Positions 1-64,000 of a stretch of 64,000 nucleotides of DNA are shown piece after piece. The notes beneath the pieces were generated by a model. That model saw nothing but the letters and a program-made list of their open reading frames with translations. It had not been told where the DNA came from and did no database searches. Source of the stretch: Erpobdella octoculata (taxonomy: Eukaryota; Annelida; Clitellata; Hirudinida; Erpobdellidae); assembly GCA_963978895.1 (NCBI GenBank), contig OZ022242.1, positions 21,963,129 through 22,027,128 on the forward strand, in the 5' to 3' direction. A program made the position numbers and the translations under genes. Positions within the stretch are counted from its first letter, which is position 1. Every line of letters begins with the position of its first letter.

Positions 1-1372
1 ATCTCGAGCTTGTCTGACTCTGTTGCCGAAAAAGTTCGCAGCTCTTCAACCCATGCTTTTTTGACATGGAAACGACAAAGCAGCACAACACCTTGAGGAA
101 AAACTTTGCCCAAGGCATTAATTTCAGCATAGTCCTTGTCCACCATAAAGCACGAGGACTCCATATTTACATCAACAGCCAAATTTTTGGCCAATAATAA
201 AAATTCTTCCAAATGGGCTTGGTCTTCCCGTGCCAGAAGACCTTGTATGACGGGTAGACCATACCCGTGTCTGTCCACCACAAGCAATGTATAAAGTGGC
301 ATCCCAACATCGTTTACCTGAACATACAATCATTTATACACAACAATTAAATATAATTATTTTTAAATTCCCAACAACTGTGAATAATAGATTACAAATT
401 CAAAAATATTTGAACATATTTAATCTTGAAAAAAAACCTTATACGTCCCATCCAGCATAATGATTTCACCAAATTCTTTAAAAGCCTTCAATTGACTCTC
501 AGTAGTCCAAGCTACACATTGGACGAGTCCTTCTGGTGAAGATGAAACTTTATAGGTAACATCTTCTTTGTTCAGTGCATGGAAAAGGCCTTCTGTAGGT
601 GAGCCTATAAAAATACAGCTGCTACTAGTTAAGCACTTTTATATACTAATAAATATGAATTTTTCGAAACAGTTCCAAATACAATAGAATCAATATTTAA
701 TAATTTGATAAACTGTTATACAAGTTTAATGTAAATAGACATTAAACAGAACCTTTAAACAACTGCTTCTGATGCAAATTGTGGATATCACGTGGCTGGG
801 CCTGAACTCCTTGGGTGTTGAGGTACTGGGCAATCAGTAACGCACTGGCACCATTATCGGACAAAATCTTAGTTTGCTCCAGTAAAATGCCCGTGGGTTT
901 ACGGTTACTGGAATACATCTTAAATTCGCTTGGTCCAATAGCATGACTATGAACAAGATCAAGATTTTTAATCTGATATAATTGGAGTTCTCTGTGATAC
1001 ACCAAGTAGACGGCTGCCTCACATCCACATGGAAACACAAACTGATTTCGTCTGATATTTTGATTTTTTTTCTTGGTCGACTCTTTCTGATGTCCATAGT
1101 GTTTGCACACCCAACTGCAAATATATTAAACTTCACATGATTTGATATTTAAAATAACCACTAATATGCGCACTGACTAACCGAAGTCCGATGACTGCAT
1201 CATCAGGAAGGTTGTTAAACTTTGCTTTGTTCTTGGCCCGCTGATTGTAGGCCTTCACAGTCGTTTTTGTACAAACTCGCATGGGGTGAAAGTTCCCACG
1301 GAAAAACTCGTTGACCTCTCTTGTGGCCTGGTCAAAGGACTGAAACTGCCTACCTACATAAATGCCTGTCAT
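1..1372 (-). CDS. ZSWIM3-like / MULE transposase-type protein, 5' part, cut by the window edge
   Basis: Four exons can be read on the minus strand: 1182-1372 (ATG at 1370-1372), 753-1114, 438-604 and 1-317. All junctions are GT-AG and the phases agree. The protein begins MTGIYVGRQFQSF. It then shows a FAR1-type zinc cluster: WVCKHYGH, FPCGCEAAVYL and LVHSHAIG supply the Cys, Cys, His and His ligands. A Mutator-type RNase-H core follows, with a first Asp in IIMLDGTYK, a second in CFMVDKDYAEIN, and then LLCRFHVKKAW. This order matches ZSWIM3-like proteins and MULE transposases; a SWIM finger would lie beyond the left edge. The introns and open frame fit either a domesticated gene or an intron-bearing MULE. 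The core family is clear; host versus transposon status is not. An upstream non-coding exon is possible because an acceptor sits just before the ATG. Confidence 0.8.
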
Positions 1373-1374
1373 TT

Positions 1375-2350
1375 CTGGAAAAAAAACTTTCAAGTATCAG
1401 TATACAATACAAACTATATCACAATTTAATAGTAATTGAAAAACAAAATGAAAAACTATGTCTTTAGGTATAGAAAAAAATAATAATATAATTAATGTAT
1501 ATAAATATAATTAAATACAAAAATATGAATAAAATTGTTATTTGAAAATATTAAAATGTATGAATATAAAAATTAAAGTAATAAATAATAATTAAAATAA
1601 ATTTAATTAGTCTTTAAAAAATAATATTTAAAATTGAATTGCAATTTATCTGTAGAACTCTTATTCAACATTTAATTAAAACTTACAAAAAAATTAAACC
1701 ATTTTTTTTGCAATTTATTAAAAAATAATTTAATCATTCTTTAAAAATAAAAATTATCAATCAACCAAATTAATAAATAAAAAATAGAGTAATATTAAAA
1801 TAGGTTATAAATAGAAAATGCTAAAATATTTTACTAGAAATAAATATTAATTAATATAAAATAAATTAATCTTTAAAAAATAATATTTAAAATTGAATTG
1901 CAATTATCAATCAATTAAATTAATAAATAATAATTCAAATAAATTTAATTAATTTTTAAAAAATAATATTAAAAAAATTGAAGTGCAATTTATTTAATTA
2001 TTCTGTAGAAAACTTATTCAAAATTAAATTATAACTTATAAAAAAATTAAATTAATAAATAATAATTCAAATAAATTTAATTAATTTTTAAAAAACAATA
2101 TTATTTTTATTTGGCAATTTATTAAAAAATTATTTCGAAATTATTTTGTGGTCTGTTAAAATAAAAATTATCAAAACTTACAATATAAAAACGACAACCG
2201 AAACTTACCCATTTATAAATTCAAACAAAATTAAAATTTAATGTTATTTCAATTATAGCAAATGCCGACGAAATATATTTACCGAAACAATAACGCGTGA
2301 CCTCTGACCTCACAACAAACAACAGATTTTTCGCGCATTTTTACTTTATA
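1375..2350. other. Very AT-rich stretch upstream of the ZSWIM3-like gene
   Basis: Almost pure A/T, with recurring phrases such as aattaataaataataattcaaataaattt at about 1911-1951 and 2045-2085, so part of it is a degenerate tandem duplication. I see no coding signal. It probably holds the 5' UTR intron or promoter of the ZSWIM3-like gene. Confidence 0.4.
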
Positions 2351-2484
2351 TAGGTCGTCTGCGTGTGCAGATGTGATCACTCTACTGATGCTGCTGCTGC
2401 TGCTAGCTCCTCCCAATTAGGTCGTCTGCGTGTGCAGATGTGATCACTCTACTGATGCTGCTGCTGCTGCTAGCTCCTCCCAAT
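2351..2484. repeat. 67-bp unit tandemly duplicated, two copies
   Basis: The unit 2351-2417 is repeated at 2418-2484 with no difference seen by eye. It starts taggtcgtctgcgtgtgcag, contains a (GCT)n run and ends in ctcctcccaat. The perfect identity points to a recent tandem duplication. Confidence 0.85.
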
Positions 2485-2712
2485 AAGGCTAATGAGTGGG
2501 AGGAGTTCCCCCGGAAAATAACTTTTACGGTCGTGAATATACTCTTCCACAAAATATTTATATCCTTTAACCATATCCTTTGATATAAGACATGTATTTT
2601 TCATTTTGAAAAATCTTTCTACGTCTTCAAAAGTAAAATTAGGAACAACCGTAAGGCTCATTTTAATTACAGTTAAATGCTCAACATAAGACCGGAAGTT
2701 AAACATCCCCAT
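2485..2712 (-). pseudogene. Exon-like ORF fragment, unknown
   Basis: A minus-strand frame of about 75 codons reads VVPNFTFEDVERFFKM and later GYKYFVEEYIHDRKSYF. The composition looks protein-like rather than random and the pattern recalls N-terminal regions of YqaJ/SWIM transposon proteins, but I cannot place it. It could equally be a host exon fragment. It abuts the 67-bp tandem duplication and shares its GGGAGGAG motif. Confidence 0.25.
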
Positions 2713-2875
2713 AGCAAAGAAAGCACAAAGTTAGAGAGAATAGTCAATACGGCTGGCTTTTCTGCTACAAATAGAAATGTACGTATATAGATATTAGAAG
2801 TTCTACAAATAAGTTTTTAATACAGGTTTTTAGTCTTGCGTAGCTGATTTCAAATTGACTATCAACACTTGAACC

Positions 2876-4026
2876 AGGGACGTAAATTCAGCATTTTCCA
2901 GGGGGGGGGGGAATTTTCCGCCATTATATAGCTTACTGACAGGGTTACCCGGTGTTGCTCTGGTTGTTTTTTACTTTGTTTACCCTCTTTTCTGCCAATG
3001 AAATATCAAATAAAAAACAGATTTTTTTTAATTTTTAAAAATTTTCTCATCAATGAAGTCTACCAAATGCTGCTCCTGCGGCTTGGATATGATAAGCGAA
3101 TGCTCTCACACGCACATTACCTTTATATCTATATAAATGCGTAGGTACAAGCAGGGAGGGATAGAATGTAAATGTATAACATTAGGGCGCTACATCGTAT
3201 ATAAATTAATACCCTAGCAGCGCCGGGAACTGCTAGTGCATATGGGATCACCCAGTGTTACCTGCCAACCGCACGTGTCTCCGAAATCGGAATGTGCCGA
3301 ACCCTATGACATCCCAGTCGTGAAACTGGTACTCATTCATCGACCAGTGAAGGATGAAAGGCTGAGTTGGCCTGAGCAGTGTGAGTGAATTCCTTGCTCA
3401 ACGAATTACGCCTCGCCGTGACTAAGATTTGAATCTACGACGGCAGGATGATAGCATAACTGCTTTCACCACTGTGCTACGGCGCCTCTTCAATGAAAGA
3501 TACATCTCCCCACCAGAGCATCAATTGATATTTTTTAGGGTATAATACCAATTTTTGGACAAATACTAACTACTGCCCCTCACCGGTCATCAGCTTTTTT
3601 GAAGAGAATGTGAACAAATTCTGAAGTGTATCCCCCCAGGAATTTTTGGATCCGCCACTGGGTATAAGGGGCAAGTACAGGATTAGTAAAAAAAAGTCCA
3701 AAATGGGTGTGTAGAATTTTTTTTTATTTTTGTGTAATAAATAATAATAACTTTGATGTAGACAGCTGTGTGGAAGTCAAAATTATATCAATACCACTAA
3801 TAGGGTAAAGTTACACGGGTTCGCTGATTGTGTTTTGGCATAGAAGACAGCTAAACTTTGAACCAACGCTGATGCACAATTTATTACACCGCATTTATTG
3901 GTAAATCTAGCATCGAGCTCAGAAATAAAATTGTCTATACACGCAAAAAGAAATCCAATACGCATTGAATAATCACCAGGTTAAGTAAGGTTAAAATTAG
4001 CAATTTATGTAATAAACTCTAGGTGC
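2876..4026. mobile_element. Dispersed DNA element 'CAGGGACGTAAATT', copy 1, right end missing
   Basis: The left end CAGGGACGTAAATTCAGC and the following few hundred bases match the copy at 49432-50661, including the G-run, the phrase gacagggttacccg and the 3' part around taataaactctaggt. This copy lacks the right inverted terminus seen in copy 2, lacks a 260-bp internal segment present there, and is interrupted by a SINE at about 3185-3495. It has no coding capacity that I can see. Confidence 0.7.
3185..3495 (-). mobile_element. tRNA-derived SINE inserted in the dispersed element
   Basis: On the minus strand the head (about 3486 to 3410) has a pol III A-box-like TAGCACAGTGG and a B-box-like GATTCAAATC, spaced as in a tRNA. 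A tRNA-unrelated body runs down to about 3190. The host element is continuous on both sides when compared with its second copy at 49.4 kb, so this is an insertion. Exact ends and target duplication are uncertain. Confidence 0.65.
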
Positions 4027-4915
4027 AAAAGAAGTAAAGATAAAAAATAATTTTTTTAAATGCTTTTATTTTGCCTCTTTATCTGAGTCAACGAACTAAA
4101 ATTTTTGAATCTTAAACAACCGTTACGCTCAATCTTGTACTTTTTATTTAATTTTTTTTCTTAATTTTGATTATTACAACTACACTAACTTTCATATAAT
4201 TAATTGATTTAAGGTAGGCAGTCGCACAGTTAAAAATCGCATGAGGACGTACGAGTTTGAGTTGAGCCGTTTATATCTCGATAATTCAGGCGTCTATATA
4301 GGTAGTCTTTGGTTACATCAGGAGACTCGTAAAAAATACGGCATTCAACGAGACCAATGAATACACTTGGCCACGCCTACTTCTCCTAGATATTGCGTCT
4401 GGAAGTTTTGTCCACATTTTATTTTTCTTATAACTTTCTAAATTGGGGTCCCACAACTTTAGTTTTTGTTTCCACGTCTTAAATCGTTATTAATCTATAT
4501 TACTGGAAATTTCCATGGCTATAAAGTGCCCTCAACACCGTAACTTTGACCCACTATTTTGTCAGTCAGAATCGAAAAATGGCGAGCTGAGGGCCATTAT
4601 CATTATCACCTTAGTCCTTAGCTTTCGAATTACTTATTAAACTATTAAAACATTGTTTTTATAAAACTTGTTATGTATATTTATCATTTATGTTTGTTTA
4701 CAACATTTTATCCTTTATTTATAAAAAATAAACGAATTTAAACAAATTTACGTTAAAAACTTTCTTCCAGATTATTTCAAATTTTTTTTTATAGATTATT
4801 ATTCACTTTGAAAAATTAATTGTTTTTATATATGGTTTAATTGGTGTGACTTTAGTGGTTTAAGTGAAAAATGAATAAAACCGTTGAAATCAACGCGTAA
4901 CACAAACATCGTTTA
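4027..4915. other. Unannotated AT-rich intergenic DNA
   Basis: I see no convincing ORF, structured repeat or RNA gene here. Confidence 0.3.
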
Positions 4916-6274
4916 GGGGAGAACCGGACTGAATAGCCACTGTACAAAACGGCCACTGAGATTTTCTCATTTGTTAAATTATTTTTTACGCCCATCTCTT
5001 TTTTAAAATGCGTATATATATGAACTCTTTGTTCAGTGTTGTTCTTTTGTCTCTAGTGTATTTCGTTCAGCATTTATAGAGCTTTTTGTTTTTTCGCACG
5101 AAAAAGTGAAAACGAGTCAGGTCAGAACTATTCTATTCTCATCAAATATTTAAGTTTATATTTTGTAAGATTTTTTTAGTAAATAAAGAGATGTTTGATT
5201 AATATTTTAATCTAAAGTTTGGATGTCAAAAATTATTATTTTGCTCGTAGCAGACTAAAATGTTCGTACATCTCGGTTCGTACTAAATGACCACTGTAAG
5301 GTCGTACTGAATGACCATATTTATTCAGTATTGCTGAATGTTTAAATTTTCATAAATGTGTTTAGGTTCATTATTGATCAAAATGTTAATGTAATATAAT
5401 GAAATTGTTTATTATATTAAAGACATATACATATTAATCACAACTTAATGTTGTTATGGTTATGTTTCAGAATGAGAAACAGACTATCTACAGCTGTGAA
5501 GGGGGGATGGTCCCAAAAAAACATGGAAAGAGCAGTAGAAGATGTTTTGAAAGCTTGCTTGCCAGTTAAATCTGCAGCAGAAAAGCACCAAGTGAGTAGA
5601 ACATCACTGAGGCTAGACTGGATGCAATTCGCAGAGGAGATAGTTTTGAAAGTAAAGCTTATTCTCAATCATCGATGAGAGTTTTCAGTTCAAAAGAAGA
5701 GCTTCAGTTGAAAGAGTATTTAATACATGCCTCAAAAATGGGTTATGGGTTGAGTACACTTAAGCTCCGTTCACTGGCATATGAATTTGCTATCAGACTA
5801 AAGAAGAAGCTACCTCATTCTAGGAAAAGTGTAGAAAGCCCTTGGGTGAAGAAAAAGCAAGCTGGAAAAGACTGGGTGCAAGCCTTTATAAAATGACAAA
5901 ATTTTTTTTTTTTTTTTTAATTAACATTAATAAAGATTTTTCTGTGAAATAAAATATTTTGGCTTACCATTTGTTGAGAATTGTGTCTTCTATAATAAAA
6001 ATTGCATGAGTGGCCATTGAGTACTTGGGGGTGTCCATTCAATACTACCAGGTTGTACTGAATGGCCAGCCAGAAATTTTGGAAGAGGTTGCGTTATTTA
6101 TCGTTTCTTATAAAATTGTTATAATATGAAAAGTTTTAATGAGCGGTTTTCAGTAGTGGAATGTTTTTGCTTTCATTATGTGAAAATTTTTTATTTCTAT
6201 CACTTATAGTTTTTTTGTATGATTGATTTGAATAAAAGTGTAAAATTGTGTGACCATTTGGTACCACTCTCCCC
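4916..6274 (+). mobile_element. pogo/Tigger-like DNA transposon, internally deleted
   Basis: The ends GGGGAGA(A) and (C)TCTCCCC are inverted, and both are flanked by TA (4914-4915 and 6275-6276), the mariner/pogo target. A motif like GTACTGAATGGCCA recurs in both subterminal regions (near 4930, 5280, 5307, 6009, 6034-6070 and 6250), as expected of transposase-binding sites. The interior keeps only the DNA-binding part of a transposase (5471-5896); the DDE domain is absent. Confidence 0.7.
5471..5896 (+). pseudogene. pogo/Tigger (CENP-B-like) transposase N-terminal fragment, frameshifted
   Basis: The sequence after the acceptor-like tttcag at 5465-5470 encodes a psq-type helix-turn-helix (WSQKNMERAVEDVLK ... 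SAAEKHQVSRTSL). One base near 5608 shifts the frame. The second frame (5675-5896) reads MGYGLSTLKLRSLAYEFA and later AGKDWVQAFIK, the standard start of the CENP-B/Tigger second DNA-binding domain. No catalytic Asp residues follow: the frame stops at 5896 and the element ends soon after. Known pogo transposases are about 500 residues; this keeps about 140. Confidence 0.7.
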
Positions 6275-6339
6275 TACAGCGTCTACGTTCTTTCTCTCCT
6301 CTCTCTCCCCTCTTATATCAAGTTTTTTTCAAGCGACAT

Positions 6340-6400
6340 TTATATTTTATATATACATTATATTATATATATAAATATATATACATATATATTAATTTAA
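6340..6400. repeat. AT-rich microsatellite
   Basis: Imperfect (TA)n with scattered interruptions. Confidence 0.5.
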
Positions 6401-6482
6401 TTAGATATTTTCGATTTATAGCGAGTGTTGGATAATTGTGAAGATAATTAAAAATAAAAAATTGTGAAGACTAAAAAGTAGA

Positions 6483-6602
6483 AAATAAAAATAAATAAAA
6501 AAACTTTTTAAAAACTAGTCTTATTATGCACTAAAAAGTAGAAAATAAAATTGTATTTTCTACTTTTTAGTGCATAATAAGATTGTTTTTAAAAAGTTTT
6601 TT
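6483..6602. mobile_element. Near-perfect palindrome, fold-back MITE arms without a core
   Basis: The left arm (aaaaactttttaaaaac, then cttattatgcactaaaaag, then tagaaaata) is followed within a few bases by its reverse complement. Arms are about 50 bp. The arm motif TTTTTAGTGCAT also occurs in the two related fold-backs at about 19690-19875 and 54090-54255. Confidence 0.7.
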
Positions 6603-7484
6603 TATTTATTTCTATTAAGACTTGGTCCGCTTCTTTTATAGGCAGAAAATTACGGGCATGGCTTGTAATTTAAGCCGGAACCGGCCCGTTTCATAAGCAC
6701 AAAAGTCGAGACCTGGCCCGGTCCGCGATGAACTGGACCCAGCCAGTTTCAACGGGCACACAACCTCAAAGCTTGTAAACTATTTTTTTTTAATAATGAA
6801 AGACGTATCTTATTGTTTTTTTGAAACCTAAAAAACTGAATTTTTATGTTTTTACATTTCCTGATGAGTTTTCAAGCAAATAATCCTATTTCCCACCCAT
6901 TCTCCCAAAAAAATTCTTGAAAAAATTAATATAGAAAAGTTTTATGAAAAACATTTGGCAGCAGATTTAGCTCATCAAACTAAAGATTTAAACTTCTGTC
7001 AGCTCTAATGTTAATAAACCACTGAATGTCGATTAAAATTCGGGAGATATTACCGAATTTGATTTTTTCATATTAGACTTAAGGTGAAGGCTGCATTTCT
7101 TTACACAGAAAACAAATAAAATTAGAAATGTTGAGAAAGATCCTTTAAACTTTTTGTGTTAAAAAAAACAAGAATAGACCATAAACAAGTAAATTAAAAA
7201 CGAATTTTTAAAACCCAATGCTTTTATATGTAATTAAAACACAAATTTTGCAATCAATTTTTTCTTATATTACTCTTTTATTTTATATTAAAGTCGAAAT
7301 ATCTTAATTATATCGAAATATCGAAATTAATTAAAATTAACTAAATTAATTGACTTATTGTAAAACTAATAATTGAATATTGCATTGTCTTCTATTTTGA
7401 GCATGTATGCAAAATTTGAAAAAAATCTATCATCAGGAAGTGACTCAAAAATTGATTGCAAGATTTGAAACAGACAGAGAAACA
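6603..7484. other. Intergenic DNA with a GC-rich hAT-like terminal fragment
   Basis: Positions 6627-6775 are GC-rich with repeated ggcccgg/ccggaacc words and end in a string resembling a hAT terminus (gggcacacaacctc). The rest is AT-rich and shows nothing. Confidence 0.3.
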
Positions 7485-7801
7485 AACAGAGACGACGAGT
7501 TAATAAAAGCATTGGTAATAAAAAGGCTTTTTTTAGTTCTAGAGTGGTAAATCTATGGAATGACTTGGACGATGACACTGTAGCATCTGAGACTACCACA
7601 TCTTTTAAAGTAGCGCTATCCAGGCATGTATACTGATTTTTATACAAATTATTTATTTTTTATTAGTTTATTTATCTATTATTATCATTTTCATTTATTT
7701 TATTTTATTCTATTTATTATTATTTTTATTATTATTTATTTATTTTTAATTCGAAGTAGTTGTCTATAGCCGTAAAGTCTTCTAAACCACTATTATAAAC
7801 G
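7485..7801 (+). mobile_element. LINE (CR1/L2-like) 3' end
   Basis: One frame reads KAFFSSRVVNLWNDLDDD and TTSFKVALSRHVY then stops at about 7634. This is the conserved last segment of CR1/L2/Rex-type ORF2 (the family pattern is FFS-RV-N-WN-LP ... FK-L). About 165 bp of 3' UTR follows and passes directly into the (TTATC)n tract, as CR1/L2 elements end in short tandem repeats. Everything upstream of the C-terminal segment is missing, consistent with 5' truncation. Confidence 0.7.
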
Positions 7802-8721
7802 TTATCTTATCTTATCTTATCTTATCTTATCTTATCTTATCTTATCTTATCTTATCTTATCTTATCTTATCTTATCTTATCTTATCTTATCTTATCTTAT
7901 CTTATCTTATCTTATCTTATCTTATCTTATCTTATCTTATCTTATCTTATCTTATCTTATCTTATCTTATCTTATCTTATCTTATCTTATCTTATCTTAT
8001 CTTATCTTATCTTATCTTATCTTATCTTATCTTATCTTATCTTATCTTATCTTATCTTATCTTATCTTATCTTATCTTATCTTATCTTATCTTATCTTAT
8101 CTTATCTTATCTTATCTTATCTTATCTTATCTTATCTTATCTTATCTTATCTTATCTTATCTTATCTTATCTTATCTTATCTTATCTTATCTTATCTTAT
8201 CTTATCTTATCTTATCTTATCTTATCTTATCTTATCTTATCTTATCTTATCTTATCTTATCTTATCTTATCTTATCTTATCTTATCTTATCTTATCTTAT
8301 CTTATCTTATCTTATCTTATCTTATCTTATCTTATCTTATCTTATCTTATCTTATCTTATCTTATCTTATCTTATCTTATCTTATCTTATCTTATCTTAT
8401 CTTATCTTATATTATCTTATCTTATCTTATCTTATCTTATCTTATCTTATCTTATCTTATCTTATCTTATCTTATCTTATCTTATCTTATCTTATCTTAT
8501 CTTATCTTATCTTATCTTATCTTATCTTATCTTATCTTATCTTATCTTATCTTATCTTATCTTATCTTATCTTATCTTATCTTATCTTATCTTATCTTAT
8601 CTTATCTTATCTTATCTTATCTTATCTTATCTTATCTTATCTTATCTTATCTTATCTTATCTTATCTTATCTTATCTTATCTTATCTTATCTTATCTTAT
8701 CTTATCTTATCTTATCTTATC
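7802..8721. repeat. (TTATC)n pentanucleotide tract, about 184 units
   Basis: 920 bp of uninterrupted TTATC, with a single visible variant base at 8411 (A for C). It starts at the 3' end of the LINE fragment. On the minus strand each unit carries an AGATAA/GATAA core. Confidence 0.97.
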
Positions 8722-9372
8722 TTTAAAAGTAAACATGACCTAATATATGAAATAAAATTTTAATTATATATTTGCAGTTCATATTTTTTCCGGCACCCTT
8801 GATTTGTTGTCAGCCGTGACAACCCGGTTGGGAAGCACTGACTTAAGTTATAATAGCTACGCACATTTGAGATTCTGATGCTACTCAACGCTGCGTTACT
8901 CAATTACTCAAAACTTAATATTCTGACCTAGTTAACTATTGACCTAATAATTGTTTGGTTAAAAACAATTTAATGCTCAGACTCGTAAGCATTACTAGTT
9001 TTTTTTTTAAAAGAAAAACTGCAGACTATAATAATCTACTTTTCATGACTTAAAAACAGTGTTGACAACTTGTAATGCTTATGGGCCTTTGATATATTAT
9101 TTCAATTGTTTAAATTTTAAGACTCACCTAACGTAATTGTTATTAAATGTCAAAGTTAGTCACACAACGGAACGACAACGATGAAAACTATTTTTGGAAA
9201 CAAAAGTGCATAGATTATTAGAAAATGTTTGAAAATGATACTTCGACACTATTAACACCCACCCACCAAAGTTTGGATACCCTCAGGAAATTGCTGAAAT
9301 GACGCTCCACAGAATGACAAATTTTCTGTAATTTTCTGGAGGAAACTCCTTCTCGTTTTTAAGGCGGTTCTC
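8722..9372. other. Intergenic DNA with one hAT-like terminus
   Basis: At 8814-8842 the string ccggttgggaagcactga reverse-complements to TCAGTGCTTCCCAACCGG, a typical hAT (Zaphod/Charlie-like) end. No partner end was found. Positions 9228-9310 share a phrase (caaagttt ... ttgctgaaatgac) with 19165-19205, so another dispersed repeat is present. Confidence 0.35.
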
Positions 9373-10290
9373 AGGCTTTGATAAAGAAGGAGGGAAAAAT
9401 AAGCAGGGTCAATTTATGACCCGTGGCAGAAAATATTTCAACATGGGCGGGGGGGCAAGCTTTTTATTTTTTATCTCTTTGCCTCTTCTCTCATATTCTC
9501 TTTCCAGATTATTCTTTTTTCCCCAAATTTGTGTGGGGTCTTGGGACTCAATAGAGTCCCAAGAAAAATTTTGAAAATTTTTGTTTAAAATTAGGTATAT
9601 AGAGTACAATTTTACTTAACTTTATTTTATTTTACATCATAATAAATATTCCAAAATGTTTTAAAAACACGCTGAAAATTGCAAAAATGCTTTAGTTGGA
9701 AAGGTTTATATCTCCAATACAGCCAAACTGTCATTGTTGATAAAAAATTTTGTACCTTTAAAACTTTGCAGAAAAAGTTGGAAGCAATTGTATGAAAATG
9801 AGAGAAGACAATCAAACAATGGTCATTCATCAGTAAAAGACCTCAGTAATGTTTTTTGGAGGCCTATTTAAACAACTATACATGAGCTTATCAACTACTA
9901 CAAGCTGAAATAAATATTATACTTAGAATAAACTATTTAACCAGTAGTGGATCAGTAATTCTGGATAATTTTCACGCATCAAAGTGTTTAGAGAAACGTG
10001 AATGGAGTAAAAAGTAGAGCATCTGGGGGATGCATTCCCAAAGATAACGATGATGATGATATCGATATGAAAATAGAAGGAGTCATAGTTGTTACAATTA
10101 ATTATAAATGTTTTAATTATAAATGTGTTTTCAATTTTTTTCTAAAAAAAATTAAACAAGAAATCCAGGGGGGGGGGGGGGGCAAATTTTCTTCCCCTGC
10201 AGGCGCCCATGTATTTCTATATTTCCTACATACTGCTATTTCAGTTTTAAAATCCTATGTGTAGAAGATTAAAAACTACAATTATAAAAC
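9373..10290. repeat. Dispersed repeat (family also at 20.7 and 60.4 kb) split by a nested element
   Basis: Positions 9373-9440 (ataaagaaggagggaaaaa ...) and 10211-10290 (cctacatactgctatttcag ...) together match the continuous copies at 60413-60545 and 20742-20860. The DNA between them is a later insertion. Confidence 0.55.
9440..10211. mobile_element. Nested DNA element with CATGGGCG inverted ends and G-runs
   Basis: The insertion starts acatgggcgggggggcaagc and ends with gcaaattttcttcccc then tgcaggcgcccatgt, so the ends are inverted (CATGGGCG/CGCCCATG), each next to a long G-run. No transposase is visible. Its position inside a repeat with intact relatives elsewhere marks its limits. Confidence 0.5.
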
Positions 10291-10504
10291 AAATTTTTTG
10301 AAAGAAAAGCTCACTGGGTTTTAGATTATCTTTAATTTGGAGGACTAGAATTTACCTCCTTTCTTGCGATTTTTTTTGAAAAAAAAATCATTAGGAGCAC
10401 TACAGTATCCCACCCCCAGTCATCAACTTTTGTGGAAGTCTAAAAAGGGGTGACATCATTAGCTACCGCACTAGTTGACATCAGCATTTGTGAAGCTACT
10501 GGCC

Positions 10505-10770
10505 ATAAGACTTTTTTTTCTGCAACAAACTGTTGTTTACATAATCATTGTTCTAAACGACTACAATAATTTGTTGTTCACTGTTCTATAACAGACTGGT
10601 GTTCACATGAACACTGTTCTACAACAAACTGTGATTCACATGATCACGGTTCTACAACGACTACAACAATTTGTTGTTCACATAATCACTGTTCTATAAC
10701 AGACTGTTGTTCACATGATCACTGTTCTACAACAAACTGTGGTTCAAATGATCACGGTTCTACATGTTTG
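10505..10770. repeat. Degenerate minisatellite, about 33-bp unit
   Basis: Repeats of a unit like actgttctacaacaaactgt plus tgttcacatgatc run for about eight copies with substitutions and small deletions. Confidence 0.7.
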
Positions 10771-11448
10771 TTCTTAAACTTCCGTTTGTCGAGTTGATCA
10801 CGAGTTTTGTTGAAGATCACGAAACGTTAAGAAAAGTCCACCAGAGCTCTTCATTGTCGTGCTGATAGGCACCTTAAGAATGAATAAACTATCGCTTAGT
10901 GGCTGAGCATTATTAGCGATTCATCGCTGACGTGCACTACAGAGAATTTAATGTGTGTTACCTCACACTTCTCATATGGGAGATGATGATGATGATGGTG
11001 ACGAATCATTCATTCGATAAATATAATAACAACAAGTATTAATGACTTGATATTTATTCGTTCATTAAAAATTATTCACCTGGATTGTAAACACGTGGCT
11101 TTGGAATAATAATAATAATAATAAAAATAATAGTACTAATAAAACTTCGTCGAAATGTCGGGTAGGCTTGTATTTTTTTAAAGTTTTCTGATCAATTTTG
11201 TTCATCAATAGTTGTTGATAAACTAAAAAATAGTAAATAAAAACAACTTTCACTAATTTAAATGTGCTTTAAGACTTTAGATATAATTATGTATATATAA
11301 ATATATTGAAAAACATTTATAAAAACGTTTGATCATTTTAGAAAGTTTCTGAGACTATGAATTTTATAGAGTTAACCAAAATAAATATCGTTTTTCATAA
11401 AGAAGGAAATCCAAGATTAAATCATAACATTTTTGAAATCACAAACAG
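10771..11448. other. Region upstream of the first recognised SHANK-like exon
   Basis: The run gatgatgatgatggtgacg at 10983-11003 resembles a non-LTR (RTE-like) tail. The first SHANK-like coding exon with its ATG should lie here or further upstream, but I could not identify it. The rest is AT-rich. Confidence 0.3.
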
Positions 11449-27775
<16,327 letters not shown>

Positions 27776-28391
27776 AGACGAATGTTATATTTTTGTATTT
27801 CCCTGTCACAATGTTATCATGATAGCCCATATGCAGTACCGTTTTTACGTACTCAAATACTGTCATACTTGAAAGCGCACATCTCTAATGACTTTCTTTT
27901 TTTTAGCTTTAAGTAAACTGTATAGCTCATCTCATTGGAGTCTATATTATATTTTGTATCTAAATAGCAGCAACTAACGTTCTCTATAAATAGCATACGG
28001 CTTGAAAATTACAAACCTGTTGTTCGTTTAAAAAATATCTAAAATTTAATTAATTTTGTTAATATCGTATGAATCATTACAACGCTTTTTCCGTAACGCA
28101 ACTTAAACAGGGGCACTGGAGCAGAACGGACAATGAGCTTTGAATAATATTTTGTTTAATGAAGTAAAACTGATGACAGGCTGGAAATTTATTGTACTGC
28201 ATCAATATTTATTTATTTATTTCTACATGTAGATCATTATTTTAATAATATTAATTTATGTTGTGTTTAACATTTTTATAAAACTCTTGAGTTAATAATT
28301 TATTCAGTTAATTAGGAATCATCGTTAAAATAAGAAACTGATCAACTTGAAACTTGAAACTGTTCACAACCAGCATCACCACATAAAAGTA
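27776..28391. other. Tail-to-tail 3' regions of the SHANK-like gene and TYW1
   Basis: 616 bp separate the two stop codons. Minus-strand AATAAA signals at about 28208-28221 can serve TYW1. No coding sequence is seen, so there is little room for missing SHANK PDZ or SAM exons. Confidence 0.6.
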
Positions 28392-31300
28392 TTAAGAATC
28401 ATTCTGCTTGTCCTTATTTTTTCTATAAAATCTTCTCTCGACTGGATCAAAACCTTGTTCGGAAGCCCCATAACAAGCCCACGAGGGGGTCGGTGCCATG
28501 TAGTCCATGGAGCTAAATGTCTTTGTACCTCCACTGGAGACGAATTCAGAGTTGAGCTTGTGAAAGACGTCGTAGTCGATCCACGTATTCCACGTTCCAT
28601 TGACCTTAAACTGTGAAGAAAAAATATAAAGAAAACAATTTTTTTTTTAATTAGGACAAATAGTGAAAATTAAATAAAAACGCTGCAGAAGAAGATTAAA
28701 AACAATTAAATTTAAAAAAAACATAATCTAAATTGATACCTTTTTGTGTGCCACGAGCAGACAATTGGAATGTGCATGTTCAGCAGCGATTTCGTAATCT
28801 TCCAACTGATCAACAAACAACTTCACAAAATCAACAACTTCTTCAAGCCACGGAACGTTCTCCATTGTCATACTTTTACTGGTTTTGCCATCACCGCAAT
28901 ATGTCACTCCCTGTTTTTATCATAACTTATTTGTTATTCATAAAACTGCATAAAACAGTACACAAATATTTATATCATTAATATGCTAGAATATATATAA
29001 TATTTTATTATTATATTATGTCATTTTATAACAAGATCTTCATTATCAAAATTTAAATCATTACACATCAAATCTACTGCAATCTGCTTGAATACTCAGG
29101 TGGTTCTCCTATCAGGATGAAAATCATTGAAAGCTTTGCAACATTCATCTTTTCTCATATAGATAAAGATTGCTTATATTGTTACTTTTTATTTTTTACT
29201 GTTATTTATGTTTGATGTGAATTCCTATCAACAAGCGCAATGATGTATGTATGTATGTTTGTATATATGTGTATATGTATGTATGTATGTAGGTATGTAA
29301 GTACGTACGGGCCCCGATTACCATTTGCAGCTCTGAAAAAACTCACGATGATAGATTTTGTGACGCTGAACACGATTTGTTAAGCCACTTTCAAGTTAAA
29401 ATGTTTAAATCAAAAGTTATTAGCCGTGAAAGTTTGTCGGTTAACATAAACATAAGATGCCCTTACAATGTGTTGCTTGAACATTTAAAGCCAAAAACCA
29501 GCCTTAGAAATAAACCTAACAAAAAATTTTAATAATAATCTTCGTTTGAAAATGTTGTTTTTAAACATTTTTTATTTTGCATTTTTGCTTAATTTTGCGT
29601 CGAAAATGCTCAATCGCTACGCAAAGTGTTGATATACTAATAAAATCTTATGATCGATGGATGAAATCGAAGTCGTAAATACTTCTTAGGCAGCTTTTTC
29701 AATTGTTTACAATTGAATAAATCTAAACACCAAAAACTATTATTATTATTATTATTATCATTATTATTATTTTTTTTATTATTATAGGATGATATTAATA
29801 ATATTACATAAACAAATTCACCTTGATTTCAATAAAATCGGGATTTCCAATTTTCACAAGTTTGCAATAATTGTCTATGTCCGAAGTATTGTAGCCCTTC
29901 ACTAAAGTCAGCCTGTAGACAGTTCTCTGTCCCTGAGTAAGTAAAATTTGAAATAAAATAAAATTATTAAAAACATATAAATACCAAAACTGATCATTTT
30001 AAATAAATATAACTTTCAAAAATAGATAACGTAAGCAACAAAATTACTTTATTATTGAGTTCCTTCAGGCACTCAATGAATCTCTCCCAATAATCCTTAA
30101 ACAAAGGCCTGTCAACTTTTTTCAAACTATCTTTCGTTCCAGCATCAACGCTTACATACAGTTGGGTCACTGGAACCAAATTCCTAGATATTCAAAAAAC
30201 AAATTTTATAAAATGCTTTAATTCAGTTAATCAAAATGATTTTATTAATATGCAGTACATGCTCAAACCAAAATCAATACGTAACAAATTAATTTTGCAA
30301 CATAAACTTATATCGCATGTCATCTTTATAAATAATATCTATAATATAAATATAAGCTTATATAGTTTGTCATTTCTATAATTAGTAAATATATACAAAA
30401 ACATGAAACATTAACAAATTTTTAAGGCCAAAATACTATGAATTAATGGTCTTTTAAGAGTTTAATAATAAAAAACACAAAATTATAAGAAATATAATTA
30501 TATTCATGAACTTATACCTGATGGCTTCAGGAAACTGGGCATTCGTGACCAAAAACGTTGAAATGTTCTTATCGTGCAAAAGACTGACGTACTCGTTTAT
30601 TTTCGGGTACATGATTGGCTCACCTACTAACGAGAGGGCACAATGTCTGGGGTTCAAACCTTCCTCAAATCTGTCACTCTTCACACCTGGCACACCTGGC
30701 AAGTTAAATGATGGTTTGGAAAGATTACAATAATTGTTTAAATCATTATTTCCTTCTTGTTTTATAAACGGCTTTTATTAAACTTTATAAGGGAAGGAAA
30801 AAAAGGGAAACATTATATATTTCTAAAAAGCTGACATATTTGAAAATCCATGATATTAAAAAAGTAGCATTCCAACCTTTGAACTGCTTGATAAGATTGA
30901 CATGATTGGTGAGTGCCCCATCAAGAATGAGTTGAGGCTCATCCATCTGCCATCTCCATTCTGTTCCTACTGGGTTTGTGTGGTGTCTGGAACAATATCA
31001 TTATAATTTCAAAATAAAATTCAAACCTCTGAACTTTTAAAAAATATTAAAATTTCAAAATATCACAACTTCAAAATATTACAATTTAAAAAAACGCTCT
31101 CTGGAACAGAAACTTTACAAACATGTTATCACAAGCTATAAATACCATATTTTCATGCATATAATGCACACACTGACATGCCTGGAAATGTCAGAAAAAA
31201 TGACTTGGCTCTATAAATGAGGAAATGTAAATTAAAAAATGTATTTTCAATAATATATCAAATACATTTTACCAATCCAATTTTGTTCATTAATAAAACC

Positions 31301-34300
31301 ACGTGTTTTTTTCAATCCCTCTGCAGGCCTACCTTGGTGATTGTTATATGCATAAAAATACTGTAAACGAATTGACAAAACTGTCAGTGGTCTGAAGCAA
31401 AGTAAAAAAACACATGCAAAAATTGTGGTTTATGCCAATAAAATGTGCAGCCACTGTGAACCCTCCATGTATTGAGGAAAAGTTGAACAAATGAAGATTT
31501 ATATCAAAAAGCATTTAGATAACCAATAGCCCATTATAGCCATAGTGACAAGATATCGACATTACAGTCCAAGAACTAAATATAGGGAGTAAATATTGCA
31601 ATATAAAAAAAAACTAGAAATTTTAAGACAAAGGATAATGATGAAATTAATGTAAAAAAACTAATAAAAGAATGTTATTTGATAGTCTAGAACAATTAAA
31701 TATTTTAAACCGTACAAAATAATACTAAAACCGCTTGATTAAAAAAAAAAATTTGACAATCCAATTCAAAAAGTAAACAAACCAACATGACTAAAGGTAA
31801 TTTAGTTTAGAAATGACTGAAGAACCAACCTCCAACAGAAAACACATTTGTTTGCACATGCAAGACTCGGAGTTGTTTCCATGCACCTGTGACTTTCAAT
31901 TCCATAGAATGTATGCTTGTAACATCCACCTCTACCTCTCAACATCGACTGCAAATTCATATTATTTTATTTGCTATAATATTCTTAATTAATTATTATA
32001 ATATAAAATTCGCAACTAAAAATTTATCAAATAATTTTATCTTATTTAAATTGCAGCTACACAATTTATCAATAACAAAGAACTGAAAAACCTGGTTTTT
32101 TTGCAGATCCTTTATATTTTGAATTTGTTTCTTAGATAAAACTTTTTAAATTGAAACTTTAAAAAATTTATTTTAGAAAATTTATTATGAGTGAGTTTAT
32201 GTTTCAGCTTGATGAGATGAGAAAAAATTTGTTAATTTTCACTTCCAATATTTTTGGGCAAACAAGCAATCAAGCAAACAAGACTGGCAGTGAAATTAAT
32301 AAAAAGGAGTTAAATGTAATTCAGAAATTCAATTTATTAATGAAATTGATGATAAAAAGTAATAATTCTTTATATCAATATTATTTTTGTATAAATTGCA
32401 TTATAATTTGCTCCCTATGGGATTTTCTAATTGTTTTCATCATGTCTCCTCCTCCCACACTTATAATACTAGATTTGTTACTGATTATAAATCCACTAAA
32501 ATTCACCCTAGTCTGAAATTATTGTACTCTCTTGGTTTCATGGGCTCAAGTTTTTTGGAACTCAATACCACATGATCTTTCAACTGCTAACTTTGTAAAT
32601 TTTAAGAAACAAATTAACTAATTGGTTATAAAGATACATTTGACTGCCCTCTCGTCACTTCAATAATTTTTTAAACGAGGATATTTAAATATATGAATTA
32701 GAGGGACTCTGTTTTTTCCAAATGTCCTACATTATTTGTGTACTTTGGTTATCTAGCTTGATGTGTTTTAGACATTTTATTTTTTATTATCTTGAAATAA
32801 AATACATAAAAAAAGTTCAACTAAAATTCATCATATTCTATTTTGCTAACAATTTACGACTTCTGTGCCGCTGTAACAAGAGAAGAGGAGAGTCTAAGAA
32901 GATTTTATGATATAAACTTGTAATTTGACAAATTCATAATAAATAGATTTATAAATTCCCATAAAGTTTAAAACTGACTCACTTTTGTCCACCTGCACAG
33001 TTTAACACCTGAGTGACTACCAATTAACTTGTATCCCTGCTTCTCTAATGATTGCCTTACAAGAGGAGTTAACATTTCTTGGGTTTCAAGCTTCTTCTTT
33101 TTCTTCAAAGGCTTCATAATTCAAATTTAAATCATTAATAAAAAAAATATTTAAATTTAAAAAGTTTAAATTTGAATTCAATTGTTCTCTCTCTTAATAA
33201 CTTTTATTCTCAAAAATCTTCCCTAATGATTTCTTAAACAGAAGACAATAACTCCGCCTTTCATATTTAATTACCTGCTATATAATACTCCTATTTTATA
33301 GCGGGATTATACTGTATATAGATTACCAGCTATGTAATAATACTCCTTTATTTATATCTAATTACCTGCTAAGTAATACTCCTCTGTTTATATTTAATTA
33401 CTTGCTATGTAATACTCCTCTGTTCATATTGAATTACCTGCATGTAAAAGTCCTTTGTTTATATTTAACTAGCGGAGTTACCCGGGGTTATTCTATTGTT
33501 TGTTTTCTCTCACTCCCTACTCGCTCCCTTTCCCACTCGCTCTCATGCTCCACTTGCTTTCCCGCTCCCTTTCTTTCTTCCTCTCTCTCCTAACTTCTTT
33601 TAGCCTATAAAACGTAAAATAGATTTTTTAACTGTTGCTTGAAACCTTATTCAAACTTTGCTACGGAACCTTAATTTCACTTTTGTTATGCAATAACCTC
33701 TGATGTTCATACATAGGCACTTTTGGACTGCAAAGTTTTTTAATCATAAAAAATAAATTTAATTAAAAACTTCTATCTTTTTCTCCTTTTTGAGATCTAC
33801 CTTGATGCTAAATTTTGTTAAAATTGGTCCAGCCGTTTGGATTTGTATAGAAGGGAAGCAGACAAATAAACAGTAATTTTTATACATAAAGTATAATCTC
33901 GCTATAACTTACCCTGGATATAATGTACAATTGGATATAACATACTGAAATTTTGTTCCCATGCATTTGCCCTGTCTTTCACATGTTATTTTACCCTGGC
34001 TATAACGTATTTGGATATAACGTAGATTTGGCTATAACATACTAAAATTTCGTCCCAATTACAATATTTACCAAGTATATAACGAATTATTTAACCCATT
34101 AACACAGCATAATCGGCATAATAAAGGTTTATTTAGACCATGGGAACAAACAAAATTACACTCAAGTTATCGATCGTCTGGTGTCCTAATTCCCAAACTC
34201 AGTTTTGATGCTTTCTTGCATGTTTTAGCCAGCATAGCATTGTCGGCTGTCAGCACGTGTTTGAAACAGAAAAAATTGCGAGTTCGTGTTTTATTTAATC

Positions 34301-37300
34301 TCAAGAGTTTTGGCGCATTTTTGGAAACTTTGGCTGGAACCTGGCTGGTTATGAAAATACACTTAAGAACTATCCCCTTGGAGAGTTCTGGTTTTTTGCA
34401 TTAGGTTTGCACCAAATAGTAACTCCATAGGCAATTAGCTTAATTGCTTTAAAAAAAAGTAATGAACCTGAATAATAAATTTGGTTAAATTTGTAAACAA
34501 AGTTTATCAGTTATATTAAACTTAAAAAATCTATGATTTGATGAAATTACTAATCTGCCCCACCAAAAATGTGCAAACACAAGGACTTTTGTATTTTTCA
34601 ATGTCTTATAAATGTGAGCAGCTAGAAAATGAAACATAATCACAAGTTAAAATTTCTTGGCGATATAGTCTCAGTAAATCTACTGTCAATACAATTTGAA
34701 CACAAAGAGAAAATTAGAACCATAAACCTCTTCAGGTGCTAAGAAGATTGGACCATCAAGTTATCAACATCATGAAGACACTCTATTTAAATGGTTTGTC
34801 CCAGTTAGATTACAAAGCATCCTAGTCAGAAGAAAGTGACATATATTTTAGAGTATAATACTGCATTTTTTTACTATCTAACTGACGTTACATGTACAAT
34901 GCAATTTGCTTTTCCATAATAACTCGTTGATTTTTGTTATACCATGGATATAACAGACAGTGGATATACGGTACCCACTTCTTGGGTCCCTTGAAGTACG
35001 TTATAGCGAGATTATAATGTATATAGATTATCAGCTACGTAATAATACTCCTCTGTTTATATTCAATTACCTGCTACGTAATATTCCTCTGGTTATATTT
35101 AATTATCTGCTACTTAATATTTCTCTGTTTATACTTAATTATCTGCTAAGTAATACATTAATTAAAATGCTATAGAAATTTTAATATAAGCTTCTACTAA
35201 ACAACACCCATAGTATCACTAACAACATATTTACAGATACGTAATACATATTAAATTAACAAATGCTATAACTGCATGCCAGCACTGCTAACCACAACTT
35301 TTTTCAATTGAACGCTTTCTGATGAAGGCTTCTCAAACATAACACCAATATCTTCCACGTCAATTAACTCTTCTAACATGACATTACCACCATCTTCTTC
35401 CTCTTCTTCATCATAATCATCCTCATCCTCATCATCTTCTTCTTCTTTGTTTTTATTATTTTCCTGTTTGATGGAAAAGTGGAGCAATACTTAAAAATAA
35501 TATTCCAATAAGATCAGGAAAAGAAGGATTTTTTTAAATTTTATCGAGCACAATTGAGATTTTTCTCTTGTCATGCAAATTTGATGACAAACTAAGAAAA
35601 ATGTGGTAAAAAGAGAGCTAAAGTGACAAATACACAAAAACCCGTTACTTGTTTATTGATAGCCTCATTTCCTTCCTTAATACATGCGCAATCACTTCCA
35701 CATTTCGTAGTGGAATTCTGTTTCAAGTCGTTTCTTTCAAATGCGATGGAATTTTTCAACTGAACTTCATCTTCATTCACCATCAGCACATTCTTCATCC
35801 ATTCTGCAAACTTCTTTTCAACATCTGAATACAGTTTTTGTACAAATTAAAAATAATATAAAACGAATAAAAAATTCCAGCCTAAATAAATAATTAATTT
35901 GCAGATGTATTAAACCAGGAAAGCAGTTGAATTAGAATTTCTTGGACACCAGATTTTAATATTAGTTATATCATTTTTGTTCTAGTACATATATTTATTA
36001 AGCTTCTGCGTCCCGTTATTTTTTTGGAACGATACGATACGATTTCTGAAATTTGCCTCGAATTAAACGATATGATACGAGACGCCTCGAACAATAACGA
36101 TACGATATCGATACGATACGATACGATATCGGGATCTCGACTGATAAATATATAAATATTAAAAAATTTATAAACTTATAAAAATTTATAATTTAATTTT
36201 TTTTTTACAACTTGAAATAAGTTTCATTTGTTTAGTTTCGGTACATCTATTTTTCTAAATTTAGATTCTAAATAAAACGCTACCGCCGATAGTAAGTATT
36301 TATTTACTTTATTTAGATTGCATTATGCGGTAGTTTATCAATTTAATTAAATGATTTTACTTGCCGATGAAAAGAAAAATTAAAATTATTTTTTCAAGTA
36401 ATTGAAAAGTAGAACCCCTTCTAGCACACCAAAAGAACGACATTTTTAGGCAATTCAACAGTGAAAGTGGAAAAACCAATGGAGATAGAAATAGATTGCA
36501 GATTACTGAGATTGAGATTACTAGATTACTAAGATTAGATTAAAATGATACTGTTTCCCGCAGTCTTTGCATCTGGCAAGATTTACTTCTACATCCTTGT
36601 CATTGACTTTCTGCGTGACCGTCTCTTCCTCCAAGTACTCCCAGATTTGACCCCGGTGACGCGGCATAATGACAAACACGAGAAAGTGCCTCTATGCAAG
36701 AATTAAGAAAGTGAAAAAAAACCCAGCGTGTTTATTTATAGGCGATGGCGAATCCGGTTAGCAATAGCAAGAAAGAAGCTGAGAAAGTTTCGAATTCCAG
36801 CTGCAGACAACGTGCACTGTCGTGCACACTACAGGTGGCACACACATACTCACACACAACCAAGAATATCATCGAGATTATAAAGATATATCTTAGATGA
36901 GCTACTATTACGGTCAATTACGGATATCGAAACACTAAAAAAATCATTCCAATTCTATGTAACAAATTTGAAAAAATAAGTTTATGAAACAGACTAAACC
37001 AAAACATAAACATAGAATGATCATTACTATTACATTACTCATTATTCTCATTGATAATAATAGTCATCGATGTCAGCGAGTACGATTGCCTTGTAGGGCT
37101 TGTAGTATTAGTAGTATGCAGAGCTCGACTAGCAGCCTAAGAGGAGCGTGGCTTTTTTGCTGCCGGTTCCCAGACTAAAAATAGTAAATAATGGGGCTAC
37201 AGGCTGTCTGGAAAACCGAATTTAAAGTGGGGATGATAATAGTTATAAACTTCTGTCAATAGGTAGATTAATTAATCAATGTTGATGAATCAATTGCAAA

Positions 37301-40300
37301 TATTCACAGTTGTGACAATCGTTAATTAAATATGTATGACTTTCGTTATTTATTGGAAAATATTTTTAAAAAATCTCGATATTTTTTAGGGATTTTTATC
37401 GGGAATGAAATTCTTAGTATCGCTAATTATATAGATACGAGACTTCTTCCGCAGGCTGTATCGTTTCAATGGCGATACGGGATCTCCCGTATCGTTTTGA
37501 AATCTCGATTGAATTCGAGATAACGATATCGGGACGCAGATGCTTAATATTTATGCGATTAAAGAATATTAGATTCACCTTCACATGTCTTGTCCCCACA
37601 ACCTAAGATAATCAAGTCCCATTCAACTACAAGCTTCAAAGATACAAACAATTTTACACGTGCTTATTTAAATTTAATATATTAGAAAGATTGTAGTATC
37701 ACATTTTCTTGATGTTTTAAAAGGTAAACTAAATTTTTTATAACTTCACTCATGGGCCACTTCGGGCCTTGGGACCCCAAAATGTGGGGTTTGGGGGCAC
37801 TAAACTTAATTTGCATTTACTTTATTTTAATATACCCAGAAAGCAAAACGCCTGAGAAATTTTTAAAAATTCTTCATTATGGGCCGGTTTTCAAGTTGTG
37901 AGTAAGCACACATGCAGGGTAGGATAGAGCAGAAAATTGTGGCAATGAAAGAGAAGGAGGAAGAAGCAGTAAAGAACTTCACACCATATGGAATGGGCAG
38001 TGGTTAGGCAAGTAATTATGAAAATAATGCTAATAAATGTTTATAATGATGGTAGTGGCCCTGGTTGCAACTAATAGTTTAGCTAAAATCATAAAAAATA
38101 TAATAAAAATAGTTTCATATCAATTAATTAAAAATTAAAAGAACCTTCTTTATGATCATCAATAATGAAATTTGTCAGCACTCTTGATGCACCCAAGTGT
38201 TCTAAATTTTCATCCAATTTCTTTCCAACCTAAATTTTTCGTCCATAAATTGCTATTAAAACAGATGAAAGTCAGCGAACACACACACAAACTAAGAAAA
38301 CCACCTGTGCAAAATGTTCAGAATAACATGAGTTGCCCAGACTGACGATTGTATAGTTGAGCTTTGACAGTTGAGTCTTTGAGACTCTGAAGTCGTGAGA
38401 AGCATCATCGAGGTAGGTGAAAAACCACTCACATCCCTCGGGCGGTTTGCCCCAGGTGTGGGTTGAAGTGATAAAAATATTTAGGTCTTTGAGCTGTAAA
38501 TTAATTGTGTTCTGATGAATGCACTGAAGTGAATGTAATAATGTAAATTTGATAAATATTGAATTAAATAAGAACTCAATTACTGAAAAAGTGTTTTAGA
38601 TATCTAAATGTAATTTGTGATGGAAAAAACACAACTTTGTAAAATTGATGGTAAGAAAATGGTAATTGTGTACCTCCTGCCTCAAATTACGTACAATAAA
38701 GTACAATCACATACAGATTAATCCTGATATATATAACTCATTTATATCGAAATTCAGTTTTATCAAAATTAATAAATCAGTCCCATTGCACACAGCACTA
38801 ATAATACATAATAGATTCTAATATATATTGAGACTATCAAATATGAAATGATTTAAAAGTCTCCTCGGCTTTGATATAACTGGATTATGATAATGTATGA
38901 TAATTATTTTAACATTGCCCAATATCAATATCAAGCATACATCATACAATATTGATAACAAGCATACATCATACAATATTGATAACAAGAATACATCATA
39001 CAATATTGATAACAAGCATACATCATACAATATTGATAACAAGAATAGAGAATACATCATACAGTGTTGATAACAAGCATACATCATACAATATTGATAA
39101 CAAGCATGCATCATACAATATTGATATCAAGCATGCATCATACAATATTGATACCAAGCATGCATCCTACAAACCTCAAAATCTAACTTTCCTTCAGGAT
39201 CAAAACCTTTCAGATCAATAACTTCAACATCGATTTGTCTTTGCTCACATTCTTTTAGCAAAAGTAATGCCAGTTTCTGAATGATGTATTAAAAATGCAA
39301 AACATATACAGTTCATATGACCAACTGAACCTAGCTTCAAATAAATTTTCAAATAAACATTTAGAATACTTTGCATTTTTTCAAACATAACAAAGTTTTT
39401 TTTAAAGATTATCAGAATCCCTCTTGAGACGCCAGTGAAAATTTTCGTTTCCCAGAAATTCGTTATAATAAACATGTTTTCAAGATAATTATTAAGATCC
39501 CATTTAGCTAACATAACTACGACAAAGACTTATTACACAAAAATCCCACAATAAAAACTACAGCTAAAATGTGAAGAGTTATGTTTAGATCACTACAAGA
39601 ATTAAAGGACTTTCAGTACAGATATTGGTATACACATTTCCATGGTATCCGGATGTTTCATCTCCAAACAGTTCACCTACAGACGGTTCATCTATAGGAT
39701 TGTTAATCTCAGACAATTCATCTGCTGACTGTTCATCCAGCAGATGATTCACTTAGAAGATGTTTCATCTTTTGTTGTTAAAAACAGATGATTCATCTGT
39801 GGAGAGTTCATCTATCCAACTGTTCATCTTACAGACTGTTCATCGCACAGACTGTTCATCTTACAGACTGTTCATCACACAGACTGTTCATCTTACAGAC
39901 TGTTCATCTTACAAATGGTTCATCTTACGGACTCTTCATCTTAATATCCGGTTTGGATTCAAAACATCAGGTTTGTTGTCGTCATCTGCAACAGAAATTG
40001 TTCTTTTACACCAACTAACCTCAACTTTGAATTTCCAGCATGATTTGGCAAATTTTTCTATTTGATTCAGGGCTAGGTGATACTAAATTAATGATGTTTT
40101 GTGATCAAATTCTTCCAAGACATCCCACATATGAGGGACACAACTGTGAGGCAATGTGGCAACTTTGGTACTAATTCATGTTTGCTGGCGATGGTATCTA
40201 GCATACTACAAACATCGTCGAAAGATGGCATTATGGAACCCAGGATCTTTTCATGTGCTATTATTCTACAATGTGGTTGCTCATAGAATGTCTTGAGAAA

Positions 40301-41636
40301 GACAGTAAAAAACAGAAGACAGCACTCATGTCACACACTTGACTTTACATATATTTCTTGTTTTATAAAAGTTAAAATAAGATCTTAAAATACCTGTGTA
40401 CCTTTGTGTTTTAATTGGTAATAAAAGTATTTTAAAAAGTTTAACCTAATGTTCAATTCAATGCACATAAAGGGCCATCCATGAAGTATGTCAAGGTCCA
40501 GGGGGAGTGAGGGGATTTAAGAAAATGTAACAGTTTGTGACAGGGGGGTACATATCATGAGTAATGTCACATTTTTGTATTTATTGGTGTATCATTATTT
40601 ACATACTATTAGACGATATATATCATTTGAAATTGACAGTGAAGATTAACTTTCTGTTGTGATGGATATTCTGACAGAATATGAAAAGCATATGGAATGT
40701 TCTTCTTAGATTTTATTAATTATTTTATTTTCTAACAATTTTTTAGTTTGAAGGTGTGACGTACTTTAGGGAGGTCCGAGATTTGTGACAGGTTGTGACA
40801 AAGGGGAGGGGGAAGCAAAATTGTCAAAAAACAGTGTGACATACTTTATGGACCGAGCCTAAATTGGGGTGAAGCACGAAGTACTCTAGATAAATCGTCC
40901 GCAAGATAAAACGACCAAGGATGAACATTCCTCCTCTGGATAAATCATCCATAAGATGAACAGTCCATAGATAAATTGTCCTATATGAACAGTCCACAGA
41001 TAAATCGTCCATAGATAAACCGTCTAAAGATGAAATGTCATAGAATCGATTTCCTTTACATTACATAGAGTAATTTAAGCTTAATCAGTTTGAGAAAAAT
41101 TAGAAAAATCAATATTTTTACATTGTTTTAAAATTTTTAAGTATTTCTAAAAAAATATAAAACTATAATTATATAATGAAAACTAACTTTGGATTTCCCC
41201 GTTTCTGAAGCAAAGAATATTCTAAATTTTTTAAACTTCCTTCTGTTTACATTAGGTTTCTTTACATTCTTGGCATTTTTCTTACCATCAATAGACTGCT
41301 AAATAGCAAATAATTATAATTTAAGAAATTAAAAACATGCTTTTAAGAAATGCTGTAACAGTGAAAATTTTTTATAGACCATTCAAATAACTCCTACCAC
41401 CACAAAAATATTGTAAAAAGATAGAAATAAATATAATATATACATGTAAATAAATATATACGTGATTATTGATTAGTATTGGTTATTGGGTATACAAAAC
41501 TGTAATTTAAAAAATCGACCTAAATTAGGCTAACCTTTTCATTTATATTTCTGAACACAGCATAACCAACAGATAGTCCAGCAGTGAAATAAATAAATCC
41601 CCTCCAACCAATTATTTTGAACAATTTTTCTATCAT
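28392..41636 (-). CDS. TYW1: TYW1, tRNA wybutosine synthesis protein 1 (flavodoxin plus radical SAM)
   Basis: TYW1 makes the tricyclic 4-demethylwyosine from N1-methylguanosine 37 of tRNA-Phe, using SAM, pyruvate and FMN-delivered electrons. Sixteen coding exons: 41535-41636, 41188-41295, 39175-39276, 38305-38493, 38145-38229, 37579-37626, 35649-35824, about 35293-35463, 32983-33111, 31830-31948, 30877-30986, 30518-30695, 30048-30183, 29822-29932, 28740-28910 and 28392-28610. All are GT-AG and phases sum to 717 residues, close to the usual ~730. Residues 1-34 hold a membrane anchor (FIYFTAGLSVGYAVF). The flavodoxin domain (about 60-215) starts with the FMN loop FFASETGKSK. An acidic linker (about 270-325) follows. 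The radical SAM motif is CANKCVFC (Cys 401, 405, 408), then RHHTNPVGTEWRW, SLVGEPIMYP and TQLYVSVDA; the C-terminus has TWIDYDVFHKLN and SMDYMAPTPSWACYGA. The 5' end of exon 9 and 3' end of exon 8 are the least certain junctions. No defect is seen. Confidence 0.95.
29238..29310. repeat. (GTAT)n microsatellite in a TYW1 intron
   Basis: Imperfect gtatgtatgt runs; simple sequence. Confidence 0.85.
31143..31365. mobile_element. 223-bp MITE with TACCATATTTT-type inverted ends
   Basis: Left TACCATATTTTCATGCATAT and right end (reverse complement TACAGTATTTTTATGCATAT) match at most positions. TA at both outer edges suggests a Tc1/mariner-type insertion. It lies in a TYW1 intron. Confidence 0.6.
32340..32660 (+). 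mobile_element. LINE ORF2 C-terminal fragment in a TYW1 intron
   Basis: The plus strand reads NLLPMGFSNCFHHVSSSHTY then NTRFVTDYKSTKIHPSLKLL and, after a frameshift, a WNSIPHDL-like stretch. SHxYNTR followed by WN-LP is a hallmark of non-LTR ORF2 C-termini. It is antisense to TYW1 and broken. Confidence 0.55.
33240..33465. repeat. Minisatellite, about 36-bp unit, left array
   Basis: Units like ttatatttaattacctgcta plus tgtaatactcctctg repeat about five times. It begins with a half-copy of the Tigger-like right end (ttatagcgggattatactgt). The same unit resumes at 35020-35165. Confidence 0.75.
33465..33891. repeat. Dispersed repeat with gagttacccgggg start
   Basis: Starts ctagcggagttacccggggt, passes through a pyrimidine-rich cactcgctctcatgctccac region and ends with tggtccagccgtttggattt and gcagacaaataaacag. 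Belongs to the same family as the purine-rich repeats at 13.7, 22.3 and 42.4 kb. No ORF. Confidence 0.5.
33892..35016. mobile_element. Tigger/pogo-type non-autonomous element
   Basis: Both ends are TATAATCTCGCTATAAC in inverted orientation, continuing into words such as ggatataatg and ggatataac. TA forms the outer edge. About 1.1 kb with no intact transposase; a 62-codon ORF at 34216 resembles nothing I can name. It lies in a TYW1 intron. Confidence 0.7.
35017..35165. repeat. Minisatellite, about 36-bp unit, right array
   Basis: Directly follows the right end of the Tigger-like element and uses the same unit as 33240-33465 (cagctacgtaataatactcc, attacctgctacgtaatatt). Confidence 0.75.
35999..37546 (-). 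mobile_element. hAT element with 17-bp TIRs and perfect 8-bp target duplication
   Basis: Ends TAAGCTTCTGCGTCCCG and CGGGACGCAGATGCTTA are inverted with one mismatch. Identical ATATTTAT flanks lie at 35991-35998 and 37547-37554. Subterminal regions are rich in GATACGATAC/ATCGATATCG words on both sides. It sits in the TYW1 intron between exons 7 and 6, same strand, and retains only a BED-finger exon of the transposase. Confidence 0.9.
36549..36667 (-). pseudogene. BED zinc-finger N-terminal exon of a hAT transposase
   Basis: ATG at 36665-36667 opens MPRHRGQIWEYLEEETV, then VNLARCKDCGKQY. This is the start of a BED finger: aromatic WxY, then C-x2-C. The His pair that completes the finger is not found; the frame continues into unrelated sequence and stops, so the core was deleted. 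Confidence 0.65.
38925..39170. repeat. 27-bp minisatellite next to a TYW1 exon
   Basis: About nine copies of a unit like aatattgataacaagcatac plus atcatac, with one variant carrying an extra agaatag. The last copy ends five bases before the 3' edge of exon 3 (39175), so the array starts almost at the intron donor on the minus strand. Confidence 0.9.
39645..41045. mobile_element. Fold-back element with minisatellite-like inverted termini
   Basis: The left end is built of short repeats ending in gactgttcatctta. The right end carries the complementary words (agatgaacagtccatagat, aaatcgtccatagataaacc) in inverse order. The outer words tttcatct and agatgaaa also pair. Interior non-coding, with a second MITE at 40471-40860. 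It lies in TYW1 intron 2. Confidence 0.7.
40471..40860. mobile_element. 390-bp MITE, 'GGCCATCCATGAAGTATGTCA' type
   Basis: The left end agggccatccatgaagtatg pairs with the right end (reverse complement aggctcggtccataaagtat) and both continue gtca. Ends of this kind occur widely in invertebrate genomes. Nested inside the fold-back element. Confidence 0.7.
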
Positions 41637-42404
<768 letters not shown>

Positions 42405-42429
42405 TTTAATACATTTGGCGTTAATCAAT

Positions 42430-42540
42430 TTACGTGCCAGATTCTCAACATGGCGAAATGTAGGAGAAAAACGGGAAAGCGGTCAGGAGAGCAAGCGGGG
42501 GAAAGAAACGGGAGCGAGAAAAAAATGATATAAAAACAAA
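42430..42540. repeat. Purine-rich dispersed repeat fragment
   Basis: aacgggaaagcggtcaggag and gaaacgggagcgagaaaaaa match the 13690-13800 repeat. Confidence 0.5.
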
Positions 42541-42686
42541 TGTTAAAATAAATAATGCAACATCAAATGATTATGAATCCGAGTTTTATTAAAGTGGCAT
42601 ATGTTCTTCAATAGAACTTCAAGACCACTGTAGACGTTAGGGAAAAGATTTAGTGAACAGAAATGTCTTTAGTGCTGTGTGGAAAC

Positions 42687-43658
42687 TAGAGATGCTCTGA
42701 TACCATAAATATGGCTGATACCGATACTCATATTATGAAAGAGGCTGATGCCGATACTTTTCAATATTTAATTATTCATTTGTTACTGCTTATATCATGA
42801 TGATACTTTATTGAAATATTTCAATAGAATTCAAATAATAGTTACTTTATAGTTAATATTTAAAGTTAAATATTCTTAAATTATAGTGAAGAAACATCAG
42901 GCTTTCACTCGTATCTGGAGAGAGCCAGTTTCTCTTGGGGGTGTAGACATTTCCTCCAATACTGAATACCCTTTCGCTTTCAATTGAAGACGGAGGTAAT
43001 GATAAATATTTTCTTGCAATAGGTGACAGCATTGGCAGCATAGTTTTATTTTCGTTCCACCACATGTAAGGATCCTCATCTCTTGGCATGTAAGATAGGA
43101 ATTCGTAGATTTTCATCTTATGCTTTAACTCATCAATTTGAAAATTGGTTTTGGACGTTTGCCGTTTTAGTTTGGATCCCTCCGAATCCTTTGATTTGTA
43201 TTCTTTAGAGGATTTTGCCAATAATTCATCCATGCATTGGTCAAAATCCATCGTCTCTAGGACATCTGGGTCATCTTCAGCCGTAGCTCCTCCAATATCA
43301 TCCTCACTTTCAGTGCTATCGCCAGCTGACAGCACTGTTGTAGCCTTTGCTTCCTCTGATATTCTTCTTTGATGAGCGCGAGCCAACTCCTCTGTGATGC
43401 TTCATCTTTTTAGCATTGAGCCTGAGGTTGAAGGTTCAGTAACTTCAGTCTCACTCTCATTGGAACTTGCTTCAGGAAAATAGCTCATCTTATACCTTGG
43501 ATCAAGATATGTTGCCAATATTATGTCGAAATCATCTTTATAGCGGACCAACTTTTAATAGAAATAAGTAAATAGTCAAAAGTCTCGGTATCGGCCAATC
43601 ACCCTCAAAATTTTACCAGGCCAATACAGACGATATAGATAGTATCGGTGCATCTCTA
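42687..43658 (-). mobile_element. Short hAT element with TAGAGATGC ends
   Basis: Ends TAGAGATGCTCTGATACC and GGTATC-like ... GCATCTCTA are inverted. Flanking octamers gtggaaac (42679-42686) and gcggcaac (43659-43666) agree at 6 of 8 positions, an aged target duplication. Only the C-terminal transposase region remains, so it is a deletion derivative of a zBED-type hAT. Confidence 0.8.
42853..43386 (-). pseudogene. hAT transposase C-terminal part
   Basis: The minus-strand frame ends SPIARKYLSLPPSSIESERV then FSIGGNVYTPKRNWLSPDTS and LMFLHYNLRIF, the hAT dimerisation domain (family pattern: A-RYL--PASS--SER-FS--G). An acidic, Ser-rich segment precedes it. There is no ATG at the 5' end (the frame opens on a TTG) and no BED finger or catalytic Asp, so the copy is truncated. 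Confidence 0.8.
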
Positions 43659-43666
43659 GCGGCAAC

Positions 43667-44502
43667 TGACTGAACTCGATGTAGAGATGATGTGGAAAGG
43701 GAGTTTGTTCCACATTTCAGGCCCAATGACTTGAACAGATTTGCAGAAATCTCAAACATTGCCGTACGAGCCACCTTAATACAACGGTGTCCGTGGGCTG
43801 TGATCCGACAGTGAGCGACATCATGACTTTCATGGAACGTCTCGCACAGTCCGAGAATATCTAATTGATGTTCGTTGATTATATCCAGGATGACCGCTAC
43901 TTTGTTTTGTATTGAACGTACCTTTTTAATATGTGAGTATCAATTTGACTAGACGATTGGTTTAGGCGTGAAAAAAGAAAAACCTTTACGCAGGGAGTTT
44001 AGTATGTGATTTTGGCATAAACTTCAAAAATCGATTGAAAATAAATTCATACATACACTTTTTTATTTTTTTTTTAATAAATGTGATAGATCATAAGGAT
44101 TCAGAATATGTAAGTTTCATTTTGACTAGATGATTGGATTGGTTTAGGCGTTAGAAATTAAAAACGCATCCGCAAGGCGAAGCGAAATGAAATGTCAAAT
44201 AAATTAGTTGTCAAATAAATTTATTGTGCGAGTTTTTATAAAACAATTTAAAAAAAAATTACTTATTTTTAAGAAAAAGTATGAATTAATTTGTATGCCT
44301 TAATTGAAAACTATCGCGTTTAACATTCTATGAAGAACAGTTCGGGCTTGAATAAACTTAAATTTTTTTTGTAAATAATGTTATTTTGACTGCGTGATTA
44401 CTATTTCTTGTGTTACTTTTGCTAATAATATTTTTTTAAGCGCTGTAAGTATTTCTTGTCTGCGCTATAAATAGTAATTTCTGTTTGACTTCGCTATTCA
44501 TA
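43667..44502. other. Non-coding DNA with a degenerate direct repeat
   Basis: 43700-43900 reads like an old repeat (cacatttcaggcccaatgac). Two related blocks start at about 43928 and 44106 (atgtgagtatcaatttgact / atgtaagtttcattttgact, each followed by ggtttaggcgt), a degenerate duplication with a period near 178 bp. Confidence 0.4.
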
Positions 44503-44777
44503 TAGTCCAGGAGAATTAAAAAAAAGCTGGCATAATTGGAAGCAAAGCAGTTTGATATTTTGTTTTGTAGGTATATGTGTTAGCAACAATTAGTTAAAAA
44601 TCCACCCTTCCAACTCATCGTTTAAAAAAATTACAGACGATTTTCAAAATCGGCCTTAAAATCGGTAAATTAATTGAATACGCCAGCTCTTTTAATCCAA
44701 TTAGATGAAAATAACTAAAGTTTAAGCTGAATGCTTTATTGTTACTTATTGCATGATATACAAACATTAAAAATTAT

Positions 44778-44778
<1 letters not shown>

Positions 44779-44809
<31 letters not shown>
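44779..44809. repeat. A31 homopolymer
   Basis: Thirty-one consecutive A within the transposon's left non-coding region. Confidence 0.95.
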
Positions 44810-44810
<1 letters not shown>

Positions 44811-45024
44811 GAACTGATTTATGGAGCCGTTTTTCCATAAAATATACAATATATCAGCTCTTAAAATCCATTTAAATAAAAATAACTCAATCTATAGATG
44901 AAAACTACCTAATACAAAATATACATAAGTTAAAATTTGTCTCGCAACATTATATACGGATACAAATAAACTACTTTATTGTGCCGTTTTTGACTAAATG
45001 TGCAAAATAAATTAAGATTAAAAT

Positions 45025-45222
45025 TATTATCTCCGACATGTGATGATCTACCATTTAGGAGCGCAGAATGACACACTCTGTGGTAATGAGCTTCTTCAGC
45101 TGGTAAGTCATTGCATGAATTTAACCTACCAAGAACTTCTACACTCCATGCATCATTTCTTTTGTGGCAAGTTTCAATTATAGTTTCTCTGAATTTCAAT
45201 GTCATCACAAAACTTGATTCTT
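45025..45222 (-). repeat. 198-bp direct duplication inside the transposon, 3' copy
   Basis: Matches 46526-46723 with one difference seen by eye (ggagcgcag versus ggaacgcag). It repeats the coding segment for SSFVMTLKFRETIIETCHKR ... HSALLNGRSSHVGDN, but is joined to the ORF in a different frame. Confidence 0.95.
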
Positions 45223-47120
45223 GAATGCACAATATCAACAGCCTTTAACCACAGCGGCTGGTCGAAAGTCACACAAGCCGTTGGAATGTTCAGCTTTTCA
45301 GCCTGGCGTTCTATGAAAGTTAACGTGGAAAAAATACAAGACATGTCATTAGGATTCAAATCAATAATCGGAAGCATCCTTATGTCTGATGATGATCTGA
45401 AATCTCCGTCTGGCTTACAAGCATGTTCCATAAAGCCAGACCAATTTGGCCTTTGCTGATCTTCATCTAAGCACAAGATACCGATTTTCCAGGCAAGTTC
45501 CAAGTTTAAAGAAGGAGGCAACACAGAAGGAAAATTTAATTGAGAGATGGGCTTGAAAGACATCAATGATAATGATGACTTGTCGGGGAATGTGTATCCC
45601 AATATAGGAATACCTCGGTTTTTCACTACACAACTGGATTTTAGGCGTGACAATCGGGGTACAGCTGATTCAGCAAAGTGTCCTGACCCTAATCGATTAC
45701 ACGGAGTAGACATTGATATGATGCCCATACCGTGAAAGGTACCACTTCCATCTAAAGTGATAACGTTGTGGTCAAGATTATCACCAGACCATTGCGTAAA
45801 ACATTGAGGAAAAGACTGAGGAGTATCAGGGGAGTCATTCTGAACCACTGATTGTTTAAAAAGTTTAACTTCATCATATGAAATTGAAAATCCCAACCGT
45901 GACAGCAAATCAAGCAGCCATCTAGATCCAAAGGCGTGATCTAAACTAACTCCAACTCCAAACAAAATTGGAGAGATAAGAGATCTTTGTCTTGCCGCCT
46001 GCACAATAGAATGACATATGGAAACTTGTTTTATTTCATTACAAACAACATTTTCTATTAAGATTTTCAACAGACTAGGAATCCACCTTTTGGCATTTTC
46101 AATATTTGAGAAATCATCAGTTCCTGGATATGTTTCATTATTTGAAGACATTTCCCTTATTTGAGCTCTTATCAATTTTGCTGCTGCCACTATGATACGT
46201 TCACTCTCATCTTCTATGCTACTCTTTTTTTCAGCATACCATTGCTTAGTTATAATGTGAGATGCCATGTTACGGAAGCAAATAACATTTTTCCGACCAC
46301 AAACTTCGGCAAAAAATATGTGCTCAGCGTAGCGTTCTTCCAGCTTTCGTTTTATATGTTTTAATGAATACACTTCACCATCTTCCGATAATTCCTGCAT
46401 TTTAATTTGCAATTCAGCTATTGTACAAATTCCTTGATCTTCTTCTTCTAACCAGTCACACAGTTTTTCAAAAGTAATTAACATGTCGTTATCTGGATGT
46501 CGACCTGGATGGTTTCGGCCAGCGGTATTATCTCCGACATGTGATGATCTACCATTTAGGAACGCAGAATGACACACTCTGTGGTAATGAGCTTCTTCAG
46601 CTGGTAAGTCATTGCATGAATTTAACCTACCAAGAACTTCTACACTCCATGCATCATTTCTTTTGTGGCAAGTTTCAATTATAGTTTCTCTGAATTTCAA
46701 TGTCATCACAAAACTTGATTCTTCTTTTAAATATTTTCTACCGTCTCCAAGATCTATTTTTCCACACAAAAAACAATGTTGCTTCCAATTGAAAGTGTCG
46801 ACAGACGATCGTAATAATTTACACTTAAAATTCTCTTGATCAACACCAACACCTTCTGCATGCTGCTCATTCTTTCGTTGCAATTGATCGAAACTTCTTT
46901 TGTTAGTGTAGTCTCTCCGGCAATGGTCATGAACATTAGCTACATTTGGTTTATTTAACAGATACTCTGTTAACTGTTCATCACCACGTAAAACGCTGAA
47001 TTGACATAACGTTTCAATACCTTTAACACCTAGTGTAACCATCTTGACTGTATCACAGACGTTGTCGGAACGGAATTCAGTTCGACAAATTAAACATACC
47101 ATTTCATTTAGTTCACCCAT
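45174..47120 (-). CDS. Transposon protein with N-terminal Cys/His motifs and two conserved Asp blocks (candidate transposase)
   Basis: I take ATG at 47118-47120 (MGELNEMVCLICRTEF) as the start; 649 codons follow. The first ~200 residues hold Cys/His pairs: CLIC, HDHCRRDY, CFLCGK and HYHRVCHSAF. The second half has NLDHNVITLDGSGTFHGMGI, and about 170 residues later PTACVTFDQPLWLKAVDIV. Proteins with such DNxDHN-TLDG-TFHGMG and TFDQPL blocks are common, uncharacterised and repetitive in invertebrate genomes. I infer that the two Asp residues are the first two of an RNase-H-type DDE triad: each ends a hydrophobic strand. The frame enters the duplicated 198-bp segment right after DIVHS and terminates within it in another frame, so the natural C-terminus, including any Glu, is missing in this copy. 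Family assignment is open. Confidence 0.7.
   Translation of the reverse strand: MGELNEMVCLICRTEFRSDNVCDTVKMVTLGVKGIETLCQFSVLRGDEQLTEYLLNKPNVANVHDHCRRDYTNKRSFDQLQRKNEQHAEGVGVDQENFKCKLLRSSVDTFNWKQHCFLCGKIDLGDGRKYLKEESSFVMTLKFRETIIETCHKRNDAWSVEVLGRLNSCNDLPAEEAHYHRVCHSAFLNGRSSHVGDNTAGRNHPGRHPDNDMLITFEKLCDWLEEEDQGICTIAELQIKMQELSEDGEVYSLKHIKRKLEERYAEHIFFAEVCGRKNVICFRNMASHIITKQWYAEKKSSIEDESERIIVAAAKLIRAQIREMSSNNETYPGTDDFSNIENAKRWIPSLLKILIENVVCNEIKQVSICHSIVQAARQRSLISPILFGVGVSLDHAFGSRWLLDLLSRLGFSISYDEVKLFKQSVVQNDSPDTPQSFPQCFTQWSGDNLDHNVITLDGSGTFHGMGIISMSTPCNRLGSGHFAESAVPRLSRLKSSCVVKNRGIPILGYTFPDKSSLSLMSFKPISQLNFPSVLPPSLNLELAWKIGILCLDEDQQRPNWSGFMEHACKPDGDFRSSSDIRMLPIIDLNPNDMSCIFSTLTFIERQAEKLNIPTACVTFDQPLWLKAVDIVHSRIKFCDDIEIQRNYN
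46526..46723 (-). repeat. 198-bp direct duplication inside the transposon, original in-frame copy
   Basis: The in-frame coding copy of the segment repeated at 45025-45222; 1501 bp separate the two starts. Confidence 0.95.
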
Positions 47121-47398
47121 TTCGAAGAAAAACAATAAAAACTCCAAAAAATAGATGTTTTACAAAATACTAACTTAGAAATTCGATGTTTTACGACAAT
47201 TTACGAAAATGCTAACTTATCGCTCACTACGGTAAATCTCTTACAAAAAAGCGTCAAAAAACCAATTTCCTATTTGACGATTTCAACCGATTTTTGCAGG
47301 AAGATTCATAAACGTATTACAAACAAAATATCCGAAAATCAGCTTGCTTCAAATTTTGTCTAGGTACAACAAGGAAAATTTTTAATTCTCCTGGACTA

Positions 47399-48259
47399 AT
47401 AGTTTTTGTTGCTGTTCTCTTGCGCGTTTCGTGAGTTTTCCGAGAAAATTTTATTATCAAAAATTAATAAACTGCTTGGATCATTAAATTGGAGTTATTA
47501 TTGTGATTACAAATATATAATTATTATTGCGGGAAAATAATTAAAAACACCGAAAATAACTACTGGACCTATTGTACATGATTACCGGCCTGGTATTATA
47601 AAAAAATTTTCGTAGCTAACTCGTCAGTGGCTAACTTCACGCACCTAGAATCAGCCCCAACCGCTTTATGTGAAAGATAACCAAAAACTCATTGACTCAC
47701 TATTATAAAACTTAAACTTGAATAATCTATTGAAACCCAAAAAACAGGCAAGCATCAATTAAACAGCAAAAACATAATACAAATTATATATTTAATATAA
47801 TAGGATACAAAACTATATGATAAACAACGCAGTCGACGAATATCTTGTGACGATAACTTGGGTTACTCCAATTATCGTTACAATAATAGAAACGTTGTGT
47901 ACAAAGAATCTATTTTTTTATTATTTTTGTCTGATCACTAATATTGAAGCATTGTTTTATATTATGAACTATTTATTTTTTATATAAAACAAATAAATTA
48001 AAAATTATTGTTTATTAAAATGAAACATACAATGTCTTGTTACACACTTTTACTTAACTTGACTTCTCTGTCTGTCGTCAAATTTTGCAATCGATTTTTA
48101 ACTAACTTCCCGATGAGCTAAACATTTAAAAATTTGAACATATTTTTGAACTGATTAACAATGCATTCTATCAAATTTTCGGATTGATTGGACAAAATTT
48201 AATCAATAATTATTTATGATATTTTCGTCGAACTACTTATTGTCTATGCTAATATGCTC
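47399..48259. other. Non-coding AT-rich DNA
   Basis: No coding or repeat signal that I can support. Confidence 0.3.
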
Positions 48260-49138
48260 CAGAGGCGTAGCGAGGGTTTTTGGCGCCCGGGGCGAAACTA
48301 TAAATTTTGCGCCCCCCCCGGCGCCCCAGGGCCTCCCCCCGTTGCAATGAAGAAGTTAAACGTTAAACGTTACGTGTCCTATTGTTCTTATCATTTGACT
48401 TTTGTTGAGAAAAAGATTCGATGTTTACTTCGTTCATACTTTTTGCCGTTCTCTTAAGAACAAAAAGTGTAGGTTTATATGTGTGCGTTTTGGCGCCATC
48501 TTTTCGCGATCAGTATTTGAAAAAAATGCGGAAAGCAAAAATTTTATTTAAAATACCGTAAAGAACAGAAATAATTTTTTTAAAAATCCACAAAACTCAG
48601 TGAGAATAAATGTAATAAATAAATGTCAATTAATGCACACACTGATTAAATTAAATATGGTCCTTAGGCTGTGTGTCATTAACTTGATGTCATAAAGGAG
48701 GTGTGCTGCACAGGGCACAGACGTTCTAGATAGCAAGAGCAGCTTTCAAAACATTGGCTCTACGTCAACGATGTGAAATGACTGGTGGCTGGAGCATGAA
48801 GGGGTCACCAAGTTCCACCTTGCCTGAGCCGGAGATCTGTGCCTAGATTGTGGCTGGTGGGTTTGAAATGAAACACATGAGTGACATGGCTCTCTCCCTT
48901 CTTAATAACCTAACAAGTTTGATGCTGCAGAACAACTAAATGGACTGAAGCAGCAGATATACAACTAGACTGTGGACGACATCCTGATGCAAGGAAGAAA
49001 ACTACTGTTTTTCTTGCATCTTACGCAAACTTTGAGAGAGAGTTAGTCTAGCATGAATATACTGTATCTTCCTTTTCGGCGCCCCCCCCCCCCCAAGATG
49101 GCGCCCGGGGCAGCTCGCCCCCCCTAGCTACGCCCCTG
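48260..49138. mobile_element. Internally deleted hAT with perfect 8-bp target duplication
   Basis: Ends CAGAGGCGTAGCGAGG and (inverse) CAGGGGCGTAGCTAGG; identical flanks ATATGCTC at 48252-48259 and 49139-49146. From about 48490 to its right end it is the reverse complement of 62313 to about 62965, the left part of the hAT at the window's right edge. Homology ends just after the ATGGCGCCAAAACG that starts that element's first exon, so nearly the whole transposase was deleted. C/G runs lie next to both ends. Confidence 0.9.
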
Positions 49139-49431
49139 ATATGCTCGTTATTTATTTAACAGAATGTTATATAGCCTACACACACAATCGATTATATAAA
49201 AGTGTGGTTTTAAAAACTTGTTTTTTGCTTCACTTGTATTAATGCTCTTGTTGGAGCAGTGGCAATCAAGAATTTACTGGAGTCAAGCTAGCAGGCGCTC
49301 GTAACATAGGAAATGTGCAGTAAAATGCATGTGTCAAGCTAGCAGGCGCTCAAAAAAATTACAAAAATAAATAAAAAAGTATCGGTATTTATTAAGCAAC
49401 TTAAAATAACTACGTTTCATTAATTTTGATC

Positions 49432-50661
49432 AGGGACGTAAATTCAGCATTTTCCAGGGGGGGGGGGGCAAAATTTTCCCGCCATTATATAGCTTACTGA
49501 CAGGGTTACCCGTGTTGTCCGGGTTTTTTGTGCTTAGTTTTTTTCGTTTTTGCCAACGAAACGTCAAAGAAATAACAGATTTTTTTTTATTTTTCAAAAT
49601 TTTCTCATCAATGAAGTTACCTGCATGCCAAATGTTGTTAAAATTGCTCCTGCGGCTTGGATGTGATAAACGAATGCTCTCACACACACATTACCTTTTA
49701 TATTTATATAAATACGTAGGTACAAGCAGAGAGGGATGGGGAAATGCATCCCCCATCAGAGTATCAATTGAAATTTTTTTGGGTATATCTTGTTTTTAGA
49801 AGACGACCGTAGTTTTTTTGGGAGGAGAAATTAGAAGTCTTTGAAAAAATTTTTGAAAAATACTTACGACTACCCCTTACCGGTTATCAGCTTTTTGGAA
49901 GAGAATATAAAAAATTTCTGAAGTAAATCCCCACCAAAAAATTCTATATTCGCCACGCGCCACTGGGTATAAGGGGGATGAATGATTTAATCATACTGCA
50001 GGGGCAAGTACAGGATTAGTAAAACAAGTAAAGGAAAAACAAGTTTTTCAACACAAACTTTGATTTCAAATACATTCAATTTAGAAATGCAAAAGATGTT
50101 CAAAGTTTTTTTTAAAAATTGAATAATGTATTTTCATCAAATATAAAGCTGTGATGAGTTTCAACTTCCTAGCTAGTCAAAATGCTGGTTAAATTTCACT
50201 TGCAAGATTTGCGTACAGAGAAAGACACACACACAAACAAACAGAGATTGTAACCTAAATAAAAATTTGTAAAAAAGATGTACAAAATGGGGTGGGTATA
50301 ATTTTGTTTTATTTTTGTGTAATAAATAATAACTTTGATGTAGACAGCTGTGAGGGAATCAACATTGTATTAATACCACTAATAGGGTAAAATTCCACGA
50401 GTTCTCTTAATGTATTTTGGCACAGAAAACAGCTAATCTTTGGACCAACACTGATACACAAATTATTACTCTGCAGTTATTGGTAAATCTAGCATCGAGC
50501 TAAGATATAAAATTGTCTACACACGCAAAAAGAATTCCAATACGCATTGAATCATCACGAGGTTAAGTAAAGTTAACATTAAATAAATATATAGTAAACT
50601 CTAGGTAAAAAAATTCAAATTTTGAAAATCAGGGGGCCCTGCCCCCCAATTTACGTCCCTG
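49432..50661. mobile_element. Dispersed DNA element 'CAGGGACGTAAATT', copy 2, both ends present
   Basis: CAGGGACGTAAATT at 49432 and AATTTACGTCCCTG at the right end are perfect inverted termini, each next to a G or C run. Non-coding. Related to 2876-4026. It contains at 50025-50285 a repeat absent from copy 1. Confidence 0.85.
50025..50285. repeat. 260-bp dispersed repeat, inverted relative to 17155-17415
   Basis: Contains caacttcctagctagtcaaa and cttgcaagatttgcgtacag. It interrupts the element relative to copy 1 at 3.7 kb, so it is probably an insertion. Confidence 0.7.
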
Positions 50662-51812
50662 ATTTTTATTATGAAAACCCCGAAAGTTTCCTCAGAAAAC
50701 CTATTTTAAATTTCTCCAAATGTAAACAAAATGACCGGTAATGTAGCGTTCGGCTTGGGCTTAATATCTCTGATAGAAACTAATTTAAAAAATAAATAAA
50801 AATCAACCAAGAAATGTAGCTTTGATTGCCATCTAAAAAATTACCACTTCAATCCATCCCCTCCTCAAAGATCTGTTAGGCTCCATATCATCATCATATG
50901 CCATTAACTTGTTGAGTGAGGAGGTGTTGCTATTATGTTGGCTTAAAACTAAATGCTACATTTGTTTGCAGTTCACAATGAAGAAACCATCACTGTTGGC
51001 TATCTTTTATCTGCTCCAATCCCATCTCCTAGCAGGAGTGACTGTTTTTCCAGTTCCATCTTCTCCCACTCCAGTCATAATCCTTTCTTGATCCATTCCT
51101 ATTGTACCCTGCTTTAGTGCCATCTTCTCTTGCTCCAATCTCGTAGACATTTTCACCAGTCCTATCCTCGACCATCCCAGTCTCGTCACTTGCTTCAATC
51201 CTATTGTCTCCTGCTCCAGTTCCATCATCAACTGCTGGATTATGTTTGCCAGATGTGATGAAAGCATGTGCAAGACCAGCTACCAAATGCAGGAAATTGT
51301 TCCAACATGGCCCCAACTTCGAATTCAATTGGGGTGGTTTTTTTCTTCAACAACTGTGCCCAGAGCCCTATTATGTGAAGTTGGGATATCTGACTGGTCA
51401 CCACAAGTTGTTGAAAGAAGAGCAAGAGCTTTTGACCTGAAGGACTGTCTGCCACTTGATGTTTTTAATTTTGTAAATGCCAACCTAACTTTGTTAGGAC
51501 CGATCACTGTTCTACCTGTTCCGGTACATCTGGTGCGGTATCTTCTACGGTTGTTCGTTGGTGCCAGTGTGATAGGTGCCTTTCGTGAACACACTATCGC
51601 GAGAAAACCACTTTCTTTATATTTTTGCATTTCTTGTCAACTTCAGTTCTGCAAAAATATCAATTTTATTTTTAAGTCTCCATTCCCCTAAAACTCCCAT
51701 TCCGTCCAGGGACATGTTCCTTCAGCGTCCCCGGCCCTTTGGGGAGTATACAGGAACTTTAGTTTTTTTTTATAACCACATGACTCATTAATAACCTCCA
51801 ACGGTAATGTTG
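50662..51812. other. Intergenic DNA with overlapping unassigned ORFs
   Basis: 50950-51250 has a degenerate tandem pattern (tgctccagttccatc / tgctccaatc). A 149-codon plus ORF (51242-51691) contains SDWSPQVVERRARAFDLKDC but matches no family I know; the minus strand is open here too. I cannot call a gene. Confidence 0.25.
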
Positions 51813-51821
51813 CTTGGCACT

Positions 51822-51955
51822 AGCAATAAAATCGTCAAATAATTTAAGTGCGCTAGCAATAAAATCGTCAAATAATTTAAGTGCGCTAGCAATAAAATCG
51901 TCAAATAATTTAAGTGCGCTAGCAATAAAATCGTCAAATAATTTAAGTGTGCGCA
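51822..51955. repeat. 33-bp tandem repeat, four copies
   Basis: The unit gctagcaataaaatcgtcaa plus ataatttaagtgc is repeated four times almost perfectly. As 33 is a multiple of three, it makes spurious repetitive ORFs on both strands. Diverged half-copies follow to about 52025. Confidence 0.95.
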
Positions 51956-52025
51956 CTGTCAATAGCACCGATTATTACGGCAGTGCGGCTTCACACTAGC
52001 TATAAAATTGTCAAATAATTCCAAT

Positions 52026-53369
52026 GCGCACACTGTAAGTAGTAGGAAAGCTATTAACAGTGCTAGGGCGCTCACTATCAATAGCTATTTCTTAGTGGCA
52101 GTGAGCACACTATATATAGCACAAATGGCTATTGACCGCGCACTGCCAATGGCACCAACCATGGCGATGTCCTACTAGATTTGAGACTCAAGGTGTTTAT
52201 TGAAAATTTTGCAGCCTAAACTATGACTTTGCCGAACGACCATAAGTGAATTTTTTTATTGTGCCGAAAATACCAGGCCTGGAAATGGTATTTTCATAAA
52301 AGAAAGTAAAAATGGTCAGCAGCTCAGAGAGTATTCAATCTGCAGGTCCTTCTGAACAACTTAAATGTGGAGGTGCTGATGCTATCCGCTTTTGTCATGT
52401 GAACTTTCCTCCACCAAAGTTTGACAAAAGGTGTAGTGGGATACAGCAGGGACGATGCCAGTTTGCAAACCGTAGTGATAAAAAAAAATTAGCACTGCAA
52501 ATGCCATCCACAGGTACACACTGATCCTTCAAGAATGGTCAGACAAACAAACTTTGGGTTTTACTCTCTATCTGCATATCAGTGTGTTGTAGATTGATGA
52601 AAATATGACAATATCAGCATTTGTACTGCAGAATTAATAGTTACTATACAGTAAGTACAAAGACTTCATAAGCACACATCACGCAATCTATAAAGTGTCT
52701 CCAAACTGTTTTTTCTGGTACGTAGTCAGAAAATACACCACGATCTGTGCTCAATTCCCCCAAAATATGCTAAAATACATTTTTCAAGTCCAACTTATTT
52801 TAATTAGTTCTAGATGTCCTATATTGTCTCAGGCTGTTTTATTTCCCTGGAACTATCCTCTTTGTCATTTTCTAAGAAAACACTCGAAAATCAGTTTTAA
52901 AAAAGTATATTAACAACATCGCAAAATTTTAATTCATTTTGAGCGATGTTTGCAAAAGCAGCTAATTATCTTAAGCGGATAAATATATTAATATCACTAA
53001 AAATAAAAGAAAATATACATACAAGATCATCAAAAACACTAATAACTGAAAAATTAGGCACTATTTAATTATAAAAAAAATAGAGATGTAAACTTGAACA
53101 ATATACATAATGTAAATCACAGTCTCCAAATCAATCATAAAAACTTAACAAATAATTATGATTATATTTTTATAAAGCGATAACTAAATTTGTATTTTCG
53201 TGGCAGTTGAACAGAAGGCACTTGCAGCAAAAAATATATACATATTTACAAATAGAAAACAAAAACTGAAATAATCACTTGATGCATAACACACACACAA
53301 TCATGAACACACATTAAAACTATCCACTCTTTCTTACAACCCTTACATGACTAGCTTTTGAGTTGTTTG
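52026..53369. other. Intergenic DNA downstream of merlin
   Basis: A 70-codon plus ORF at 52312-52524 is unassigned. The rest is AT-rich and includes the merlin 3' UTR on the minus strand. Confidence 0.3.
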
Positions 53370-56300
53370 TCAGAGACCCTCAAAAAACTGAACTCTTGAC
53401 TTGGCCGTTCCAACTCTTATCTGTATAAAATAAACAAGAAAAGTGTAAAAAATAAGGTTTATTTTAATCCTTTTTGATTTCTGTAAAATATGAAAACATT
53501 GACATTCAACAGAGCTGCAGCTCTGAACAGCTCCCCTTAAAAACAAAACAACACAAGCCATGAAATAACCATAAATTTGCCATGTTTTTCGATTCGGGGT
53601 TCTATGTATCAACTGTTTACAAACAAACATTAACAAATATTGAGACGCTGGTGGCATTAATGGCTGGTTAAGCGTTCGCCTGTCGATCGTTAGGTCGGCG
53701 GTTCGGGCATCACCAGCAAAACTCCCTTTGTCTTCTAAATACTTAATATGTGAAGTATGTGAGGATTGAAAATTTGAGAAAATTTAGAATCAATAGGGAA
53801 TAAACAATTATTTTATAATAAATTTTTAAAATTGAAATATTGCTTTCTTTAAAGAAACATTTATTATTGGATTGTTTTTCTAAATAAAATTGGATTGGAT
53901 AACGGGAAGTTAGTTTTTTTGAATGGTATAGGGTCCCAACGTATGGTTCAAGCCGGCAAGCAACAAACACGGTCAAGTTAATATAAAGGATTTAAAAAGA
54001 GCAAAAAGCAAATTTAGCAAAATCAAACAATTAGGTACATATTTTGTTTTATAAATATGGCTTATAATTTAAAAATGAATAGAAATACACTTTTATAAAA
54101 TGCTCTAAACAGTAGAAAATAAGTTTTCTAAACATAAAAGTGTGGGGCACTATTTTTGCACTCCAACGATCGCTGACATAAGCAGCAAGCACACCACTCC
54201 TTTATGTTTAGAAAATTTATTTCCTACTTTTTAGAGTATTTTATAAAAGCATGTTTTTATTTTGTTTAAATATTAATTTATTTCAGTTCAATTGGATAAC
54301 GTTAAGTTTGTTAATTTTCCCTTCCAAGACTTGTTGAGGACAACATGAAAAGACATGTTAAGCTGAAGAAAAGTGTGTAAAAAACATAGTGTGTTTTGTC
54401 AACTGTCTGCATGTTTAAAAAAGTTTAAAATAGCATTTAGTTATAAAAATGTATTGGTTTCTCTAAAATCATACATCGACATCACACTTGATGAGTTGAT
54501 ATAAGCATTGTAAAAAGATAAAATCTCTAAGCCACATAATTGAAATACAAATAATTTATCAGATGCTGGAACAATTTTTGTTAAATCTTGATTAAACTCC
54601 ACCCTCAAAGATGTGGGTACAAGATCACATAAAAACTGCCCATACACAGACAGGTGGTTCAGTATGGTATCTCGGAAATGTGGTCACTTCACCCAACTTC
54701 TTAAAAATCTCCACTGGCTTCGAATCCAGCAACAGATCGAGTACAAGATTGCAACAATAGTGTAACGGTTGTTACTAATTTTTACTAATTCGTAAATAAT
54801 TATTTTTATTATTTTTATTATTTATTTTTTTATCTGGGGTGTTAAATTAAATATCTATTATTTTATCTTTTATTTCTATGTTATGTGACGATATGACGGA
54901 TTTGTTTTTAAAAGATTATGATATTAGCTGTGTGCTTCGTGCTTTGCTTCGTGTTAATAAATTGTAGCTGTGTGCTTCGTGCTTTGCTTCGTGCTAATAA
55001 ATTGTAGCTGTGTGCTTCGTGCTTTGCTTCGTGCTAATAAATTGTAGCTGTGTGCTTCGTGCTTTGCTTCGTGCTAATAAATTGTAGCTGTGTGCTTCGT
55101 GCTTTGCTTCGTGCTAATAAATTGTAGCTGTGTGCTTCGTGCTTTGCTTCGTGCTAATAAATTGTTGCTGTGTGCTTAGTGCTTTGCTTTGTGCTATTAA
55201 ATTATTGTTTCGTGCTTCGTGCCTGACTTCGTGCTAAGTTGTTGATTTGATTTCTCTGTGTGTTGTACCTTGGGAGCTGATAAAGTTTGTGGGTACCTCA
55301 GACTTGTGGTGTCTAAATAAATAAGAACCTGAACGCCGGCTCCTGTTGAAGATTTTCCTCATCGGACAACCGACGTTACATTTCTGGCGCAGTCGACAGG
55401 ATCAGCATCAACATCGCTGATCTTCATCACAAGGAACGGGCCTACTCAACCAAAGTCTCGCCGAAAAAATCAAGGAAATTTTCTGTGTGGATTCTGTTAG
55501 TTTCTTTTTTTTTTTTGTCATTAGCAAGTTATTGTCAGTACTGTAGGTTAGTGATCAATTAAGGTAGTTAGGATAATGAATACACCGATATCAATGGTGG
55601 CGGAGAAAAGCTCACGGATTGATTCTGAAAATGAATCGCATGGAGAGGAGTCGCCACTAAGGCGTAACATAAGTTTTACAGGAATACAATACGAGAGAGA
55701 TTTAGCGGAGAGGATAAGACAGGAGGAGCGTGAGGACCGCAAAGAGAAAGAAAGAGAGGAGCGTGAGGACCGCAAAGAAAGAGAGGAGCGTGCGATGCGT
55801 ATAAAATTAGCTGAGATAGAGAAGGAAGTGAAGTTGGCGGAGTCACAATCACGGCACGCACGCGATGATGGTTATGGCGTGTATAATAATTCCGAACGCG
55901 AGACCTATATTCGCAAGGTAAACATTGTTAAGGCAGGATTAATGCCATTCCCTACGGAAAAGGTCGAGTTACCGGCGTTTTTTAAATATCTGGAGGACGA
56001 ATGCCGTTGCCAAGGGATCGATATATCTGACCAAGGGGAAATGCTTAAAGGCATCGTGGCGGCGCGAGCGGATAATTTATTATATCGTATACCCGTAGAA
56101 CAGCGGTATAATTACCATTTCCTAAAACAAGCGATTCTTCGGGAATATGGTATTCATCCTGCCACACTTAAGAACGCCTTCGATAACGCCCAGCGCAGGC
56201 GCGACGAATCATTTACAACGTTTGCCACCAGAATACACAACCTCTGCACATATTATTTAGATAGCTGTGGTGCAGATGGCAGTTACGACCGAGTAGTAAG

Positions 56301-59300
56301 CATCTTATGTGCCGATAAGATCAAGCAAATACTTCCCCGGGATTGTTTAAATTATGTCATTGATCGTCCAGGTGAAGTCGATAATTGCCATAAGCAAGTT
56401 GCTGAGCACGCAGACAACTATGTTCTGCTACATAAAAACACTATGTATAACACAGCATCCAAAATTCCTTCTCGATCTAGGGACGAAGAGGAATCGACTG
56501 GCCTACAACGGGATAGACCACCTGTAGCTCCCCCGACTTATGCACGGCCTATTTCTCAACCCTCGAAAACTAGCGTAAGCGGTAACATTCGAAAGTGCTA
56601 CAACTGCGGTAAACTAGGTCACGAGGCACGCGAGTGTCGAGGAACTAAGGTGTGTACTAATTGCCAGGAAGTGGGTCATGCAAGTCAGCTCTGCCCACGC
56701 AACCCCACTAGAGCTAATATATGTCACGTAGATCCTCTAGGAGTAGATAATGAGGCGTTCGAAAGTTATTTCCTTAATGTAAGGATCGGTGATGTTGCAC
56801 CAGTGAGAGCCCTCAACGACAGTGGAGCTAACCGTTGCTGTATAAGGGCCAGTTTGGTTGATATTCATCAATGCCCCATACAACGTCAAGGCGTGTTGCG
56901 GGGAGCGATAGTGGGTATCGAGCAACCGGTTACTCTGGTTGAACTAACTATAAGGCCTTATTTCTCTGATGACCAATATGTTAGCATAGCCCCGACGATT
57001 AAAGAGTGGTTTGCAGTGGTAGATAACCTCCGGGAGGAAGCCCTCTTAACTCCTAGCGTAGTCAAAAGAATCCAAGCGTTGAAATCCTACGAAATGGTTA
57101 CAGCTAGCGCAGCAACCATAGATATAGAAAAGGACGGCGGCACATCGCCAACAGATGTTGAAATAGTAAGGCCAGCCAATACGAATGGAACGATTCAGGA
57201 CCTCAAGCCGATGCAGAGCAGCCGGACCTCAGCGTATCAAATTCACTTACACCAGGCACCAAATATCCAGCCCAGAGTTGATCAAGAAACTTTGATCATA
57301 AATGAAATACAAAGACAGCTGACGAATGAAGAAAGTAAAATACAGGACAGGTCACATTTACCTCATCATCCTCCTTCCTCTACTACTTCACCGTCATTGT
57401 CACAACCATTTTCCGGGCTTCCTTCATCTGCATCTCAATTTCAAGAGTCGACCAATCAATTTAATCTCGATCTTCAACAAATCGAATTTTCTCCTGTGAT
57501 AAAAAACAAATTAGAAGACACTGAAGCTCTTGATGGTTTTCGTTCAAACAGTCCTTCGCAGGGTGCCAGACATTCTCCGCGAAACAAGTTTAGAGTTCAC
57601 TCAAAGACAAACTCCGATTTCGACAGCAGCAACAGCGATCGAACTACTCCTGTTTTGTTATACCACGTTTTGAATTCAAATGCTGCAAACAACTATCTAA
57701 CAGTTCACGCACAAATGTTACAGCAGATCTTGATTGAAGATGGCCGTTCTAATCGATACAAAAGACGAGCAGCCTCTTGTTCAGTGCCATATCTTACGGC
57801 CTCCGTTCGGTTAGGTAACAAAAAACTTCTCGTAGAATCCGTCACCCTTTACACAATTGACTACCAACGAGAGTTTGGTTTGGCTGTCGATGCAAGCGCG
57901 GTAGCCGTTGGATGCTGCCTCTTCCAGTGGAACGCGAACCGAGAGGAACAACCCATCGCCTTTGCCAGTGCTAAACTCAGTGACACACAACAAAGATGGG
58001 CAACCATCGAAAGAGAAGCCTATGCTGTGGTGTGGGCTCTCCAAAAGTTCAAAGGGTGGTTGCTGCTTTCACAGGTCACGGTCTTCTCCGACCATAATCC
58101 CCTTACGTTTCTAACGGAAGTATCGACAAAAAGTTCAAAACTTACAAGATGGGCCCTTGCACTTCAAGAGTTTGATCTTCAGTTCAAGTACCGGGCGGGA
58201 CGAACCAACATTCCTGCCGATTTCATGTCACGGTCCATAGAAGACGACGGCGCTGAGGTTCCCTCCACAACGATCAAGAAAACTATACAATAATGTAACG
58301 TGAGTTACGGGTGTTGATAACATTGCATTCCACCCTTAACTACACTCTTTTTGGGTAGGGAGGTGTAACGGTTGTTACTAATTTTTACTAATTCGTAAAT
58401 AATTATTTTTATTATTTTTATTATTTATTTTTTTATCTGGGGTGTTAAATTAAATATCTATTATTTTATCTTTTATTTCTATGTTATGTGACGATATGAC
58501 GGATTTGTTTTTAAAAGATTATGATATTAGCTGTGTGCTTCGTGCTTTGCTTCGTGTTAATAAATTGTAGCTGTGTGCTTCGTGCTTTGCTTCGTGCTAA
58601 TAAATTGTAGCTGTGTGCTTCGTGCTTTGCTTCGTGCTAATAAATTGTAGCTGTGTGCTTCGTGCTTTGCTTCGTGCTAATAAATTGTAGCTGTGTGCTT
58701 CGTGCTTTGCTTCGTGCTAATAAATTGTAGCTGTGTGCTTCGTGCTTTGCTTCGTGCTAATAAATTGTTGCTGTGTGCTTAGTGCTTTGCTTTGTGCTAT
58801 TAAATTATTGTTTCGTGCTTCGTGCCTGACTTCGTGCTAAGTTGTTGATTTGATTTCTCTGTGTGTTGTACCTTGGGAGCTGATAAAGTTTGTGGGTACC
58901 TCAGACTTGTGGTGTCTAAATAAATAAGAACCTGAACGCCGGCTCCTGTTGAAGATTTTCCTCATCGGACAACCGACGTTACAAATAGTACATAAATCCT
59001 TACATGGCCAAGCTCCTCTATACCTGTCTTTTGCCCATGTCACAGACGTACCGGGAAGGCGAAGGATTAGATAATCATCCAGGGGGTTTTCTCTTGACAC
59101 CGCCGACCCGGCCCATCGCTCGACTGAAAATCCATCGACATCATCAGGCCTAAAATGTGGAAAAAACTTCCTCACCATATCACCATTTCATTTAGCTTAA
59201 CCAGCTTCCACACAGCGCTCAAGATTTTTCTATTCATGAAATCCTCTCTTCTTGTTAACAGTGGTCTTGAAGTTCAAATGAACATAATGCCACTTAAATC

Positions 59301-60072
59301 TTACTCGGTTTCATTATCATTGATTATTTCAACTCATTTTCACCAGAAGTCAACAAACTTTTCAAAGCAAAGGCCAAATCACCCTGAGGTACAGAGACGA
59401 GGAAACAAAAAATTTCACAGAATAGGTCAGATGTGAGTACAGGTGACTTTGTATTTCCAATCAATAAGAACAGCTGTTCATATTGTTAGTGATGCACTCC
59501 CAAACATGGAGACTGCTAGCAAAACTGCATAGACGTAGTCTGGAAAACTGCCAGAAGCTACATATTTGCAGATGAAAAGCAAATGTTTCTATAAAAATTA
59601 GGACCTCAGTTCCCATTGCATTAAAGACTGATGATAAAAAAAATCAGAAAATAAAATTTGCTTAAAATGATGAAACATATTTCATGATTGGGTATTGAAA
59701 TGGTAATGTTTATACGTTGATTCAAAATACATATTCTTCAAAATTTGCATTGCTTTATTTGTCCAAATTATAGTTTAATGTTTCAAAATGCATACAGTGG
59801 TCATCAATATATAACTCATTGATCACTGACTCAAAAAACGCAAAACAAATTAAACTAAAACAATCACAATAAATAATTAAATAATTATAAATTATAAAAC
59901 ATATAAGATCACCTTTCCAAGAGTTACATATTTACTTTCTCCCATGGAAACCAGTTGGTCATGCAGGCTGTCAATTTGAGACTGTTTTTCTTCTACTTTC
60001 AAAACTTCAATCTCAGATTTAAGATTTTTCAACTGTTTCTGTAGATGTTGTCCCCTCTCTAAAAATTCTGAC
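53370..60072 (-). CDS. NF2: Merlin (NF2, ERM-family) C-terminal end, last two coding exons
   Basis: Exon 59913-60072 encodes SEFLERGQHLQKQLKNLKSE then IEVLKVEEKQSQIDSLHDQL and SKYVTLGK. After a 6.5-kb GT-AG intron in phase 0, exon 53370-53420 encodes IRVGTAKSRVQFFEGL and a stop. This is the end of the central coiled coil and the C-terminal tail of merlin, whose last residues in known members are of the type KSRVAFFEEL. Merlin is a cortical tumour-suppressor scaffold upstream of Hippo signalling, folded by contact between this tail and the N-terminal FERM domain. The FERM exons would lie beyond 60072 and were not found before the window ends. The last intron carries an older LINE, a young LTR retrotransposon and a fold-back MITE. 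True ERM proteins (ezrin, moesin) end differently, so merlin is the better call. Confidence 0.85.
53647..53717 (+). other. tRNA-like sequence (tRNA pseudogene or SINE head)
   Basis: A 71-nt segment opens GCTGGTG and closes CACCAGC, a perfect 7-bp acceptor-like stem. Inside are TGGCTGGTTAAGCG (A-box-like) and GGTTCGGGCATC (B-box-like). The T-stem does not pair properly, so it is unlikely to be a working tRNA. Confidence 0.5.
54090..54255. mobile_element. Fold-back MITE related to 19690-19875
   Basis: Outer arms ataaaatgctctaaacagta and tttttagagtattttat; inner arms ttttctaaacataaaagtgt and actcctttatgtttagaaaa; a GC-richer centre with gatcgctgac. In the last merlin intron. Confidence 0.7.
54640..54760 (+). 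mobile_element. LINE ORF2 C-terminal fragment, part before the LTR insertion
   Basis: Reads LLKNLHWLRIQQQIEYKIAT; the motif HWLPIRxRIxYKI is a hallmark of non-LTR reverse transcriptase C-termini. The sequence resumes at 58984 after the LTR element. Confidence 0.75.
54761..55380 (+). repeat. 5' LTR
   Basis: Begins TGTAACGGTTGTTAC and ends CAACCGACGTTACA; contains seven to eight 40-bp tandem units, each with an AATAAA. Confidence 0.95.
54927..55245 (+). repeat. 40-bp tandem array within the LTR
   Basis: The unit gctgtgtgcttcgtgctttg plus cttcgtgctaataaattgta starts at 54927, 54967, 55007, 55047, 55087 and 55127. A diverged unit follows at 55167 and a weaker one at 55207. The 3' LTR repeats the array from 58530. 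Confidence 0.95.
55385..55402 (+). promoter_or_regulatory. Primer-binding site, tRNA-Ser type
   Basis: TGGCGCAGTCGACAGGAT begins four bases after the 5' LTR. TGGCGCAGTCG is complementary to the 3' end CGACTGCGCCA expected of eukaryotic tRNA-Ser, the primer reported for Mag-type elements. Confidence 0.75.
55576..58293 (+). CDS. Gag-protease-(foreign segment)-RNase H fusion ORF, RT missing
   Basis: 905 codons, open throughout. Residues 1-100 include a charged coiled coil (IRQEEREDRKEKEREEREDR). Gag continues to two CCHC zinc knuckles at about 341 (CYNCGKLGHEAREC) and 360 (CTNCQEVGHASQLC). A protease-like ALNDSGAN follows at about 415. RNase H begins near 765 (REFGLAVDASAVAVGCCLFQ), with EREAYAVVWALQKFKGW, then FSDHNPLTFLTEVSTKSSKL and AGRTNIPADFMSR. 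Between about 516 and 760, where reverse transcriptase should be, there is no LPQG or YxDD block. Instead there is a Ser/Pro/Asn-rich stretch (SSTTSPSLSQPFSGLPSS, KTNSDFDSSNSDRTTP) and YLTVHAQMLQQILIEDGRSN, which I do not recognise. Integrase is absent: the frame ends 71 bp before the 3' LTR. Confidence 0.85.
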   Translation: MNTPISMVAEKSSRIDSENESHGEESPLRRNISFTGIQYERDLAERIRQEEREDRKEKEREEREDRKEREERAMRIKLAEIEKEVKLAESQSRHARDDGYGVYNNSERETYIRKVNIVKAGLMPFPTEKVELPAFFKYLEDECRCQGIDISDQGEMLKGIVAARADNLLYRIPVEQRYNYHFLKQAILREYGIHPATLKNAFDNAQRRRDESFTTFATRIHNLCTYYLDSCGADGSYDRVVSILCADKIKQILPRDCLNYVIDRPGEVDNCHKQVAEHADNYVLLHKNTMYNTASKIPSRSRDEEESTGLQRDRPPVAPPTYARPISQPSKTSVSGNIRKCYNCGKLGHEARECRGTKVCTNCQEVGHASQLCPRNPTRANICHVDPLGVDNEAFESYFLNVRIGDVAPVRALNDSGANRCCIRASLVDIHQCPIQRQGVLRGAIVGIEQPVTLVELTIRPYFSDDQYVSIAPTIKEWFAVVDNLREEALLTPSVVKRIQALKSYEMVTASAATIDIEKDGGTSPTDVEIVRPANTNGTIQDLKPMQSSRTSAYQIHLHQAPNIQPRVDQETLIINEIQRQLTNEESKIQDRSHLPHHPPSSTTSPSLSQPFSGLPSSASQFQESTNQFNLDLQQIEFSPVIKNKLEDTEALDGFRSNSPSQGARHSPRNKFRVHSKTNSDFDSSNSDRTTPVLLYHVLNSNAANNYLTVHAQMLQQILIEDGRSNRYKRRAASCSVPYLTASVRLGNKKLLVESVTLYTIDYQREFGLAVDASAVAVGCCLFQWNANREEQPIAFASAKLSDTQQRWATIEREAYAVVWALQKFKGWLLLSQVTVFSDHNPLTFLTEVSTKSSKLTRWALALQEFDLQFKYRAGRTNIPADFMSRSIEDDGAEVPSTTIKKTIQ
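58353..58363 (+). promoter_or_regulatory. Polypurine tract
   Basis: gggtagggagg lies immediately before the 3' LTR, the position of the plus-strand primer in LTR elements; one T interrupts it. Confidence 0.75.
58364..58983 (+). repeat. 3' LTR
   Basis: Same length and, by eye, same sequence as the 5' LTR. Confidence 0.95.
58984..59265 (+). mobile_element. LINE ORF2 C-terminal fragment, part after the LTR insertion
   Basis: Continues VHKSLHGQAPLYLSFAHVTD and later KMWKKLPHHITISFSLTSFH then TALKIFLF, matching the non-LTR pattern YK-L-G-AP-YLS ... W--LP ... S--FK--LK--LF. A GC-rich stretch around 59095 carries a stop in this frame, so the copy is dead. Confidence 0.75.
59266..59912. other. Merlin intron sequence
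   Basis: No feature seen beyond LINE-derived sequence near 59300-59430. Confidence 0.3.
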
Positions 60073-60412
60073 CTGACAGCAAACAATACAATTTATACTT
60101 GTATGTAAATAAAATATTGTGTTATGTCAATTAATAGATCATAAATTAAGAGTATGACCAGCATTACAACTAGTTCCTGGCTCCAGTATCTCAAGAAAAT
60201 GTGACTGGCTTAAAATATTTAGTTGTTGCATTAGCCATCAGTCTTCAAATTTAAAAGACATTTGTGCAAAAGCAGTAAGCCATATTTTATCTCAAGATTG
60301 AACCATCAATTTAAGCTTTTACTGGGAGCAGAAAGACAATATGGTGGCCTGTTGAGGTTGTTGCAGTCTCATATATAGGACACACGAACAACTGAAAGCA
60401 ATGAGCCAGTCC

Positions 60413-60545
60413 CAAGCCTGGAGAAAGGAGGAGGGAAAAAGTAAAAAGGATCAAATTCTGATCCACAACAGGAAGTACTTAAGTGCTTCCTACATACAGC
60501 CATTAGAGTCTTAAAACACCTGGTGTAAAGGACTATAAACTATTA
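60413..60545. repeat. Dispersed repeat, continuous copy
   Basis: Starts gcctggagaaaggaggaggg and ends tcttaaaacacctggtgtaa and aggactataaac. Related copies at 20742-20860 and 9373-10290. Confidence 0.65.
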
Positions 60546-60729
60546 TAAAAAACTGAAAGCAAGTGACTAAAAGCAGAAATTATTTTCATTTTGAAAGACG
60601 ACTCAAAATCAATACAACAGTTCCGTTAAACATCGAAATAAAGATATCTCTTGCTTCTCACACAAACCACAAATAAAAGACTAACAACTTATTATACACT
60701 TTTTATAAAAAACCTCACCACAAAACTGG

Positions 60730-61430
60730 TTGCCCCGAGTTAACTCGTCCTATAGATATGAAAGCGTATCACAGCACGGTAGACCCGAGTATACTCGTCT
60801 AAACGTTCTAGAAGTCGTTCTAAGGCATTTATCAACATCAAATCATAATAATAAGTTGTTTCAAAATGCCAAAAACTTGCAAAACTACAGATTTGGTAAG
60901 AGCAACTTTTCAAATGATTATTTTTCATTGCATTGAGTCCGCTTTGATCCACCGTACATTTTATTTTATTTATGTCATTACGTAAACATTTCCTATTGTC
61001 GTACACGTGCTTCGGTAGCTTTTATAAATTCCAACTTTTATTCAGTTCCAACATATTCACACATGGTAAAAAAAACGATTTTCGGCAGAGGAAGTCAGAA
61101 GCAGATTACTTCAGTCCGACAGTGATGAGGAGGAACAAAGTACTGATGATGACAGTGAGTGGGAAAGTGAAGATAAAGAATTCGGTGATAACGAATCAGA
61201 TGAAGGAGATAGTGATGATAGCAACGCAACTGTTGAGTATGACAATGATGCGTTTGGTTGGGCAAATCAAGAAGTGTGAACCCGTTCAAGGATTGTGGAT
61301 TGTTTTCACCTGGACGGAAAGAGCCGATCACAAACATTGAAAATCCTCTGCTTTATTTTCAGATGTTCCTAACAAATTTACTGATTAACTGTAAAAGCAA
61401 TAAAAAAGTTTTTTTTGAAAATTTCTAGTC
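60730..61430 (+). mobile_element. piggyBac-like transposon remnant
   Basis: At 60735 and 60784 two near-palindromic words, cccgagttaactcgtc and cccgagtatactcgtc, occur 49 bp apart, perhaps terminal or subterminal repeats. A transposase N-terminus follows at 61080-61400. No right end was found. Confidence 0.5.
61080..61400 (+). pseudogene. piggyBac transposase N-terminal fragment (PGBD-like)
   Basis: An acidic leader (LLQSDSDEEEQSTDDDSEWE, then DKEFGDNESDEGDSDDS) precedes, in another frame, NPFKDCGLFSPGRKEPITN and ENPLLYFQMFLTNLLI. The second block matches the piggyBac start (F-G--G ... P--FF-LF-T--LL--I). At least one stop (near 61276) and a frameshift break it; no DDD core is present. Confidence 0.6.
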
Positions 61431-61614
61431 TATAAAAAGCAAATGGTTGACAACTGAAATTCACCTTTATATATTAAACCTCTTCTCAACACAAAGTTTG
61501 ACAAATGGTCTTTTTCATATGCCTGGCTTGCATATAAATCAGTAAATCAGGTTGACTTCTTTATTTTAAATTAAGTTTAGTTCTCACAACATATTCATCC
61601 GATCAGTTAGCTAG

Positions 61615-62312
61615 AAAATCTAACATTTTGTGACCCTGACAAGATTGCTCGTTTTGAAGAATTTGCCAATTATTTTGTGACCCGTGTTTAAAGAAATAGA
61701 AATCATGGAGAAAACTTCCAAAATAAAAGTTTTGAAAAGAAGTCGGAGACCACTCCGTACGCAGTTAGTCAGAAAAATTGACGAGTTAGAAACCATGTTA
61801 GCTGAAACTCCAAACAAGACATTCGTTCAATTGAAAGAGGAAATGTTGCAGAAGAAATTTTGAAAAAAAAAATAGATGTGCTGGACCAACAAATCATGTC
61901 CTTAATAAATTACAAAGGGTTTCGAAGATGATCAAGTCCAGGATCTATGAAAAGTTGAAGAATATGAGACGAAGTTCAGAACCTCAATAACGGAAGGTGA
62001 GAACCTTCTTTACAAACAAAATTTAATTCTTCCAGCCACTGCTAATATTGTACACAGCAGTGGAGGACTTTCTAACAGTACATATAAGCTGCCAAAAATA
62101 AAAAAAGTTCAACAGTGACCTGAAGGATTGATTGGGGTTTCTGTAACAACTTCAAAAGATGTGTACACATTTAGTGAGTCTGCAACCAGCACGGCACTAC
62201 CCAACAGCGCACCTAACTCAGCAGCAGCAGCAGCGATCATGGAACAACCTGTGGCCAATGCAGCAATGAGCAGCGATACAGCTGTTTCTGAAAGCCATTA
62301 TCCAGGAAAAAC
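61615..62312 (+). pseudogene. BEL/Pao-type Gag fragment (DUF1759-like)
   Basis: A gtgaccctgac string at 61630-61640 looks like a primer-binding site. Downstream MEKTSKIKVLKRSRRPLRTQ then LVRKIDELETMLAETP and, after frameshifts, KIDVLDQQI and STYKLPKIKK give the coiled-coil leader and start of a Pao/BEL Gag (family pattern: R--L---L--L--LL ... VKLPKL). Several stops. It is cut on the right by the hAT at 62313. Confidence 0.5.
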
Positions 62313-62949
62313 CAGGGGCGTAGCTAGGGGAGGGGCGAGCTGCCCCGGGCGCCATCTTGGGGGGGCGCCGAAAAGGAAGATACAGTATATTCATGCTAGA
62401 CTAACTCTCTCTCAAAGTTTGCATAAGATGCAAGAAAAACAGTAGTTTCCTTCCTTGCATCAGGATGTCGTCTACAGTCTAGTTGTATATCTGCTGCTTC
62501 AGTCCATTTAGTTGTTCTGCAGCATCAAACTTGTTAGGTTCTTAGGAAGGGAGAGAGCCATGTCACTCATGTGTTTCATTTCAAACCCACTAGCCACAAT
62601 CTAGGCACAGATCTCCGGCTCAGGCAAGGTGGAACTTGGTGACCCCTTCATGCTCCAGCCACCAGTCATTTCACATCGTTGACATAGAGCCAATGTTTTG
62701 AAAGCTGCTCTTGCTATCTAGAATGTCTGTGCTCTGTGCAGCACACCTCCTTTATGACATCAAGTTTATGACACACAGCCTAAGGACCATATTTAATTTC
62801 ATCAGTGTGTGCATTTATTGACATTTATTTATTACATTTATTCTCACTGAGTTTTGTGGATTTTTAAAAAATTTATTTCTGTTCTTTACGGTATTTTAAA
62901 TAAAATTTTTGTTTGCCGCATTTTTTTTTCAAATACTGATCGCGAAAAG

Positions 62950-63002
62950 ATGGCGCCAAAACGAAGTTGGCGTCATTTTGAACAAGAAACAACAAGAAAA
63001 CG
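62950..63002 (+). CDS. Candidate first exon of the hAT protein
   Basis: ATG at 62950 opens MAPKRSWRHFEQETTRKR and ends at a good donor (CG|GTATGTT). Joining it to the acceptor at 63317-63319 does not keep the frame of the main ORF, so either another junction is used or it is a separate leader. Confidence 0.35.
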
Positions 63003-63322
63003 GTATGTTGCTGTTAATAATTTGTGTACATATATTGAATTAAATAAAAATAAATTGAACATTATCATAATCAGATGATCAGAACATAATAAATGAATAT
63101 TTATTTTAATTGTTATACGTGAGATTACTGATTACTGTGCAAAAACTATAAAGTATAATCAATGATGCAATGTATGGTTTTGTAACTCCGCTATAACGCG
63201 TCTCGCCACTCTTGTGTAGGCATTACTGATGAGTAATATAGATATATTATAAATAATTGAATAGAAAATTAATTATCTTTTGCGAAGTTTTCCAATGTTT
63301 TTCATTTTTTGATTTTCAGATC

Positions 63323-64000
63323 ATGTCAGGAAGAAAATTGAGTGGCGCTCAATGGCGAAAGAGGAAGGTTGCCTTCGATAATGAAGCCAAGAAGTCCAGT
63401 CACTTAATGGAACAATTTTTGAAAAAAGGTAAAACTGATGATGAATCTCACAATTACACAGATGAATCCGATGAATCAGGAGATGATTCTGAACCGGAAA
63501 CTCAAGACCAAGACGAGGAAGTAATTGATCAAATGGAGGCTGACACTGCTGAGTCCATTCTCTACTTCGATATGCAGCGACAGGAACGGGAAGAGACTGC
63601 CGAAAACAATTATAGGAGTATTGATATAGCCGAAGAATCAAACACCGGAGACGATGAAGACGACGATGATGTTGGAAATGATGGTTCTGACAACGGCGAT
63701 GACGACGACGATGATGATGATGCTGATGATGCCCCTCGAAATGCCATCCCTGAAGTACTGATGCTCAATGACATTGGATATTTAGATTTCGACCAAATAT
63801 CTCAACTAGCCACGGTGTCACAAAAACTTCGAAATGAGCTGATAGTATGTGGAGCTTCAGTATTTCAAAACGCAGGAGGTCCGTTCACATCTGTTGATGA
63901 ACGTTCAATGAAAGCAGCGTGGTTCAAGCACCAGCTTGCCAATGGAGAGGAAGTCAGTCAATCATGGCTTCTGTATTCCCCGACAAATGAAGCTGCTTAT
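63323..64000 (+). CDS. ZMYM1-like (hAT/TTF-type zinc finger) transposase, 5' part
   Basis: The frame opens MSGRKLSGAQWRKRKVAFDN and is open for 226 codons to the window edge. It has a basic start with SGAQ-RKRK, a helical SHLMEQFLKKG, a long Asp/Glu-rich region with a GAC/GAT run at 63690-63730, and then SMKAAWFKHQLANGEEVSQS followed by WLLYSPTNEAAY. ZMYM1-like hAT proteins share this opening and the F--W---L-NGE-V-R-WL-YS segment, which leads into a Cys-rich TTF finger. That finger, the catalytic residues and the dimerisation domain would lie past the edge. A splice acceptor (ttttcag) sits just before the start. Confidence 0.7.
   Translation, partial: MSGRKLSGAQWRKRKVAFDNEAKKSSHLMEQFLKKGKTDDESHNYTDESDESGDDSEPETQDQDEEVIDQMEADTAESILYFDMQRQEREETAENNYRSIDIAEESNTGDDEDDDDVGNDGSDNGDDDDDDDDADDAPRNAIPEVLMLNDIGYLDFDQISQLATVSQKLRNELIVCGASVFQNAGGPFTSVDERSMKAAWFKHQLANGEEVSQSWLLYSPTNEAAY

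Follow-up and report, generated by a model that had tools for sequence, protein, structure and literature searches.

The window, the whole stretch of 64,000 nucleotides of Erpobdella octoculata DNA analysed here, contains a chimeric LTR element that spans positions 54761-58983. Its parts are as follows.

54756..54760, no strand: target site duplication AATAG, left copy
54761..55380, plus strand: 5′ LTR of 620 bp, with TG..CA ends and an internal 40-bp tandem repeat array
55385..55402, plus strand: probable primer binding site TGGCGCAGTCGACAGGAT, starting 4 nt past the LTR and presumably of the tRNA-Ser type
55576..58293, plus strand: open frame of 905 codons (Gag, zinc knuckles, protease, captured Mondo segment, RNase H)
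55576..56715, plus strand: Gag region, matching the complete relative L014 at 95-99%, with its CCHC knuckles at 56596 and 56653
56716..57129, plus strand: protease region with DSGA at 56818, weak Pfam match (E = 0.059), 95-99% to L014
57130..57255, plus strand: part of the element that stems from an older chimeric lineage, at 82% to L014 and 86-87% to the old Mondo chimeras L015 and L017
57256..57285, plus strand: captured end of host Mondo exon A
57286..57826, plus strand: captured host Mondo exon B, which follows exon A without the 234-bp intron
57820..57826, plus strand: 3′ junction, where the Mondo match overlaps the match to the complete relative
57859..58173, plus strand: RNase H domain (Pfam PF17917), residues 762-866
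58353..58363, plus strand: probable polypurine tract GGGTAGGGAGG, recognized by eye
58364..58983, plus strand: 3′ LTR, identical to the 5′ LTR
58984..58988, no strand: target site duplication AATAG, right copy

An earlier note, made from the letters of this stretch alone, had described an unbroken 905-codon frame between identical-looking LTRs with a perfect target duplication, and all of these are present: the two 620-bp LTRs show 0 differences and the 5-bp AATAG is repeated exactly. The frame holds, as that note had read it, Gag, zinc knuckles (two of CCHC type, at residues 341 and 360), a protease-like DSGA (residue 415) and RNase H (Pfam E = 8e-32), and neither reverse transcriptase (RT) nor integrase families occur among the Pfam matches to it. 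The LTRs with TG..CA ends, the short target duplication, the Gag zinc knuckle, an aspartic protease (a sub-threshold Pfam match plus the DSGA) and an RT-type RNase H are those of a Ty3/Gypsy element; an RT and integrase of its own are lacking in the window copy and present in L014. Integrase lies downstream of RNase H in most Gypsy elements, and the same order would be expected under the earlier assignment to Mag. L014, however, has the order Gag-PR-IN-RT-RNaseH (H2C2 at 607-664, rve at 710-784, RVT_1 at 1103-1256), with integrase upstream of RT, and the Mag assignment has to be given up. Integrase upstream of RT is the arrangement of the Gmr1 clade of Ty3/Gypsy as outlined in the relevant part of PMC8220671, and L014 is likened to this clade by its domain order. 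Because integrase and RT both lie at the slot in this order, the loss of both in the chimera amounts to one replacement. The window element belongs to a Ty3/Gypsy family whose domain order is of the Gmr1 type, and is itself non-autonomous.

The earlier note had also proposed that residues ~516-760, with junctions near 57120 and 57855, are a foreign segment derived from a spliced host message. The segment is indeed foreign, but its extent is residues 561-751 (57256-57826), its junctions lie at 57256 and 57820-57826, and residues ~519-560 are older-lineage element sequence. When compared with the host, as that note had advised, the segment matches exons of the Mondo/MLXIP gene at the C5 locus (84% and 82% DNA identity). 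The joined C5 exons match MLX-interacting/Mondo proteins (543 at E ≤ 1e-3, best 2e-32; each of the 120 listed covers only part of the query), and an adjoining exon shows similarity to ChREBP (E = 1e-14). The 234-bp intron missing from the window copy has GT..AG ends in the host gene, and the older copies L015, L017 and L020 lack a second intron (779 bp) too. Host and window copy are separated by indels of 9, 12 and 222 nt, all multiples of three. The largest, in host exon B and near 57561-57571 of the window, was at first a 232-bp gap in the host match; its reading as an intron was rejected because the host frame runs open across it, with no canonical splice sites, and it is thus a 222-nt loss. 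A FAM117 identity of the segment (Pfam E = 0.002, below cut-off) proved a false lead. The chimera is thus real, an LTR element carrying a spliced piece of the host sugar-sensing gene Mondo in place of integrase and RT.

All chimeras compared (10 loci) share the same host start base and the same 222-nt loss, which argues for a single capture; at the site of that loss, 12 of the 13 other young copies agree with the window copy without a mismatch. The chimera tree, rooted on the host sequence and without support values, is no test of single capture. Judging from the dS of 0.31 between host and chimera, the capture is old, and the immediate donor may therefore have been a Mondo retrocopy that is lost or was not seen or, should the element have crossed a species boundary, the gene of another species.

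Recent transposition of the chimera, also claimed earlier, holds for the insertions and not for this old capture. At least 14 copies including that of the window share the chimeric segment with 98-100% identity over 57000-57900 (40 of 75 candidates scored), so the further genomic copies for which the earlier note had advised a search do exist. Among 12 comparable copies, the two LTRs differ by at most one substitution in 11 and by four in L032, with one gap each in L026, L027, L031 and L032; target duplications of 4-6 bp were found in all 12, and the insertion flanks are distinct in the 12 copies compared. The chimera was inserted recently. Its Gag and protease backbone is 95-99% identical to L014, whereas 57130-57255 reaches only 82%, and these identities mark the window copy as a recent mosaic in which a young backbone carries an old cassette.

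The RT-bearing parent sought in the earlier note has a counterpart in L014 and its kin. Among 45 matches of a 5′ pattern, 29 carry host sequence, 12 are of the integrase type (six with open frames of 1490-1508 codons) and four are fragments; a 3′ pattern gave 46 matches, 42 within copies already seen and four new. Both searches reach members at most three mismatches away, and an eIF3a match at C1:19083249 falls outside the count. Gag relatives elsewhere comprise three distant matches (24-29% identity, best E = 1e-36). The complete relatives are candidate helpers, which would mobilise the chimera in trans. In a sister branch the slot is occupied by eIF3a (E = 1e-13), with five introns of the host gene absent. 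This cargo shows 94.6% identity to an intronless copy on C2, compared with 78-86% to the intron-bearing gene, so that, on identity, the intronless retrogene is the likelier donor. No third host gene was found downstream of the 45 matches or in the four new copies, that is, among members within three mismatches. Recombinants join eIF3a to Mondo (L018) or to integrase (L047, L053, L065), and the family branches thus exchange parts.

Could the segment be a fast-evolving Gag-Pol spacer or a decayed RT, the outcome that the earlier note held would overturn its reading? It is Ser/Pro/Asn-rich and has no Pfam match above cut-off, as such a spacer might; its match to the Mondo exons, and the integrase and RT that occupy this place in L014, leave that idea practically no weight. 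Only slightly better placed is a reversed transfer, in which the C5 exons were derived from the element. The direction of transfer cannot be read from DNA similarity by itself, and the Mondo orthologs listed cover part of the query only; the C5 gene, however, has introns at the junctions, lies amid exons on one strand for the Mondo conserved region, bHLH and C-terminus, and holds the 222 nt that the chimeras lack, and the eIF3a case, with clear homology to human-type eIF3a, runs in the same direction across five introns. We therefore regard this reversal as highly improbable.

The source of the cargo deserves more weight, since transcripts of genomic retrocopies, or read-through of them, might have served as donors instead of spliced messages of intron-bearing genes. 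The high identity of the eIF3a cargo to the C2 copy speaks for this. Yet the 5,000 non-N bases of L062 contain no element sequence on either strand, though the retrogene there is immediately preceded by N, and no Mondo retrocopy occurs among the 40 of 75 candidates scored; within the frame the cargo is also flanked on either side by parts of the element, an arrangement that read-through would not produce by itself, and retrocopy donors are on the whole unlikely. It is less likely still that the cargo benefits the element as a protein, for example as a Gag-Mondo fusion acting on the host or on RNA packaging. The frame does run from start to RNase H end in six of nine young gag-bearing and three of five gag-less copies, and the indels keep to multiples of three. 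Against this, w for the window copy versus L017 (0.55) and L015 (0.87) lies within neutral simulations, the segment has 16 nonsynonymous against 3 synonymous-only variable codons among nine young copies, L016 has a stop and L017 has frameshifts. Codon tests and neutral simulations on the window copy versus L015 and L017 thus detected no protein-level constraint on the cargo.

What we consider very probable is capture of a spliced host message, mosaic renewal and recent spread with RT and integrase supplied in trans, and a second branch with eIF3a. Long ago, RT in a virus-like particle would have left the element RNA for a spliced Mondo/MLXIP message packaged alongside it and then returned, leaving host coding sequence in frame where integrase and RT had been. 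The microhomology at the junctions, read by eye, is short, which weighs against this account. Recombination later placed the old cassette (about 57130-57826) in a backbone taken from a modern complete element, restoring RNase H, and the mosaic spread recently to at least 14 sites, presumably with RT and integrase from complete relatives. The second branch would have captured eIF3a, probably from the intronless retrogene, with later exchange of parts. More tentatively, and with chances somewhat short of even, the place between protease and RNase H may be a permanent cargo slot that host messages enter repeatedly (Mondo, then eIF3a). Recombination in particles would then shuffle the cassettes, and the leaders with or without gag, from branch to branch; cargo-bearing branches, which outnumber complete ones, would persist by renewing their backbones from the latter, and the family would operate in an animal as a long-lived satellite system for gene shuffling.

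Maize Bs1 and the retroviral oncogenes are the best-known cases of host-gene transduction by LTR elements. To our knowledge, Bs1 lacks RT. As far as the parts of PMC13317346 and PMC5408686 on Bs1 describe it, that LTR element carries pieces of three host genes in its coding part. The present family likewise holds spliced host coding sequence within an LTR element, and the chimera itself multiplied to 14 near-identical copies; it differs from Bs1 so described in its animal host, in two cargos in separate branches at one slot, in young complete relatives and in recombining branches. LTR-mediated retroposition in metazoans, as summarized in part of Tan et al. (2016; PMC5408686), copies host mRNA into LTR elements via template switching at microsimilarities, whereas the product here is a multi-copy element family that kept moving. 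The chimera also resembles acutely transforming retroviruses in that host sequence replaces replication genes in frame and a helper would be needed; unlike them, it has no envelope that we could see and no sign that cargo drives spread. In those retroviruses it is host coding sequence that takes the place of the replication genes, in frame and with dependence on a helper. No description of such a cargo-carrying family was found in the open-licence literature searched, and we regard this one as a new variant of Bs1-type transduction.

These results suggest that a chimera formed long ago can stay mobile via a backbone refreshed from complete relatives. One animal genome holds intron-bearing donor genes together with complete relatives, two kinds of cargo, older and younger generations, and recombinants, and with much of the process side by side, capture, cargo exchange and helper dependence are therefore testable in one genome.

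The element at 54761-58983 of the window had been described in an earlier note as a young LTR element with Gag, zinc knuckles, a protease motif and RNase H, in which a foreign stretch replaces reverse transcriptase (RT), and the description holds. Its parts are:

54761-55380, 5' LTR, 620 bp
55385-55402, likely primer site
55576-58293, open frame, 905 codons
58353-58363, polypurine run
58364-58983, 3' LTR, 620 bp

The two LTRs show 0 differences over 620 bp and contain a 40-bp tandem repeat, AATAG adjoins both ends of the element, and Pfam recognises zinc knuckles and RNase H in the 905-codon frame, none of its hits being to an RT or integrase family; the foreign stretch matches host Mondo exons at 57256-57826. 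LTR length ranges from ~412 to 621 bp among the window copy and loci L011-L033, in line with a changing number of the internal 40-bp repeat. By eye and by motif, the flanks (54620-54755 and 58989-59180) resemble the 3' portion of a non-LTR element of L2/CR1 type, inside which the insertion would lie. An inverted repeat (54069-54270; 77-nt arms, 82% identity, 48 nt between) lies 0.5 kb upstream. The window also holds a 661-codon frame (45174-47159, minus strand), a frame resembling a hAT dimerisation domain by eye (42853-43401, minus strand), and a ~1-kb pentanucleotide array (7776-8763) with three open frames and LILSY repeated.

A DNA search of the leech's own genome (386 Mb, 94 contigs) with window 57000-57900, in which 40 of 75 candidates were scored, found at least 46 matches; at least 14 copies, the window's own counted, cover the whole query at 98-100% identity, and at least 32 are partial. 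Two adjoining partial matches (C5:10999776-11000544) represent the host gene. Window 57256-57285 corresponds to the end of one C5 exon and 57286-57826 to the next; the 234-bp GT..AG intron between them is absent from the element, the joint differing by one base. Older chimeras (L015, L017 and L020) enter a third exon and lack a 779-bp intron there as well, with a 14-24-nt gap in a CAA/CAG-rich stretch beside the joint. These results support the earlier proposal that a spliced host mRNA was captured. A stretch of 222 nt of the second host exon, without splice signals, is missing from all 10 chimeric loci compared with the host. Aligned to the window across this site, 12 of the 13 other young copies show no mismatch, and L032 shows a small gap. 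On sequence similarity the source gene is identified as Mondo/MLXIP. The joined exons retrieve MLX-interacting/Mondo proteins of many animals (543 at E<=1e-3, best 2e-32), which align over 3-44% of the query among the best 120 of the 543; this establishes which gene it is, though not conservation of the captured exons in other animals. A same-strand exon near the C5 matches resembles the conserved region of ChREBP (PDB 5f74, E 1e-14), and what by motif are a bHLH start and a C-terminal exon lie on the same strand. In L019 and L020 the Mondo segment is broken at nearly the same place (near window-equivalent 57555-57571) by insertions of unlike lengths with 8-bp overlaps, near the 222-nt deletion site.

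An RT-bearing relative of the chimera was found in L014, whose 1498-codon frame encodes integrase (residues 607-784), then RT (1103-1256), then RNase H (1348-1452), and whose LTR pair differs at 1 of 536 bases; three more distant relatives (P0001, P0010 and P0026) share this domain order. Because integrase lies before RT in the complete relatives, one replacement removed both. PMC8220671 gives the integrase-before-RT order as the mark of Gmr1 elements. With integrase upstream of RT in L014, the Mag label is wrong by domain order.

A pattern of 29 bases just upstream of the slot between protease and RNase H, allowing up to 3 mismatches, had 45 matches, followed by Mondo (15), eIF3a (11), eIF3a then Mondo (1), eIF3a joined to integrase (2), integrase-type sequence (12, one internally deleted) or fragments (4); host sequence is carried by 29 of the 45. 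A second pattern, 32 bases in RNase H, had 46 matches, 42 of them in copies already counted; the 4 new ones are two integrase-RT copies whose 5' part is absent from the sequence read, another eIF3a-integrase hybrid and an old Mondo remnant. As counts of repeats, both totals are lower bounds. The matches of the two patterns revealed no third host gene. The 11 integrase-type matches other than L014 show integrase in the ~950 bp read past the slot border, a stretch short of RT. For 11 of the 12 the starts of the two patterns are separated by 2,594-2,596 bases, the L014 spacing, which fits uninterrupted integrase-RT; L045 has an internal deletion. The frame is open over 1490-1508 codons in six of the 12.

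The second cargo, a piece of eIF3a, occupies the same slot in L011-L013 (L011 tested, E 1e-13 to PDB chains). An intron-bearing eIF3a gene on contig C7 has six exons across the captured span; another eIF3a chimera, L049, lacks the five introns (~80-140 bp each) and is 78-86% identical to this gene. An intronless copy (L062; G000:C2:1244000-1252500, minus strand), whose frame extends uninterrupted from the border of an N run to the stop codon and which is possibly a working retrogene, shows about 79-88% identity with the C7 gene and 94.6% with the L049 cargo over 754 gap-free bases. Because this exceeds the 78-86% for the C7 gene, the C2 copy or its transcript is the likelier donor. By eye, the two cargos have 5' breakpoints no more than ~3 nt apart in the element, which may reflect a hot spot or the replacement of one capture by another.

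That the chimera itself moved recently, which the earlier note thought probable, is borne out by LTRs and target sites. Among the 12 Mondo copies compared (L021 and L024 left out), LTR pairs differ by at most one substitution in 11 and by 4 in L032, with one gap each in four; the single difference in several may be one flanking base inside the chosen coordinates. All 12 have target duplications of 4-6 bp, with flanks that differ between copies. The eIF3a chimeras L011 and L012 show LTR differences of 0/412 and 0/504.

The host gene and the window cargo differ by a dS of 0.31 and a dN of 0.14. That the chimeras begin at one point of the host message and share the 222-nt loss argues for a single Mondo capture; the Mondo-segment tree, rooted on the host sequence and without support values, is no test of this. 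The window copy is 95-100% identical to L014 throughout except at 57130-57255, where identity is 82% to L014 versus 86-87% to the old chimeras, so the window element joins an old cassette to a young backbone. Most of RNase H is missing from the old chimeras L015, L017 and L020, so the 3' junction (57820-57826) was made later. The Mondo-segment tree mixes gag-bearing with gag-less copies on very short branches, gag-less leaders accompany eIF3a too (L012 and L013), and L018 has eIF3a joined to Mondo. Members of the family exchange parts. In the gag-less leaders (L012, L013, L028-L031 and L033, both cargos) window position 55842 is joined to 56997, and some repeat a coiled-coil stretch.

The frame is unbroken from its start codon through the end of RNase H in six of nine gag-bearing young copies (L025 loses the end alone) and three of five gag-less ones, and the host-window indels of 9, 12 and 222 nt hint that an open frame matters. 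Variable codons of the segment in nine young copies are 16 nonsynonymous versus 3 synonymous-only. Between old and young chimeras, w values of 0.55 (bootstrap 0.35-0.90) and 0.87 both fall within neutral simulations, giving no sign of benefit from the cargo protein. RNase H and protease appear constrained, which could stem from recombination with complete relatives. The open frame may be kept, perhaps because it shields the RNA from degradation, even as the amino acid sequence drifts.

The chimeras still have their LTRs, a primer site and a polypurine tract, and often still encode Gag. Because RT and integrase are absent yet the insertions are fresh, we infer, as the earlier note did, supply in trans: most likely, particles of the complete relatives package the chimeric RNA, provide both enzymes and now and then incorporate a cellular mRNA, and template switching by RT would then create cargo and reshuffle backbones. 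Maize Bs1 holds three host genes (PMC13317346, PMC5408686), and LTR-mediated retroposition in animals is described as proceeding by template switching with mRNA (PMC5408686); the Mondo and eIF3a chimeras are events of the same kind. What is new, as far as the literature searched shows, is an animal family in which one slot holds two cargos, the complete relatives are young and sequence passes between branches.
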